Assembly (NCBI RefSeq): GCF_030651995.1
Contig: NZ_JAUSBN010000035.1
Coordinates: forward strand, 62,001 to 126,000
Direction of reading: 5' to 3'
DNA from: Reyranella sp.
GTDB lineage: Bacteria > Pseudomonadota > Alphaproteobacteria > Reyranellales > Reyranellaceae
DNA: 64,000 nucleotides
Shown: positions 1-64,000 of the stretch, one piece after another
Position numbering within the stretch: position 1 is the stretch's first letter
Layout: every line of letters begins with the position of its first letter
The notes under the pieces: generated by a model
Seen by the model: the letters and a program-made list of their open reading frames with translations, nothing else
Told to the model about the DNA's origin: nothing
Databases searched by the model: none
Translations under genes and position numbers: made by a program

Positions 1-1
1 G

Positions 2-196
2 GTGGCCTTCACCTCGGTCTGCAATGCCGCCGGTGTGCCGGCCATGTCGGTACCGCTCGAGTGGACCGAAGACGGCCTGCCGATCGGCATGCATTTCGTG
101 GCACGCTACGGTGCCGAAGCCACCTTGTTGTCACTGGCTGCCCAGCTCGAGCAGGCGCATCCATGGCGCGAGCGGTGGCCTGGACGGGTGACGTGA
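2..196 (+). CDS. Amidase (amidase signature family), C-terminal fragment truncated by the window edge
   Basis: C-terminal motif [48 protein letters not shown] typical of amidase-signature enzymes; ORF open at the 5' edge. Confidence 0.85.
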
Positions 197-630
197 TGGC
201 AAAATTCTGGCGGATGGCGGTTGCGGGATTTGTCGCCGGCGTGCTGAGCGTGCTGGTGTTTCACCAGTGGGGCTTCTACGCCGCTGCGGAACTCGGCTTC
301 GGCCGGCCCAGTCTCTACAGCATGCGGCCGGTGCCGCCTTGGGGCATCCCGACCATCGCGTCGCAAGCCTTCTGGGGAGGTCTTTGGGGTGCCCTCGGCG
401 CCTTCGTCGTCGCACGCCTGCCCGGCATCCTGAAAGGCGCCCTGGGCTGGATCCTGTTCGCGATCACGCTGGTATTGGCGGTGAACTGGTTCGTCGTCCT
501 GCCGATCAAGGGTGCACCGATCGGCGGCGGCTGGCGGCTGCCGGGGGTTGTGGTGGTGCCGATCGTCTATGCCCTCTGGGGCTTCGGCATGTGGCTGTTC
601 TACGGGCTCGTCCGCAGGCTGCTGAAGTAG
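196..630 (+). CDS. Small integral membrane protein of unknown function
   Basis: ATGA overlap with the amidase stop; [22 protein letters not shown]... with several hydrophobic segments. Confidence 0.7.
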   Translation: MAKFWRMAVAGFVAGVLSVLVFHQWGFYAAAELGFGRPSLYSMRPVPPWGIPTIASQAFWGGLWGALGAFVVARLPGILKGALGWILFAITLVLAVNWFVVLPIKGAPIGGGWRLPGVVVVPIVYALWGFGMWLFYGLVRRLLK

Positions 631-657
631 CGGGGCCCGCCGGGCTGGCGACTGCGG

Positions 658-1629
658 TCAGAGCTTACGCATCACCATCTGCGAGCCGCCGCCCCAGATC
701 GGCAGATAGGCCATCTTGTAGCCGGCGCCGCCGGTCACGATCGGATGGATCGCCTCCGGGGAGGCGGCGACGTCCTTGCCCTGGTCGAACAGGTATTGCT
801 GGACGCGCCTGATGTCCCAACCCTCGTGCCGCGCGATCTTCTCGGCCAGTTCGAGCGGCAGGAGAAGGACCTGTTCGCCGCGCCCGCTCTTTCGGCTCTG
901 GCCCGACATCGCGATCTCGGCCTGCATGCCGGCAACGACCGGGTCGAGGATCGCCGCGGGCGTGGCGCCTTCTCCATCGCCGGGCAGCACCTCGGCGGTG
1001 CCTGAAATGCCCATCACCGTGAGGGCGCTCTCGTCTTTGCTGAGGCCGTGGCGTTCGGTGAAGGTGGGGAAGGGACCGTCGTTCCTCTCGGCGAAGCACA
1101 GCGTGTACTTGGCGGGCTGGCCCATCGTCGCCATGTCGCCCGTGTCCGATCTGGCGCCGCCGATGTTGCGCAGGCAGAGCTGCAGGGCGCGGCCGATGCA
1201 GGCGTTGGCGCGGGTGCCGGGACCGATCGTGTTGGTCAGCGCGTTGACGCCCAGCGTGCGGACAATCGGGCCGTGGAGGCAGAGCGCGACCGCGGCACTG
1301 CCGGTGGTCGTGGCGATGCCGAGGAGATTGAAGTCCGGTTCGAGCATGGCCTGCGCCGCCGCCAGGACGACGGGCAGTTCGGCCGGCAGGCAGCCCGCGA
1401 TCACGCACTGGTAGGCGACGGACTCGGGCGTGATGTCGCCGAACATCGGCGGCATCATTCCGAGGGAGTCCGCCCGCCCGGCGATACCGGCGATCATGGC
1501 GTCGAGCCGCCTCTGCGTGGGCGGGACCAGCGGGAGGCCGTCCGAGAGTTCGGCCTCCGCCAGGATCTGCTGTGCGTTCTCCCAGGCCGTCGATTCGTCG
1601 ACGACCGGCCAGCCGCACCACTCGTTCAC
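658..1629 (-). CDS. Conserved protein of unknown function, UGSC-selenoprotein-operon paralog 1 (~323 aa)
   Basis: Homologous by eye to the adjacent 1640..2677 product (SDGxPLxxPT, AGCxPExxPVVxAA, NLxGxATT, GPI...N..TN..G.G..ANA.IGRALxLxLxN.GGA, G.PAKxTxCF.E). GTG start at 1629 chosen because the upstream extension overlaps the previous gene. Confidence 0.8.
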   Translation of the reverse strand: MNEWCGWPVVDESTAWENAQQILAEAELSDGLPLVPPTQRRLDAMIAGIAGRADSLGMMPPMFGDITPESVAYQCVIAGCLPAELPVVLAAAQAMLEPDFNLLGIATTTGSAAVALCLHGPIVRTLGVNALTNTIGPGTRANACIGRALQLCLRNIGGARSDTGDMATMGQPAKYTLCFAERNDGPFPTFTERHGLSKDESALTVMGISGTAEVLPGDGEGATPAAILDPVVAGMQAEIAMSGQSRKSGRGEQVLLLPLELAEKIARHEGWDIRRVQQYLFDQGKDVAASPEAIHPIVTGGAGYKMAYLPIWGGGSQMVMRKL

Positions 1630-1639
1630 GACGGGTCGC

Positions 1640-2677
1640 TCATCGGGCGATGCGCGTGCAGGCGACGGTGGTGCCGCCGAACGACGGGATGAACGCCGAA
1701 TGCTTGCCCGCACCGCCCGCCACCGTGATGTGGATGTCCTTCGGATCGCGGCCGATCGACAGCCAGTCACCGTCCGGCTTGTGGCCGGTGGTCTCGTACG
1801 TCACGAGGTTTTCCTTCGAGACGCGCGAGAGATGGACTCGCGAGCGCTTCCACAGCTCCTCGCGGATGCTGTCGATCGTGAAACCGTCGCGCTTCAGGGT
1901 CGCGGCATGCTCGGGACCGATGATGACGAACATCGGGCCCTTGCCGTAGATCGTGTTGGAGCCCGGGTTGGACATGCCGCCCGCGAAGGTGGTCAGCAGC
2001 CCGTCGCCGGTGGTCGAACCATGGTCGTTGAGGTTATGCGGGCCTTCGCCCGACATCACCGTCACGACCGAGTCGGTCGGCGCGAAGCCGCGCTGCACAT
2101 GATAGGGCGCCCAGGGATTCTCCTCCTCGTTCTCGCCGAAGCAGAAGGTGAACTTGGCGGGATTGCCCTGGGTCGAGCGGTCCATTTCGCCCGGCTTGGC
2201 GCCGGCGACGTTCAGCAGCATCAGCCCGAGCGCGCGGCCAATCGTGGCATTGGCCTGGCGACCCTGGCCGAAGCAGTTGGTGCCGCAGTTGATGTTGAGC
2301 TCGTGCCGGATCGGGCCGCTCACCATGACCATCGGCGCACAGGAGTGCGTCGTCGCGAGCGTACCGTGGAGATTGTACTCCGGGTCGAGCACGCCGCGCA
2401 GGGCGGCGGTCACGACCGGGAAGTATTCGGGCTTGCAGCCGGCCATGACGGCATTTGCCGCCAGTGCCTGCAGCGTCGGAACGACCTGGCGCGGCGGCAC
2501 CGGCGGGTAGGGGCGGTTGTCGCCGCGCACGGTCTCGACGAACTTCGCCACTTTCGCCTCGGTGGGCACGAACAGCGGCATGCCGTCGCTCCAGCCCTGT
2601 TCGTTGGCGTACTCGTTGAAGGCCTCGACATCCATGTCGCCGATGTCGATCACTTCCTGTTCGGCGATGTCCTTCAT
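1640..2677 (-). CDS. Conserved protein of unknown function, UGSC-selenoprotein-operon paralog 2 (345 aa)
   Basis: Long ORF; ATG overlaps the stop of the selenoprotein CDS (ATGA at 2674-2677); paralogous to 658..1629; Cys-rich segment NCGTNCFGQGRQANATIGRAL. Confidence 0.85.
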   Translation of the reverse strand: MKDIAEQEVIDIGDMDVEAFNEYANEQGWSDGMPLFVPTEAKVAKFVETVRGDNRPYPPVPPRQVVPTLQALAANAVMAGCKPEYFPVVTAALRGVLDPEYNLHGTLATTHSCAPMVMVSGPIRHELNINCGTNCFGQGRQANATIGRALGLMLLNVAGAKPGEMDRSTQGNPAKFTFCFGENEEENPWAPYHVQRGFAPTDSVVTVMSGEGPHNLNDHGSTTGDGLLTTFAGGMSNPGSNTIYGKGPMFVIIGPEHAATLKRDGFTIDSIREELWKRSRVHLSRVSKENLVTYETTGHKPDGDWLSIGRDPKDIHITVAGGAGKHSAFIPSFGGTTVACTRIAR

Positions 2678-3192
2678 TTGCCTGTGGCCTCGGTCAGTCC
2701 CTTGGTCGCTGCTTCTATACGTTCCCGCAGCTCTTCGGCGTTGAGGCCGCCGACGGGATGCTTGACCACGATCATGCGCGCCTCGACCTTGCGGGCTTTC
2801 GCCTGCGCCAGGACCAGCGGTTTGAAAGTCTCAGTGGCGATCACGAAAGCGGTGATGCCGAGCTTCTCGAGTTCGAGGCTGTCGTGGAAACTCCACGATG
2901 AACAGCTTCCTCAATCCCCTAAGGCTAGTAGCGCTGCCTTGTAGTTCTTCGCGACCTTCTCGATCAGTTCCTTCGGCGCCGGCTGGCTGGCGCTGTTCTT
3001 GGCATGGAAGTGGATATTGTCGACCGGCCGGTGCGCGCCCAGCATGGCGCGGACGCCTTCCAGCAGCTCGCGGGCATTCGGCTTCGAGTTGGATATCAGG
3101 GCGATGGCGTCCGTCGCCCAGTTGACGGGCTGCAAGGTCACCTTGGCAGGACCGGCGGCGGCCATGCCGAAGCTCGGATTGAAGATGCGCAT
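2674..3192 (-). CDS. UGSC-motif selenoprotein; in-frame TGA (2911..2913) read as selenocysteine at residue 94 of 172
   Basis: ORF MRIFNPSFGM...NYKAALLALGD, then TGA, then GSCSSWSFHDSLELEKLGITAFVIATETFKPLVLAQAKARKVEARMIVVKHPVGGLNAEELRERIEAATKGLTEATGK*, in frame with no other stop; SD GGAGGG upstream of the ATG; SECIS-like hairpin immediately 3' of the TGA; matches the known UGSC (seleno)protein family core GDUGSC(T/S)SWS.HD..ELEK.G. Confidence 0.93.
2878..2906 (-). promoter_or_regulatory. Putative bacterial SECIS element for the UGSC selenoprotein
   Basis: RNA after UGA: GGAA-GCUGU-UCAU-CGUGG-AGUUU-CCACG-ACAGC. Lower 5-bp and upper 5-bp stems with a one-sided bulge and a 5-nt apical loop holding GU; loop G is at +20 after UGA. 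Confidence 0.85.
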
Positions 3193-3209
3193 GTTCGTTT
3201 CCCTCCACG

Positions 3210-4079
3210 CTACTTGTTCAACGCCGCGACAATCGACTTGGCGACGCGCTGGCCGTCCGCGATGGCGTTGGCCAGGTATTCCTTGGAGCCGGACCGAACG
3301 TCGCCGGCGGCGAACACCAGCGACTGGGCGGTCTGGCCCGCCTCGTCCACAACGATATGCCCCGTGGCGTCGCGTGCAAGCGAATCCGGCAGGAATTCCG
3401 CAGCGGGAGACCGGCCCTCGTAAACGAACACCGCATTTGTCGGAATGCGGTCTCGCTGACCGTCGTTTTCGACCGTGACCGCCTCAAGCCCATTGCTGCC
3501 TTCGAGGCCGACGATGCGCCCCGGCCGGGCGGTGACGCCTTCCGGTACCGGGCCGGTCGGCGTGCCGAGCATGGTGATCTCGCCGGCGATGCCCACGAGG
3601 ACGGCGGCCTCGTACGGCGCCCAGCCGGTGGCGCCGGCGATGATCACCGGCTGGCCGGCATAGAGCGGGCCATCGCAGTTCGCGCAGTGGGACAGGCCCC
3701 GCCCTTCATATTCTTCCTCGCCGGGAAGGCCGAGCTTGCCCTTGCTCATGCCGGTCGCAACCACGAGGGATCGCGCCGTATGGCGCTCGCCGTCGGCGGT
3801 CTCGATCTCGAAGGGCCCATTGCCGGAAATCGCTGTGACTTCGCCGAAGCCGATCTCGACGCCAGCGACGACGGCATCGTCGGTCAGGCGCGCGGCCATG
3901 GTCGTGCCGTCGAAGATCTCCTCGAAATCGTGCAACTGGCCCAGGTTGATGATCTCGCCGCCGGGCGCAAGCTTGTCGAGGCAGAGCGCCTTCAGGCCCG
4001 CGCGGGCGACTTCGGTGGCGGCGGTGAGGCCGGCCGGGCCGGCGCCGATGACGATCACGTCGTAGGAAGGGGTGTCCAT
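3210..4079 (-). CDS. Thioredoxin-reductase-like FAD-dependent oxidoreductase
   Basis: YDVIVIGAGPAGLTAATEVARAGLKALCLDK (FAD GxGxxG), redox pair SHCANCDGPLYAGQ, C-terminal FAAGDVR; start at MDTPSYDV. Confidence 0.88.
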   Translation of the reverse strand: MDTPSYDVIVIGAGPAGLTAATEVARAGLKALCLDKLAPGGEIINLGQLHDFEEIFDGTTMAARLTDDAVVAGVEIGFGEVTAISGNGPFEIETADGERHTARSLVVATGMSKGKLGLPGEEEYEGRGLSHCANCDGPLYAGQPVIIAGATGWAPYEAAVLVGIAGEITMLGTPTGPVPEGVTARPGRIVGLEGSNGLEAVTVENDGQRDRIPTNAVFVYEGRSPAAEFLPDSLARDATGHIVVDEAGQTAQSLVFAAGDVRSGSKEYLANAIADGQRVAKSIVAALNK

Positions 4080-4254
4080 GGCCGTCTTTAATCGGCACTT
4101 GGACGGAGGAGCGCAAGGGACAATTCGGCCCGGCCACGCCCGGCCGTCCTGCGATGCCCCATTGTGGTCCACGATTTGCAGGCCGCCCATCTTGAGCTTG
4201 CCAGTCCCCGAGAAAGCATCGTAGGTCGCAAGGGCAGGGAGACACAAACAGGGC

Positions 4255-5169
4255 ATGGCGTATTTCACGCAACAGCTGATCAACGCAATCACGCTGGGCG
4301 CCATCTACGGGTTGATCGCCATCGGATACACGATGGTCTATGGGATCATCGGCATGATCAACTTCGCGCATGGCGAGGTGTTCATGATCGGCGCCTTCAT
4401 CTCGCTGATCGGCTTCGTCATCTGCGGAAGCCTCGGCATCAGCTCGGCACCCATCGCCATCGTTCTCGTGCTGCTCTTGGCCATGTCATTCTCCGCCGTC
4501 TACGGATGGGCGATAGAACGAACGGCTTACAGACCGTTGCGGGGCTCGTTCCGGCTGGCCCCGCTGATCTCCGCCATCGGCGTGTCGATCGCCCTCCAGA
4601 ACTACGTGCAACTGGCGCAGGGGGCGCGACCCAAACCCGGTGGGCAGGTCGTGTCCGGCGGCTTCAACCTCTTTACCGCCGACGGCTTCGACGTGCGCGT
4701 CACCTGGCTGCAGATCATCATCGTGCTGGTGACGGTCGTGCTGATGGCGGGCTTCACCTGGGTGATCGCGAAAACCTCGCTGGGACGCCAGCAGCGCGCC
4801 TGCGAACAGGACATGAAGATGGCGGCGCTGCTGGGCGTGAATGTCGACCGCACCATCTCGCTCACCTTCGTGCTGGGCGCGGCATTGGCCGCCGTCGCCG
4901 GCATGCTGTTCCTGATGTACTACGGCGTGGTCGACTTCTTCATCGGCTTCCTGGCCGGCATCAAGGCCTTCACCGCGGCGGTGCTGGGGGGCATCGGCTC
5001 GCTGCCTGGCGCTATGCTGGGCGGGCTGCTGATCGGGCTGATCGAGGTCTTCTGGGCCGGCTACTTCTCGAGCGAATACAAGGATGTCGCGGCCTTCGCG
5101 ATCCTCGTGCTGGTGCTGATCTTCCGGCCGAGCGGCCTGCTCGGCAAACCGGAGATCGAGAAGGTCTGA
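4255..5169 (+). CDS. livH: Branched-chain amino acid ABC transporter permease (LivH family)
   Basis: AITLGAIYGLIAIGYTMVYGIIGMINFAHGEVFMIGAF typical LivH N-terminus; followed by livM/G/F. Confidence 0.93.
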   Translation: MAYFTQQLINAITLGAIYGLIAIGYTMVYGIIGMINFAHGEVFMIGAFISLIGFVICGSLGISSAPIAIVLVLLLAMSFSAVYGWAIERTAYRPLRGSFRLAPLISAIGVSIALQNYVQLAQGARPKPGGQVVSGGFNLFTADGFDVRVTWLQIIIVLVTVVLMAGFTWVIAKTSLGRQQRACEQDMKMAALLGVNVDRTISLTFVLGAALAAVAGMLFLMYYGVVDFFIGFLAGIKAFTAAVLGGIGSLPGAMLGGLLIGLIEVFWAGYFSSEYKDVAAFAILVLVLIFRPSGLLGKPEIEKV

Positions 5170-5172
5170 CGG

Positions 5173-6590
5173 ATGGGCCCGCGTCTGCCTCTCATGCTGA
5201 AGGATGCGGGGCTCACCGCGTTCGTCGCCGCCGCGCTGGGCATCTTTATCGTCGGCTTCCGCACCGTCGACCAGGGCGGCGGAAAGGGCCTGGGCTTCGA
5301 CTATCACCTCGTCGATCTCGCCGTGGCGGTGTTCGTCATCTTCATCGGCCGGCTCGGCCTCTCGATGGCGGCGAACGGGCTGCGCTGGCCCGCCATCGTT
5401 CTGGGGGTGGCGATGATGGCGGCCGGCGCCTCGCCGATGAAGCTGCCGTCCGGCTTCCTGCACTGGTTCGTGGCGCTGGGCGGCGTGCTGCTGGTGATCC
5501 GCGCGATCTGGCCGTGGGCCAACGACGCCATGGGCGTCGCGGCGCGGACGCCGTCCGGCGTGGCGCTCGGAAAGGCCGGCGTCAAATGGTTCGGCTGGCT
5601 GTTGCTGGCGGCGGCGGTCCTGATGCCGTTCACGCCCTTCGCCGACCAGAAGACGATGGATCTCGGCGTGCTGATCCTGACCTACGTGATGCTGGGGTGG
5701 GGGCTCAACATCGTGGTCGGCCTCGCCGGCCTGCTCGACCTGGGATACGTCGCCTTCTATGCGGTCGGCGCTTACGCCTACGCGCTGCTCAGCACGCAGT
5801 ACGGGCTGGGCTTCTGGACGGTCCTGCCGCTCGCCGGGATGATGGCGGCACTGTTCGGCATCGTGCTGGGTTTTCCGGTGCTGCGCCTGCGCGGCGACTA
5901 TCTGGCCATCGTGACGCTGGGGTTCGGCGAGATCATCCGCCTCGTGCTGCTCAACTGGTTCGACCTGACCAACGGACCGGCCGGCATCGGCTCGATTCCC
6001 GGTCCGACCCTGTTCGGCGCCGTGTTCGCCGAGACTCCGCCGCCCGGCAAGCAGACCGTGTCGGAGATGCTGGGCATCGCCTTCGACGGCAACCACCGGC
6101 TGATCTTCCTCTACTATATCATCCTCGGCCTGGCGCTGATCACCAACCTCTTCACGCAGCGCATGCGGCGCCTGCCGGTGGGCCGTGCCTGGGAGGCGCT
6201 GCGCGAGGACGAGACGGCCTGCCAGGCGCTCGGCATCAACCCGACCAACACCAAGCTCACGGCCTTCGCGATCGGCGCCATGTTCGCGGGCTTCGCCGGT
6301 TCCTTCTTTGCCGCCAAGCAGCGCTTCATCAGCCCCGAGAGTTTCGTGTTCATCGAATCGGCGATCATCCTGGCGATCGTCGTGCTGGGCGGCATGGGCA
6401 GCCAGATCGGCGTCGTGCTGGCCGCTGTGCTGCTGATCGGCCTGCCCGAATGGTTTCGTGATCTCGGCAACTACCGCATGTTGGCCTTCGGCCTCGCCAT
6501 GGTGCTGATCATGGTGTTCAAGCCGCGCGGCCTCATCTCCCACCGCGAGCCGTCGATCCGATTGCATCCCGCCGGCTCGGGAGGCGGCGG

Positions 6591-6594
<4 letters not shown>
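5173..6594 (+). CDS. livM: Branched-chain amino acid ABC transporter permease (LivM family)
   Basis: GLNIVVGLAGLLDLGYVAFYAVGAYAYAL; LRLRGDYLAIVTLGFGEIIR; ENETACQALGIN-like segment. Confidence 0.93.
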
Positions 6595-7407
<813 letters not shown>

Positions 7408-7415
<8 letters not shown>

Positions 7416-8136
7416 ACCCTCGTTCCTGTCGGTGAACGGCGTCGAGACCTTCTACGGTGCCATCCAGGCCCTGCATGGGGTCGATCTCGAGGTGGCGCGC
7501 GGCGAGATCGTGACCCTGATCGGCGCCAACGGGGCGGGGAAATCCACCCTGCTGATGACGATCTGCGGCAATCCCCGCGCGCACAGCGGCACCATCGTGT
7601 TCGACGGCGAGGACATCACGGCGCTGCCGACCCACCAGATCGTGCGGCGCGGCGTGGCGCAGGTGCCCGAGGGGCGACGCATCTTCGCGCGCATGAGCGT
7701 CTACGAGAACCTTCAGATGGGCGCGATCCTGGGCGATCCGGCCAACTTCAAGTCGGACCTCGACCGCGTCTTCGCCATGTTCCCGCGGCTGGCCGAGCGG
7801 CGCGACCAGCGTGGCGGCACCCTGTCAGGCGGCGAGCAGCAGATGCTGGCGATCGGCCGTGCCCTCATGAGCCGGCCGAGGCTGCTGCTGCTCGACGAGC
7901 CGTCGCTCGGCCTCGCGCCCCTGATCGTGCGCCAGATCTTCGATTCGATCGGCCGCATCGCCCGGGAGGAGGGTGTCACGATCTTCCTCGTCGAGCAGAA
8001 CGCCTTCCACGCGTTGCGCCTGGCCGATCGCGGCTACGTGCTGGCCAACGGCCGGGTGCGCCTCAGCGGCAGCGGCAAGGAGCTGCTGGCCAACCAGGAG
8101 GTCCGCGCGGCCTATCTCGAGGGCGGCCACGCATGA
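7408..8136 (+). CDS. livF: ABC transporter ATP-binding protein (LivF family)
   Basis: YGAIQALHGVDLEVARGEIVTLIGANGAGKSTLLMTICG, LSGGEQQMLAIGRALMSRPRLLLLDEPSLGLAP; start MPEPSFL. Confidence 0.95.
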
Positions 8137-8495
8137 GCCCGCTCGACACCTTCATGTTCGACTGGTTCGGCGACACGCTGTTCAACGTGGTCGTGTTCAA
8201 CCTCGTGCTGATCGGGCCGGCCTCGTTCGCGGCCGGCCATGCCGTCGCGCTGACCTGGCGGCCCTGGCCGCAGATCGTGTTCTACACGGCGCTCCTGTCG
8301 GCCACGTTGCGTTTCCTCGACTATGCCCTGGCGGGCGGCGAGTTGTTGTCGCTGGCCGGTTTTGCACTGGGCTGGGCCGTACAATTGTCGATCGCGGCCT
8401 TTGCCTTCAGGCTCACGCGGGCGCGCCAGATGGTGCGCCAGTATCCGTGGCTCTACCGGCGCAAAGGCTTGCTGGGTTGGGACGACCGGCCTTAA
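8133..8495 (+). CDS. Small membrane protein embedded in the liv operon (resembles DUF6867)
   Basis: ATGA overlap with livF; MSPLDTFMFDWFGDTLFNVVVFNLVLIGPASFAAGHAVALTWRPW. Confidence 0.7.
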   Translation: MSPLDTFMFDWFGDTLFNVVVFNLVLIGPASFAAGHAVALTWRPWPQIVFYTALLSATLRFLDYALAGGELLSLAGFALGWAVQLSIAAFAFRLTRARQMVRQYPWLYRRKGLLGWDDRP

Positions 8496-8550
8496 TGTAA
8501 TGGTCATGCTCCGCAGCAGCGGAGGGGGCTCAATCAACAGGGAGACTCGG

Positions 8551-9663
8551 ATGAAGAAGTTGTACGGCACGCTGGCCGTTGCCGCCGTTGCGCTGATGGC
8601 GACGCCCGCGTTTGCCCAGATCAAGATCGGCTCGGCCGGTCCGATGACCGGCTCGAACGCCGCGTTCGGCGAGCAGCTCAAGCGCGGCGCCGAGATGGCG
8701 GTCGCCGACATCAATGCCGCCGGCGGCGTCAACGGCCAGAAGCTCGAGCTGGTGATCGGCGACGATGCCTGCGACCCCAAGCAGGCAACCGCGGTCGCCA
8801 ACAAGATGGTGTCGGACAAGGTCGTGTTCGTGGCCGGGCACTTCTGCTCCGGCTCGTCGATCCCGGCCTCGGATATCTACAAGGAAGGCAAGATCCTGCA
8901 GATCACGCCGGCCTCGACCAATCCGAAGCTGACGGACGACGCCGCCGGCAAGGGCAACACCACCGTGTTCCGCACCTGCGGCCGCGACGACGTGCAGGGC
9001 GCGACGGTCGGCGCCTACATCCTGAAGAACAAGAAGGACGCCAAGGTTGCGATCCTCCATGACAAGTCGCCCTACGGCAAAGGCGTGGCCGACGAGACCA
9101 AGAAGGCCCTGAACAAGGGCGGCCTGCGCGAGGCGATGTACGAGGCCTACAACGACACCGACAAGGACTTCGCCGCGCTGATCAACAAGATGAAGCAGGC
9201 GAAGATCGACATCATCGTACTGGGCGGCTACCACACCGCCGGCGCGCTGATCATCAAGCAGGCGCGCGAACAAGGCCTGGCCGCGCAGATGATGGGCTTC
9301 GACTCGCTCGAGACGGCCGAGTTCGCCCAGCTGGGCGGCGCGGCGACCAACGGCGTGCTGATGTCGTTCCCGCCCAAGGCCGAGGACGACCCGAAGAATG
9401 CCGCCCTGGTGAAGAAGTTCCGCGACGCCAAGTACAATCCGGAAGGCTACACGCTGTTCAGCTACGCCGCGGTGAAGGCCTGGGCCGATGCCGCCAACAA
9501 GGCGAAGTCGACCGAAGCAGCCAAGGTCGCCGCGGCGCTGCGCTCGGGCAAGTTCGACTCGGCCGTCGGGGTGCTCGAGTTCGACGCCAAGGGCGACATC
9601 AAGGACGCGGTCTACGACATCTACGTCTGGAAGGACGGCAAGTCGTCCCCGATGAAGAAGTAG
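8551..9663 (+). CDS. livK: Branched-chain amino acid ABC transporter substrate-binding protein
   Basis: Signal peptide MKKLYGTLAVAAVALMATPAFA; IKIGSAGPMTGSNAAFGEQLKRGAEMAVADINAAGGVNG. Confidence 0.93.
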   Translation: MKKLYGTLAVAAVALMATPAFAQIKIGSAGPMTGSNAAFGEQLKRGAEMAVADINAAGGVNGQKLELVIGDDACDPKQATAVANKMVSDKVVFVAGHFCSGSSIPASDIYKEGKILQITPASTNPKLTDDAAGKGNTTVFRTCGRDDVQGATVGAYILKNKKDAKVAILHDKSPYGKGVADETKKALNKGGLREAMYEAYNDTDKDFAALINKMKQAKIDIIVLGGYHTAGALIIKQAREQGLAAQMMGFDSLETAEFAQLGGAATNGVLMSFPPKAEDDPKNAALVKKFRDAKYNPEGYTLFSYAAVKAWADAANKAKSTEAAKVAAALRSGKFDSAVGVLEFDAKGDIKDAVYDIYVWKDGKSSPMKK

Positions 9664-9688
9664 GGCCAAACGGCTCGATCAGGGAGAG

Positions 9689-9717
9689 GCCCGGCATCAG
9701 CCGGGCTTTTTCTTTTT
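9689..9717 (+). terminator. Rho-independent terminator of the liv operon
   Basis: GCCCGGC-ATCA-GCCGGGC followed by TTTTTCTTTTT; overlaps the 3' end of the convergent gene. Confidence 0.88.
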
Positions 9718-10329
9718 CGGCACCTGACCAACCCTCGGCGCAAGCCGTCGTATGTCGCTTGGCGTTCGCCGGTAGACTTCGGCAAACACGGCGTTGAACC
9801 GGCGCAGGCTGGTGAAGCCGGCGCGCACGGCCACCTCCAGCATTGGCAGCTGGGTCTGGTCGAGCAGGCGCTTGGCCCGCTGGACCCGCAGTGTCCGCGC
9901 GACCTGCAGCGGGCTGGCGCCGATGTGGCGCTGGAACAGCCGGTCGAGATGACGCGTGCCGATGCCGAGCCGTTCGGCAAGATCGTCGACGCCCGCACGG
10001 TCGAGCGCGCCGTCGCGGATCAGCCGCATGGCGCGCTGCACCGTCGTACGTGAGCCCAGCCACGCCGGCGAGAAGGGGGCCGTCTCGGGCCGGCAGCGCA
10101 GGCACGGGCGGAAGCCGGCGACCTCGGCAGCGGCGGCCGTCGGATAGAAGTGGACGTTCTTGCCCTGGGCGGGGCGCACCGGACAAACCGGCCGGCAGTA
10201 GATGCGGGTGGTGCGTACGCCGGAGAAGAAGCGGCCGTCGTAGCGACGGTCACGACCGACGCGGGCGCGTTCGCAGACCTCGTGGTCGAGCATGACGATG
10301 GAGTCCGATTCCGGCGAGTCGACTTTCAC
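9697..10329 (-). CDS. Ada-type metal-binding plus AraC-type HTH regulator (methylphosphotriester repair/activator module without the C-terminal methyltransferase)
   Basis: DGRFFSGVRTTRIYCRPVCPVRPA...CLRCRPE (four Cys of Ada N-domain) followed by AraC HTH (VDDLAERLGIGTRHLDRLFQRHIG). Confidence 0.85.
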   Translation of the reverse strand: MKVDSPESDSIVMLDHEVCERARVGRDRRYDGRFFSGVRTTRIYCRPVCPVRPAQGKNVHFYPTAAAAEVAGFRPCLRCRPETAPFSPAWLGSRTTVQRAMRLIRDGALDRAGVDDLAERLGIGTRHLDRLFQRHIGASPLQVARTLRVQRAKRLLDQTQLPMLEVAVRAGFTSLRRFNAVFAEVYRRTPSDIRRLAPRVGQVPKKKKPG

Positions 10330-10351
10330 CGCTCATGTTACTTCGCGCGGC

Positions 10352-11029
10352 ATGACGATCAACGTTCTGGACAATCCGGTTTGGCACGCCCTCGTGGGGC
10401 CGCATCGACATCACGCCATCGGCCGTGGAGCGGCCCGCCACTATCCGCGCGACATCGCGCCATTCTCCGCGATCCTCGAGCCGTCCGATCAGGCCTACGC
10501 CGACCTTGCCGCGGATCTTCCGGTCGGCACCGAGGCACGCCTGTTCCGTCCGATGGAGGAGCCGCTTCCAGCCGGTTGGGAGGACCTCGGTCGCTTCCCC
10601 ATGCTGCAGATGGTGGCGACGCGGACTCCGGAGAAGGATGACGACGCAGGTTCGACACTCTCGTCCGCCGACGCTGGGGCAATGCTCGATCTCGTGGCGC
10701 TTGCCCAACCCGGTCCGTTCGGCCGCCGTACGCCGTTGCTGGGCCGCTATCTCGGCGTCTGGAAGGCAGATCGGCTCATGGCCATGGCGGGCGAGCGGCT
10801 GCGCGTGCCGGGCCATGTCGAGCTGAGCGCAATCTGCGTCCATCCGGAGGCGCGGGGACAGGGACACGCGGCCAGGCTCGTGCGCAGGCTGATGCGGCTG
10901 GCTTTCGACAACGACGAAGGGCCATTCCTGCACGTTCGGCCCGACAACAGGCCGGCGATCGACCTCTATCATCACCTGGGCTTCGAAATCCGCCGCGAAC
11001 TGATGGTCCTGTGGCGCCGGCCTGGATGA
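10352..11029 (+). CDS. GNAT-family N-acetyltransferase
   Basis: VELSAICVHPEARGQGHAARLVRRLMRLAFDNDEGPFLHVRPDNRPAIDLYHHLGFEIR. Confidence 0.85.
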   Translation: MTINVLDNPVWHALVGPHRHHAIGRGAARHYPRDIAPFSAILEPSDQAYADLAADLPVGTEARLFRPMEEPLPAGWEDLGRFPMLQMVATRTPEKDDDAGSTLSSADAGAMLDLVALAQPGPFGRRTPLLGRYLGVWKADRLMAMAGERLRVPGHVELSAICVHPEARGQGHAARLVRRLMRLAFDNDEGPFLHVRPDNRPAIDLYHHLGFEIRRELMVLWRRPG

Positions 11030-12195
11030 GCGAAGGGGCCGACCGCCACGGCGCGCGAGTCCGCTGGACCGCTTTCGTCGTTGCCGTATTCGGCTGGGGC
11101 GTGGGCTTCTACGGGCCAGCCGTCTATCTGCCGGTGCTGCATCAGACGCGCGGCTGGTCGCTCTCGATCCTGTCTGCGGCGATCACGGCGCATTACCTCG
11201 TGAGCGCCGTCCTGATCATTACCTTGCCCGATGCTTACCGGTGCTTCGGCATGGTGCGTGTCACGGTGATCGGCACGCTGTGTGGCGCGGCAGGTGCGAT
11301 TGCGTGGGGGAGTGCGCAGCAGCCATGACAGCTCGTGCCCGCTCTGCTGCTGAGCGGCGCGGGATGGGCCGCAATGAGTGGGGCAGCGCTCAATGCGATG
11401 GTGTCGCCCTGGTTCGAGCGCGATCGGCCCAAGGCCCTGAGCATGGCGTTCAACGGCGCGAGCGTCGGCGGCATCGTGTTCGTGCCACTCTGGATGGCTC
11501 TCGCAAGCGGCTTCGGCCTGGCGCCGGCAGCCTTCCTCGTGAGCGTGGCTATGGTTGTGATCGTCTGCCCCCTGGCATGCCGCGTCCTGCGGCGTCAGCC
11601 GACAGTCGCCGTGTCGAAGGCGCTGCCGTTGCCGCGTCTTGCCCTTCTGCGGCAGCCGCGTTTCCTGACGATCTCACTGGCCTTTGCCCTCGGCCTGTTC
11701 GCACAGATCGGGCTCTTCGCGCATCTGATCGCAAGGCTCGAGCCTGAGCTCGGGCCAGGCCTGGCGGCTGGGGCGATCAGTCTGATCACGGTTTGCGCCG
11801 TCGTGGGACGTACCTTGCTGGGGGCGTTTCTGGGCGAGCATGATTGCAGGCTCGTCGCGGCGGCCAGCCTGCTGATGCAGACCGCAGGCTCGCTGCTGCT
11901 GGCGCTGGGGGAGGGCAGCCCTGTGCTGACGGCGGGCTGTATCCTGTTTGGACTGGGGGTTGGGAACCTGGTCTCCCTGCCGCCGCTGATCGCCCAGCGC
12001 GAGTTCCGGCTCGCCGATGTCGGGACCGTGGTCGCTCTCGTGACCGCCATCAACCAAACGGTGTTTGCCTTCGCGCCGGCTATATTCGGTGGCTTGCGCG
12101 ATTGGATGGGCAGCTATCTTGTGTCATTTCTGGTGGCGGCGGCCCTCCAGGCCCTCGCAGCGGCGATCGTCGTATCAGGCAGACGATTTTCCTGA
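11026..12195 (+). pseudogene. MFS transporter interrupted by an in-frame TGA at 11326..11328
   Basis: ORFs 11026..11328 and 11335..12195 are in the same frame and together give a full-length MFS protein (...IAWGSAQQP*QLVPALLLSGAGWAAMSGAALNAMVSPWF...). Confidence 0.75.
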
Positions 12196-12305
12196 GCCGT
12201 TTCAGTGTCTTGTGGGTCACTTTCCACGATTTTGCGAAACGGTGACATCGCGCCCCCGGATATGGTATCGGGGGGCTCAATAGCTAGAGGGGGTCGATCG
12301 TCGAT

Positions 12306-12746
12306 ATGCCGGGGGGCGCCATCGCGGTCGCGTCGGATCATGCCGGCTTCGACCTGAAGGAAATTCTCAAGCGCGACCTGCAGGAAGCAGGTCACGAGGT
12401 GCTGGATCTCGGCACCCATTCGACCGCATCCGTCGACTATCCCGACTTCGGACGGGCCATGGGCGACGCTATCGCTGCGGGCAAGGCCGAGCGCGGCGTC
12501 CTCGTTTGTGGCAGCGGGATCGGCATTTCCATGGCGGCCAATCGCAATCCCAAGGTTCGCGCAGTCCTCGCGCACGATGTGACCTCGGCGCGGCTCTCGC
12601 GCGAACACAACGATGCGAACGTCATCGCCTTCGGTCAGCGCCTGACCGGCATCGAGGTCGCCCGCGAGGCCTTGAAGATGTTCCTCGCTACCAAGTTCGA
12701 AGGCGGCCGCCATGTCGGCCGAGTCGAGAAGCTTTCAAAGGGTTGA
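12306..12746 (+). CDS. rpiB: Ribose-5-phosphate isomerase B
   Basis: [43 protein letters not shown]. Confidence 0.93.
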
Positions 12747-12751
12747 GTATC

Positions 12752-14059
12752 ATGAGCCAAGCCGCTGCCAAGATGGGTGATTCCCCGCTGCCGATGTTCA
12801 CCATGGGCGTCGCCGAGTCCGATCCGGCGATCGACGCCGTCCTGAAGGGTGAACTCCATCGCCAGCGCGAGCAGATCGAGCTGATCGCCTCGGAGAATAT
12901 CGTCTCGCGCGCCGTGCTCGAGGCCGCGGGCTCGGTGCTGACCAACAAGTATGCCGAGGGCTATCCGCGGCGCCGCTACTATGGCGGCTGCGAGGAGGTC
13001 GACAAGGCCGAGGATCTCGCGATCGAGCGCGCGAAGAAGCTCTTCGACTGCTCGTTTGCCAACGTACAGCCGCACTCGGGCGCGCAGGCCAACCAGGCCG
13101 TGTTCATGGCGTTGCTGCAGCCGGGCGACACGTTCCTCGGCATGGCGCTCGACCAGGGCGGGCATCTCACCCACGGCTCGCCGGCCAACCAGTCGGGCAA
13201 GTGGTTCAAGGTCGTGTCCTACGGGCTGAAGCCCGACACGCACCTGATCGACTACGAGCAGATGGAGGAGGCGGCCCGCCGCGAGAAGCCGAAGCTGATC
13301 ATCGCCGGCGCCTCGGCCTACTCCCGCCACATCGACTGGGCGCGCTTCCGCAAGGTGGCCGACGAGATCGGCGCCTACTTCATGGTCGACATGGCGCACT
13401 ATGCCGGCCTGGTCGCGGCCGGCGTATACCCGAGCCCGCTGCCGCATGCCCATGTCGTGACGACGACGACGCACAAGACGCTGCGCGGCCCGCGCGGCGG
13501 CATGATCCTGTCGAACGACGCCGAACTCGGGAAGAAGATCAACTCGGCGGTGTTCCCCGGCCTGCAGGGCGGTCCGCTGATGCACATCATCGCCGCCAAG
13601 GCGGTGGCGTTCGGCGAGGCGCTCAAGCCCGACTTCAAGGTGTATGCGCAGAACGTGATCGACAATGCGCGCGCGCTGGCGGCGACGCTGACCGAGCGCG
13701 GCCTGAAGATCGTCTCCGGCGGTACCGACAGCCACGTCATGCTGGTCGACCTGCGGCCGAAGAAGGCGACAGGCGTGTCGGCGGAGAAGGTGCTCGACCG
13801 CGCCGGTATCACGACGAACAAGAACAGCATCCCGGGCGATCCGGAGAAGTACACGATCACCTCGGGCGTACGCCTTGGCACGCCGGCGGGAACGACGCGT
13901 GGCTTCGGGGTCGTCGAGTTCCAGCAGATCGGCCATCTGATCGCCGACGTGCTCGACGGCATCGCCAAGAACGGTCCGGACGGCGACGCCCAGGTCGAAG
14001 CCCAGGTCCGCGCCAAGGTGCATGCCCTTTGCGCGCGCTACCCGCTCTACCGCGACTGA
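12752..14059 (+). CDS. glyA: Serine hydroxymethyltransferase
   Basis: [56 protein letters not shown]. Confidence 0.97.
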
Positions 14060-14093
14060 CAAGGCGCAAAGCCGGAACAAATAGGGGAACTAG

Positions 14094-14561
14094 ATGCGCT
14101 GCCCATTCTGCGGTCACGAGGACACACAGGTTAAGGACTCGCGGCCGACCGACGACAATTCGGCGATTCGCCGGCGGCGCTATTGCCCCTCCTGCGGTTC
14201 GCGCTTCACGACCTTCGAGCGCGTGCAGCTGCGCGAGCTGACGGTGGTCAAGAAGAACGGGCAGCGCGTGCAATTCGATCGCGACAAGCTGGCGCGTTCC
14301 ATACAGGTCGCCTGCCGCAAGCGGCCGGTCGATCCGGAGCGGATGGAGCGCGTGGTGAACGGCATCGTGCGCCGCCTCGAGAGTTCCGGCGAGAGCGAGA
14401 TTCCCTCGACCCAGATCGGCGAGCTGGTGATGGACGCGTTGCGCGCGCTCGATCCGGTGGCCTATGTCCGGTTCGCCTCGGTCTATCGCAACTTCCGCGA
14501 GGCCCGAGACTTCGAGGAGTTCATCTCCGACCTGGCCGATACCGCCCACTTCAAGGATTGA
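14094..14561 (+). CDS. nrdR: Transcriptional repressor NrdR
   Basis: [45 protein letters not shown]. Confidence 0.97.
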
Positions 14562-14566
14562 CGCCG

Positions 14567-15658
14567 ATGATGCGCGCAGCGCTCGCGCTGGCGCGGCGGT
14601 CGCTCGGCAGAACCTGGCCCAATCCCGCCGTCGGCTGCGTGATCGTGCGGGACGGGCACGTGATCGCCCGTGGAAGGACGAGAGACCGCGGCCGGCCGCA
14701 CGCCGAGGCCGACGCGATCGCGGAGGCGGCAAGGGCCGGCCTGTCGCTGAAGGGCGCCACGGCTTACGTCACCCTGGAACCCTGCTCGCATCACGGCCGC
14801 ACCCCGCCCTGTGCCGATGCGCTGGTGGCGGCCGGCGTTGCTCGTGTCGTGTCCGCGCTCGAGGATCCGGATCCGCGGGTGATGGGGCAGGGGCATGCGC
14901 GGCTGAAGGCGGCCGGGATCGCCGTCGAGGTCGGGGAGGGCGCCGCCGACGCGGCCGAGATCAATGCCGGCTTCCTGTTGCGGGTCCGTGAGGGCCGCCC
15001 CCTCTTTCACCTCAAGATGGCGGGCTCGCTCGACGGTCGCATCGCGACCGCTTCGGGAGAGAGCAAATGGATCACCGGCGAGGCCGCGCGCGGCGACGGT
15101 CACCGACTGCGGGCCATCCACGACGCGATCCTGGTCGGCGCCGCGACGGCGTCCGCCGACGACCCGGAACTCACCTGCCGTCTCCCGGGGCTCGCGGCAC
15201 GCTCGCCCGTTCGGATCGTCCTCGATTCGCAGGCGCGCCTGTCGCCCAGGTCCAAACTCGCGACGTCCGCGCGGGTGACGCCGGTGTGGCTGGTCTGCAC
15301 GAGGTCCGCGCCGGCCGATCGACGGGAGACGCTGAACGCGCTCGGCGTGGAGATCGTCGAAGTCGAGGAGGGCCGCGACGATCGCATCGATGTCCTGGCG
15401 GCCGCCCGGGCGTTGGGCGGGCGGGGGCTGACACGGATTCTCGTGGAAGGCGGCGGCCAGGTTGCCGCCTCGTTCCTGAAGGCGGGTCTCGTCGACGGCA
15501 TTTCGAGCTACCGGGCAGGTTTGGTCCTTGGCGGAGACAGCCGCTCTGCGGTCGGCGGACTGGAATTTGCACGGTTGGGTTCCGCGCCCCGGTTCCGGCT
15601 GGTTTCGGCGCGGCTACTGCAGGGCGACACGCTGGAAACCTGGCGGCGAGAGGACTAA
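14567..15658 (+). CDS. ribD: Bifunctional pyrimidine deaminase/reductase RibD
   Basis: ALALARRSLGRTWPNPAVGCVIV; HAEADAI; TLEPCSHHGRTPPC; KMAGSLDGRIATASGESKWITG. Confidence 0.95.
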   Translation: MMRAALALARRSLGRTWPNPAVGCVIVRDGHVIARGRTRDRGRPHAEADAIAEAARAGLSLKGATAYVTLEPCSHHGRTPPCADALVAAGVARVVSALEDPDPRVMGQGHARLKAAGIAVEVGEGAADAAEINAGFLLRVREGRPLFHLKMAGSLDGRIATASGESKWITGEAARGDGHRLRAIHDAILVGAATASADDPELTCRLPGLAARSPVRIVLDSQARLSPRSKLATSARVTPVWLVCTRSAPADRRETLNALGVEIVEVEEGRDDRIDVLAAARALGGRGLTRILVEGGGQVAASFLKAGLVDGISSYRAGLVLGGDSRSAVGGLEFARLGSAPRFRLVSARLLQGDTLETWRRED

Positions 15659-15667
15659 GTAGCGGCC

Positions 15668-16270
15668 ATGTTTACAGGCATAGTGACTGATATCGGCGAG
15701 ATCGTCTCGGTCGACCCGGGCGGCAAGGAAGGCGACCGCCGGTTCGTGATCGCCACGAAACACGACATGACGCCGATTGCCATCGGCGCCTCGATCGCCT
15801 GCTCGGGCTGCTGCCTGACCGTGATCGAGAAGAAGGCCGGCGGGTTCGCCGTGGAGGTCTCGGCAGAGAGTCTCGACAAGACGCACCTGGGGGACTGGAC
15901 CGTCGGAAGCCGCCTCAACCTCGAACTGTCGTTGAAGCTCGGCGACGAGTTGGGCGGTCATCTGGTCTATGGTCACGTCGACGGCGTGGGAAAGATCGCG
16001 TCGATGACACCGGAAGGCGGCAGCGTGCGCTTCGTGTTCGAGGCGCCGACCGAAGTGGCGCGGTTCGTTGCGGCGAAGGGCTCCATTGCAATCGACGGTA
16101 TTTCGCTCACAGTCAATGAAGTGGATGGCAATCGCTTCGGGGTGAACGTGATTTCACATACCCAGGCGGTCACGACGCTGGGACAGGCCCGGGTCGGCCA
16201 GAGGGTCAACCTTGAGGTGGATATGCTCGCGCGTTACGTTGCGCGATTGTTGGAGCATCAGAAATCATGA
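15668..16270 (+). CDS. ribE: Riboflavin synthase
   Basis: MFTGIVTDIGEI...ACSGCCLTV; internal duplication with IDGISLTVNEV. Confidence 0.95.
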   Translation: MFTGIVTDIGEIVSVDPGGKEGDRRFVIATKHDMTPIAIGASIACSGCCLTVIEKKAGGFAVEVSAESLDKTHLGDWTVGSRLNLELSLKLGDELGGHLVYGHVDGVGKIASMTPEGGSVRFVFEAPTEVARFVAAKGSIAIDGISLTVNEVDGNRFGVNVISHTQAVTTLGQARVGQRVNLEVDMLARYVARLLEHQKS

Positions 16271-17418
16271 GTGCGCTCGAAAAGGACGCTTGGCGGATCA
16301 CCTTCGCCGAGGTGAAGGCCGCCGCCGAGGACATCATCGAGGAGGCCCGCAAGGGCCGGATGTTCATCCTCGTCGATGACGAGGATCGTGAGAACGAGGG
16401 CGACCTGGTGATCCCGGCCCAATGGGCGACGCCCGACGCGATCAACTTCATGGCCAGGCACGCGCGCGGCCTGATCTGCCTGGCCCTCACGCGCGATCGG
16501 GTCGAACAGCTCGGCCTGCCACTGATGTCGCAGAACAACCGCACCCGTCACTCGACGGCCTTCACCGTTTCGATCGAGGCGCGCGAAGGCGTGACGACCG
16601 GCATCTCGGCTGCCGATCGCGCGCGCACCGTTTCCGTCGCAATCGACCCGTCATGCGGACCGCAGGATATCGTGACGCCCGGCCACGTCTTCCCGCTGGT
16701 CGCCCGCGACGGCGGCACGCTGGAGCGTACCGGCCACACCGAGGCCGCGGTCGATCTCGCCCGTCTGGCGGGCCTCAATCCGGCCGGCGTGATCTGCGAG
16801 ATCATGAACGACGACGGCACGATGGCCCGCCGCAACGATCTGATTACCTTCGCGCAGCGCCACGGGCTCAAGATCGGCACCATCGCCGACCTGATCGCCT
16901 ATCGCCGCCGCTACGATTCGATCGTGAAGCGCATCAGCGAGACCACGCTCGACAGCACCTGGGGCGGCGACTTCCGCTGCGTCGTCTACGTGAACAAGGT
17001 GACGATGGCGCAGCACGTCGCCCTGGTGAAGGGTGATCCCGCGGCGGGCGGTCCCGTCATGGTCCGTATGCATGCCGTCAACATGTTCACCGACACGCTG
17101 GGGCAGCGCAGCGGCGGCCGGGGCGGCGAGATCGAGGCCTCGATGCGCGAGATTTCCAAGGAAGGCCGCGGCGTCATCGTGCTGATCCGCGAGCCGCTCA
17201 CCGTCGTTCTGGCCGAGCAGCGCCGCCGCGCCGGCGAACCGATCGAGCCGTCGGGGCAGGAGTTGCGTGATTACGGTGTCGGCGCCCAGATCCTGCTCGA
17301 TCTCGGCGTGAAGGAAATGGTGCTGCTCAGCAATTCGCAGAAGAGCGTCGTCGCTCTCGAGGGCTTCGGCCTCACGATCGTCGCCCAGAAGCCGGTTCCC
17401 GGCCGCGCAAAGGTCTGA
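16267..17418 (+). CDS. ribB: 3,4-dihydroxy-2-butanone-4-phosphate synthase fused to a degenerate GTP cyclohydrolase II-like domain (RibBX-type)
   Basis: DHBP synthase core [30 protein letters not shown]-terminal GCH2-like domain lacks the zinc Cys triad and the RQEGRGIGL-type motif. Confidence 0.88.
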
Positions 17419-17420
17419 AC

Positions 17421-17909
17421 ATGTCGACACGGACGGAAAATCCGACCGCCCGGCCGGCGGTCGCGGGCGTCAAGGGCGCGCGCATCCTGATCGTGGAGTC
17501 GCGCTACTATGCCGACATCGCCGATGCGCTCATCGAGGGCGCGGAGCGCGAGATCGCGAAGAACGGCGCGAAGTCGGAGCGCGTCCTCGTACCGGGCGCC
17601 TTCGAAATCCCTGGCGCGATTGCGCTGGCGGCCGGCAAGAAGGGCAGGCGCTACGACGGTTATGTCGCTCTGGGCTGTGTGATCCGCGGAGAAACCACGC
17701 ACTACGACTATGTCTGTGGCGAGAGCGCGCGCGGTCTGATGGATCTCGCCGTCCAGAAGAAGCTCGCCATCGGCTACGGCATCGTCACCGTCGAGAATGT
17801 CGAGCAGGCGCGGGCGCGTGCCTTCACCGACCGCGGCGACAAGGGCGGCGACGCGGCCCATGCCTGTCTCGCCATGGTGGCGCTCGGCCGTCGCTGGAAC
17901 AAGACGTGA
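17421..17909 (+). CDS. ribH: 6,7-dimethyl-8-ribityllumazine synthase
   Basis: RILIVESRYYADIADALIEGAE...VPGAFEIPGAIALA...ALGCVIRGETTHYDYVC. Confidence 0.95.
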   Translation: MSTRTENPTARPAVAGVKGARILIVESRYYADIADALIEGAEREIAKNGAKSERVLVPGAFEIPGAIALAAGKKGRRYDGYVALGCVIRGETTHYDYVCGESARGLMDLAVQKKLAIGYGIVTVENVEQARARAFTDRGDKGGDAAHACLAMVALGRRWNKT

Positions 17910-18376
17910 GCGACGCCAAGCCGGCCGGCCCCAGCCGTCGCCAGGCCGCACGGCTGGCGGCGGTGCAGGCGCTCTATCAATGGCAGGAGGGGCAGGACGC
18001 CCCGGCCGAGATCGTCGAGCAGTTCCTGAAGGTCCGGACCGGAGAGTCGGGCGAGGGCGGCATGCGCCGCGATGCCGACAAGCCGCTGTTCAAGGATGTG
18101 GTCGAGGGCACCGCCAGCAAGCGCGACGAACTGGAGGCGCTCGTGTCGGCCTCGCTGGCGCAGGATTGGACCTGGGCGCGGGTGGACCGCCTGGTGCGTG
18201 CCATTCTTCTCGCTGGCGCCTACGAACTCGCGCACCGCCACGATGTGCCGTTGCGCGTCGTCATCAACGAGTATGTCGAGATCGCCCACGCTTTCTACGA
18301 CAAGGGCGAGCCGAGCTTCATCAACTCCGTTCTCGACCGCGTGGCACGCCAGGCGCGGCCGTCCGACCAGAAGTAG
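17906..18376 (+). CDS. nusB: Transcription antitermination factor NusB
   Basis: RRQAARLAAVQALYQWQ; RAILLAGAYELAHRHDVPLRVVINEYVEIAHAF. Confidence 0.95.
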   Translation: MSDAKPAGPSRRQAARLAAVQALYQWQEGQDAPAEIVEQFLKVRTGESGEGGMRRDADKPLFKDVVEGTASKRDELEALVSASLAQDWTWARVDRLVRAILLAGAYELAHRHDVPLRVVINEYVEIAHAFYDKGEPSFINSVLDRVARQARPSDQK

Positions 18377-18382
18377 ACTGTC

Positions 18383-19369
18383 ATGGCGCGGGCGCGGCGG
18401 GTCGGCGAATTCGAACTGATCGCCCGCTACTTCGCGCCGCTCGCCCGTGACTTCGAGGGGGCGGGCGGTCTCCAGAGCGACAATGCTTTCCTGCCGGCGG
18501 ACGCGCGGCGTGACCTGGTGGTCAAGACCGACACGATCGTGGCGGGTGTGCATTTCCTGGCCGACGATCTGCCCGGGCGCATTGCCGCCAAGGCGCTCCG
18601 GGTCTGCCTGTCCGATCTGGCCGCCGGGGGCGCGACGCCGTTCATCTATCAACTCTCGCTCGCCTTGCCTTCGACCTGGGAGGAGGCCTGGGTTGCGGCC
18701 TTCGCCAAAGGGCTGGCTGCAGACCAGCGCCGCTTCGGCATTGTCCTCTGTGGCGGCGACACGGTCGTAACGCCCGGGCCGCTCACGATCACCATCACCG
18801 CGTTCGGCCGGGTTGGGCGGGGCGAGGGCGTGACCCGCGCAGGCGCGCGGGCAGGGGACGAGGTCTGGGTGAGCGGCACGATCGGCGATGGGGCGCTCGG
18901 CCTGCTGGCGGCGCAAGGCGCCCTGCCGGTGTTGACGGCACGACAACGTGCCTTTCTCGAGACTCGCTATCGCCTGCCGCAGCCGCGCTGCATCTTGGGA
19001 CCACTTCTGCCCGGGGTCGTGACGGCGATGGCCGATGTTTCAGACGGGCTGTTGGCGGATGCAGGCCACATTGCCGACGCCTCCCGGCTGGCTGTGAGCG
19101 TCGAACGCGACGACGTCCCCCTGTCGCCGGCCGCTCGTGCCGCCGTGGCGGCGAATCCCGGCCTGTGGGCGAACGTCCTGGGCGGCGGCGACGACTATGA
19201 GCTGGTGATGGCGGTGCCGGTGCGTCGGCGGGAGGCGTTGCAGGCCGCCGCGCGTAGGGCCGGCATCCGGATCACGTGCATCGGCCGCTTCGCCCGCGGC
19301 ACCGGGGTCGCGGTGACGTCTTGCGGCAGAATCGTCGAGGCCCCCCGTAAAGGATATGTTCACTTCTAG
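18383..19369 (+). CDS. thiL: Thiamine-phosphate kinase
   Basis: GEFELIARYFAPL; VVKTDTIVAGVHF; ALRVCLSDLAAGGATP; MADVSDGLLADAGHIA; GGGDDYELV. Confidence 0.93.
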   Translation: MARARRVGEFELIARYFAPLARDFEGAGGLQSDNAFLPADARRDLVVKTDTIVAGVHFLADDLPGRIAAKALRVCLSDLAAGGATPFIYQLSLALPSTWEEAWVAAFAKGLAADQRRFGIVLCGGDTVVTPGPLTITITAFGRVGRGEGVTRAGARAGDEVWVSGTIGDGALGLLAAQGALPVLTARQRAFLETRYRLPQPRCILGPLLPGVVTAMADVSDGLLADAGHIADASRLAVSVERDDVPLSPAARAAVAANPGLWANVLGGGDDYELVMAVPVRRREALQAAARRAGIRITCIGRFARGTGVAVTSCGRIVEAPRKGYVHF

Positions 19370-19446
19370 TGAAGCACACCTTCTCATAGCTGCACTGCGT
19401 GGCGCACCATGGCGTCGGCAGGGCGCCTAACTAGAGTGCCGGCCCA

Positions 19447-20679
19447 ATGGACGGATCTTCGAAGGTGCAGGAAATGCCCGCGGCCTCCGACGGGCGCATG
19501 CCGCGCCGGTCGATGCGAAACATCGCCTTGCTGGCGATCTGCCAGGCGCTGACTCAAAGCAGCAATACGCTGATGTTCGCTTCGTCGGCGCTGGCGGTTC
19601 TCACCATCGTCTCGCCCGATATGCGCATGTGGGCCAACATGCCGGTCACCATGCAGCATCTCGGGGTGATGCTGTCGGTCTTTCCGGCGTCGCTGCTCAT
19701 GATGCGGCGTGGCCGCAGGTTCGGTTTCCGCAGCGGCTCGCTGATGGGCATGTTCGGGTCCTCGCTGGCGGCCCTCGGACTGGGCCTTGGCAGTTTCCCG
19801 GTGATGTGCTTCGGCGGCCTGTTCCTGGGTTACGCCATCGCCAACATGCAGCTCTACCGCTTCGCTGCCGTGGAGCTCGTACCGGCCCCTCATCGCGCGC
19901 AGGCGATCTCGTATGTCACGGCGGGCGGTGTACTGGCCGGCATCCTCGGTCCGACCCTGGCCCGCTTCACGCCAGATCTCTGGTTGCCGCTCTTCCAGGC
20001 GAGTTTCTGCGCCGTTATCGTCATCCACATCCTTGTCTTCATCGTGTTGGGTTTCATCGAATTCCCGCAAGTGAAGGTGGAGGATGTGACCGGGCCCCAG
20101 CGTCCGCTCTCCCAGATCGTCACCCAGCCGGCCTACATGGTGGCATGTGCCGGTGCGATGATCGCCTTCGGCGTGATGTCCTTCGTGATGGCGGCCTCGC
20201 CGCTGGCCATCGTGCAGTGCGGCCTCTCGGCGACCGAGGCCCCGGTAACGATCTTCGTGCACGTCATGGGCATGTTCGTTCCGTCGTTCTTCACCGGCAA
20301 CCTGATCGCGCGCTTCGGAATCTTCAATGTCATGATCGCAGGCATCGTGCTGCTGGTGGCGGGGGTGATCGTGGCGCTGATGGGCATCACCGAATGGCAC
20401 TTCCGCGGCGCGCTCACCCTGAACGGGGTGGGCTGGAACTTCCTGTTCGTCGGCGCGACCACGCTTCTCACCACGACCTACCGATCGGCCGAGCGGGGCA
20501 AGGCCCAGGCCTTCAACGATTTCATGGTGTTCGGCGTTACGACCGTGGCCAGCCTGATGGCCAGCGTCGTGCTGGAACTTAAGGGGTGGGCGGCCCTGAA
20601 CTACGTCGCGCTCGTCCTGGTTCTGGTCGCGCTGCTCGTCATCGGCATTTACCGGTTGCGGAATCCGTCACGCGTCTGA
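19447..20679 (+). CDS. MFS transporter
   Basis: 12-TM-like hydrophobicity; MQLYRFAAVELVPAPHRAQAISYVTAGGVLAGILGP. Confidence 0.85.
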   Translation: MDGSSKVQEMPAASDGRMPRRSMRNIALLAICQALTQSSNTLMFASSALAVLTIVSPDMRMWANMPVTMQHLGVMLSVFPASLLMMRRGRRFGFRSGSLMGMFGSSLAALGLGLGSFPVMCFGGLFLGYAIANMQLYRFAAVELVPAPHRAQAISYVTAGGVLAGILGPTLARFTPDLWLPLFQASFCAVIVIHILVFIVLGFIEFPQVKVEDVTGPQRPLSQIVTQPAYMVACAGAMIAFGVMSFVMAASPLAIVQCGLSATEAPVTIFVHVMGMFVPSFFTGNLIARFGIFNVMIAGIVLLVAGVIVALMGITEWHFRGALTLNGVGWNFLFVGATTLLTTTYRSAERGKAQAFNDFMVFGVTTVASLMASVVLELKGWAALNYVALVLVLVALLVIGIYRLRNPSRV

Positions 20680-20836
20680 AGCCAAGCCCTTGAGGCAACG
20701 TGGCTTTTCCTCCTCTTCGGTTGCGCGTGCACGGCCCATCTGTCATTTTTCCGCCCACCTCGCGCCCGGGGGGAGTACGCGTGCTTCAGGTCGCGATGTG
20801 CGTAAAAGCGACGAAAAAACAATAGGTTAGGGAAAC

Positions 20837-22942
<2,106 letters not shown>

Positions 22943-22966
22943 GCGCAGGCGGAAACACCAAATGGA

Positions 22967-22999
22967 AAAGCCCCGGTCGAAGGACCGGGGCTTTTTCTT
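22967..22999 (+). terminator. Rho-independent terminator after hppA
   Basis: AAAGCCCCGGTC-GAAG-GACCGGGGCTTTTTCTTT. Confidence 0.93.
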
Positions 23000-23045
23000 T
23001 GAGGCGCCCGTCGGGCGCCGGGCCAGGTCTGGCGCTGCCGGGCCG

Positions 23046-23537
23046 TTAGATTCCGCCGCCGCTGGTCGGGGCGCCGGGGGTGCCGCCGCTCTGCTTCGGG
23101 CCGGTGAAGCGGCCGACATTGCCCAGCACCTGCTCGAGGATCGTGAGTTCCTTGCCCGAAGTCGGCGTGATGCGCTGGACCATCTGGATGTCCTGTGCGT
23201 CCTTGAGGTCGTAGTTCTTGATGGCCTCGATGCGGCCCGACTCGCTGAACGTGACCTGGATCACCTTCTGCGAACTGATCTTGGGCTTGGTGTAGGCCCA
23301 GTACTCCTGGGTCTCGCTGATGTAGTACCAGATGTTCGGATTGAAGCTCGCGACGGCCGAGGGCGATCCGATCAGGCGGACCACGTCCTCGCGACTCTGC
23401 GCGCCAACTTCGAGCTTTTCGACCGAACCGGGCGTCGCGGCGAAGCCGCGCTGGTAGACAGTGTTCTCGCAGCCGCCCAGCGCAAGGGCGGAAAGGGCGA
23501 GGGCGCCAGCGAGGGCGAGCGGGGCGGTGCGACGCAT
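23046..23537 (-). CDS. bamE: Outer membrane protein assembly factor BamE (SmpA/OmlA family)
   Basis: Lipobox ALALGGC; QRGFAATPGSVEKLEVGAQSREDVVRLIGSPSAVASFNPNIWYYISETQEYWAYTKP. Confidence 0.93.
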   Translation of the reverse strand: MRRTAPLALAGALALSALALGGCENTVYQRGFAATPGSVEKLEVGAQSREDVVRLIGSPSAVASFNPNIWYYISETQEYWAYTKPKISSQKVIQVTFSESGRIEAIKNYDLKDAQDIQMVQRITPTSGKELTILEQVLGNVGRFTGPKQSGGTPGAPTSGGGI

Positions 23538-23605
23538 GGACTGCTTCTTGGCTTTGCGGGAAGAGGGACCGCAAGATGTCGCGATGAAGGGGCCGGGTCA
23601 ACCTG

Positions 23606-24133
23606 TTGTCCCGCGGCCAGTTGGGGAGGGAGTCGTTCGTGTTCCGCCGACGCAAGCCAGAGGATGATTTCGCAGCCGCCATCTACAAGCGTGTCGCCGA
23701 GCAGGCGCGCGCGGCTGAGCTGTTCGAGGCCTGCGGCATTCCCGATACGCTGGACGGCCGCTTCGATTCGTTGGCGCTGCACGCCGCGTTGATGATCGAT
23801 CGATTGCGGCGCGAGCCGGACGGCGAGGCATTGTCCCAGGCCTTCTTCGACTCCATGTTCCGCCATCTCGACCTCACGCTGCGCGAGATCGGCATCCAGG
23901 ATCTGGGGGTCGGGCGGCGCATCAAGATCATGGCGGAGGGACTGCACGGGCGCGCGCTCGCCTATCGCGAGGCCCTGAACGATGGCCCTACGCCGCTTGC
24001 AGAGGTCTTGCGCCGCAACGCCTACGGCGGTACGTCGCCGCAGGATTCCGAAGCCGTGGTTCGGCTCGAGGCTTATGTTCGGGACTACGCGAAATCGCTC
24101 GGTTCAACGGCCCGCAACGACCTAATAAAGTGA
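23606..24133 (+). CDS. Ubiquinol-cytochrome c chaperone family protein
   Basis: LFEACGIPDTLDGRFDSLALHAALMIDRLRREPDGEALSQAFFDSMFRHLDLTLREIGIQDLGVGRRIKIM; exact start uncertain. Confidence 0.88.
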   Translation: MSRGQLGRESFVFRRRKPEDDFAAAIYKRVAEQARAAELFEACGIPDTLDGRFDSLALHAALMIDRLRREPDGEALSQAFFDSMFRHLDLTLREIGIQDLGVGRRIKIMAEGLHGRALAYREALNDGPTPLAEVLRRNAYGGTSPQDSEAVVRLEAYVRDYAKSLGSTARNDLIK

Positions 24134-24142
24134 ATTAAGAAA

Positions 24143-24727
24143 ATGACGCAAGGCTCGGAAAGAACAATACAATCTGAAATGGAGCGCATGCTCGATCTCG
24201 ACAAGCTCGGGACCGATGGGACGGCGCTCGAGATTTCCACGACCGAGAACGAACGAGGGGCGCTGGCCAAACGCTTCGGCTTTCTGGACCTGCCGGCCTT
24301 TTCGGCGCGGGTGACGGTGGACCGTCGGCCGGGCGGACAGGTCGTCGTCGAGGGCCGCCTCAAGGGCCGGCTTGTCCAGGCCTGCATCCTGAGCCTCGAT
24401 CCGGTGACACAGGAGCTGGACGACGCCTTCCGGCTGGTCTTCGCCGAGGATGTGGCGGAAGACCGCGATCCCGAGAGTGGGGAAGCGCTCCTGAATTCAC
24501 AGGGCGATGCCCCGGAGCCCCTCACGGGAAACATGCTCGATGTGGGTGAAATCGTAGCCGAGCAGCTGTCGCTGACGGCCGATCCCTATCCGAGGCGGCC
24601 CGGAATCAGGCTCGAAGACGTACTTCCCAAGCCGAAGGGCGGGGCACGCCGTGCGGCCCCCGAGCAGCGCAGGCATCCCTTCGCCGGTCTGGCGGCCCTG
24701 AAGGACAAGCCCCGCCGCGGCCGGTAA
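24143..24727 (+). CDS. DUF177 (YceD) domain protein
   Basis: ARVTVDRRPGGQVVVEGRLKGRLVQACILSLDPV; located upstream of rpmF. Confidence 0.88.
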   Translation: MTQGSERTIQSEMERMLDLDKLGTDGTALEISTTENERGALAKRFGFLDLPAFSARVTVDRRPGGQVVVEGRLKGRLVQACILSLDPVTQELDDAFRLVFAEDVAEDRDPESGEALLNSQGDAPEPLTGNMLDVGEIVAEQLSLTADPYPRRPGIRLEDVLPKPKGGARRAAPEQRRHPFAGLAALKDKPRRGR

Positions 24728-24769
24728 ATTGTTGCGGCGGTGAGACGTTTTGGCTAGAGAGGGCCGCCC

Positions 24770-24802
24770 GCCGCGCCTATAGAGCGCGGCTGCAGCTTTT
24801 TT
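24770..24802 (+). terminator. Possible terminator/attenuator hairpin between the DUF177 gene and rpmF
   Basis: GCCGCGC-CTATAGA-GCGCGGC followed six nt later by TTTTTT. Confidence 0.35.
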
Positions 24803-24856
24803 GGGGGCATGCCCTGCTTGTACAAGGCGGGCGAGGCCCTCTTCGTGGAGATCGTC

Positions 24857-25051
24857 ATGGCAGTTCCCAAGAAAAAGGTTTCGAAGTCCCGCCGCAACAT
24901 GCGTCGCTCGCACCATGCGTTGCCGACCATGGCATTCGTGGAATGCAAGAATTGCGGCGAGTTGAAGCGCCCGCACATGGTTTGCTCGCATTGCGGGTAC
25001 TACCGCGAGGACATGCCCGTCCTGGCCGACACCGCGTCGGCCGAGAAGTAG
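24857..25051 (+). CDS. rpmF: 50S ribosomal protein L32
   Basis: [22 protein letters not shown]...[20 protein letters not shown]. Confidence 0.97.
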
Positions 25052-25103
25052 TCCGACGCACGCCGCCGGCAATGCGCTGGCATTCGACAGGCGGAGCGCG
25101 ACG

Positions 25104-26180
25104 GTGAGTGCGAGCAAGATCGTACTCGCACTCGACGGCATGGGCGGCGATCACGCTCCCGATGTCATCGTGAACGGCGCGGATATCGCCCGCGAGCGCT
25201 ATCCCGGCACGTCGTTCCTGCTGTTCGGTGATGAGCCGCGCCTGAAGGCCCTTGTCGACAAGCGCAAGGGACTGGCGCAGGTGCTCGAGATCGTCCCGTC
25301 GGAAGACGCGGTGCTGGCGGAGGACAAGCCGGCCTTCGCGTTGCGCCGCCGCCGCAAGTCCAGCATGTGGATGGCCGTCGACGCGGCGGCCCAGGGCCGT
25401 GCCGACACGATCGTGTCGGCCGGCAATACCGGCGCGCTTCTCGCCATCTCGATGTTTGCGATGCGCATGCTCGAGGGCGCAGACCGGCCGGCATTGGCTT
25501 CGTTCATGCCGACATCGCGGGGCGAGACCGTTATGCTCGATCTCGGCGCCAATCTGGAATGCGATGCCGAGAACCTCGCGCAGTTCGCCGTGATGGGCAG
25601 CGTGTTCGCCCAGGCGTTGCTCGGCCTCGACGCCCCGAAAGTCGGCTTGCTGAATGTCGGCTCGGAGGAACTCAAGGGACACGAGGAGCTGCGGCAGGCG
25701 GCGGCGTGGTTGCGCCGCGAAGGCTCACCCGTAAATTTCCATGGCTTCGTCGAAGGCAACGACATAGGCGCCGGTGTGACCGACGTGGTGGTCACCGACG
25801 GGTTCACGGGAAACGTCGCGCTGAAGGCGATCGAGGGTACCGCCAAGCTCACCTTCCAGTTCGTGGGCGACGCCTTCCGCACATCCACTTTTGCCAAGAT
25901 CGGCTACCTGTTTGCATCCGGTGCCTGGCGGAAACTGCGTAAGAGGGTCGATCCGCGCCGCTACAATGGCGGCGTGTTCCTCGGTCTCGACGGGGTGTGC
26001 GTAAAGAGCCACGGCGGCACGGACGCGCTGGGCTTCGCCTACGCGATCGGCGTCGCGGTCGACCTGGTCCGTTACGAATACAAGAGCAAGCTCGTCGAGG
26101 GGCTGGCACGGCTGCACGAGATCACCTCGACGGCCGAAACGCCGGCCGCATCGCTGCAGGCCACCGGAGGAACTGCGTGA
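25104..26180 (+). CDS. plsX: Phosphate acyltransferase PlsX
   Basis: [41 protein letters not shown] start. Confidence 0.96.
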
Positions 26181-27148
26181 TTCGTTCTGTCGTCCAGGGC
26201 TGCGGTTCGTATCTACCGGAGCGCGTCGTCACCAACGAGGAATTGTCGAAGTCCGTCGAGACCACCGACGAGTGGATCCGCCAGCGCACCGGCATCTGCC
26301 AGCGCCACATTGCCGCTGAGGGCGAGTTCACGTCCCATCTGGCGATCAAGGCCTCGCAGCGCGCGCTCGACCATGCCGGCATCAAGGCCTCCGACCTCGA
26401 CCTGATCGTGCTGGCGACGGCGACGCCGGACCAGACATTTCCGGCCACGGCGACGCGCGTGCAGGCCGCCCTCGGCATGACCAAGGGGGCGGCGTTCGAC
26501 GTTCAGGCGGTGTGTGCGGGCTTCGTCTACGGCGTCTCCGTCGCCGACAGCCTGATCAGGACCGGCCTCGCCTCGACCGCCCTGGTGATCGGCGCGGAAA
26601 CGTTCTCGCGCATCCTCGACTGGGACGATCGCGGCACCTGCGTGCTGTTCGGCGACGGCGCGGGCGCCATCGTGCTGAAGGGCGAGCAGGGAGCCGGCAC
26701 CTCGAACGATCGGGGCATCCTCGCCAACGCGCTGCATTCCGACGGCCGCCATCACGACATCCTCTATGTCGACGGCGGACCGTCCTCGACCCGCACCACC
26801 GGCTTCCTCCGCATGGAAGGCAAGGAAGTCTTCAAGCACGCCGTGGTCAACATGGCCGCCGTCGTGGGCGAGGTGCTGGAGAAGGCGGGGCTCAAGGCCA
26901 AGGACATCGACTGGCTGGTGCCGCACCAGGCCAACAAGCGCATCATCGACGGCACGGGCCGCAAGCTCGGCCTGTCGCCGGAGCGCGTCGTGGTGACGGT
27001 CGACCAGCACGCCAACACGTCCGCCGCGTCGATCCCGCTGGCGCTCGATGTCGCGGTCAAGGACGGCCGCATCAAGAAGGGTGACCTGCTGCTGCTCGAG
27101 GGGATCGGCGGCGGTCTTTCGTGGGGCGCCAGCCTCGTTCGTTGGTAA
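26177..27148 (+). CDS. fabH: Beta-ketoacyl-ACP synthase III
   Basis: [61 protein letters not shown] start overlapping plsX. Confidence 0.96.
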
Positions 27149-27271
27149 TGCGAGAATTATAGCCAACGGAACGTGAACAGGCGGCGATTCAAGTCCTGCC
27201 GCTATCCCACTGATATTGACCGCTTTCCCACCTTACGTTAAGGATTAACTGGGGGAAGAAGAGGTACCGGA

Positions 27272-27583
27272 GTGGACGGCCGGACTATTACGCGCGCCGA
27301 TTTGAGCGAATCAGTGTTCCAGGAAGTGGGCCTGTCTCGCAATGAATCCAGCGATCTCGTGGAGACCATTCTCTCCGAGGTTGTGGAAGCGTTGGCGCGC
27401 GGCGAATCGGTGAAGATCTCCTCGTTCGGGAGTTTCACGGTTCGCGACAAGGGGCAGCGTGTCGGCCGCAACCCGAAAACCGGGCAGGAAGTTCCCATTC
27501 TGCCGCGGCGGGTCCTCGTCTTTCGAGCGTCGAATGTCCTGAAATCACTGATCAACGGGGCGCCCGGCGAGAACAAGGGGTAG
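27272..27583 (+). CDS. ihfA: Integration host factor subunit alpha
   Basis: [74 protein letters not shown] start. Confidence 0.95.
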
Positions 27584-27606
27584 TTGGGAACACGAGGGGA
27601 TCAGAG

Positions 27607-28134
27607 ATGGCCGTTTCGGTTCAGACCGTCGAAAGACGGGTCGAGAAGTCGGCGCAGGCGTTCCGTACGATCAGCGAGGTCGCGACCGAGCTCGACGTGC
27701 CGCAGCACGTGCTGCGGTTCTGGGAAAGCAAGTTCACCCAGGTTCGCCCCCTGAAGCGGGGCGGCGGCCGGCGCTACTACCGGCCGGAAGACATCGACCT
27801 CCTTCGCCGCATCCGCACGCTGCTCTACGAAGACGGCTACACGATCAAGGGCGTCCAGCGCCTTCTGAAGGAAGGTCGTGGCCGCCTGCCGGCGCAACGT
27901 CTCGACCTTGCCGCCGAGAGCGCCCTGGAGAGCCTGCGCATCGTTTCCGCCCGTGCCGAGGCCATGGCCGGCGGCACCCGCCAGCCGTTGCCGCGAACCG
28001 GTCCGCAACCCTCGACCACGACGCCGCGCGCGGCCGTGCTCGACCTCCACAAGCGGCGCGAGATCGAGTCGGTGCTGGAAGACCTCGAACAGGCGCTGAC
28101 GCAGTTGCGCAGCACGCTGAAGACGCAGAATTAG
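27607..28134 (+). CDS. MerR-family transcriptional regulator
   Basis: [51 protein letters not shown]. Confidence 0.93.
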
Positions 28135-28318
28135 GCCTTCAAGCCTGGAGCATCGCCGGGGGCGGCGCTCTAGGACTTGCAGGTTGGGCGTCCAAAGACC
28201 ACCAGATCGGGTGGCCTTTGTAAGAAAGTGTATCAAGTAACTGATTTTATTTGGTTTTTGTCCGGGCGAGCGTATCGTGCCCGGCGAGGGGCCTTCAACG
28301 GAATCGTCAAAGGGGGAC

Positions 28319-28630
28319 GTGACCGTGCTTGTGAATCGCGATTTCGCGCGCCACTACGCGCGCTCGTTTGAATTAAATTCCTTTAATGACAATGTGTTGG
28401 AAGTCGATCTTCCAACCATAAGCGAACTACTGTACCTGAGACGCGGGTTGACGCAGCCGGGGGGCAAGCTGCCTCTCTTCGATCTTGACGGTCAGGAGGT
28501 TCATATTGACATCGTCAAGCGGTGTTTGGCAGCGGGCTGGGCGCAGCCCTGGTTCAAGAACCCGCTCAAGCCGGACTGGCTGGTCTGCAAGCTCACGGAG
28601 CGGGGACGACAGGTCGCGTCCGAGCGGTAA
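28319..28630 (+). CDS. Hypothetical protein (~103 aa) in a locally AT-rich patch
   Basis: GTG start after AGGGGG; LVNRDFARHYARSFELNSFNDNVLEVDLPTISELLYLRRG... Confidence 0.6.
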   Translation: MTVLVNRDFARHYARSFELNSFNDNVLEVDLPTISELLYLRRGLTQPGGKLPLFDLDGQEVHIDIVKRCLAAGWAQPWFKNPLKPDWLVCKLTERGRQVASER

Positions 28631-28744
28631 CGCTCCTCGGTACCAACGGCCTTTCTGTCAGGCGACAATTCACAAGATTGCCGCGCTGTAAAATATTGCA
28701 GCTTTACGGCAGTGTGTTCCCGTCAGGTTCCGGGGGGTGGGGTC

Positions 28745-30616
28745 ATGTCATTCAAGTCGATGATGTCCGTAGGGCTCGTCAGCGCGATGGCGCTGCTGGC
28801 GGCGATTTTGCCCGCAAGCGCGCAAACAGCCGTCGCCCGGAAGCAGGTCAAGGTCGCGGCCGTCGACTTCGTGCCGGCCTGGGGCGATCTCGACGGCAAC
28901 GTCGCCCGGCTTGCCAGGGCCGCCGAGGAAGTTGCCAGGCAAGGCGTCGAATATGCCGTGTTCCCGGAAACCGCGGTGAGCGGCTACCTGTTCAGCGGAC
29001 CGCAGCAGCTCGCCCCGTTCGTCGACACGATCCCCGGCCGCGCGACCGCCGCCCTGCTGCCGATCCTTCAGCGCACCGGCATGCACATGAGCGTCGGCAT
29101 CGCCGAACGCGATGGTGCCACAGGGCTCGTCTACAACACGGCGGTGCTGCTGGGACCGGGTGGCATCATCGGCAAGTACCGCAAGAACGGTCTCAATCCG
29201 CAGGACCAGAAGGTCTTTGCGCCCGGTACCACCGGCGTGGAGGTGTTCGACACGCCACTCGGCCGCATCGCGCTGCTGATCTGCTACGACGATACCTACT
29301 GGCAGTATGCCCGCCTCGCGGCCCTGCGCGGCGCGCAGATCATCGGCTGGCACTCGGTCTCCGATCGCGTGATGCCCGGCACGCCGCCGGCGGAGGCGAC
29401 CGGCAATCACTCGACGGTCTCGAACGTCCAGTACATGAGCGCCCAGAATGGCGTGTGGGTCGTCGGCGCCACGCGCACCGGCGTCGAGACCAACCCGATC
29501 ACCGGCGGAAAGCTCTACTACAATGGCGGCTCCAGCATCTGGTCGCCGAAGGGGGAGAAGCTCGTGCAGGCGCCCGTGGTGCCGCCCGAAAACCTTCCGC
29601 CCGGTCTGGCCGGCGTCTATGCGACGACGATCACGCCGGCCGATGCGGATGCCGAGCGGGGCGCTCAACTGGCGCGCCGCCGCCCCGAACTCTACTCGCC
29701 GGTGCTGGCGCTGCATCGCAGCCCGACCGATGCGAACGCGACCGTAACGCCTCGCTCGGTGTCGCTCGCGGCGGCGCAGTGGCCCGAGGGGCCATCGCTC
29801 CTGTCCTCGGCCCGCCCCGGCGCCGGCGAGCTCCTCGTGCTGCCCGAACTGTCGGGCCTGGCCTCGGGGATCGCGGCCGCGGACATCAAGAACCGAGCCG
29901 AGGCGCGCGGCGGCGCCTTCGAGCAGGCCCTGGGTGCGGCGGCGAAAGCCGGCGCCGGCTATGTCGTCGGCAGCTATCCGGAGCGAGATGGCGACAAGGT
30001 CTATCATACGGTGACGCTTGCCGGTCCCGAAGGCACGGTGCTCGGCCGCTATCGCGCGACGCACCTCTCGGCCGCGACGGCGGGGTGGGCGAGTGCCGGT
30101 GATGCGCCGGTCGTGATCGACACGCCGCTCGGTCGCGTGGGCCTAGCCCTGGCCGAGGAGCTGCGCGTGCCGGAGCTGGGCGGCCTCTATGGCGCCCTGC
30201 GCGCCGACATCCTTGCGGCGCCGGCGGGACGTCCCGAGCCGCTCAAGGTGCAGATCGATGCCAGGCTGTTCGCCGTGAGCAATCCGCCGACCGGCCGCGC
30301 CGATTTCTTCCCCTACGCCTCGGCCAAGCAGAACCAGCTCTGGCTGGTGAGCGGCGGACGACGCACGGGCGACGCGACGGCGGCGGGGATCTACGGACCG
30401 GAGCCGATCGTCGAGACGCCGACGCTGACCGCCGGGGCGGGCGAGGATGCCGTCCGCTACCGGACCCGCGTGCCGGCGCCGGGCACCTGGATCAACCAGC
30501 AGCAGCTCATCACAGGCCAGCAGTCGCTCTACTTCATCCCGATCGTGATGAAGGACGACAGCGATTGCCTGAAGGAGTGGCGCACGAAGGGCACGGGCCC
30601 GCTGGCCTGCCGGTAG
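28745..30616 (+). CDS. Secreted carbon-nitrogen hydrolase with two tandem nitrilase-like domains
   Basis: Signal peptide (MSFKSMMSVGLVSAMALLAAILPASAQ); domain 1 FPETAVSGYLFS / GKYRKNGL / LLICYDDTYW; second related domain from about residue 345. Confidence 0.83.
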   Translation: MSFKSMMSVGLVSAMALLAAILPASAQTAVARKQVKVAAVDFVPAWGDLDGNVARLARAAEEVARQGVEYAVFPETAVSGYLFSGPQQLAPFVDTIPGRATAALLPILQRTGMHMSVGIAERDGATGLVYNTAVLLGPGGIIGKYRKNGLNPQDQKVFAPGTTGVEVFDTPLGRIALLICYDDTYWQYARLAALRGAQIIGWHSVSDRVMPGTPPAEATGNHSTVSNVQYMSAQNGVWVVGATRTGVETNPITGGKLYYNGGSSIWSPKGEKLVQAPVVPPENLPPGLAGVYATTITPADADAERGAQLARRRPELYSPVLALHRSPTDANATVTPRSVSLAAAQWPEGPSLLSSARPGAGELLVLPELSGLASGIAAADIKNRAEARGGAFEQALGAAAKAGAGYVVGSYPERDGDKVYHTVTLAGPEGTVLGRYRATHLSAATAGWASAGDAPVVIDTPLGRVGLALAEELRVPELGGLYGALRADILAAPAGRPEPLKVQIDARLFAVSNPPTGRADFFPYASAKQNQLWLVSGGRRTGDATAAGIYGPEPIVETPTLTAGAGEDAVRYRTRVPAPGTWINQQQLITGQQSLYFIPIVMKDDSDCLKEWRTKGTGPLACR

Positions 30617-30645
30617 GGGCGCGGAACGCTTCAAAGAGAATTAAT

Positions 30646-30722
30646 TGGTCGGGGCGACAGGATTTGAACCTGCGACCCCCAGTCCCCCAGACTGATGCGC
30701 TACCAGGCTGCGCTACGCCCCG
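30646..30722 (-). tRNA. tRNA-Pro (GGG), CCA encoded
   Basis: Minus strand CGGGGCGTAGCGCAGCCTGGTAGCGCATCAGTCTGGGGGACTGGGGGTCGCAGGTTCAAATCCTGTCGCCCCGACCA; cloverleaf with anticodon loop CTGGGGG. Confidence 0.96.
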
Positions 30723-30830
30723 ACCGGTGCCGCCGGCCGGTAAGCCCGCGGCAGGGGGGCTTTAGCGCGAATGGCAGCATTGCCGCAAGCCGCGCTTGCA
30801 GGGAACGGGGCGACAAAGGATACAGGCTGC

Positions 30831-32087
30831 ATGATCGATCCCGGACGGCGCGTCCTGCTCTTCTCCTCCATCGGCCACGCGCTGATGCACATGATGACGG
30901 CCTTCTATGCCGTCATCGTGCTGACCCTCGCGGTTTCCTGGAACCTGCCGGCCGAGGATCTGCTGCGTCTCTATGCGCCGGCCACGATCCTGCTGGGCGT
31001 CATGTCACTGCCGGCCGGCTGGGCCTCGGACAGGTTCGGGGCGCCGGCCATGATGGTCGTGATGTTCCTCGGCCTCGGCCTGTCGTCGATCGCCTGCGGC
31101 CTCGTTCCGACCGGCGACACGCTGGCGCTGTCGCTGGCCCTGTGCGGCATTGGCGCCTTCGGTGCCTTCTACCACTCGGTCGGCATCGGCTGGGTCATCC
31201 GCACGGCCAGGGAGCAGGGCCATGCGATGGGCGTGAATGGCCTGTGGGGGAGTGCGGGCCTGGCGCTCTACGGTATCGTGCCCGGCGTCCTGATCACGCT
31301 GGCCTCGTGGCGCGCGGCCTTCATCGTTCCCGGCATCGTCTGTCTGATCGTCGGCGTCGTCCTCTGGATCCAGATCCGCCAGGGCAAGGTCGGCGACCGG
31401 CCGATGCCGCAGGCGAAGGGCACTCAGGTTGGCCGCCGTGATTTCTGGCGGGTCTTCTCGGTGCTCTCCGTCACCATGGCGCTGGAAGGCGTCATCTGGC
31501 AGGCGGTGATGTTTGGCGCGGCGATGGTCTTCGAGGTGAAGCTCGCACCCGAGATCTCGGCGCTGCGCGACGGGCTGGCCTCGTGGGGTGTCGCCACCCA
31601 GATCGTGCTGTGGGTGGGGCTTGCCACGTCGATGATCTACGTCGTCTCGGGCGTGGCGCAATATGCGATGGGCCGGCGCATCATCGACCGCTATCCGCTG
31701 AAGGCGACCTATATCGTGGCGTCGGCGCTGCAGGTGATCGCCATGCTCGCGCTGGCCATGGGCAACGGCTACGTGGCGATGCTGGGCGCCATCGGTTCCG
31801 CGGTCCTGAGCGCGGCGGCGGGGCCGATCGAGAATATCCTGATCGCCCGCTATACGCCCAGCCGCTATCACGGGCTGGGCTTCGGCGCGAAGTTCGTCGT
31901 GGCCTTCGGGGCAGGGCCGCTCGCCATCCTGCTGATTGCCTGGGTGCGAGAGACGACGGGAAGCCTCGAACTGCTCTTCCTCGGCCTCGCCGCCACCTCG
32001 GTCGTAATCACGCTGGTAGCGCTGCTGCTGCCCGGCAACGAGCGCGATGCCTCGTTGCCGGCACCGCGGGTCGCTCCCGCGGAGTAG
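30831..32087 (+). CDS. MFS transporter
   Basis: LLFSSIGHALMHMMTAFYAVIVLTLAVSWNL; multiple TM segments. Confidence 0.88.
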   Translation: MIDPGRRVLLFSSIGHALMHMMTAFYAVIVLTLAVSWNLPAEDLLRLYAPATILLGVMSLPAGWASDRFGAPAMMVVMFLGLGLSSIACGLVPTGDTLALSLALCGIGAFGAFYHSVGIGWVIRTAREQGHAMGVNGLWGSAGLALYGIVPGVLITLASWRAAFIVPGIVCLIVGVVLWIQIRQGKVGDRPMPQAKGTQVGRRDFWRVFSVLSVTMALEGVIWQAVMFGAAMVFEVKLAPEISALRDGLASWGVATQIVLWVGLATSMIYVVSGVAQYAMGRRIIDRYPLKATYIVASALQVIAMLALAMGNGYVAMLGAIGSAVLSAAAGPIENILIARYTPSRYHGLGFGAKFVVAFGAGPLAILLIAWVRETTGSLELLFLGLAATSVVITLVALLLPGNERDASLPAPRVAPAE

Positions 32088-32093
32088 CAGCGG

Positions 32094-32702
32094 CTACTTC
32101 GCGCCGCGCGCCGCCTTGTAGGAGGGGCGCGACAGGCAGCGGTCGAGCCAGGCATTGACGTTCGGGACCTGGCTGAAGTCGATCTTGATCGGCTTGGCCC
32201 AGCTCATGATCGAGGCCAGGTTCAGGTCGGCGACGGTGAAGGTCGAGCCCAGCAGGTAATCGCGTCCTTCGAGCGCCGCATTGAGCACCGCCAGGGGCTT
32301 CGGCAGCGCCTTCTGCGCCTCGGCCACGGCCTCCGGCTTGCGCTTGTCGGGCGCGGTCATGAACATGTCGATCAGGATCGTCAGCAGCGGCTTCTCGAGC
32401 TCGGTCATGCCCCAGAAGCTCCACTGGTTGCACAGCGCCTGATCCTCGATGCTCCCCGGCATGAAGCCGTCCTTGTCGTGCTTGGCCGCGAGGTAGAGGT
32501 TGATCGCCATCGACTCGAAAAGCTTGAACTCGCCGTCCACCAGGGCCGGCACCTTGCCGTTCGGATTGACCTTGAGAAAGTCGGGATTCTTGAGATCCTT
32601 CATCTCGATGGCGATGTGCTCGTACGGGATGCCGAGTTCATGCGCGATCCAGAGGGCGCGCGCCGCGCGAGAGGCCGTTGGCCCGTAAATCTTGATGGTC
32701 AC
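32094..32702 (-). CDS. Glutathione S-transferase family protein
   Basis: TIKIYGPTASRAARALWIAHELGIPYE...NPNGKVPALVDGEFKLFESMAINLYLA; GTG start. Confidence 0.92.
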   Translation of the reverse strand: MTIKIYGPTASRAARALWIAHELGIPYEHIAIEMKDLKNPDFLKVNPNGKVPALVDGEFKLFESMAINLYLAAKHDKDGFMPGSIEDQALCNQWSFWGMTELEKPLLTILIDMFMTAPDKRKPEAVAEAQKALPKPLAVLNAALEGRDYLLGSTFTVADLNLASIMSWAKPIKIDFSQVPNVNAWLDRCLSRPSYKAARGAK

Positions 32703-32766
32703 GAAACATCTCCCCAAACCACAATCGCGCGAACGATAGTGCAGCGCGTCACGCCGGTCTAACCCT

Positions 32767-34110
32767 CTATTCCGGAAGCCCGTATTCGCCGCCGACATAA
32801 CCGTGCCGGTGGCCAAAGCGCTCCGTCATCACCGTCGTGAGATCCTTCTCCGGCGCTGCGATCCATCCGCCCGCCCTCACGGCATAGCGTGCCGCGGCGG
32901 CCGCCGCGCGGGGCGGCTCGCCCTGCTGGAGCGCGCGGGCGGCCGCCATCACCAGCTTGCGGAACTCGATGATGCCGACATCCGTGGGCCCGAGATGCTC
33001 GGCTGTGCGGTCCTGGATGGCGCCCTGGCTGTCCTGGATCGCCGCATCCTGGTCGGAGACCCCGCTGATGCCCGTGTAGCTCAGCGTCTTCTGCAGCTCG
33101 CGGTCGATCATGTAGTCGTTGCGCATGTTGCGCTTCGGCACGTAGTGCTCGTCGATCTCGGCATGCAGACTGAGGCCCGACGCGTACTTGGTGCGCTCGG
33201 CGTTGGTGAGCGGCCGGTCTGGAACCCAGCTGTACGTATAGATCCAGCAGCTCGTGTCATCGACCGGCACCCAGGTCTGGCCGTGATAGACCTCGCCCGG
33301 GAAGGCGACCGGTACCAGCGCGTGGTTGGGCGCGAGATACTGCGCGATGCGCCAGTAGAGGTCGGTCGTATCGGTCTTGCGGGCGGCGGCGATGACCAGC
33401 CCGGCGTCATGGCCCTGGATTCTGAACTTGGGTCGCGGATCGTCGGTCACCCAACGGCTGCGGTCCGCCAGGCCACCTTCCTGTCCAATGGCGGAGGTCT
33501 TGCGCAGGATGTCGAGGCGCGCCGCTTCATCCTTGGTCGGGATCGCGTGGAGGAAAGAGAAGTGCGCGGTGTCGATGGCACCCTCAAGGCTCTGCACCCA
33601 GTTGCAGTCCTGCCACTTCTTGGAAACGTAGCGATGGCCGGCGGGAACGAGGCCGAGCTCGAGCTGAGGCAGCTCCGGCATGTGCTCGCGTGGGCCCATA
33701 TAGACCCAGACCATGTCGGCCCATTCGCACACCGGGTAGGACAGGAGCTTGATCGTCTCCTTGTAGGTCGATTCCGGCGGCGACGTGGGCAGGTCGACGC
33801 AGTTGCCGTCGATATCGAACTTCCAGCCGTGGAAGGAGCAACGCAGGCCGCAATTCTCGTTGCGGCCGTAATAGAGATTGGCGCCGCGATGCGGGCAGTG
33901 CGGCTCGACGATGCCGACCCTTCCGTCGGTCTGACGGAAGGCCAGCAGATCCTCGCCCAGGAGGCGGATCTTCTTTGGTGGCCCGTCCCGCTCCGGTAGT
34001 TCCTCGGAGAGCAGCGCCGGCATCCAGAAACGCCGCAACATCTCGCCCATGGGCGTGCCCTTGCCGGCACGGGTCAGGAACTCGTTGTCCGCCTTGCTGA
34101 GCATTTCCAT
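32767..34110 (-). CDS. Rieske [2Fe-2S] aromatic ring-hydroxylating oxygenase alpha-subunit-like protein
   Basis: CPHRGANLYYGRNENCGLRCSFHGWKFD (CxH...CxxH) and EGAIDTAHFSFLH. Confidence 0.9.
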   Translation of the reverse strand: MEMLSKADNEFLTRAGKGTPMGEMLRRFWMPALLSEELPERDGPPKKIRLLGEDLLAFRQTDGRVGIVEPHCPHRGANLYYGRNENCGLRCSFHGWKFDIDGNCVDLPTSPPESTYKETIKLLSYPVCEWADMVWVYMGPREHMPELPQLELGLVPAGHRYVSKKWQDCNWVQSLEGAIDTAHFSFLHAIPTKDEAARLDILRKTSAIGQEGGLADRSRWVTDDPRPKFRIQGHDAGLVIAAARKTDTTDLYWRIAQYLAPNHALVPVAFPGEVYHGQTWVPVDDTSCWIYTYSWVPDRPLTNAERTKYASGLSLHAEIDEHYVPKRNMRNDYMIDRELQKTLSYTGISGVSDQDAAIQDSQGAIQDRTAEHLGPTDVGIIEFRKLVMAAARALQQGEPPRAAAAAARYAVRAGGWIAAPEKDLTTVMTERFGHRHGYVGGEYGLPE

Positions 34111-34150
34111 CCTCCTGCCTCGCCGTGTTCCCCGGCGTAGGGACGACGGC

Positions 34151-35443
34151 CTAGGAGCGCGTCGCCTCTTCCAGAGCCTGATCCAGATCGGCGATGATGT
34201 CTGCAACCGTTTCGATGCCGATCGACAGGCGCAACACGTCCGGGCCGGCGCCTGCCGCCACGCGCTGTTCCTCGGAGAGCTGGCGGTGCGTGGTCGAGGC
34301 GGGGTGGATGATCAGGCTCTTCGCATCGCCGATGTTGGCGAGGTGGGAGAAGAGTTCGACGCTGTCGACGACCTTCACGCCGACATCGTAGCCGCCCTTC
34401 ACGCCGAAGGTGAAGACCGAGCCGGCCCCCTTTGGCAGGTACTTCTTCGCGAGCCCATTGTACTTGTTCGACGGCAGGCCGGCGTAGTTCACCCAGGCCA
34501 CGGCCGGATGCTTCTCGAGATGTTGCGCGACGGCGAGCGCATTGGCGCAGTGGCGCTCCATGCGCAGGCCGAGCGTCTCCATGCCGAGCATCGTGAGCCA
34601 GGCATTGAATGGCGCCTGGGTGGGGCCGAGATCGCGCAGGCCGACGGCGTGGCTGTGGAACGTGTAGGCCATGTCGCCGAAGGTCTCGTAGAAATTCAGC
34701 CCATGATAAGCGGGCTCCGGTCCGGCGAGGCTCGGGAACCTAGCCCCCCTCGACCAGTCGAACTTGCCGGAATCGACGATGGCGCCGCCCATCGACGTGC
34801 CGGTGCCGCTCAGGAACTTGGTGGTGGAATGCACGACCAGCGTGGCGCCGTATTCAATCGGCTTGCACAGCCAGGGCGTCGCCAGCGTATTGTCGACCAG
34901 CAGGGGCACGCCCGCATCCTCGGCAATGCGCGCGATCGCCTCGATGTCGCTGATGACGCCACCCGGATTGGCAAGGCTCTCTATAAAGAAGGCCTTCGTC
35001 CTGTCCGTGACGGCGCGCTTGAAATTGTCGGGCGTGTCGGCATCGACGATGTTCGCCGTCCAGCCGAACTTGGGATAGGTGTTCTTCATCTGCTGCAATG
35101 AGCCGCCATAGAGACGCGACGCGGCGACGATCTCGGCGCCGGGATTCATGAGCGGGAAGAGGGCGAGGACCTGGGCCGCGTGGCCCGAGGAGGCGACGGT
35201 GCAGCCGCGGCCGCCTTCCAGCGTCGCCAGCCGGGTCTCGAGGGCGGCGTTCGTGGGATTGGTCAGCCGAGAATAGATGAATCCCACGGTCTGCAAATTG
35301 AACAGTGCCGCCGCGTGGTCGGCGTCTTCGAAGACATAGGCCGTCGTCTGGTAGATCGGCTGTGCGCGCGCGCCGGTCGTCGGATCGGGCGCCGCACCGG
35401 CATGCAGGGCCAGTGTCTCGAATCCATAAGTCTTGTCGCTCAC
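34151..35443 (-). CDS. metY: O-acetylhomoserine aminocarboxypropyltransferase/cysteine synthase family
   Basis: FETLALHAGAAPDPTTGARAQPIYQTTAYVF; VVHSTTKFLSGTGTSMGGAIVD; VRHGSIEHP-like C-terminal region LSIGIETVADIIADLDQAL; GTG start. Confidence 0.93.
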   Translation of the reverse strand: MSDKTYGFETLALHAGAAPDPTTGARAQPIYQTTAYVFEDADHAAALFNLQTVGFIYSRLTNPTNAALETRLATLEGGRGCTVASSGHAAQVLALFPLMNPGAEIVAASRLYGGSLQQMKNTYPKFGWTANIVDADTPDNFKRAVTDRTKAFFIESLANPGGVISDIEAIARIAEDAGVPLLVDNTLATPWLCKPIEYGATLVVHSTTKFLSGTGTSMGGAIVDSGKFDWSRGARFPSLAGPEPAYHGLNFYETFGDMAYTFHSHAVGLRDLGPTQAPFNAWLTMLGMETLGLRMERHCANALAVAQHLEKHPAVAWVNYAGLPSNKYNGLAKKYLPKGAGSVFTFGVKGGYDVGVKVVDSVELFSHLANIGDAKSLIIHPASTTHRQLSEEQRVAAGAGPDVLRLSIGIETVADIIADLDQALEEATRS

Positions 35444-35679
35444 GCAGCTCTCCCTGTGGCTCGATAATTCACACCGCCATTCCGCACATCACCCGGGCGC
35501 CCCGTCAAACGGGCGCGCAGGCTGGCGGACGTCTCCCTGAATGTCCCTTCATTCCGGAGAGCGGGGCTGAGCGGTCCCGGCGTCAGCTTGGCGTAAGTAT
35601 CCGCCAGTACGGTCCGCGGCTGTGTTTCGCGATTACGCCGTCGCGACACAGCGTAGAGGTTTGGGGGGAGCTAAACACC

Positions 35680-36129
35680 GTGAATCGGGTAGTAACCAAG
35701 GACTTCCTGTCCGGGTTGATGTTCGTCGCCTTTGGTCTGGGCGCTCTCTATGTCGGCCAGCATCTCGCCGTGGGCACCCCCGTCCGGATGGGACCGGGCT
35801 ACGTGCCCCGCATGTTGTCCTTCATCATGCTCGCACTCGGTGTGCTGATCTGTATCGTCGCCGTGGTGAGCGGCAGCGAGCCGGTCGAGAGGCCGAAATG
35901 GAAGCCGATCACGCTCGTCACCATCGGCATCGTCTGCTTCGCCTTGCTCTTCGAGCGTGCGGGCCTGATCCCGGCGCTGGTCGTTCTCGTCATGATCGCG
36001 TCGTTGGCCGGCGAGGAATTCAAGCTCCCGGAAGTGATCGGCAACATCGTCGTGCTCTCTGTCCTCTGCACGCTCGTCTTCAAGGTCGGTCTGAGTATGA
36101 ACATCGCCGTCGTGCAGGGGATTTGGTGA
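35680..36129 (+). CDS. tctB: Tripartite tricarboxylate transporter small membrane subunit (TctB family)
   Basis: DFLSGLMFVAFGLGALYVGQHLAVGTPVRMGPGYVPRMLSFIMLALG. Confidence 0.9.
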   Translation: MNRVVTKDFLSGLMFVAFGLGALYVGQHLAVGTPVRMGPGYVPRMLSFIMLALGVLICIVAVVSGSEPVERPKWKPITLVTIGIVCFALLFERAGLIPALVVLVMIASLAGEEFKLPEVIGNIVVLSVLCTLVFKVGLSMNIAVVQGIW

Positions 36130-36130
36130 C

Positions 36131-37633
36131 ATGGACCTCCTTGACAATCTTTTCCTCGGCGTCAGCGTCGCCTTCACCTTTCAGAACCTGACCTACGCCC
36201 TGCTGGGCTGCATGGTCGGCACCCTCATCGGCGTCCTGCCCGGCATCGGCCCCGTGGCAACGATCGCCATGCTGCTGCCCATCACATTCCACCTGCCGCC
36301 GACGGCCTCGCTGATCATGCTGGCGGGCATCTACTACGGCGCCCAGTACGGCGGCTCGACGACGTCGATCCTCGTGAACCTGCCGGGTGAGGCCTCATCC
36401 GTCGTCACCTGTCTCGACGGCTATCAGATGGCGAAGAGGGGGCGTGCCGGTGCGGCCCTCTCGATTTCCGCCGTGGGCTCCTTCTTCGCCGGCACGGTCG
36501 GCACCATCATCATCGTCATCTTTGCCGAGCCGCTGACGCGCATGGCGCAGAAATTCGGCCCGGCCGACTACTGCTCGCTGATGGCACTCGGCCTCGTGGC
36601 CGCCGTGGTCCTGGCCAGCGGCTCGGTCACCAAGGCGATCGCCATGGTGTTCCTCGGCTTGCTGTTCGGCCTGGTCGGTACCGACGTGAACACCGGCGCC
36701 CAGCGCTTCACCTTCGATATTCCGGAGCTGAGCGACGGCATCGACTTCGCGCCGATCGCCATGGGCCTGTTCGGCATCGCCGAGATCGTGGTCAACCTGG
36801 AGAAGCATCTGGAGAGATCCGGCGCCATAAAGGTCGGATCGCTATGGCCCACGCGCGAGGAAATCCGCCGCGCCACGCCGGCGATCCTGCGCGGCACCGT
36901 GCTCGGTTCGCTGCTCGGCGTGCTGCCGGGCGGTGGTCCGACGCTGGGCGCCTTCTCGTCCTATACGCTCGAGAAGAGGCTTTCCAAGAACCCCGGACAG
37001 TTCGGCAAGGGCGCGGTCGAGGGCGTCGCGGCGCCCGAGGCGGCCAACAATGCCGCCGCCCAGACCTCGTTCATACCGATGCTGACCCTGGGTATCCCGT
37101 CCAACGCCGTCATGGCGCTGATGGTCGGCGCCATGATCATCCAGGGTATCCAGCCGGGCCCCGAGGTCATGACCAAGAAGCCGGATCTCTTCTGGGGCAT
37201 GATCGTGTCCATGTGGATCGGCAATGCCATGCTGGTCGTCATCAACCTGCCGATGATCGGCATGTGGGTGAAGCTGCTGACGGTGCCCTATCGCTTCCTG
37301 GCGCCGGCCATCCTGCTCTTCTGCTGCATCGGCGCCTACAGTCTCCAGAACAGCACGTTCCACGTCATGCAGGTCGCCCTCTTCGGCGTGCTGGGGTACA
37401 TCTTCGTTCGCCTCGGTTGCGAAGGTGCTCCCTTTCTGCTGGGCCTCGTCCTGGGGCCGCAGATGGAGGAATACTTCCGGCGGGCCATGCTGCTCTCGCG
37501 TGGCGACGCCATGGTCTTCATCGAACGCCCGATCAGCCTCGGCCTGCTGATCGCGACGGCGGCGCTCCTGACCCTGATGGCGCTGCCGAGCATCAAGAAA
37601 GCCCGCGAGGAGGCCTTCCAGGAGGAAGGCTGA
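36131..37633 (+). CDS. tctA: Tripartite tricarboxylate transporter large permease (TctA family)
   Basis: LGCMVGTLIGVLPGIGPVATIAMLLPITF; YGAQYGGSTTSILVNLPGEASSVVTCLDGYQMAKRGRAGAAL. Confidence 0.96.
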   Translation: MDLLDNLFLGVSVAFTFQNLTYALLGCMVGTLIGVLPGIGPVATIAMLLPITFHLPPTASLIMLAGIYYGAQYGGSTTSILVNLPGEASSVVTCLDGYQMAKRGRAGAALSISAVGSFFAGTVGTIIIVIFAEPLTRMAQKFGPADYCSLMALGLVAAVVLASGSVTKAIAMVFLGLLFGLVGTDVNTGAQRFTFDIPELSDGIDFAPIAMGLFGIAEIVVNLEKHLERSGAIKVGSLWPTREEIRRATPAILRGTVLGSLLGVLPGGGPTLGAFSSYTLEKRLSKNPGQFGKGAVEGVAAPEAANNAAAQTSFIPMLTLGIPSNAVMALMVGAMIIQGIQPGPEVMTKKPDLFWGMIVSMWIGNAMLVVINLPMIGMWVKLLTVPYRFLAPAILLFCCIGAYSLQNSTFHVMQVALFGVLGYIFVRLGCEGAPFLLGLVLGPQMEEYFRRAMLLSRGDAMVFIERPISLGLLIATAALLTLMALPSIKKAREEAFQEEG

Positions 37634-37636
37634 CCT

Positions 37637-38701
37637 TCAGCGCGAGAAGACGATACAGGCCGGGCTGCCGACCTTGGTCCGCAGCCTGGTGGGCGCCAGC
37701 AGCCCGTTGCGGCCGACCTTGTAGGCGATGATGGAATCGCCGCCCTGGTTGGCGACGTAGAGGAAGCGCGCCGCCGGGTCGAAGGCGAAGAACCGCGGCA
37801 CGCTGCCCTTGGTCGGCACCCACTGGCGCGGCGTCAGCGTGCCCTTCGCGGCATCGATGCCGAACACGCCGATACTGTCGTGGCCACGGTTCGAGACGTA
37901 GACGTTGCGTCCGGCGCCATCGACCCAGATCTCGGCTCCGGTGCTGTAGCCGGTGAAATCCGATGGCGTCGACGGCACGGTCTGCAGCGGCGTCAGCGCG
38001 CCGCTGGCCGCATCCTGGCGATAGGTCGTGATCGTCGAATCGAGCTCGTTGATGACGTACGCGAAGGGCTTGCGCGGATGAAAGTCGATGTGGCGCGGTC
38101 CGGCGCTCGGCCGGGCGGCGACCCGGCTGGTCTCGACCAGCACGCCGCGCCGTGCGTCGAGCCGGTAACCGATGACGCAGTCCGACCCCTTGCACGGCAG
38201 GTAGAAGGTCCGGCCGGCGCGATCGAGGGGATTGTGATGCGGCCGCACGTTCTTTTGCTCGGTGCGGTGCGGCCCCAGCGGCGCAGCAACCGCAGTCAGG
38301 GTCGAGTAGGACGCGAGGCTTCCGTCCTTTGCGATCGGCAGCGCGGCCAGCGAATCGGAGCCGTAGTTGCTCACGACCAGGAACCGCTGATTGGCGTCGA
38401 AGGCCAGATGGATGGGGTTGTAGCCGCCGGTCGGCTGGCGGTTCAGGACGGCCAATCGACCGGTCTCGCGGTCGACCGTGTAGGACGTCGCCTCGCTGCG
38501 ATCGCCATGCACGGAATAGAGGCGGTCCCCGGCGGCATTGAGGGCGAGGAACGACGGATTTTCCAGTCCGCCGAGGTGCTGGACATGTCGAAACGCCCCC
38601 GTCCGTGGGTCGACACGATAGACGTTGATGCCGTTCCCGTGGCCGTTGCGCTCCGGCGCAGTGTAGCTGCCGACATAGGCGAAGAGTGGGCGTGTTATCA
38701 T
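37637..38701 (-). CDS. Lactonase family protein (6-phosphogluconolactonase-like beta propeller)
   Basis: FAYVGSYTAPERNGHGNGINVYRVDPRTGAF...NPSFLALNAAGDRLYSV...GPRHIDFHPRKPFAYVINELDSTI. Confidence 0.88.
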   Translation of the reverse strand: MITRPLFAYVGSYTAPERNGHGNGINVYRVDPRTGAFRHVQHLGGLENPSFLALNAAGDRLYSVHGDRSEATSYTVDRETGRLAVLNRQPTGGYNPIHLAFDANQRFLVVSNYGSDSLAALPIAKDGSLASYSTLTAVAAPLGPHRTEQKNVRPHHNPLDRAGRTFYLPCKGSDCVIGYRLDARRGVLVETSRVAARPSAGPRHIDFHPRKPFAYVINELDSTITTYRQDAASGALTPLQTVPSTPSDFTGYSTGAEIWVDGAGRNVYVSNRGHDSIGVFGIDAAKGTLTPRQWVPTKGSVPRFFAFDPAARFLYVANQGGDSIIAYKVGRNGLLAPTRLRTKVGSPACIVFSR

Positions 38702-38739
38702 CGCAGGAGTTTCGACGCCGAAGCGAAGGGAGGTCAACG

Positions 38740-39588
38740 ATGGTGGACGCTCTGCGAAAAGTCGCGCTCGTCACCGGCGCCAACCAGGGGCTGGGACTGG
38801 CTCTGGTGCGAGCGCTGTGCCGCGCCCTTGGCAAGCGAAGCACCGTTTACCTCGCGGCCCGCGACGTTGGTCGTGGCGAGGCGGCGTGCGCGCTGCTTCA
38901 CCGCGAGGGGGTGAGTCCCGACCTGATCCAGCTGGACATTGCCGACGCTGGGAGCGTTTCGGCGGCAGCCGACGAGATAAAGGCCCGCCATGGCGGCATC
39001 GATATTGTGATCCAGAACGCGGCCGCGCGAATCACACGGGAGACACCGCAGGCGGACCAGGTCGCGCGTTTCATCGACACCAACAATCACGGGACTCTGC
39101 GGATCATCGAGGCGTTAGTTCCGCTGTTGCGGAACAATGCGCGGTTCATCGTGGTGGCCAGTTCGTTTGGCTCGCTGCGTCATCTCGATCCACGTCTGCA
39201 CGCCCGTTTCGACTCGCCAGGGCTCACGCTGCACGACATCGAGCGTGCAATGGACGAATTCGCAGTGGCGACGCGCGACGGGACCGCCCGGGAAGCAGGC
39301 TGGCCCGACTGGATCAACGTGCCGTCGAAGATCGGGCAGGTGGCTTCTGTGCGCGTGCTCGCGCGAGAAAAGTCGGAAGAGTTCCGCCGGCGCGGTATCC
39401 TGGTCAATGCCGCCTGCCCGGGCCTGGTGGATACGGAAGCCTCGCGCCCGTGGTTCGCCGACATGTCGAAGGCGGCGACGCCGGACGAGGCGGCACGGGA
39501 TCTCGTCTGGCTGGCGACTCTGCCGGCGGGGAGCGAAGAACCCTATGGCGTGCTGGTACGCCATCGCACGCCGCATCCCTGGACCTAA
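38740..39588 (+). CDS. Short-chain dehydrogenase/reductase (carbonyl-reductase-like)
   Basis: VALVTGANQGLGLALVRAL; NNHGTLRIIEALVPLL; NAACPGLVDTEASRPWF. Confidence 0.88.
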   Translation: MVDALRKVALVTGANQGLGLALVRALCRALGKRSTVYLAARDVGRGEAACALLHREGVSPDLIQLDIADAGSVSAAADEIKARHGGIDIVIQNAAARITRETPQADQVARFIDTNNHGTLRIIEALVPLLRNNARFIVVASSFGSLRHLDPRLHARFDSPGLTLHDIERAMDEFAVATRDGTAREAGWPDWINVPSKIGQVASVRVLAREKSEEFRRRGILVNAACPGLVDTEASRPWFADMSKAATPDEAARDLVWLATLPAGSEEPYGVLVRHRTPHPWT

Positions 39589-39589
39589 T

Positions 39590-40504
39590 TCAACGCGTGG
39601 TCGACAGGATCAGAACCACACCGGCCATGATGAGGACGATGCCCGCGAGCTCTCGCCGATTCATCGCTTCGTGGAAGACGCGGCGTGAGACGAAGTAGCT
39701 GAACACGACCTCGATCAGGATCAGCGTGCGCACCTGTGACGCCGGCGCCAGCGCCAGCGCCGTGACGTTGGCGAGCGACGCCAAGGCGCCGGCAACTCCG
39801 GCGAACATCGAGACGCGCCATTGCCGAAGCGCGCCCAGCACGATGGCGGGCTTGCGTGCAAGCAGCCAGACACAGAGCAGGACGGCCTGCAGGAGCTGGC
39901 TCCAGAACAGCGTTTCCGCGGCGGCGAGGAAAGGTGAGCCGGTCTCGAGCGCGAGGTTGGCGCCGCGATAGCCGACGACCGAGATCGCGAAGGCGGAGCC
40001 GGAGGCGAGGCCGTAGAAGGCCGCGGGATCGGCCCAGCTCCGTTTCGCTCCGGTGAGTGCCGGCGGTCGCGGCGAGAGCAGGACGACGCCGAGCGTCGCG
40101 ACGACGATGGCGACGACGGCAGCAGTGGGCAGCGTCTCACCGAGGAACAATACCGAGAAGAGCGCGACCTGGACGACCTCGCTCTTGGAATAGACGAGTC
40201 CGATGGCAAAGCTGCGTGTCTCCATCGCCTGCAGCAGCAGGGCCGTACCCGCCATCTGACTCAGTGCCGCCACGACGACCCAGCCGACAAAGGACCAGGT
40301 GAGGGCGGGGTGAGGTGAGTCCCCGAAGAGAAGCACCAGGCAAAGCCACGCGGCGAGAACGGGCATGCCGTAGAGAAAGCGGACCAGCGTCGCGCCGAGT
40401 GTCCCCAGTTCGGTCGTGAGATGGCGTTGCGCGGTGTTGCGCACGGTCTGTGCCGCAGCGGCGAAGACGGTGAGTGGTATCCAGAGCCATGACGGGGGGA
40501 TCAT
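39590..40504 (-). CDS. EamA/DMT-family transporter
   Basis: Ten hydrophobic segments; ALLLQAMETRSFAIGLVYSKSEVVQVALFSVLFLGE. Confidence 0.83.
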   Translation of the reverse strand: MIPPSWLWIPLTVFAAAAQTVRNTAQRHLTTELGTLGATLVRFLYGMPVLAAWLCLVLLFGDSPHPALTWSFVGWVVVAALSQMAGTALLLQAMETRSFAIGLVYSKSEVVQVALFSVLFLGETLPTAAVVAIVVATLGVVLLSPRPPALTGAKRSWADPAAFYGLASGSAFAISVVGYRGANLALETGSPFLAAAETLFWSQLLQAVLLCVWLLARKPAIVLGALRQWRVSMFAGVAGALASLANVTALALAPASQVRTLILIEVVFSYFVSRRVFHEAMNRRELAGIVLIMAGVVLILSTTR

Positions 40505-40608
40505 ATCTCCGGCTCTTCAGGAGGTTGTCGTTTGACCATGTATAACAATTGCACATAGGATCGCCGCAATCGGTCATCGACCGCAAAAGAATTTCGGGAG
40601 TAAACACC

Positions 40609-41880
40609 ATGACGTCCACCGAGTCGCGGCGCGCGAGCCGTCGTCAAGTTCTGAAGGGTGCCGGAGCGCTGGCCGCCGCCGGGGTGATTGGCGCTCCCGC
40701 GATCAGCAAGGCGCAGACCGGTGCCATCAAGATCGGCGTGCCGACGATCCTGTCGGGCCGCGTCGCGATCCTCGGCCAGACCAGTGTCGGCGGCCTCAAG
40801 GTCGTGTTCGACAAGTTCAATGCGGCGGGCGGCATCAACGGCCGCAAGATCGAGATGGTGGTTCGCGACTCCAAGGGCGCGCCGCAGGAAGCCGCCAAGG
40901 TGACGCGCGATCTCATCAACAACGACAAGTGCGAGATCATCCTCGATGCCGAGGCGTCGAGCGCCGCCTTTGCCGTCCAGGAGGTAATCCGCGAGATCGG
41001 TGTTCTCTGCATCCACTCCAATTCAGAGACCTCGTCGCTGACGGCCGATCCCAAGCTGCACGTGCCGACGGCCTTCCGGACGGCCCGCCAGGGCATTCAC
41101 GACGCGATCGGCGGCGGCGACTACGCCGCGAAGATCGCCAAGGCCAAGGGCCTGAAGAAGTGGGCGACCTGTTCGCCGGACTATGCCTATGGCCGTTCGA
41201 ACACGGCCGAGTTCATGGAATACGCCAAGCACTTCGACGGCAATATTCAGGTCGTCGAGGAGTCGTGGCCCAAGCTCTTCCAGCCGGACTATACGGAAGT
41301 CGTCACCAAGCTCCTCAATGCCAAGGCCGATGCAATGTATTCGGCGCTGTGGGGCGGCGATCTGGTGGCCTTCATCGACCAGGCCAACCTCTACGGCCTG
41401 TTCGACAAGCAGGCGTCGTTCATGGTGAACCTCGGCGACTACGGCGTCGTCGACCAGGTGAAGCAGTTCCCTCAGGGCGTCTACTCGGGAGGCCGCTACA
41501 ATCGCACGGTGCCGGCCACCAAGGAAAACGAGGAGTGGTACCAGAACTACGTCAAGACGCAGAAGCACAAGCCGACCAACTGGTCGTGGGAGAACGCGGT
41601 CGCCGCCGAGTTCGTCGTCGAGGCGCTGAAGAAGACCGATGGCGACACCAATGGCAAGAAGATGGCCGAGGCCATCAAGGGCATGACCCTCAGGAGCCAG
41701 TTCGGCACCAAGGGGACCGTGACGATGCGGGCCGAGGACAACACCCTGATCGACTACATCATCGGCTACGGCGTCTCGCTCTCCAAGGAGCCCTACGTGG
41801 CCGACTTCCAGGCCTCGGCCTGGGAGCCGATCATCGAGCTCGAGAAGCAGTGGAAGAAGAAGCAGGGCTACATTTCCTGA
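40609..41880 (+). CDS. ABC transporter substrate-binding protein (LivK/HAAT type)
   Basis: Tat-like SRRQVLKGAG signal; IKIGVPTILSGRVAILGQTSVGGLKVVFDKFNAAGGINGRKIEMVVRDSKG. Confidence 0.92.
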   Translation: MTSTESRRASRRQVLKGAGALAAAGVIGAPAISKAQTGAIKIGVPTILSGRVAILGQTSVGGLKVVFDKFNAAGGINGRKIEMVVRDSKGAPQEAAKVTRDLINNDKCEIILDAEASSAAFAVQEVIREIGVLCIHSNSETSSLTADPKLHVPTAFRTARQGIHDAIGGGDYAAKIAKAKGLKKWATCSPDYAYGRSNTAEFMEYAKHFDGNIQVVEESWPKLFQPDYTEVVTKLLNAKADAMYSALWGGDLVAFIDQANLYGLFDKQASFMVNLGDYGVVDQVKQFPQGVYSGGRYNRTVPATKENEEWYQNYVKTQKHKPTNWSWENAVAAEFVVEALKKTDGDTNGKKMAEAIKGMTLRSQFGTKGTVTMRAEDNTLIDYIIGYGVSLSKEPYVADFQASAWEPIIELEKQWKKKQGYIS

Positions 41881-41910
41881 TCTCGCGTCGTTTTCGAGTA
41901 GGATAAACAG

Positions 41911-42813
41911 GTGGATCTCGACGCGTTGTTGCGCTGCGTCGGGACGACGTCATGCGTCGTCACGCAGCTCACCAGCGGCATGATCATTGGCATGCTGCTG
42001 TTCCTGATTGCGTCGGGTGTGACGCTGATCTTCGGCGTGCTCAACGTCATCAATTTCGCGCACGGCTCGCTCTACATGATCGGGGCGTATGCGGCGTGGA
42101 CCTTCTACCAGCTCACCGGCAGCTACTTCGTCTCAGCGCTGGGGGCGGCCGTGGCGGTCGGCATGCTGGGCATCCTGTTCGAGCGCGTGCTGATGAGCAA
42201 GGTCTACGGCTCCAACGTCCTGATGCAGCTGCTGGTCTGCTATGCCGTGGTGCTGATCTCCGACGACCTCATCAAGATCATCTGGGGGCCGGTGCCGCTC
42301 TCGATGGGCATGCCGCCCGAGTTCCGGCTGCCGCCCATCCGTTTCATGGGGGGCGTCATTCCGCCGTTCTATCTCTTCATGATCCTGGCGGCGATGGCGA
42401 TCGGATTGCTGCTGTGGCTGGTCATCGTCCGCACGCGCTTCGGCAGCATCGTGCGGGCCGCGGCCATCAACGGGCCGATGGTGTCGGCACTCGGCATCCG
42501 GGTGAACCTCTACTATGCCGCCGTTTTCGGCATCGGCAGCGCCCTGGCGGGCGCGGCGGGGGCGCTTGCGGCACCCGTGCGCTCGCTGACGCCGGGCATG
42601 GGCTTTTCGATCCTGATCGAGTCCTTCATCGTGACGGTGATCGGCGGCATGGGCTCGATCGTCGGCGCCTTCGTGGCCTCGATCATCATCGGCCTCACGC
42701 GCTCCTTCGGCAGCATCGGTTTCCCGCTGTTCGTCGACGGGGTGATGTTCCTGATCATGGCGCTGGTCCTGATCTTCAAGCCCAGCGGCCTGTTCGGCCG
42801 CGAGCACCGGTAG
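41911..42813 (+). CDS. livH: Branched-chain amino acid ABC transporter permease (LivH family), second operon
   Basis: IASGVTLIFGVLNVINFAHGSLYMIGAYAAW; GTG start. Confidence 0.93.
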   Translation: MDLDALLRCVGTTSCVVTQLTSGMIIGMLLFLIASGVTLIFGVLNVINFAHGSLYMIGAYAAWTFYQLTGSYFVSALGAAVAVGMLGILFERVLMSKVYGSNVLMQLLVCYAVVLISDDLIKIIWGPVPLSMGMPPEFRLPPIRFMGGVIPPFYLFMILAAMAIGLLLWLVIVRTRFGSIVRAAAINGPMVSALGIRVNLYYAAVFGIGSALAGAAGALAAPVRSLTPGMGFSILIESFIVTVIGGMGSIVGAFVASIIIGLTRSFGSIGFPLFVDGVMFLIMALVLIFKPSGLFGREHR

Positions 42814-42819
42814 GCGGCG

Positions 42820-43827
42820 ATGGCGGGACGTTGGCGTGATCTCGGCCTTGCTGCGCTGGGCCTCCTGCTGCTGCTGCTGGTGCCCGTGTTCGGCGCGCCG
42901 CCGGCCATCCGCGACTTCATCATGTTCGGCATGGCCTACGGGCTGCTGGCCATGTCGCTCAACCTGCTGATCGGCTACACCGGGCTGGTATCGTTCGGGC
43001 ACGCGATGTTCTTCGCCGCCGGCGCCTACGCGTTTGGCCTCGCGATGCAGTCGGGCAAGTTCTCGATTCCCGGCGCCTTCGTGCTGGCGATCGGCTTCAC
43101 GGCCCTCATGGCGCTGATCGTCGGCGCGATCTGCGTTCGGCTGAACGAGATCTACTTCGCCTTCCTGACGCTCGCCTTCCAGATGCTGTTCTACAACATC
43201 ATCCTGGGCTGGGTGTCGTTCACGGGCGGCGACCAGGGGCTGATGGGCGGCATCCCGCGGCCGAAATTTCTGGGCATCGATCTCGCCGACCGGACGCAGC
43301 TCTACATCTTCTGTTCCGTGGCGTTCGTCGTCTGCATCGCCATCCTGCGCCAGGTGGTGACGTCGCCGTTCGGCTACACGCTGCGCATGATCCGCGACAA
43401 CCAGGAGCGCGCGGCCTTCCTCGGCATCAACGTGATCATGGTCAAGCTGGCCTGCTTCGTCATCTCCGCCTGCATCGCGGGGGTGGGCGGCATCCTGCTC
43501 ACCCTGTTCGTGTCGGGCGCCTATCCCAATTTCGGCTTCTGGACGACCTCGGGCGAGGCGATCTTCATGATCCTGCTGGGCGGATCGAACGTCTTCCTGG
43601 GGCCGCTGGTCGGCACGGTGATCCTGCGCCTGCTGAACGACATCACGGTCACCTACACCAGCCACACGGAACTGGTGCTGGGCATCGTGATCCTCGTCCT
43701 GGTCCTCGGGCTGCGAAAGGGCCCGCTCGACCTGCTGGCCGAGCGCTGGGAGAATCGGCGGCAGGCCAAGGCCCAGGCGGTGCGCGACGCGGCCGACAAG
43801 GACGCGCAGGCGGGCAGGGACGCCTGA
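42820..43827 (+). CDS. livM: Branched-chain amino acid ABC transporter permease (LivM family), second operon
   Basis: MSLNLLIGYTGLVSFGHAMFFAAGAYAFGL; FGYTLRMIRDNQERAAFLGIN. Confidence 0.93.
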   Translation: MAGRWRDLGLAALGLLLLLLVPVFGAPPAIRDFIMFGMAYGLLAMSLNLLIGYTGLVSFGHAMFFAAGAYAFGLAMQSGKFSIPGAFVLAIGFTALMALIVGAICVRLNEIYFAFLTLAFQMLFYNIILGWVSFTGGDQGLMGGIPRPKFLGIDLADRTQLYIFCSVAFVVCIAILRQVVTSPFGYTLRMIRDNQERAAFLGINVIMVKLACFVISACIAGVGGILLTLFVSGAYPNFGFWTTSGEAIFMILLGGSNVFLGPLVGTVILRLLNDITVTYTSHTELVLGIVILVLVLGLRKGPLDLLAERWENRRQAKAQAVRDAADKDAQAGRDA

Positions 43828-43828
43828 C

Positions 43829-44599
43829 ATGCTGAAGCTCGAGAATCTCAAGAAGTCCTTCGGCGGCGTGGCGGCCACGCGCGATGTCACCCTCGACTTC
43901 GCCGACGGCTCGCTCAGCGCCATCATCGGCCCCAACGGCGCCGGAAAGACGACGCTGTTCAACCTGATCACCGGCCGCTTCCCGCCCGACACGGGGCGCA
44001 TCCTGCTGGCGGGTGAGAACATCGCCGGCCTGTCGCAGCGTCGGATCGTGCGGCTGGGCATCGGCCGCGCCTTCCAGGTGGCGAGCCTGTTCCCGACGCT
44101 CACCGTATCGGAGGCTCTGGCGGCGGCGGCGCAGGCTCATCAGCGTCGCGAGACCGTGCTGCGCTCGCCGTTTCCGCTCGCCGCGACAACAAAGCAGGGC
44201 GACGAGATCATGGAACTGCTGGGGCTCACGCGGGTCGCAGGCATCCTGAGCCGCAACCTGAGCCACGGCGACCAGAAGCTGCTCGACATCGGTCTGGCGC
44301 TGGCGCTCGATCCCAAGGTGCTGCTGCTCGACGAGCCGACCGCCGGCATGGGGCCGGAGGAGCGCTGGCGCATGATCGAGACGGTGCAGCGCCTGTGGCG
44401 GGCGCGGCGCATGACGCTGATCTTCATCGAGCATGACATGGACATCGTCTTCAAGGTCGCACAGACGGTGCGCGTCCTGTCCTACGGGTCTGTGCTGGCC
44501 GAAGGAACGCCCGACGAGGTCCGCACCAACGCCAAGGTGATCGAGGCCTATCTCGGCAAGTCCGCGCACGGGACCGCAGGGCAGGGAGCGACGGCATGA
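43829..44599 (+). CDS. livG: ABC transporter ATP-binding protein (LivG family), second operon
   Basis: IIGPNGAGKTTLFNLITGRFPPDTG; LLLDEPTAGMGPEE; FIEHDMDIVF. Confidence 0.95.
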   Translation: MLKLENLKKSFGGVAATRDVTLDFADGSLSAIIGPNGAGKTTLFNLITGRFPPDTGRILLAGENIAGLSQRRIVRLGIGRAFQVASLFPTLTVSEALAAAAQAHQRRETVLRSPFPLAATTKQGDEIMELLGLTRVAGILSRNLSHGDQKLLDIGLALALDPKVLLLDEPTAGMGPEERWRMIETVQRLWRARRMTLIFIEHDMDIVFKVAQTVRVLSYGSVLAEGTPDEVRTNAKVIEAYLGKSAHGTAGQGATA

Positions 44600-45312
44600 G
44601 CGCCGGAGAGATCCTGAGGGTCGATGATATCGACGTCTTCTACGGCGCCAGCCAGATCCTGTTCGGCGTCTCGTTCGCGGTGGAGAAGGGTCAGTCGCTG
44701 GCGCTGCTCGGCCGCAACGGCGCGGGCAAGAGCACGACCATGAAGGCCATCATCGGCATTGCGCCTGCCAGGCGCGGCCGGGTCTTCGTGCGCGGCACGC
44801 CGATGCAGAAGTTCACGCCCGATCGCATCGCCCGCGAGGGTGTGGGCTTCGTGCCGGAGGACCGGCAGATCTTCCCGGAGCACTCGGTCGAGGACAATCT
44901 GAAGATCGCGATCAAGCCGGGCGTCGGTGGGCGCATCGACTGGACCCTGGAGAATATCTACGACGTCTTTCCGATCCTCGCCTCGATGCGCGGACGCATG
45001 GGCGGGAGGCTGTCGGGCGGCGAGCAGCAGATGCTCACCATTGCGCGCACGCTCATGGGAAATCCCGACGTCGTGCTGCTGGACGAGCCCAGCGAGGGCC
45101 TGGCGCCGATCATCGTCGAGAAGATCGGCGAACTGATCCAGCGCCTGCGGGACATGGGCACGACCCTGATCGTGGCCGAGCAGAACATGCACTTCTGCCT
45201 CGATATCGCGAGCCACGTGGCGGTGATCGACAAGGGCCACATCGTCTATCGCGGCTCGATCGACGAGCTTCGCGCCAACGACGACGTGAAGAAACGCTAC
45301 CTGGCGGTCTGA
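44596..45312 (+). CDS. livF: ABC transporter ATP-binding protein (LivF family), second operon
   Basis: YGASQILFGVSFAVEKGQSLALLGRNGAGKSTTMKAIIGI; LSGGEQQMLTIARTLMGNPDVVLLDEPSEGLAP. Confidence 0.95.
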   Translation: MSAGEILRVDDIDVFYGASQILFGVSFAVEKGQSLALLGRNGAGKSTTMKAIIGIAPARRGRVFVRGTPMQKFTPDRIAREGVGFVPEDRQIFPEHSVEDNLKIAIKPGVGGRIDWTLENIYDVFPILASMRGRMGGRLSGGEQQMLTIARTLMGNPDVVLLDEPSEGLAPIIVEKIGELIQRLRDMGTTLIVAEQNMHFCLDIASHVAVIDKGHIVYRGSIDELRANDDVKKRYLAV

Positions 45313-46679
45313 AGGACGACGCGCAGGCCGGGCTTGGCATCTTCCAGCCGGATCGTGAGCCCGTGCAAGCCCGCGATCGCCTTGACCATGGCCAGGCCGA
45401 GGCCGCTGCCCGACGTCGAGCGGCTGCGGTCGAGACGGTAGAATCGGTCGAAGACCTTTTCGTGCTCGGAGGTGGGGATACCCGGCCCGTTGTCGGCGAC
45501 TTCGATCTCGAACCCGTCGCCCTGCCGGTGCAGGTCGAGGCGGACGTTCGTGCCTTCCGGCGTATGGCGCAGCGCGTTCTCCAGCAGGTTGGACACGAGC
45601 TGGGCCATCAGCTGGCGGTCGCCGGTCAGCGTGGCGCCGGGCTCGACCTGAACCTCGAGGGTGCGATCCAAATCCTCGGCGACGGGTTGGTAGGTCTCGC
45701 CCAGGCTTTTCACCAGGGCGGAGACGTCGAAAGGAGCGAAGGCGCTCTTCTGCGCGCCGGCCTCGACCTGGGCGATGCGCAGCAAGGCCGAGAAGGTCTC
45801 TAGCAGGGCATCCGCTTCCTCGATGGCGGCATCGGTGGCGGCGCTGTAGTCGGCGGTCGTGGTGGCCCGCTCGCGGGCATCCTCCAGCCGCTGGCGCAGG
45901 CGGCCGAGCGGCGTGCGCAGGTCGTGGGCGATGTCGCTCGACACCTGGCGCAGCCCGTCCATGAGCTGCTGGATGCGGGCCAGCATGGCGTTGAGGCTGG
46001 CCACGAGCTGGTCGATCTCGTCGTGCGTGCCGCGCACGGGAATGCGGGCGGAAAGATCGCCTTCCATGATGGCGCGGCTGGTGCGCGTGATCGTGTCGAT
46101 GCGGCGCAGGAAATTGCTGCCGAGCAGCGCGCCGCCGGCGATCGCCAGCAGCAGGGTGAGACCGCCCGACCAGACGAACGCGCGGATGATGGCGCGCTGC
46201 ATGTCGACCAGGCGGTTGGCGTCCTGGGCCACCAGCAGGAACGAGCCGTCCGGCAGGGTGAGGCCGAAGCCCGTCAGCTTGGGTCGCTCCCCGGGACGCA
46301 CGGGATCGATGTCGGGCTGGGGCTGGTCGGGTTCGAAGTCGATGGCGCCGTTGACCGGCGGCATGCCCGGCAGGTTGCCGACGACGACACGTCGGTTGGG
46401 CGCCTGCAACAGGTAGAAGATCGGGCCCCGGGTGCGGAAGTTGATGCGCCGCGTGATCTGCTCGGCGAGGCCCGCCAGGCCGCTGCGGCGGTGAACTTCG
46501 GCGAGCTGGTAGGCCTCGGAGCGCAGGACGGCGGCCATGTCGTTCTGCATCGCCGCGGTCGCCGTCCAGTAGACGCTGGCGAACAGCACGCCGGCGGACA
46601 GGATGAAGAGGACGGCGTAGAGCAGCGGCAGGCGGAAGCTCGCCGAGCGCAGGATCCTAATCAGGCGCGCGGATGACAT
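45297..46679 (-). CDS. Sensor histidine kinase
   Basis: HAMP-like region; DIAHDLRTPLGRLRQRLEDA; NLLENALRHTPEGTNV; VADNGPGIP; GSGLGLAMVKAI. Confidence 0.93.
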   Translation of the reverse strand: MSSARLIRILRSASFRLPLLYAVLFILSAGVLFASVYWTATAAMQNDMAAVLRSEAYQLAEVHRRSGLAGLAEQITRRINFRTRGPIFYLLQAPNRRVVVGNLPGMPPVNGAIDFEPDQPQPDIDPVRPGERPKLTGFGLTLPDGSFLLVAQDANRLVDMQRAIIRAFVWSGGLTLLLAIAGGALLGSNFLRRIDTITRTSRAIMEGDLSARIPVRGTHDEIDQLVASLNAMLARIQQLMDGLRQVSSDIAHDLRTPLGRLRQRLEDARERATTTADYSAATDAAIEEADALLETFSALLRIAQVEAGAQKSAFAPFDVSALVKSLGETYQPVAEDLDRTLEVQVEPGATLTGDRQLMAQLVSNLLENALRHTPEGTNVRLDLHRQGDGFEIEVADNGPGIPTSEHEKVFDRFYRLDRSRSTSGSGLGLAMVKAIAGLHGLTIRLEDAKPGLRVVLQTAR

Positions 46680-47331
46680 AGCCTGCCCCCCTGATCGTAT
46701 GGAGCAGCGGCTTGTCGAAGCCCTTGTCGATCTTGGAGCGCAGCCGGCTGATATGGGTCTCGACGATGTTGGTCTTGGGATCGAAATGGAAGTCCCAGAC
46801 CTTCTCGAGCAGCATGGTGCGGGTCACCACCTCGCCGGCATGGCGCAGCAGGTACTCGAGGACCTTGAATTCCTGGGCGAGCAGCTCGATCCGCTTGCCG
46901 CCGCGCGTCACGGTGCGCGCCAGCAGATTCATTTCGAGATCGCCGGCGACGAGGGAGGTCGCCGCGACGATCGGCGGGCGGCGGGAGAGGGCACCGACGC
47001 GCGCCCTGAGTTCGGCGAAGGCGAAGGGCTTGGTAAGGTAGTCGTCGCCGCCGGCCTCCAGCCCCGCGACGCGGTCGTCGACCCCGCTCATCGTGGTGAG
47101 GAACAGGACCGGCGCCTTCATGCCCGTGGCGCGGGCCGCCTTGACGAGCGAGAGCCCGTCCATCTGCGGCAGCATGCGGTCGACGATCAGGACGTCGTAC
47201 TTCTCGCCCGTGGCCAGGTAGAGGCCGTCGCGCCCGTTGTCGGCATGGTCGACCACGTGGCCGTGCTCGCGCAGGCCCTTGGCGATGTAGTCGGCGGTTT
47301 GCTTGTCGTCTTCGACGAGGAGGATCTTCAC
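46657..47331 (-). CDS. OmpR-family response regulator
   Basis: MKILLVEDDKQTADYIAKGLREHGHVVDHADNG; IVDRMLPQMDG; C-terminal winged helix with VVTRTMLLEKVWDFHFDPKTNIVETHISRLRSKID. Confidence 0.95.
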   Translation of the reverse strand: MKILLVEDDKQTADYIAKGLREHGHVVDHADNGRDGLYLATGEKYDVLIVDRMLPQMDGLSLVKAARATGMKAPVLFLTTMSGVDDRVAGLEAGGDDYLTKPFAFAELRARVGALSRRPPIVAATSLVAGDLEMNLLARTVTRGGKRIELLAQEFKVLEYLLRHAGEVVTRTMLLEKVWDFHFDPKTNIVETHISRLRSKIDKGFDKPLLHTIRGAGYVIRAPD

Positions 47332-47464
47332 GGCGCCCGTCTATCCGGCGCCGGCTCCCGGCGCAACGTTCCCCAACTATACAAACATTCAATCCTGCGG
47401 CCATCAGGGCGCTACGGGTCCTCCCCCATATTCCGGGCACCCCCCAAGGAGGAGGCTGTAGATC

Positions 47465-48979
47465 ATGACCAAGACCAAGTCCCGTATCCTGACCGCTCTG
47501 GCGCTCACCACCGCCCTGACGGCGCCTGCCCTGATCGCCCCGATGTTCACCGCCCCCGCGGCCATCGCCGGCCAGACGACCATGCCCGTTCAGGACTTCT
47601 CGGACCTGGCTGCCAAGGTAACCCCTGCGGTCGTCAATGTCGCCGTGACCATGAAGGCCGGCGCGGACGACGGCGACGAGACCCGCATGTCGGACTCGCA
47701 GCAGAAGCAGATGGAAGAGTTCATGAAGCGCTTCGCGGAGCGCTTCGGCCAGCCGATGCAGCCGGGTCGTCCGGACGGCAAGGGCCGCCCGCAGTCGAAG
47801 GACAAGGCCCAGGCCGTCGGCACGGGCTTCATCATCGACGCCAAGGGCGTGATCGTCACCAACTACCACGTGGTCAGCAAGGCCGACTCGATCACTGTCA
47901 CCATGGCAGACGGCACCAAGCTGCCGGCCAAGCTGATGGGCGGCGACGAGAAGACCGACCTGGCCGTGCTGAAGGTCGAGAGCGACAAGCCGCTCCCGTA
48001 CGTCTCGTTCGGCGACGCCGGCAAGGTGCGCGTCGGCCAGCCGGTTATGGCGGTCGGCAACCCGTTCGGCCTCGGTGGCACCGTGACCACGGGCATCGTG
48101 TCGGCGCGCGGCCGTGACATCCAGTCCGGCCCGTTCGACGACTACATCCAGACCGACGCCGCCATCAATCGCGGCAACTCGGGCGGCCCGCTGTTCGACA
48201 TGGACGGCAACGTGATCGGCATCAACACGGCCATCTACTCGCCGACCGGCGGCAGCATCGGGCTGGGCTTTGCCATCCCGTCCTCGCTGGCGCAGCCGGT
48301 GGTGGCGGAGCTGAAGGACAGCGGCCGGGTCGAACGTGGCCTGCTCGGTGTCCAGATCCAGCCGGTCTCGAAGGAGATCGCGGAAAGCCTGTCGCTGAAG
48401 AGCGAAAAGGGCGCCCTGGTGGCGGTGGTCCAGCCGGACAGTGCGGCGCTCGCAGCCGGTGTCCAGTCGGGTGACGTGATCGTCAGCGTCGACGGCAAGA
48501 AGGTCGACGGCATCAAGGAGCTGACCCGCTCGATCTCCGCGGTCAAGCCGGGCACTTCGGTCAAGCTGGGTGTGTGGCGCGACGGCAAGGAGATGACGCT
48601 CACCGCCAAGGTCGGCGGCCAGAAGGACGACGCGATCGTCAAGGCCAGCGCCGACGGCAAGGACGGAGCCGCGAAGCCGGCGCCGCTCTCCTACGGTGTC
48701 TCGCTGGCGCCGCTCTCCCCGGAGGCGCGCAAGAAGCTCGGCCTCGACGGTGACGTGAAGGGTGTGGTCGTCGCCACGGTCGAGCCGGGCAGCCCGGCCG
48801 ACGACCAGGGCCTCAAGGCCGGCGACGTGCTCCAGCAGGTCGGCAAGGACGCCGTCGACAGCCCGAAGATGGCTGCCGAGAAGCTCAAGGAAGCGAAGAC
48901 CACCGGCAAGCCGGTGCTGATGAAGGTGTTTCGAGAGGGGATGACGCGCTTTGTCGCTATCTCTCCCCGGGCGGCCTAG
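47465..48979 (+). CDS. DegP/Do-type periplasmic serine protease with PDZ domains
   Basis: GTGFIIDAKGVIVTNYHVV; KTDLAVLKV; TDAAINRGNSGGPLFDMDGNVIGIN; two PDZ domains. Confidence 0.95.
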   Translation: MTKTKSRILTALALTTALTAPALIAPMFTAPAAIAGQTTMPVQDFSDLAAKVTPAVVNVAVTMKAGADDGDETRMSDSQQKQMEEFMKRFAERFGQPMQPGRPDGKGRPQSKDKAQAVGTGFIIDAKGVIVTNYHVVSKADSITVTMADGTKLPAKLMGGDEKTDLAVLKVESDKPLPYVSFGDAGKVRVGQPVMAVGNPFGLGGTVTTGIVSARGRDIQSGPFDDYIQTDAAINRGNSGGPLFDMDGNVIGINTAIYSPTGGSIGLGFAIPSSLAQPVVAELKDSGRVERGLLGVQIQPVSKEIAESLSLKSEKGALVAVVQPDSAALAAGVQSGDVIVSVDGKKVDGIKELTRSISAVKPGTSVKLGVWRDGKEMTLTAKVGGQKDDAIVKASADGKDGAAKPAPLSYGVSLAPLSPEARKKLGLDGDVKGVVVATVEPGSPADDQGLKAGDVLQQVGKDAVDSPKMAAEKLKEAKTTGKPVLMKVFREGMTRFVAISPRAA

Positions 48980-48990
48980 CAAACCTCTCG

Positions 48991-49018
48991 ATCGGCCGGA
49001 GCCTTCGGGCTCCGGCCG
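48991..49018 (+). terminator. Strong hairpin just downstream of the DegP-like gene (terminator-like, no T-tract)
   Basis: TCGGCCGGAGCC-TTCG-GGCTCCGGCCGA, 12-bp perfect stem with UUCG tetraloop. Confidence 0.6.
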
Positions 49019-49119
49019 AAGCCTTCCAGCCTGGCGTTGCAGGCGTTGCTTTCAGACTTCGAGGTCGAAGCGGAGCCGCTATCTCTCCCCGGGTGGCCGA
49101 GCAGAACCTCAGTAAGGAG

Positions 49120-49150
49120 CCGGCGGTGGCCCCACCACCGCCGGTTTTCC
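49120..49150 (+). terminator. Rho-independent terminator-like hairpin
   Basis: CCGGCGGTGG-CCCCA-CCACCGCCGG followed by TTTTCCT. Confidence 0.7.
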
Positions 49151-49225
49151 TCACCTGACGATATCTCTCAGGGGGGCCGTGTCATTCCCGGCGAAGACCG
49201 GGAGGACGCGATCATGAGGGGGAGC

Positions 49226-49266
49226 GGGAGGTCTGCGGCCTGGTGTGGCGGTGCCGCGGACCTCCC
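49226..49266. other. Long inverted repeat (13-bp stem, 15-nt loop)
   Basis: GGGAGGTCTGCGG...CCGCGGACCTCCC with one T-G wobble. Confidence 0.6.
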
Positions 49267-49336
49267 AAACCCCGTTCAGCTGCCGGCCTCAGACCGGCTT
49301 TTATTTTGCTGGAGTGTCGCGCCCTCAGCGATAACG

Positions 49337-49825
49337 TCACAGCGCGCGCTTCTTCGAGGAGATGACGCCGCTGGCGATGCCGTGCCATTCGATGGTGCCG
49401 GCGAGGCGGGAATGCTCGATCTTGGGGCAGCGGTTCATCACCACCTTGAGGCCGGCTTTCTCGGCGCGCACAGCGGCGTCCATGTTCACCACGCCGAGCT
49501 GCATCCAGACGACCTTGGCGCCGTGCTTGATGGCCTCGTCGGTGATCGGGCCGGCGGCCTCGGAATTGCGGAAGATGTCGACCATGTCGACCTTCACCGG
49601 CAGCTCGTCGAGCGAGCCGTAGACCTTCTGGCCGAGGATTTCCTGACCCTTGGCGGCGGGATTCACCGGAATAACCTTGTAGCCACGATCCAGCAGATAT
49701 TTCATGGCGAAATAGCTGGGACGATTCCAGTTGGCCGAGGCGCCAACCATGGCGATGGTCCGGGTATCGCGCAGGATCTTGCGCAGGTACAGATCGTCGT
49801 AACGGTCGCTGAAGGCGGCTTGCAT
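49337..49825 (-). CDS. CoA-binding domain protein (YccU-like)
   Basis: ILRDTRTIAMVGASANWNRPSYFAMKYLLDRGYKVIPVNPAAKGQEILGQKVYGSLDELPVKVDMVDIFRNSEAAGPITDEAI. Confidence 0.92.
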   Translation of the reverse strand: MQAAFSDRYDDLYLRKILRDTRTIAMVGASANWNRPSYFAMKYLLDRGYKVIPVNPAAKGQEILGQKVYGSLDELPVKVDMVDIFRNSEAAGPITDEAIKHGAKVVWMQLGVVNMDAAVRAEKAGLKVVMNRCPKIEHSRLAGTIEWHGIASGVISSKKRAL

Positions 49826-49838
49826 GGGGGGAGTATAC

Positions 49839-50999
49839 ATGGCCGGTCCGATGCTGTTCGAGCCGATTTCGATCCGCGACGTCACCCTGAAGAACCGGGT
49901 CGTCGTGGCGCCGATGCACCAGTACGCGGCCGAGAAGGGCTTCGCGACCGACTGGCACCTGGTGAATGCCGGCCGTTATGCCGCCGGCGGCGCCGGGCTC
50001 GTCATCATGGAATCGACCAAGGTCGAGCGGCGGGGATGCGGCACGGTCGGCGATCTCGGCCTGTGGGACGATGCGTTCATCCCCGGCCTCAAGCGCTGCG
50101 TCGATTTCATCCGGCTGCACAATTCCGTGCCGGGCATCCAGCTCGGCCATTCCGGTCGCAAGGCGCGGCGCGCTCGGCCGTGGGAGGGCGGGGCGCCGTT
50201 GAAGCAAACCCCGGAGATCGACGACTGGGATCAGTGGGAGCTCGTCTCCTCGAGCGGCATCAACTCACCCGACACCGATCCGACGCCGCGGGCGCTGACC
50301 CTGGCGGAGATTCCGGAGGCGGTCGAGCGCTGGGGACAGGCGGCGCGGCGCGCGCACGAGGCCGGGTTCGACGTGCTCGATATCCACATGGCGCATGGCT
50401 ACCTGATCCACCAGTTCCTCTCGCCGTTCTCCAATGTGCGCAACGACCAGTATGGCGGCAGCGAGCTCAATCGCATGCGCTTCGCCATCGAGGTCGTGGA
50501 GAGCGTGCGCGCGCACTGGCCGGCCTCGAAGCCGCTGTTCGTGCGCCTCTCGGTCGAGGACGATTCCGGCTGGGGGCCGGACCAGAGCGTCGCGCTGGCG
50601 AAGATCCTGAAGCCCAAGGGCGTCGACGTGATCGACTGCAGCTCGGGCGGCATGCGCGGCTCGCCGGTGGTGAGCGCGGGACCCGTGACCTACGGATACC
50701 AGGTGCCCTATGCCGACCGGCTGAAGAACGATGCCGGCATTCTGAGCATGGCGGTCGGCCTGATCGTCCATGCCGACCAGGCGGAGAAGATCCTGCAGGA
50801 AGGTCGCGCCGACCTGATCGCGCTGGCGCGCGAGCTTCTGTACAATCCGAATTGGCCGATGGATGCCGCGCAGAAGCTGGGCGTCGACCCGAAGTTCGCG
50901 TCCGTGCCGCCGGCGCAGGCCTACTGGCTGGCCAAGCGCGCACAGTCCGTGAAGTCGGTCGTGCCATCGACCTACATGAAGGGCCTCAACGCAGGGTGA
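49839..50999 (+). CDS. NADH:flavin oxidoreductase/NADH oxidase (Old Yellow Enzyme, YqjM-like)
   Basis: LFEPISIRDVTLKNRVVVAPMHQYAAEKGFATDWHLVNAGRYAAGGAGLVIMESTKVE; HMAHGYLIHQFLSPFSNVRNDQYGGS. Confidence 0.94.
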   Translation: MAGPMLFEPISIRDVTLKNRVVVAPMHQYAAEKGFATDWHLVNAGRYAAGGAGLVIMESTKVERRGCGTVGDLGLWDDAFIPGLKRCVDFIRLHNSVPGIQLGHSGRKARRARPWEGGAPLKQTPEIDDWDQWELVSSSGINSPDTDPTPRALTLAEIPEAVERWGQAARRAHEAGFDVLDIHMAHGYLIHQFLSPFSNVRNDQYGGSELNRMRFAIEVVESVRAHWPASKPLFVRLSVEDDSGWGPDQSVALAKILKPKGVDVIDCSSGGMRGSPVVSAGPVTYGYQVPYADRLKNDAGILSMAVGLIVHADQAEKILQEGRADLIALARELLYNPNWPMDAAQKLGVDPKFASVPPAQAYWLAKRAQSVKSVVPSTYMKGLNAG

Positions 51000-51062
51000 C
51001 CGCGGCCTGTCACCCGGACGTGACACCGGGAGGCGCCGTACCTGCCTGGGCGGCGCCGGCGC

Positions 51063-51872
51063 TCAAGGCGCAGCAGAAGAGGTAGCCATCCGGTTCTGCT
51101 CGGCGCGCTTGCGCAGGAGATGCGCGGCGCCCATCAGCGCGGCCGTCAGCACGATCGTGAGGGTGGAGACGGCCGCAATGGTCGGATCGATCTGGAACCG
51201 CAGATCGTCCCACATGCGGCGCGGCAGGGTGACTGCGCCGGTTCCGGAAATGAACAGGGCCACGATCAGCTCGTCGAACGAGGTGATGAACGCGAACAGC
51301 GCACCCACCAGCACGCCGGGCTGGATCAGCGGCAAGGTTACCTGGAAGAAGGTGGCGCCGGGCGTCGCGCCGAGGCTGAGGGCGGCCTGTTCCAGCCGCG
51401 GGTCGATGCCCGAGAGGCTCGCCGTCACGCTGGTGACGACGAAGGGCACCGCGAGACAGGTGTGCGCCAGCACCATCGCGATCGGCGTGCCGACCAGGCC
51501 GTAGCGCGAGTAGGCATAGTAGATGCCGATTGCCACGACGATGCCGGGCACGATCAGCGGCGACAGGATCAGGCCGGCCGCGACGACGCGCAGTCCCTTG
51601 GGCAGGCGCGCAATGCCGAGCGCCGCGAGCGTGCCGAGGAAGGTCGCCAGCACGACGACGGCGCAGGCCACCCAGATGCTGACCCAGGTCGGCTTCAGCC
51701 AGTCGGGATTGCTGAAATAGGCTTCGTACCAGCGCAACCCGAAGGCGGGCGGTGGGAAGGAGAGGTAGGTCGCCGAGGAGAAGGACACGATCGCCACCAC
51801 GACGATCGGGAACGCCAGGAAGAACAGGATCAGGCCGACGACGCTCGCCGGAAGGATGTGCACCAGCTTCAT
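51063..51872 (-). CDS. ABC transporter permease (spermidine/putrescine type, PotC-like)
   Basis: FPIVVVAIVSFSSATYLSFPPPAFGLRWYEAYF; EQAALSLGATPGATFFQVTLPLIQPGVL. Confidence 0.93.
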   Translation of the reverse strand: MKLVHILPASVVGLILFFLAFPIVVVAIVSFSSATYLSFPPPAFGLRWYEAYFSNPDWLKPTWVSIWVACAVVVLATFLGTLAALGIARLPKGLRVVAAGLILSPLIVPGIVVAIGIYYAYSRYGLVGTPIAMVLAHTCLAVPFVVTSVTASLSGIDPRLEQAALSLGATPGATFFQVTLPLIQPGVLVGALFAFITSFDELIVALFISGTGAVTLPRRMWDDLRFQIDPTIAAVSTLTIVLTAALMGAAHLLRKRAEQNRMATSSAAP

Positions 51873-52765
51873 CGCATGCTCGTCTTGAAGGCATTGCCGA
51901 CGCCGGGAAGCTTGCGCGCCACGGCGAGGAGGGCGAGCGCCGTCGCCAGCAGGACCGCCGAGAGGGTCGCGGCATAGGCCCAGTTGAGCTGGTCGACCTG
52001 CTGGGCGATCAGCATCGACAGGGTGATGTCGCGCGGCCCGCCGACCATGGCCGGCGTGATGTAGAAGCCGAGCGCGAGGACGAAGGTGAGAAGGGTGCCC
52101 GCCGCCACCCCCGACATGGATAGCGGCAGGATGACCTGACGGAAGGTCATGAACGGTGTCGCGCCGAGGCCGGAGGCGGCCCGGATCAGCGAGGGATCGA
52201 TCTGCCGAAGCGCATTGGCGATGGGCAGGATCATGTAGGGCAGGAGGATGTGGATCATCGCGATCTGTGTCGCGAGCGGCGTGTTGAGAATTCGGATCGG
52301 CCGCTCGATCATGCCGAGCGCCAGCAATGCCTCGTTGACCAGTCCGTGCCGGCCGAGCAGCACCATCCAGGCGTAGCTGCGCACCAGGACGCTGGTCCAG
52401 AAGGGCAGCAGGATGATCACCAGGATGAAGGGCGCCATCGACCTGGAGCGCACCAGCCCCATGGCCACCGGATAACCCAGGATCAGGCATCCCAGGGTGA
52501 CCGTCACGGAAGTATTGATCGTGATCCAGAAGGTCTTCTGGAACACGACATCATCGAACAAGGTGGCGTAGTGCGAGAGGGTCCAAGTCGGATCGTTCAC
52601 GCTGCGCAACAGCATCGCCACGACCGGCAGCGCGTAGAAGACCAGCATGTAGATCAGCAGCGGCGCCGCGAGCAGCAAGGGCACCGCTCGACGCCAGTCG
52701 AACGGCACCGTCTTCGGCCGACTGACCGCGAGGGCAAGGGAAGCGGGCTGCACCACCTCAGACAA
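51869..52765 (-). CDS. ABC transporter permease (spermidine/putrescine type, PotB-like)
   Basis: SLIRAASGLGATPFMTFRQVILPLSMSGVAAGTLLTF; ATGA overlap with next gene. Confidence 0.93.
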   Translation of the reverse strand: MSEVVQPASLALAVSRPKTVPFDWRRAVPLLLAAPLLIYMLVFYALPVVAMLLRSVNDPTWTLSHYATLFDDVVFQKTFWITINTSVTVTLGCLILGYPVAMGLVRSRSMAPFILVIILLPFWTSVLVRSYAWMVLLGRHGLVNEALLALGMIERPIRILNTPLATQIAMIHILLPYMILPIANALRQIDPSLIRAASGLGATPFMTFRQVILPLSMSGVAAGTLLTFVLALGFYITPAMVGGPRDITLSMLIAQQVDQLNWAYAATLSAVLLATALALLAVARKLPGVGNAFKTSMR

Positions 52766-52773
52766 GACCCACC

Positions 52774-53907
52774 TCAGACAAGAATCGTATCCGCGACGGA
52801 CCAGGCGATCTCCGCGCGCTCGCCGACGGCGCGGCGGCGGATGGCGGCACTGGACGGTTCCTTGAGCACGATCGACGTGCCGTCACCGGCCTGCAGCATG
52901 TAGCGGCAGCGCTCGCCCGCGAACACCGCCTCGGTCACGGTGACGCTCAGCCGGTTCTGCGGATGTGTCCCGGCCTGGTTTGCGTCGGCGAAGCGCAGCC
53001 GTTCAGGCCGCGTCGTGAGCGTCACTTTTTCGCCGCTCGCCGGCCGTCCGGGGCAAAGCGCGCGAATCAGCGTGCCTTCGCATTCCGCCACGACCACGTC
53101 GTCCTCGAGGTCGCGCACGATGGCCGGCAGGAAGTTCGATTCGCCGATGAAGCCTGCAACGAAGCGGTTGTCGGGCCGGTCGTAGAGATCCTCGGGGCTT
53201 CCGACCTGCGCCACCTTGCCGTCGTTCATGACGGCGATGCGGTCGGACATGGTGAGCGCCTCTTCCTGGTCGTGCGTCACGTAGATGAAGGTGATGCCGA
53301 GGTCGGCGTGCAGGCGGCGCATCTCGAGCTGAAGGTTTTCGCGCAGCTGCTTGTCGAGCGCCCCCAGCGGCTCGTCCATCAACAGGAGACGCGGTTTGAA
53401 GACGACGGCCCGCGCGACCGCGACGCGCTGCTGCTGGCCGCCCGAAAGTTGGCGCGGATAGCGCGCGCCGTAGCCCGGCAGGTGCACCAGTTCCAGCGCC
53501 TCCGCCACCAGCTTCGCGCGTTCGGCCTTGGAAACGCCGCGCTGCTTCAGGGGAAAACCGACATTCTCCTCGACGGTGAGGTGAGGGAAGAGCGCGTAGT
53601 TCTGGAACACCATGCCGATGTTGCGCCGGTAGGGCGGCATGGCGACGACCGACTTGCCGTCGATCGCGATATCGCCGGCGGTCGGCGTCTCGAAGCCCGC
53701 GATCATCATCAGGGTCGTGGTCTTGCCCGAGCCGCTGGGGCCAAGCAGCGTGAGGAACTCGCCCGAGCGGATGTCGAGCGACACGCCGTCCACGGCCTTG
53801 GCGACGGCGTTGGCGCGGTCGTAGGTCTTCTCCAGGTCAGAGAGCGTCACCGACGCGCCCCGGCCGATGGGACCCGAGCCGGCTCCGTTCGTGCCAGCGC
53901 TTGTCAT
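52774..53907 (-). CDS. ABC transporter ATP-binding protein (PotA-like)
   Basis: [67 protein letters not shown]-like C-terminus. Confidence 0.95.
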
Positions 53908-53911
53908 GGCG

Positions 53912-55015
53912 TCAGCTCAACAGCCACTTGTTGAACTTCGGAATCACCGCCTCGCGATTGTCGATCCACCAATCGTAGTTGTAGTTGACGAGCTGCTTCT
54001 TGATGTCCGGGGCGCTGGGCAGGACGGCCAGGCGTTCCGCCGGGATGTACTCGTTCGACTTGGCGTTCACCGAACCATAGGGAATTCCAAGGCAGACCCG
54101 GGCCTGCGGGATGGCCATGGTCGAGTAGGCCGCGAACTTCATGGCGTTGACCTTGTTCTTGGCGCCCTTGGGAATGCCCCAGGCATCGCGCTTCAGCAGG
54201 CCCTGGTTCCAGCTGACCGCCGCGGGCACGCCGGCGGCTTGCAGCGCGGCCATGCGGCCGTTCCACACCGTGGTCATCGTGACTTCGCGATCGGTCAGGA
54301 GCTGGATGGGCACCGCGCCGGTGTCCCACCACTTGAAGACATCCTTCTTGATCTTGCTGTAGCTGGCCAGCGCCTTGTCGATGTCGATCGGGTAGAGCTT
54401 GTCGGCCGGGACACCGGCCGCCATCAGCGCGAATTCCATCTCGGGCCAGCCGCCGCTGTTGGTGCCAAACATGGCGCGGTCGCCGGGAAACTTCTTGGTG
54501 TCCCAGAAGTCGGCCCAGCCCGACGGGACGGCGCCCTTGAAGGCATCGGTGCGATAGGCGAGGACCTGCGCCCAGACCAGCATCTCGAGGCCGTACTCGA
54601 AGCGGTACTGGGCCTCGACGCCGGGATCGACGATGTCGTAGTCGATCTTCTCGAAGTAATCGCCGCGCTTCTGGAGGTTCATGATCGATCCGCGGCTGAG
54701 CTGCGCCATGTCCCATTCGACGTTGCCGGTGTCGACCATGGCCTTGATCTTGGTCGCGTCGGAGCCCGGGAAGGCGCGCACCTTGATGCCGGTAATCTTC
54801 TCGAACGGCTCGAAATAGGCCTTCTGTTGAACCTCCTGCATCAAGCCGCCGAAGGTGGCGATACGGACCTCGCCGCTGCCTTTGAGGATATCGGGCACGG
54901 TCGTCTGCTCGGGCCAGGCGGCCTGGCCGTAGCTCGGACGGATGAAGGGGGCTGCCACGAGACCTGCGCCAATGAGGCCCAGGGTCGTACGCCTGCCGAT
55001 GGTCTTCTTGCTCAT
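53912..55015 (-). CDS. ABC transporter substrate-binding protein (PotD/extracellular solute-binding family 1)
   Basis: Signal region GRRTTLGLIGAGLVAAPFIRPSYGQA; VRIATFGGLMQEVQQKAYFEPFEKITGIKV. Confidence 0.92.
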   Translation of the reverse strand: MSKKTIGRRTTLGLIGAGLVAAPFIRPSYGQAAWPEQTTVPDILKGSGEVRIATFGGLMQEVQQKAYFEPFEKITGIKVRAFPGSDATKIKAMVDTGNVEWDMAQLSRGSIMNLQKRGDYFEKIDYDIVDPGVEAQYRFEYGLEMLVWAQVLAYRTDAFKGAVPSGWADFWDTKKFPGDRAMFGTNSGGWPEMEFALMAAGVPADKLYPIDIDKALASYSKIKKDVFKWWDTGAVPIQLLTDREVTMTTVWNGRMAALQAAGVPAAVSWNQGLLKRDAWGIPKGAKNKVNAMKFAAYSTMAIPQARVCLGIPYGSVNAKSNEYIPAERLAVLPSAPDIKKQLVNYNYDWWIDNREAVIPKFNKWLLS

Positions 55016-55041
55016 GGTGTCGTCCTTCCCGTTCGGCTGGA

Positions 55042-56388
55042 TCAGTAAGCGAGGAGATTTTCCCTGAACTGCTTGTGCTCGTAGGCCTTGCGCACCAGGC
55101 CGCGATCCTGGAGGGCCGGGACCAGCCCGTCCTCGATCTCGGCCAGGGTGCGGCGGTTAACGTTGGGCATGGAGAACAGGAACCCGTCGCCGCCGACCTC
55201 CTGCATGACCTCGCCCATGCGCGCGGCCACCGAATCGCAGGTGCCGCAGAGATCGATCGACAGGTCGACGGCGTTGAACGAGGCCATGGTCTGTCGGATC
55301 GAGCGGCCGGCGGCCAGGGTCCGGAACTGTTCGAGGTTGAGCTGGTGACCGTTGGTGGTCACGTCGTCGGGCAGAGGCTTGTCGAGGTCGAACCTGCCGA
55401 AGTCGATGTTGGTGACCTTGCCGAAGTGGGCGAGGCGTTCCTGGATGTTGGCCTGCGCCATGCACTCGCGCTTCTTCTTGCGCTCCAGTGCCTCTTCCAT
55501 GGTCTCGCCGAGAATCGGGTTGATCAGGTAGAGCACCTTGCAATCGCTCGGCTTACGGCCCTGCGCGATCATGTGTTTGTGCACGTCGTCGCGGTAGGCG
55601 CGCATGGCGTCGATGCCCTTGGCGTTGACCACGATCGTATCGGCGTGGGCGGCGGCGAAGCGCCGGCCGCGCGGCGAGCCGCCGGCCTGGGCGATCACCG
55701 GCCGGCCTTGCGGGCTGGGACCGGAGTTGAGGGGGCCGCGCGTCCTGAAGTACTTGCCCTCGTAGTTCACGCCGTGGACCTTGGTGTGGTCGATCAGGTT
55801 GCCGCTCTTGCGGTCGGCGATCATCGCGCCCGGCTCCCACGAGCCCCACAGGCCACGCACCACCTCCATGTATTCGTCGGCCATGTCGTAGCGCAGATCG
55901 TGCTCGGGCATGCCGGGCATGCCGAAGTTCATCGCCGCGAAGTCGGAGCTGCCGGTGACGGCATTCCAGCCGGCACGCCCGGCCGACACCTGGTCGAGCG
56001 TCGCCATGAGGCGGGCCAGCAAATAGGGGTGGTAGGCGTAGGTGCCGAAGGTGGGCACGATGCCGATACGCGAAGTCACCTGGGTCATCAGCGCAGCGAC
56101 CACCGACGGATCCTGCCGCGGCACCGCGATGGCCTTCTTCAGGTAGATCTCGGTCGAGCCACCGAAGCTCTCGCCCACATAGGAGGAATCTTCGAGGAGG
56201 ATGTAGTCGAAGCAGGCACGTTCCAGGCTGCGCGCCATGTCGAGGAAAAGCTCCGGCTGCTCCCAGGTCGTCCCGATGTGACCTGTCCAGGGCTCCCCCC
56301 AGGCCTGCACACTGGAGCCCTGCAAGAACCACGCGAGATGAAATGGGTTGGTCGCCACGAACGCCCTCCGATGCCGCCTGCTCGGCAT
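55042..56388 (-). CDS. LLM-class flavin-dependent monooxygenase (NtaA/SnaA/DszA family)
   Basis: TWEQPELFLDMARSLERACFDYILLEDSSYVGE...GWNAVTGSSDFAAMNFG...GRPVIAQAGGSPRGRRFAAAHADTIVVNA. Confidence 0.92.
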   Translation of the reverse strand: MPSRRHRRAFVATNPFHLAWFLQGSSVQAWGEPWTGHIGTTWEQPELFLDMARSLERACFDYILLEDSSYVGESFGGSTEIYLKKAIAVPRQDPSVVAALMTQVTSRIGIVPTFGTYAYHPYLLARLMATLDQVSAGRAGWNAVTGSSDFAAMNFGMPGMPEHDLRYDMADEYMEVVRGLWGSWEPGAMIADRKSGNLIDHTKVHGVNYEGKYFRTRGPLNSGPSPQGRPVIAQAGGSPRGRRFAAAHADTIVVNAKGIDAMRAYRDDVHKHMIAQGRKPSDCKVLYLINPILGETMEEALERKKKRECMAQANIQERLAHFGKVTNIDFGRFDLDKPLPDDVTTNGHQLNLEQFRTLAAGRSIRQTMASFNAVDLSIDLCGTCDSVAARMGEVMQEVGGDGFLFSMPNVNRRTLAEIEDGLVPALQDRGLVRKAYEHKQFRENLLAY

Positions 56389-56524
56389 ACGTGACGCAAA
56401 TACTGTGCCGGGAGTTCGCAGGGCGGCTCTGCGTGCCGCAGGGGCAAGAGCGCATCGCCCGTCGGGGCGAGTTGCGTTACGATAAACGCTGCGGCATCGG
56501 CCGAAACAAAAGCAGGAGCGCGAA

Positions 56525-57286
56525 ATGGATACGGTGGTGCAACCCGACAAGCTCGAGATGACCGAAGCCGAATGGCAGGCGCGTTGCGATCTCGCGGCGC
56601 TCTACCGGATCACCGACCTTTTCGGCTGGACCGACACGATCGACACGCACATGACAGTGCGCATCCCGGGCGAGCCCAAGTGCTTCCTGATCAACAACTA
56701 CGGCGATCTGTTCGACGAGATCACCGCCTCGAGCCTCGTGAAGATGGACATCGACGGCAACGTCTACGCCAAGGATGGCAAGTTCAACGCCGCCGGCTTC
56801 ACCATCCATTCGGGCGTCTACAAGGCACGGCCGGATGCAAACTGCGTGATGCATACGCACACCCGCGCCGGCACCGGCGTCTCCGTCCTGAAGAAGGGCA
56901 TCCGCCCGATCAGCCAGGATGCGCTCTCGGTCTATGACGACCTCGTCTATCATGAGTATGGCATGCCGACGTCCCAGGAAGAGTGCGACGCACTTGGCGT
57001 GTCGTGCCAGAGCGGCAATTCCGTCGTGCTGCGCAACCACGGTCTGCTGACCGTCGGTTCCACGATCCCCGGCGCCCTGCGGCGCATGTACATGCTGGAG
57101 CGTGCCTGCGAGGTCGAGGTCATCGCCCGCAGCCTCGACGAGGAAGCCGCGCCGATCGAGGAAGACGTGATCCGCCAGTACGGCGAGCGCGCCAAGCAGC
57201 AGCGCGCCAATCCGGAGTACGGCCTGACCTACTGGAAGGCCGCGCTGCGCCAGATCGAGGGCAAGGGCATCGACTGGCGGCAGTAG
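56525..57286 (+). CDS. Class II aldolase/adducin family protein
   Basis: CDLAALYRITDLFGWTDTIDTHMTVRIPGEPKCFLINNYGDLFDEITASSLVKMD; CVMHTHTRAGTGVS; LRNHGLLTVG. Confidence 0.94.
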   Translation: MDTVVQPDKLEMTEAEWQARCDLAALYRITDLFGWTDTIDTHMTVRIPGEPKCFLINNYGDLFDEITASSLVKMDIDGNVYAKDGKFNAAGFTIHSGVYKARPDANCVMHTHTRAGTGVSVLKKGIRPISQDALSVYDDLVYHEYGMPTSQEECDALGVSCQSGNSVVLRNHGLLTVGSTIPGALRRMYMLERACEVEVIARSLDEEAAPIEEDVIRQYGERAKQQRANPEYGLTYWKAALRQIEGKGIDWRQ

Positions 57287-57320
57287 TTCCGCCGGACCGA
57301 CGATCGGTTCTGCACGCGAA

Positions 57321-57346
57321 AAGAGCGCGCCGCGAGGCGCGCTCTT
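57321..57346. terminator. Terminator-like hairpin between convergent genes
   Basis: AAGAGCGCGCC-GCGA-GGCGCGCTCTT, 11-bp stem. Confidence 0.75.
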
Positions 57347-57364
57347 CCGATTCGGAGGGGGACG

Positions 57365-58342
57365 CTACTTCGCCGGTGCCGAGAGCTTGATGATCTCACC
57401 CCAGCGACGAAGTTCGTTCGTGAGGTAGGCGCTCAGATCGGCGGGGCCGCCCCGTCGGTCCTCGATCCCCTGCACGCGGAAGGACTCCTTGACCTTGGGG
57501 CTATCCATCGCCTTGTCGGCGGCGCGATAGAGCTTGTCGACGATTGGCTGCGGCGTTCCCTTGGGCGCCATCATGTAGAACGACACGTCCGCCACGATGT
57601 CGGGATAGCCGAGTTCCTTGAAGGTCGGGATGTCGGGAAGCGCCGCGGCGCGCTTTTCGCCGGTGACGGCGAGCAGCCGGGCCTGCTTCGCGTTATGGAC
57701 CGGTACGCCCGACGCGACGGGCGTGAACCAGACCTGGATGCGGTTGGTGAGCAGGTCGTTCAGCGCATCGGTGGTGCTCTTGTAAGGGACCATCACCATG
57801 TCGATCTTTGCCGCGCGATTGAGCATCTCGCCCAGGAACTGCGGCACGCCGCCGGCGAAGCCAGAGAAGTTGATCTTGCCCGGCTGCTTGCGGGCGAGTT
57901 CGACCAGTTCCGCGACGCTCTTCGCCGGCAGCTCGTTGGGCACGAACATCGAATAGTACACGCCGCCCGTGAAGCTGACGGGCGTCAGGTCGTTCAGCAG
58001 ATTGACCGTGTTGTTGCCGGTGGCCTGGTTGATGATGTTGCTCAGCGAGGCGATCACCACCGTATGGCCGTCTGGCCGCGCCTTCGCCGTGTAGTCGGCG
58101 CCGATGTTGCCGGTGGCGCCGGGCCTGTTCTCGACGATGACGCTCTGGCCCAGGGTGGCCGTCATGTCCTGGGCGAGCAGGCGGGCGATGATGTCGTTGG
58201 TGGTGCCGGGCCCGAACGGCGCGACGATGACGATGGGTTTGCCCGGCTGAAGATCCTGCGCGACTGCCGGAGCCGCCGCGGCCACCACACTCGCCATTGC
58301 CGACGCGACGGCCGCACGCCGGGACAGTTTCATAACCCGCAT
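57365..58342 (-). CDS. Tripartite tricarboxylate transporter substrate-binding protein (TctC/Bug family)
   Basis: KPIVIVAPFGPGTTNDIIARLLAQDMTATLGQSVIVENRPGATGNIGADYTAKARPDGHT. Confidence 0.95.
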   Translation of the reverse strand: MRVMKLSRRAAVASAMASVVAAAAPAVAQDLQPGKPIVIVAPFGPGTTNDIIARLLAQDMTATLGQSVIVENRPGATGNIGADYTAKARPDGHTVVIASLSNIINQATGNNTVNLLNDLTPVSFTGGVYYSMFVPNELPAKSVAELVELARKQPGKINFSGFAGGVPQFLGEMLNRAAKIDMVMVPYKSTTDALNDLLTNRIQVWFTPVASGVPVHNAKQARLLAVTGEKRAAALPDIPTFKELGYPDIVADVSFYMMAPKGTPQPIVDKLYRAADKAMDSPKVKESFRVQGIEDRRGGPADLSAYLTNELRRWGEIIKLSAPAK

Positions 58343-58416
58343 GTGTCTCCTCCCACTGATTTCTTCTTCTCAGCGGGAGTTAACGGCTCTACGTCGCGGG
58401 CCGTCAACTCGGCCCG

Positions 58417-59214
58417 CTATTTGCCCTTCCACTCCGGCTTGGGCTTCTTGTTCACGAATGCATCGATGCCAGCCTGTGGATCCTCGCGCTGGAGCGCGCC
58501 GGCCATGAAGTCGGTCGCGTAGGCGTAGGCCTGCTCGACGGTCATCTCCATGTGCTTTCGGAACATCGCCTTGCCCGACGCGATCTGCTGCGGCGGCTGG
58601 GCGGCGATATGGTCGGCCAGCGCCTTGGTTTCGCGATCAAGGTCGGCGGGCGCCACAACGCGGCTCACCAGACCGTCGCGCACCGCCGTCGCGGCATCGA
58701 CGAACTGGCCGGTGAGCAGCATGTCGAGCGCGCGCTTCGGTCCAATGGTGCGGCCGACCGCCACCGAGGGCGTGCCGCAGAACAGGCCGTTGATGATGCC
58801 GGAGGTCGCGAAGGTCGCCGTGCTCGACGCGACCGCGAGGTCGCAGGCGGCGACGAGCTGGCAGCCGGCCGCAGTCGCGACCGATTTCACCTTGGCGATC
58901 ACCGGCTGGGGCAGGCGGCCGATCGACATCATCATCGCCGAACAGCGTCTCATCAGGTCGTGATGGACGGCATAGTCGCGGGTCGCGGCGACCTCGCGCA
59001 GGTCGTGGCCGGTCGAGAAGGCACGGTCGCCGCTCGCCTCGATCACGACGCAGCGGATGCCGGTGTCCCCGGCCAGCCTGTCGAGTTCCGCCTGCAGCGC
59101 GTCTATAAGGTCGCCGGAGAGGGCGTTCATGGCGCGCGGGCGGTTGAGCGTGAGGAAGGCGACGCGGCCCTCGTCGCGGCGCAGCAGGACGGGTTCGTTG
59201 GAGGCGGCGGTCAT
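58417..59214 (-). CDS. Enoyl-CoA hydratase/isomerase family protein
   Basis: VAFLTLNRPRAMNALSGDLIDALQAELD; AFSTGHDLREV; VATAAGCQLVAACDLAVASSTATFA. Confidence 0.93.
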   Translation of the reverse strand: MTAASNEPVLLRRDEGRVAFLTLNRPRAMNALSGDLIDALQAELDRLAGDTGIRCVVIEASGDRAFSTGHDLREVAATRDYAVHHDLMRRCSAMMMSIGRLPQPVIAKVKSVATAAGCQLVAACDLAVASSTATFATSGIINGLFCGTPSVAVGRTIGPKRALDMLLTGQFVDAATAVRDGLVSRVVAPADLDRETKALADHIAAQPPQQIASGKAMFRKHMEMTVEQAYAYATDFMAGALQREDPQAGIDAFVNKKPKPEWKGK

Positions 59215-59247
59215 GGCGGCAGTCTATGGGAAGAGGGCAGGTGCGTC

Positions 59248-59667
59248 ATGCCGGTGATGTCGCCAGCCGAGTTGATGACGTTCCTCGGCGAGCATTTCCC
59301 GCAGGCCGCCCATCTCGGACTCGCCATCGAGCATCTCGACGACCGGATCATCCGCCTGCGCCTGCCGACGCACGAGCGGCATCTGCGACCGGGCGGCACG
59401 ATCTCGGGCCCGACCCTCATGTGGCTGGTCGATTGCGGTTTCTACCTGCTGATCCTGGGACAGCTCGGACCGGTGGCCCTGGCGGTGACGACCAACCTCA
59501 ACATCAATTTCATGCGCAAGCCCGAGCCCGCCGACCTGATCGGGGAGGGGCGATTGTTGAAGCTCGGCAAGACCTTGGCGGTTGGGGACTTCACGATCTG
59601 GAGCGATGGCAAGCCCGAACCCGTCGCGCATGCCACGGTGACATATGCCATACCACGCAAGCCTTAA
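59248..59667 (+). CDS. PaaI-family hotdog thioesterase
   Basis: LRPGGTISGPTLMWLVDCGFYLLILGQLGPVALAVTTNLNINFMRKPEPADLIGEGRLLKLGKTLAVGDFTIWSDGK. Confidence 0.88.
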   Translation: MPVMSPAELMTFLGEHFPQAAHLGLAIEHLDDRIIRLRLPTHERHLRPGGTISGPTLMWLVDCGFYLLILGQLGPVALAVTTNLNINFMRKPEPADLIGEGRLLKLGKTLAVGDFTIWSDGKPEPVAHATVTYAIPRKP

Positions 59668-59783
59668 ATGAGAGGTAATATAATACCTCAGTTTTAAGTT
59701 ATTGATTCGACGTCGTTTTTTGTGGCGATTTGACAAGTCGCTCCGTGCTGCCCATAAGCGCGCGCTCATTGGAAGAAAGACCC

Positions 59784-60263
59784 ATGCACGCCCTCACGCA
59801 CTCCACTCCCAGCATCAAGACCGCCGACGTCAAGAAGAAGTGGTTTCTGATCGACGCCGACGGCCTCGTTCTCGGCCGGCTCGCCTCGATCATTGCCATG
59901 CGCCTGCGTGGCAAGCACAAGCCGATGTTCACGCCGCACATCGATTGCGGCGACAACATCGTCGTGATCAACGCCGAGAAGGTGCGCCTCACGGGCCGCA
60001 AGGCCGAGCGCGAAGTCTTCTACTGGCACACCGGTCACCCCGGCGGCATCAAGGGCGAGACCCTGGGCAAGCGCCTCGAAGGCCGCTTCCCGGAGCGCGT
60101 CCTGGTCAAGGCCGTCGAGCGCATGATCACCCGCGGCCCGCTCGGCCGGGCGCAGATGAAGAACCTGCGCGTCTATACCGGACCGAACCACGAGCAGGAG
60201 GCCCAGCAGCCCGAGAAGCTCGACATCGCCGCAATGAACCGCAAGAACTCGAGGATCGGCTAA
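59784..60263 (+). CDS. rplM: 50S ribosomal protein L13
   Basis: [50 protein letters not shown]. Confidence 0.97.
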
Positions 60264-60264
60264 C

Positions 60265-60747
60265 ATGGCTACCGAACTTTCGTCGTTTGCCGAACTGAAG
60301 AAGGCTCCGACCGCCGGTGCGCAGATTGCCGGCGCGCCCCGTGAGAAGGAAATCGACGCGCAGGGTCGTGCCTATGCCACGGGTCGCCGCAAGAACGCGG
60401 TCGCTCGCGTCTGGGTCAAGCCCGGTACCGGCAAGATCACCATCAACGGCCGCGACCAGACGATCTACTTCGCGCGTCCCACGCAGCGCATGATGATCCA
60501 GCAGCCGTTCGACGTGACCCAGCGCAACGGCCAGTTCGACGTCGTCGCCACGGTTTCCGGCGGCGGCCTGTCGGGCCAGGCAGGCGCCGTGCGCCACGGC
60601 ATCTCGCAGGCGCTCACCAAGTTCGAGCCCGGCCTGCGCGGCAGCGTCAAGGCTGCCGGCTTCCTCACCCGCGACAGCCGCGTGGTCGAGCGCAAGAAGT
60701 ACGGCCGCGCCGGTGCGCGTCGCCGCTTCCAGTTCTCGAAGCGCTGA
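60265..60747 (+). CDS. rpsI: 30S ribosomal protein S9
   Basis: [50 protein letters not shown]. Confidence 0.98.
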
Positions 60748-60768
60748 ACCCGCGTTTCCGATATCCTC

Positions 60769-60797
60769 GAAGGGCGCCTCAGGGCGCCCTTCTTTTT
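60769..60797 (+). terminator. Rho-independent terminator after rplM-rpsI
   Basis: GAAGGGCGCC-TCAG-GGCGCCCTTC followed by TTTTT. Confidence 0.92.
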
Positions 60798-60837
60798 GTC
60801 TTTTTGGGATCCTGGTTTTTTGTGGAGTAGCGACTCG

Positions 60838-61374
60838 ATGTCCGGTCTCATCGTGCCTTTCAACGGCTTCGTGCCCCAGGTCCACAGCACGGCGTTCATC
60901 GCCCCCAACGCGACGCTGATCGGCGAGGTCGAGATCGCCGCGAACTGCAGCATCTGGTTCGGCGCCGTGCTGCGCGGCGACGGGCCGGGCATCCGGATCG
61001 GCGAGAATTCCAACATCCAGGACGGCACCGTGATCCACATCGCCGCGCGCGGCGTCTGTACCGTGGTCGGCCGCAACGTGACCGTCGGTCACCTCGCGCT
61101 GCTGCACGCCTGCGAGGTGCAGGACGACGCCTTCATCGGCATGCATTCCACCGTGCTCGACGAGGCGGTGATCGAGACCGGCGCGATGGTTGCGGCGGGA
61201 GCGGTGGTGACGCCGCGGAAGATCGTGCGCAAGGGCGAGCTGTGGGCGGGCAATCCCGCGGTGAAGATGCGCGACATCAACGAGAAGGATATCGAGTCCT
61301 TCCGGCGCTCGGCCGCCGCCTATGTGCGGCTCGGGCAGCGATACCTGGCCGATCGTCCGAAAGCGGCCGAGTAG
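60838..61374 (+). CDS. Gamma carbonic anhydrase family protein (hexapeptide repeat)
   Basis: APNATLIGEVEIAANCSIWFGAVLRGDGPGIRIGENSNIQDGTVIHI; VGHLALLHACEVQDDAFIGMHSTVLDEAVI. Confidence 0.94.
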   Translation: MSGLIVPFNGFVPQVHSTAFIAPNATLIGEVEIAANCSIWFGAVLRGDGPGIRIGENSNIQDGTVIHIAARGVCTVVGRNVTVGHLALLHACEVQDDAFIGMHSTVLDEAVIETGAMVAAGAVVTPRKIVRKGELWAGNPAVKMRDINEKDIESFRRSAAAYVRLGQRYLADRPKAAE

Positions 61375-61430
61375 GGCGCGGCACGGGCGCGCGCCGGGCA
61401 ACTCGACGTGCCTCCCGGCGTTTCACCCGC

Positions 61431-61721
61431 ATGCACAACCTTGTCTTACGATCGATCGCCGTCGCTGCAGCCGTGTTCACGACGCCGGTCGCCATTGCCG
61501 AAGAACTCCCGGCCGAGGCCCGCTGCGACCAGTTGATCGAGTATTTCGACTACTATGGTCAGAGCCGAGGCGAAGGCGTGACCGATGGGGCCCGAAACAT
61601 GACCCGCATCGGCGCCCGCATCGATTGCGACGAGGGCAACTATGAGGCCGGGATCGCGACGATGGTGGCCCTGCTGATCTGCAAGAGGATGGGTCTTCCG
61701 GAGCCGGAGCAGGACGGCTAG
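61431..61721 (+). CDS. Small secreted hypothetical protein
   Basis: Signal peptide-like MHNLVLRSIAVAAAVFTTPVAIAEE; two Cys in mature part plus a C-terminal Cys. Confidence 0.65.
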   Translation: MHNLVLRSIAVAAAVFTTPVAIAEELPAEARCDQLIEYFDYYGQSRGEGVTDGARNMTRIGARIDCDEGNYEAGIATMVALLICKRMGLPEPEQDG

Positions 61722-63532
61722 GCTCCCGACCGCACCTTCACATAGCTGCCGGGCGCGTCCTCGATCGCCGGCAGCCCGGCGGTGCCGGGCACGCGGGCAG
61801 GAACCTTCGGACCCGAGAGGGCCGACAGCCACTTGTCCCAGTCGTTCCACCATGAGCCGGGGAACTCCTTGGCGCCGGCCTGCCATTCGGCGAGCGTCGG
61901 CGGGTTCTTGTCGGTCTCGTTCAGCCAGTGCTGGTACTTCTTGTTACGCGGCGGATTGACGACGCCGGCGATGTGGCCGGAGCCCGCGAGCATGAAGCGC
62001 ACCGGCCCGCTGAACAGCTGGGTTGCCTTGTAGACCGAACGGACCGGCGCGATGTGGTCTTCCTTGCCGGCCTGGATGTAGACCGGAATCCGGATGTTGC
62101 GCAGGTCGATCGGCACATTGTCGAGAACGATGCCGCCCGGCTGACTGAGCAGGTTCTTCTGGTACATGTTGCGCAGGTAATAGCTGTGCATGGCCGCCGG
62201 CATGCGCGTGGCGTCGGCGTTCCAGAACAGGAGATCGAAGGGGAAGGGGTCCTTGCCCATCAGGTAGTTGTTCACGACGAACGACCAGATGAGATCGTTG
62301 GCGCGCAGCATGTTGAAGGTCGTCGCCATCTCGCTGCCTTCGAGATAGCCCTTCTTGCCCATCATCTCCTCGACGCTGGCGAGCTGGTCCTCGTCGATGA
62401 ACACGCCCAGTTCGCCGGGCTCGCTGAAGTCGACCTGCGCGGTGAAGAAGGTGCAGGCCACGATGCGGTCATCGTTGCGGGCGGCCATGTAGGCCAGCGT
62501 CGCGGCCATCAGCGTGCCGCCGATGCAATAGCCGATCGCCGACGCCTTGCGCTGCCCGGTCGCCTTCTCGATGGCGTCGAGCGCAGCAAGCGGACCCTGG
62601 TTCATGTAATCCTCGAACACCATCTTCGAGAGACGCTCGTCGGGGTTGACCCAGGAGACGACGAACACCGTGTAGCCCTGCTCGGTCGCCCACTTGATGA
62701 ACGAGTTCTCGGGCTTGAGATCGAGGATGTAGAACTTGTTGATCCACGGCGGCACGATCAGAAGCGGAACCTCGTAGACCTCTTCGGTCGACGGCGCGTA
62801 CTGGATGAGCTGCATGATGTCGTTCTGGTAGACGACCTTGCCGGGCGTCGTGGCGACGTTTCCGCCGACCTTGAAGGCATCCATGTCGGTCTGGCGGATG
62901 AGGAGGTTGCCTTTGCCACGCTCCAGGTCTCCCAGGAGGTTCTGAAGGCCCTTCAGCAGGTTCTCGCCCTTGGACTCGACAGTGGCTTTCACCACCTGCG
63001 GGTTGGTCATGGCGAAGTTGGACGGCGACACCGCGTCGATGAACTGGCGCGTATAGAAGTCGACCTTGCGGGCGGTCTTGTCGTCGACGCCTTCGACCTC
63101 CTTGATGGTGCCCTGCAGCCACCGCGCCGTCAGCAGGTAGGACTGCTTCAGATAGTCGAAGACGACCTCGTCCTTCCAGGCCGGGTCGTTGAAGCGCTTG
63201 TCGCCGCGGGCGGGCTCGGCCACGGGCTCGACCGTCTGGCCCATCATGCGCTGGGCCGTGACCTGCCAGAGCTTCATGTACTGCTGCCACAACTCGACCT
63301 GGGCCTGCACCAGCCGGTTCGGATCGGCCAGCATCTTGGCCGTGAAGTCCATGAAGGTCTGGGTGAGGTGAAGCGGGTCGGCCGACTGCTGACCATCGGC
63401 CTGATAGCGTTGGGAAAAGTCCTGCAGCAGCTTCTGGCTGCGCGTCGCGATGTCCTTGAAGGCCTCCTGGAGCTTCTCGGACTCCTCCGGAGAGAGACCG
63501 CCAAGGGCTGCGGGGGCAGGACTATCGGACAT
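61718..63532 (-). CDS. phaC: Class I poly(R)-hydroxyalkanoate synthase
   Basis: GYCIGGTLMAATLAYMAA (PhaC lipase-like box), NKFYILDLKPENSFIKWATEQGYTVFVVSWVNPDE, SGHIAGVVNPP. Confidence 0.97.
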   Translation of the reverse strand: MSDSPAPAALGGLSPEESEKLQEAFKDIATRSQKLLQDFSQRYQADGQQSADPLHLTQTFMDFTAKMLADPNRLVQAQVELWQQYMKLWQVTAQRMMGQTVEPVAEPARGDKRFNDPAWKDEVVFDYLKQSYLLTARWLQGTIKEVEGVDDKTARKVDFYTRQFIDAVSPSNFAMTNPQVVKATVESKGENLLKGLQNLLGDLERGKGNLLIRQTDMDAFKVGGNVATTPGKVVYQNDIMQLIQYAPSTEEVYEVPLLIVPPWINKFYILDLKPENSFIKWATEQGYTVFVVSWVNPDERLSKMVFEDYMNQGPLAALDAIEKATGQRKASAIGYCIGGTLMAATLAYMAARNDDRIVACTFFTAQVDFSEPGELGVFIDEDQLASVEEMMGKKGYLEGSEMATTFNMLRANDLIWSFVVNNYLMGKDPFPFDLLFWNADATRMPAAMHSYYLRNMYQKNLLSQPGGIVLDNVPIDLRNIRIPVYIQAGKEDHIAPVRSVYKATQLFSGPVRFMLAGSGHIAGVVNPPRNKKYQHWLNETDKNPPTLAEWQAGAKEFPGSWWNDWDKWLSALSGPKVPARVPGTAGLPAIEDAPGSYVKVRSGA

Positions 63533-63729
63533 GCGTTTCCCCTTCCGAATCATTGCCTTTGTGGCGTTTCTTGCGGTAAATTCAACGCCCCGGTACCATA
63601 GCTAGTGACGACCCGGGCCGCCACCTGCCTTTCATAGGTAGGCTGCGACAACTGACGGGTCAAATTTCCTCTCGGTCTCCGCTAAACAGGCGGAAATCGT
63701 GTTTCAAGCGTACACAGCGGGTGATGACG

Positions 63730-64000
63730 ATGCAGCGACACCAGGACACGAATGGCAGCGGCCGCTGGCTCGGCCTGCTCGGCGTGTCTGCGCTCGCCCT
63801 TCTGGTCGGCTGCGACTGGATCGATGGCAGTTCGGCGCCCATCGGCCCGCCGCCGCGGCCCGGCGCGGAGAAGGGCATCCAGCCGTCCGCCAGTATTCCG
63901 CCGGGGCCCGTCAATCCGCAGTATGATGCCGGTGTGATCGGCGGCGACGACCGCGCCGCGCCGGCCATCGGGTCCGTCATCCCTCCCAAGGGTGGCCAGA
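63730..64000 (+). CDS. Putative lipoprotein, truncated by the window end
   Basis: ORF open to the window edge (absent from the supplied ORF track): MQRHQDTNGSGRWLGLLGVSALALLVGCDWIDGSSAPIGPPPRPGAEKG..., lipobox LLVGC. Confidence 0.5.
   Translation, partial: MQRHQDTNGSGRWLGLLGVSALALLVGCDWIDGSSAPIGPPPRPGAEKGIQPSASIPPGPVNPQYDAGVIGGDDRAAPAIGSVIPPKGGQ

Follow-up and report, generated by a model that had tools for sequence, protein, structure and literature searches.

A near-obligate partner family for the orphan selenoprotein UGSC suggests a thioredoxin-driven reductase system

Introduction

Where does the redox chemistry of a gene pair reside that encodes two nameless, cysteine-containing proteins? 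The question is raised by a stretch of DNA from Reyranella sp. (Bacteria; Pseudomonadota; Alphaproteobacteria; Reyranellales; Reyranellaceae according to GTDB), which covers 64,000 nt (assembly GCF_030651995.1, contig NZ_JAUSBN010000035.1, positions 62,001-126,000, forward strand) and is referred to as the window. Two neighboring genes herein, P2 and P1, encode members of a family for which the RefSeq label is "hypothetical protein". An initial reading of these genes, based on the sequence alone, had suggested a redox or metal site in the CGTNC motif of P2, with P1 as the structural or regulatory partner. However, this sequence-only reading overlooked a selenoprotein gene located immediately upstream of P2, which is masked by an in-frame TGA codon. 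The encoded protein belongs to the UGSC family, listed in a 2026 review among the families that are still largely uncharacterised (PMC13188914).

Results

The gene upstream of P2 very probably encodes a UGSC selenoprotein

The features of the operon are compiled in Table 1. The frame 3192..2674 is broken by a single TGA in the context ALGD-U-GSCSSW, and its stop codon overlaps the start codon of P2 (ATGA, 2677-2674), placing the gene directly upstream of P2. A gene for a TrxR-like flavoprotein is next upstream. The operon is adjoined by a divergently oriented gene set for an ABC transporter of the branched-chain amino acid type, comprising permeases, ATPases and a binding protein (4255-9663).

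Table 1. Features of the UGSC-P operon in the window.
Feature	Position	Strand	Basis
TrxR-like FAD protein, 289 aa, CANC motif	3210..4079	-	Pfam Pyr_redox_2, E 2e-27
UGSC-family selenoprotein gene, 172 aa with TGA read as Sec	2674..3192	-	PF24696, E 8e-38; readthrough translation
In-frame TGA, probable selenocysteine codon U94 in DUGSC motif	2911..2913	-	ORF reading; homologue comparison
Predicted SECIS-type hairpin just 3' of the Sec codon, apical stem 2898-2882	2869..2912	-	MFE -16.4 kcal/mol, z -2.1
P2, first P-family gene, 345 aa; Cys 81, 113, 131, 135, 179, 340	1640..2677	-	
P1, second P-family gene, ~323 aa from GTG 1629; longest ORF 1770..658	658..1629	-	

The readthrough product passes the cut-off of Pfam model PF24696 (E = 8e-38; 130.7 bits versus 25) and, when scanned with C replacing U, stays below the curated cut-off of NF041046 (121.2 versus 125 bits). 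A genome-wide search revealed three UGSC genes in Reyranella, each with one TGA. The genes for tRNA-Sec(TCA), SelB and SelA share one contig of this genome, and that for SelD lies elsewhere. The same codon was inspected in 125 UGSC genes: it is TGA in 121 cases, TAG in two and a Cys codon in the remaining two. Both TAG-using genes are from Geodermatophilaceae, namely Blastococcus and Geodermatophilus (L102:7450 and L104:7456), a family for which tRNA-Sec with the anticodon CUA and TAG-coded selenoproteins with the UGSC motif have been reported (PMC5330540). RNA folding was assessed 3' of the Sec codon in 117 homologues, using synonymous codons permuted among the homologues as null. The RNA folds better in the real genes, with a mean MFE of -17.24 versus -15.68 (sd 0.19) after permutation. 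Because the Sec machinery is present, a hairpin is predicted downstream and the homologues exhibit this folding excess, the TGA in the window very probably encodes selenocysteine. The opposite reading, i.e. a true stop codon or an assembly error with no selenoprotein being made, is extremely improbable: it is contradicted by the recurrence of the codon in the homologues, by its replacement with TAG in a family reported to have a CUA tRNA-Sec, and by the hairpin together with a complete Sec machinery.

As a side observation, SelD resides within an open frame of 761 aa at locus L197 (G000:C80:68170-69084), which is consistent with the fusion of NADH dehydrogenase and SelD reported in PMC2398784.

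UGSC and P are linked across genomes

Among 385 genomes of the class, UGSC is present in 38 and P in exactly those 38 (hypergeometric probability 2e-53, uncorrected for phylogeny). In a phylum-wide sample of 399 genomes, UGSC was found in six, all of which are within the seven with a P match; the match in the seventh genome is marginal (92 residues, 21 bits). The two genes are also neighbors: at 76 of 80 genome loci detected with the P profile, UGSC lies beside P on the same strand with a median gap of 34 bp, and the opposite-strand arrangement does not occur among these 76. At the other four loci (L100, L106, L110, L145), P is at or near a contig end. The Reyranella genome follows the same pattern with four P genes, two in the window and the others each adjoining one of the two remaining UGSC genes. 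Linked UGSC and P genes occur in Alpha-, Beta- and Gammaproteobacteria, Actinomycetota, Chloroflexota and haloarchaea, and up to eight diverged UGSC genes are present per genome of the class. Hence, UGSC-P linkage is near-obligate.

In eight loci read directly (L189-L196), UGSC and P even form a single open frame, and five of these also hold a second, separate P gene. One fusion (L193, G363:C21) carries CGLC in place of UGSC and an N-terminus resembling a signal peptide, which suggests an exported Cys variant. A fusion of UGSC with a protein called "Unknown_1" was reported in 2008, and Unknown_1 may correspond to the P family (PMC2398784). On the basis of neighborhood and fusions, P is best read as the partner of UGSC, with P1 and P2 representing non-selenium subunits of the UGSC system; the two proteins presumably form a complex.

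P1 and P2 are old paralogs, but CGTNC is not the core of the family

In agreement with the sequence-only reading, P1 and P2 are tandem paralogs. BLASTP aligned them with 99 identities in 332 residues (30%; 140 bits, E = 4e-43), and the alignment spans every shared block named previously. The cysteines in the AGC and CF blocks (C81 and C179 in P2) are kept in both proteins, while C131 and C135 of the CGTNC motif in P2 are replaced by A and T in P1. The proposed loss of two cysteines is therefore true for these two sequences.

Across 150 P sequences the picture is different. C81 is found in 145 and C179 in 138 members (missing from five and 12, respectively), whereas C131 is a Cys in only 29 and C135 in 47, which speaks against a redox or metal site in CGTNC. 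Judged by conservation, the core cysteines of the P family are C81 and C179 rather than the CGTNC pair, and these two may matter for catalysis. Tree reconstruction resolved a P1 clade (n = 19) and a P2 clade (n = 23) with a support of 100 each, whose members co-occur as the second and first gene after UGSC, respectively. This P2-P1 tandem pair spans Alphaproteobacteria to Geodermatophilaceae. By these relationships, the P1 and P2 clades are old and have been inherited together. Within the P2 clade C81, C113, C135 and C179 are kept in 23/23 members and C131 in 19/23, so the motif is well conserved there and not across the wider family. In the P1 clade C131 never occurs (0/19), C135 is present in 13/19, and C81 is lost in 4/19. 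Thus, the view that P1 lacks both cysteines holds for C131 and fails for C135 in most orthologues. These counts by clade mark CGTNC as a feature of the P2 subtype and P1 as a relaxed partner, which would be the more divergent subunit.

What do these data imply for the proposed heteromeric pair? Since both clades are distinct, well supported and travel in tandem, a P2-P1 heteromer is plausible for the P1/P2 subtype; as most systems have a single P, it is not essential. A stronger version, in which P1 and P2 function as a heteromer on their own, with CGTNC as the metal or redox site and P1 as the structural subunit, gains from this co-inheritance and from the retention of C113, C131 and C135 in the P2 clade. 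Nevertheless, we rate it as quite improbable, because conservation of CGTNC does not extend to the wider family, most loci have only one P and selenocysteine sits in the adjoining UGSC protein. This selenocysteine is likely the redox residue of the system. A locus in a marine Rhodospirillaceae genome (L095:5974-9056) exhibits three tandem P genes after UGSC.

Structure and profile comparisons of UGSC and P

The AlphaFold model of UGSC (pLDDT 94.3) depicts an alpha/beta protein with U94 at the start of a helix following strand 86-92. Its best matches in the PDB are flavodoxin/Rossmann-like with TM scores of ~0.4-0.5, rather than the thioredoxin fold suggested for UGSC in PMC2398784. When profiles were compared with hhalign, and only in this profile-profile comparison, UGSC aligned with GrdB-like selenoproteins Sec on Sec (probability 72, E = 3e-5); unrelated control pairs reached probabilities of 0.1-0.2. 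Pfam family PF07355, to which a GrdB-like gene in the Reyranella genome belongs (L174, G000:C77:50403-50930), did not match the UGSC protein of the window at E < 0.1, and the Pfam families listed for 81 UGSC members do not include it. As an aside, 10 of the 14 genomes of the class with PF07355 also have UGSC.

P2 was likewise modeled with high confidence (pLDDT 93.9, pTM 0.93). A scan of P1, P2 and 109 homologues with Pfam and NCBIfam models returned no credible family, and the P and UGSC profiles gave nothing significant against PDB sequences. The fold comparison proposed with the sequence-only reading did not classify P either: the best Foldseek match in the PDB (TM 0.24, E = 2.6e-3) is not significant. 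As the fold was compared with the PDB only, a new fold is not claimed. Class I fumarase and cyclic-amide (Toblerone-fold) hydrolase were considered for P and rejected on account of weak matches (TM 0.24-0.27; hhalign probability of 0.2 for fumarase). Direct kinship of P with UGSC or GrdB was dismissed as well, as the profiles exhibit no resemblance.

Thioredoxin and TrxR-like proteins accompany UGSC and P

Genes for TrxR-like proteins are found beside P2-type genes in 14 further genome loci, with a CAxC motif in each. The TrxR-like protein of the window matches TIGR01292 with E = 4e-52 but reaches only 176.9 bits, which is under the cut-off of 343.45. In the Blastococcus (L102) and Geodermatophilus (L104) loci, the TrxR-like frame continues in frame into UGSC, and the junction lacks an ATG, GTG or TTG. 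These fusions suggest that the TrxR-like flavoprotein of the window is likely dedicated to UGSC. Several P proteins, including one in the Reyranella genome, carry an N-terminal thioredoxin domain (CxTC and VPT motifs), whose profile matches solved thioredoxins with E = 8e-7. Unfused clusters with Cys replacing Sec are present on plasmids, in the order trxB-trxA-P-UGSC in Arthrobacter and P-UGSC-trxB in Roseovarius.

Linkage and fusions of this kind would also fit a module for thiol or peroxide defence or repair, in which TrxR keeps the Sec oxidoreductase UGSC reduced and P is a repair client or chaperone-like scaffold; many prokaryotic selenoproteins are thiol oxidoreductases according to PMC2398784. 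We regard this explanation as unlikely. The neighbors are catabolic and transport genes, the several diverged copies, i.e. up to eight UGSC genes in one genome, fit substrate diversification better, and P is conserved over its whole length as expected for an enzyme.

Discussion

We consider it probable that UGSC, P and the TrxR-like protein constitute a thioredoxin-driven selenocysteine reductase resembling glycine and D-proline reductase, in which P holds a small substrate. Electrons would pass from NAD(P)H to the TrxR-like flavoprotein, and from there, with or without thioredoxin as a further carrier as in related systems, to the selenenylsulfide/selenol-thiol pair U94-C97 of UGSC, which would reductively cleave or reduce the substrate held by P. 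Both the direction of this flow and substrate binding by P, argued from gene position, are proposed here.

The neighbors of UGSC-P genes encode TTT, TRAP and ABC transport proteins, CoA-transferases, acyl-CoA dehydrogenases and aconitase X. They suggest that the substrates are small organic acids or amides taken up through TTT, TRAP or ABC systems, a class that stays broad because the neighbor genes differ between loci. In Sporomusa and Vibrio plasmids (L226:8323-10047 and L227:8374-10059, respectively), aconitase X/DUF126 genes adjoin a long CDS in which a P domain is combined with a weak UGSC match at the N-terminus; this neighborhood is a possible clue to the substrate.

This analysis provides an orphan selenoprotein with a partner family and describes a reductase system that can be put to the test. 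UGSC, P and TrxR look like a previously unrecognised system, and a near-obligate partner, an electron-donor chain and fusions turn the orphan into something that can be reconstituted and assayed. Automatic annotation can break up this operon, leaving a truncated ORF and two proteins without a name. More tentatively, with chances that we put at somewhat less than even, UGSC and P may represent a widespread class of thioredoxin-driven Sec reductases in aerobic bacteria and some haloarchaea (with Cys in the latter), which resembles glycine/proline reductase and combines an unrelated substrate subunit with many substrate-specific copies per genome.

How does this system compare with those already known? 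The gene in the window shares the Sec-containing UGSC motif and a score over the Pfam cut-off with family PF24696/NF041046, the description of which gives no function; the P partner lacks a model. The TrxR-like protein has the FAD/NAD(P)-binding fold and the CxxC motif of low-molecular-weight TrxB, but is shorter and below the TIGR01292 cut-off. In glycine reductase, the Sec-containing protein B works with a partner that binds the substrate and with a thioredoxin system from the same operon, the clostridial grd operon carrying its own trxA3/trxB3 (PMC10880999), and protein B occurs in several substrate-specific copies within one genome (PMC10838667). UGSC-P is similar to GrdB/GrdE and PrdB/PrdA in that an alpha/beta domain with a U-x-x-C Sec motif is accompanied by a second subunit and, as in grd (PMC10880999), by a thioredoxin system of its own in the operon; like protein B (PMC10838667), it occurs in several copies per genome. 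In contrast to GrdB/PrdB, UGSC has only ~170 aa and no match to PF07355, for which reason membership in that family is not claimed, and P members match no Pfam family of the pyruvoyl-cleavage partners GrdE/PrdA. Judging by their taxon names, many UGSC-P hosts are aerobic or halophilic, which is a further difference from GrdB/PrdB.

Follow-up and report, generated by a model that had tools for sequence, protein, structure and literature searches.

Results

On the minus strand of the window, by which we mean the whole 64,000-nucleotide stretch of Reyranella DNA analysed herein, a gene of 172 codons assigned to the UGSC selenoprotein family is located at 2674..3192. The frame is opened by an ATG at 3192, and the first 93 codons are followed by a TGA at 2913..2911 (codon 94, predicted to be decoded as selenocysteine, Sec94, within GDUGSCSSWSFHD), by 78 further stop-free codons and by a terminal TGA at 2676..2674. 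The original prediction that the ORF at 2911..3192 (minus) continues past its TGA thus agrees with the sequence in coordinates, frame and residues. The terminal TGA overlaps the start codon (ATG, 2677..2675) of the following gene, which encodes a 345-aa partner of UGSC (1640..2677, minus) from an unnamed family of approximately 340 aa; "DUFX" is our own name for this family, and the partner is referred to as DUFX1. A second paralogue, DUFX2, is found at 658..1629 (minus) and aligns with DUFX1 at 31% identity; its mechanical ORF begins at 1770, and translation more likely starts at a GTG near 1629. A gene for a flavoprotein resembling thioredoxin reductase (TrxR-like), with the FAD motif GxGxxG and a redox CxxC (HCANCD), precedes the UGSC start by 17 nt and occupies 3210..4079 (minus), where the longest ORF reaches 4304 and the start at 4079 is proposed. 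The flavoprotein is a candidate electron donor of the system.

The window gene is a new member of the known UGSC family. The Pfam model PF24696 (UGSC) matched residues 2-167 of the 172-residue readthrough product (E = 7.6e-38; 130.8 bits, cut-off 25) and covered both flanks of the in-frame TGA, consistent with the full-length product with Sec94 that had been predicted. The score against the NCBIfam UGSC model NF041046 was 121.1 bits, just below the curated cut-off of 125, and automatic annotation could therefore well overlook this gene. Within the motif GDUGSC, U and C alternate at the first position of UGSC among relatives. The same genome contains two additional UGSC genes, both interrupted by a single in-frame TGA, and the codons after the TGA of the window gene showed dN/dS values of 0.07-0.22 against six relatives, with the length unchanged over the 78 codons; thus, chance does not account for the UGSC reading. 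The original prediction regarded the family as known and its biochemical role as not established, in line with its discovery in metagenomic surveys (PMC2398784) and with a review of 2026 in which its role is still uncharacterised (PMC13188914). A PrdB/GrdB-like selenoprotein gene with an in-frame TGA (PVUPACTRAVG; C77:50403-50930, L203) was also observed in the same genome, which therefore carries at least four selenoprotein genes.

Several lines of evidence concern the decoding of the TGA. In the genome (5.5 Mb, 99.5% complete), SelA (565 bits), SelB (465 bits) and a tRNA-Sec with the anticodon UCA adjoin on contig C34, and SelD (297 bits) is encoded on contig C80, so that selA, selB, selC and selD, which the original prediction had proposed to search for, are all present. 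Among 289 alphaproteobacterial genomes, 73 UGSC matches were obtained in 28 genomes, and exactly one in-frame TGA was observed in 72 of these matches; in the relatives examined, this TGA was always the U of UGSC. Homologues ending at the TGA had been named as evidence against readthrough; those found extend beyond it with a conserved GSC region, and the homologues without Sec carry Cys at this position, as had been suggested. Cys replaces Sec in six stop-free relatives, from Natronomonas, Natrialba, Sphingomonas, Binatia, Mycobacterium gordonae and one alphaproteobacterium, and no tRNA-Sec was detected in the Natronomonas, Natrialba and Sphingomonas genomes, in which the best matches were tRNA-Ser. 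In M. gordonae (L214, L189), a tRNA-Sec is retained, though the UGSC copy beside DUFX is a Cys form. In Blastococcus, TAG occupies the Sec site (L120:7450-7956, L215) and a tRNA-Sec with the anticodon CUA is present, consistent with a previous report of UAG-Sec UGSC proteins in this group (PMC5330540). This tRNA is labelled as tRNA-Pyl by ARAGORN. Variant motifs without the second Cys (UGTS and UGSS, that is, UxxS instead of UxxC) were also observed at L148:7410-7943 and L172:7354-7866, where the loop of the SECIS element is altered as well.

A putative bacterial SECIS element, identified by RNA folding and covariation, forms an apical hairpin with AGU in the loop at 2882..2898 (minus). The hairpin starts 13 nt past the TGA and corresponds to codons +5 to +10 after it, and a lower stem (GCUGU/ACAGC) lengthens it to 2878..2906; both features of the bSECIS criterion, a hairpin after the UGA and a G close to the beginning of its apical loop, were found. 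Codons +6 and +8 are paired through their third bases in 138 of 140 Sec genes, with switches between G-C and C-G. In genes with Val or Leu at codon +8, where the third base is free to vary synonymously, it was complementary in 84/84 cases with codon +6 ending in G or C, that is, C in 39/39 genes after G and G in 45/45 genes after C. At loop codon +7, Ser is encoded by AGT in 108 of 109 genes and Cys by TGT in 23 of 23, and the other Ser codons near the hairpin are mostly TCG. In the six Cys forms, AGT or TGT at codon +7 was observed in 0/6 and the stem was kept in 1/6. The folding energy of the window hairpin did not differ significantly from that of dinucleotide shuffles (z = -1.47), and synonymous randomisation of the hairpin across genes gave a weak signal (mean z = -0.99, median z = -0.96). 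The informative tests of the SECIS element are covariation and codon choice, not folding energy.

The machinery, the conservation of the family, the exchange of Sec for Cys or TAG, the purifying selection and the SECIS element support the reading of the TGA as Sec, and on these sequence-based grounds the gene almost certainly encodes a selenoprotein with Sec at codon 94. The standard code alone favours instead the 93-aa ORF as the true product, the remainder being untranslated or decaying; however, the purifying selection downstream, the conservation through the TGA, the SECIS covariation and the Sec machinery leave this reading a negligible probability. Similarly, it is scarcely credible that the TGA is a Cys or Trp codon altered by a sequencing error or by misassembly, since an identical TGA is present in close relatives that were assembled independently (L094, L113, L114) and an in-frame TGA is also found in both UGSC paralogues of this genome.

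DUFX was matched by no entry in Pfam or NCBIfam and by no PDB chain in sequence searches, and annotated plasmid records give UGSC its name but list DUFX as "hypothetical protein". A DUFX gene was located on the same strand within 400 nt of UGSC, or fused to it, in 141 of 146 UGSC genes gathered by two routes, and several of the five without such a neighbour lie at or near contig ends. Conversely, when 85,000 species genomes were queried with DUFX, UGSC was observed alongside in nearly all of the best 80 loci, the few loci lacking it being partly at contig ends. DUFX and UGSC also occurred in the identical 28 of 289 alphaproteobacterial genomes, although these genomes are related and the agreement does not translate into a simple probability. 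Conserved DUFX peptides served to select the 80 loci, and all 289 genomes belong to one class, so the pairing statistics apply best to those sets. The pairwise distances of UGSC and DUFX were correlated (r = 0.83), whereas the maximum in 500 shuffles was 0.05. Approximately 33 pairs, roughly a quarter of those collected, are fused in one frame, the fusion call being uncertain for Cys-form or stop-ambiguous cases. As judged by these comparisons, the UGSC-DUFX pair is obligate, co-evolving and often fused. The two proteins very probably constitute a functional unit and would form a physical complex.

In these fusions, L137, L150, L152, L155, L165 and L175 among them, the standard ORF begins only past the TGA, and annotation therefore splits or truncates UGSC-DUFX genes; the corresponding database entries are probably N-terminally truncated and begin with GSCTSW. 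A fusion of UGSC with "Unknown_1" was shown in a figure in 2008 (PMC2398784), and Unknown_1 may be DUFX.

Within DUFX, Asp31 (176/176), Cys81 (169/176) and Cys179 (159/176) are near-invariant, and Arg148 and Glu182 are also conserved. The structure predicted by AlphaFold (pLDDT 95) had no confident relative in a Foldseek search; weak matches to fumarase and to cyclic-amide (cyanuric-acid) hydrolases were obtained (E = 0.008, TM 0.2), and neither fold is claimed for DUFX in view of the weak matches and low TM. Profile comparison indicated that DUFX is unrelated to UGSC, and no DUFX match was obtained among Pfam, PDB and PrdB-like profiles.

The flavoprotein matched Pyr_redox_2 in Pfam (E = 5e-27), and its closest similarity in NCBIfam was to TRX_reduct (TIGR01292). 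It shares the FAD fold and the CxxC with thioredoxin reductase, but its score of 175 bits is below the cut-off of 343 and the canonical NADPH motif is missing, so we regard it as a relative and not as a canonical thioredoxin reductase. The CxxC is retained in 19 of 19 aligned relatives, and the NADPH motif of the flavoproteins of the window subtype is degenerate (GATGWA), a combination reminiscent of reductases fed by another donor. Genes in the order TrxR-UGSC-DUFX1-DUFX2, or in a permuted order, recur in the SSWSFHD subtype in several alphaproteobacteria and in Blastococcus. Outside the window subtype, no dedicated TrxR-like gene was found in most loci within the stretch examined; DUFX proteins of another subtype possess an additional N-terminal domain, marked by CPTC and by a VPT signature of the cis-Pro type, and a profile of this domain matched thioredoxins in the PDB (E = 2e-5). 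UGSC and the TrxR-like protein were unrelated in profile comparison.

The AlphaFold model of UGSC, obtained with 60 aligned sequences, is an alternating beta-alpha, Rossmann-like structure (pLDDT 93). Its best Foldseek matches in the PDB were flavodoxin-like, TIR, lumazine synthase and GTPase folds, which are generically Rossmann-like, and no thioredoxin was present among the 50 best; a PDB sequence search with the UGSC profile also returned no relative. A likely Trx-like fold was stated for UGSC in 2008 (PMC2398784), and this assignment has been dropped herein in favour of the predicted Rossmann-like fold. In hhalign comparisons with PrdB/GrdB-like selenoproteins of the same class, UGSC matched with probabilities of 91% and 84% on two alignments, with Sec aligned on Sec. 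Sequence programs take U as C, which slightly favours such matches; as a control, UxxC was masked, and 78-80% remained, while 30 column shuffles reached at most 5.6%. The GrdB family PF07355 was not matched directly by 28 UGSC members at E up to 10, and no GrdB or PrdB structure was found among the best Foldseek matches, so the homology is confined to a segment of approximately 80 columns. UGSC is thus probably a distant relative of GrdB and PrdB, on the basis of these profiles, and is not filed as a member of either family.

The neighbours of the Reyranella locus include amidase and ABC importer genes. Three loci of the window subtype (L106, L107, L121) lie beside genes for DMFA2_C (N,N-dimethylformamidase large-subunit-like) and Abhydrolase_10 (alpha/beta hydrolase) proteins, and CoA transferase and CoA lyase genes were observed beside haloarchaeal UGSC-DUFX genes. 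Clustering of the neighbourhoods in search of a substrate returned general catabolic genes only.

Discussion

Herein, we propose that UGSC and DUFX together form a two-part reductase of small molecules that is fed by thioredoxin and in which UGSC provides the Sec; we assign this reading a probability of roughly 0.6. In the proposed mechanism, SelB and tRNA-Sec(UCA) would decode UGA codon 94 as Sec with the aid of the hairpin just downstream. UGSC would then be the small Sec-bearing subunit and DUFX the other subunit, and a small organic substrate might be placed between them in a site contributed by DUFX. The selenolate of Sec94 would attack the substrate and drive a reductive cleavage, by analogy with the GrdB and PrdB reductases, and Cys97 would resolve Sec94, producing a Sec-Cys selenosulfide. 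This selenosulfide could be re-reduced by the upstream CxxC flavoprotein and, elsewhere, by a thioredoxin domain or thioredoxin.

The analogy draws on characterised enzymes. Substrate binding is a function of GrdB, whose UxxC-type motif participates in reductive deamination; D-proline reductase has PrdB as its Sec subunit (PMC13188914). PrdB and GrdB resemble UGSC as UxxC selenoprotein subunits with an adjoining gene for a partner subunit and a thioredoxin-type electron supply, and the profile match of UGSC to them extends over approximately 80 columns, in which the Sec positions coincide. In contrast, UGSC has no direct match to PF07355 and appears to occur mainly in haloarchaea and in bacteria from soil and marine habitats, not in Stickland fermenters. 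With the UGSC family as defined (PF24696, NF041046), the window protein shares the full-length match, the UGSC motif, the TGA for Sec and the SECIS element downstream; however, the published view is that of a stand-alone protein, functionally uncharacterised and with a likely Trx-like fold, whereas the present results favour UGSC as one component of a UGSC-DUFX module over a redox protein acting alone.

Two other functions might be considered. As a general thioredoxin-like thiol oxidoreductase or antioxidant with DUFX as an incidental neighbour, UGSC would be expected to carry a UxxC motif and to associate with TrxR-like or thioredoxin domains, and the likely Trx-like fold in the earlier report (PMC2398784) would also fit; however, the AlphaFold model is Rossmann-like (pLDDT 93), the Foldseek matches contain no thioredoxin, and an obligate pairing with DUFX is unexpected for a general antioxidant, so we consider this function quite improbable. 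Somewhat less improbable, but still unlikely, is that Sec acts as a nucleophile in a non-reductive reaction (hydrolysis, lyase or group transfer), with DUFX holding the substrate and the reductases serving only to maintain the selenol in its reduced state. The neighbouring genes are indeed catabolic (CoA transferases, enoyl-CoA hydratase, amidases, DMFA2-like, CoA lyase) and not respiratory, the conserved Asp31, Cys81, Cys179, Arg148 and Glu182 of DUFX could form an active site, and the weak Foldseek likeness to fumarase and cyclic-amide hydrolases points in the same direction. Nevertheless, the marked preference for Sec over Cys and the dedicated electron-transfer partners fit redox turnover better, and reductase chemistry of the UGSC-DUFX pair appears fairly probable.

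At even odds, we further suggest that UGSC and DUFX together represent an undescribed class of selenium-dependent two-subunit reductases in many bacteria and haloarchaea. Its Sec domain would be distant kin of proline and glycine reductases, its paralogues would act on different substrates, it would be fed by a dedicated CxxC flavoprotein or a fused thioredoxin, and the ATGA overlap would couple DUFX1 to Sec readthrough. If this is true, the supply of selenium would set the synthesis of DUFX1. In the openly accessible literature, no description was found of the obligate DUFX partner, the TrxR-like operon or the Rossmann-like model. Beyond the original prediction, the neighbouring genes appear to belong to the same system as UGSC, and the results suggest a testable model of a selenium-dependent reductase with two parts. 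For functional study, the analysis supplies an obligate partner gene named by no family library searched, an operon with a candidate electron donor of its own, a probable connection to the chemistry of proline/glycine reductase, and clean natural Cys and UAG variants of UGSC.

With respect to the substrate, the neighbours of the UGSC-DUFX genes point to the catabolism of imported organic compounds, naming none. The amidase and ABC importer genes of the Reyranella locus weakly hint at an imported amide or amino compound, and the DMFA2_C and Abhydrolase_10 neighbours are a possible clue. Several differently placed UGSC copies occur per genome, which suggests that the copies act on different substrates.
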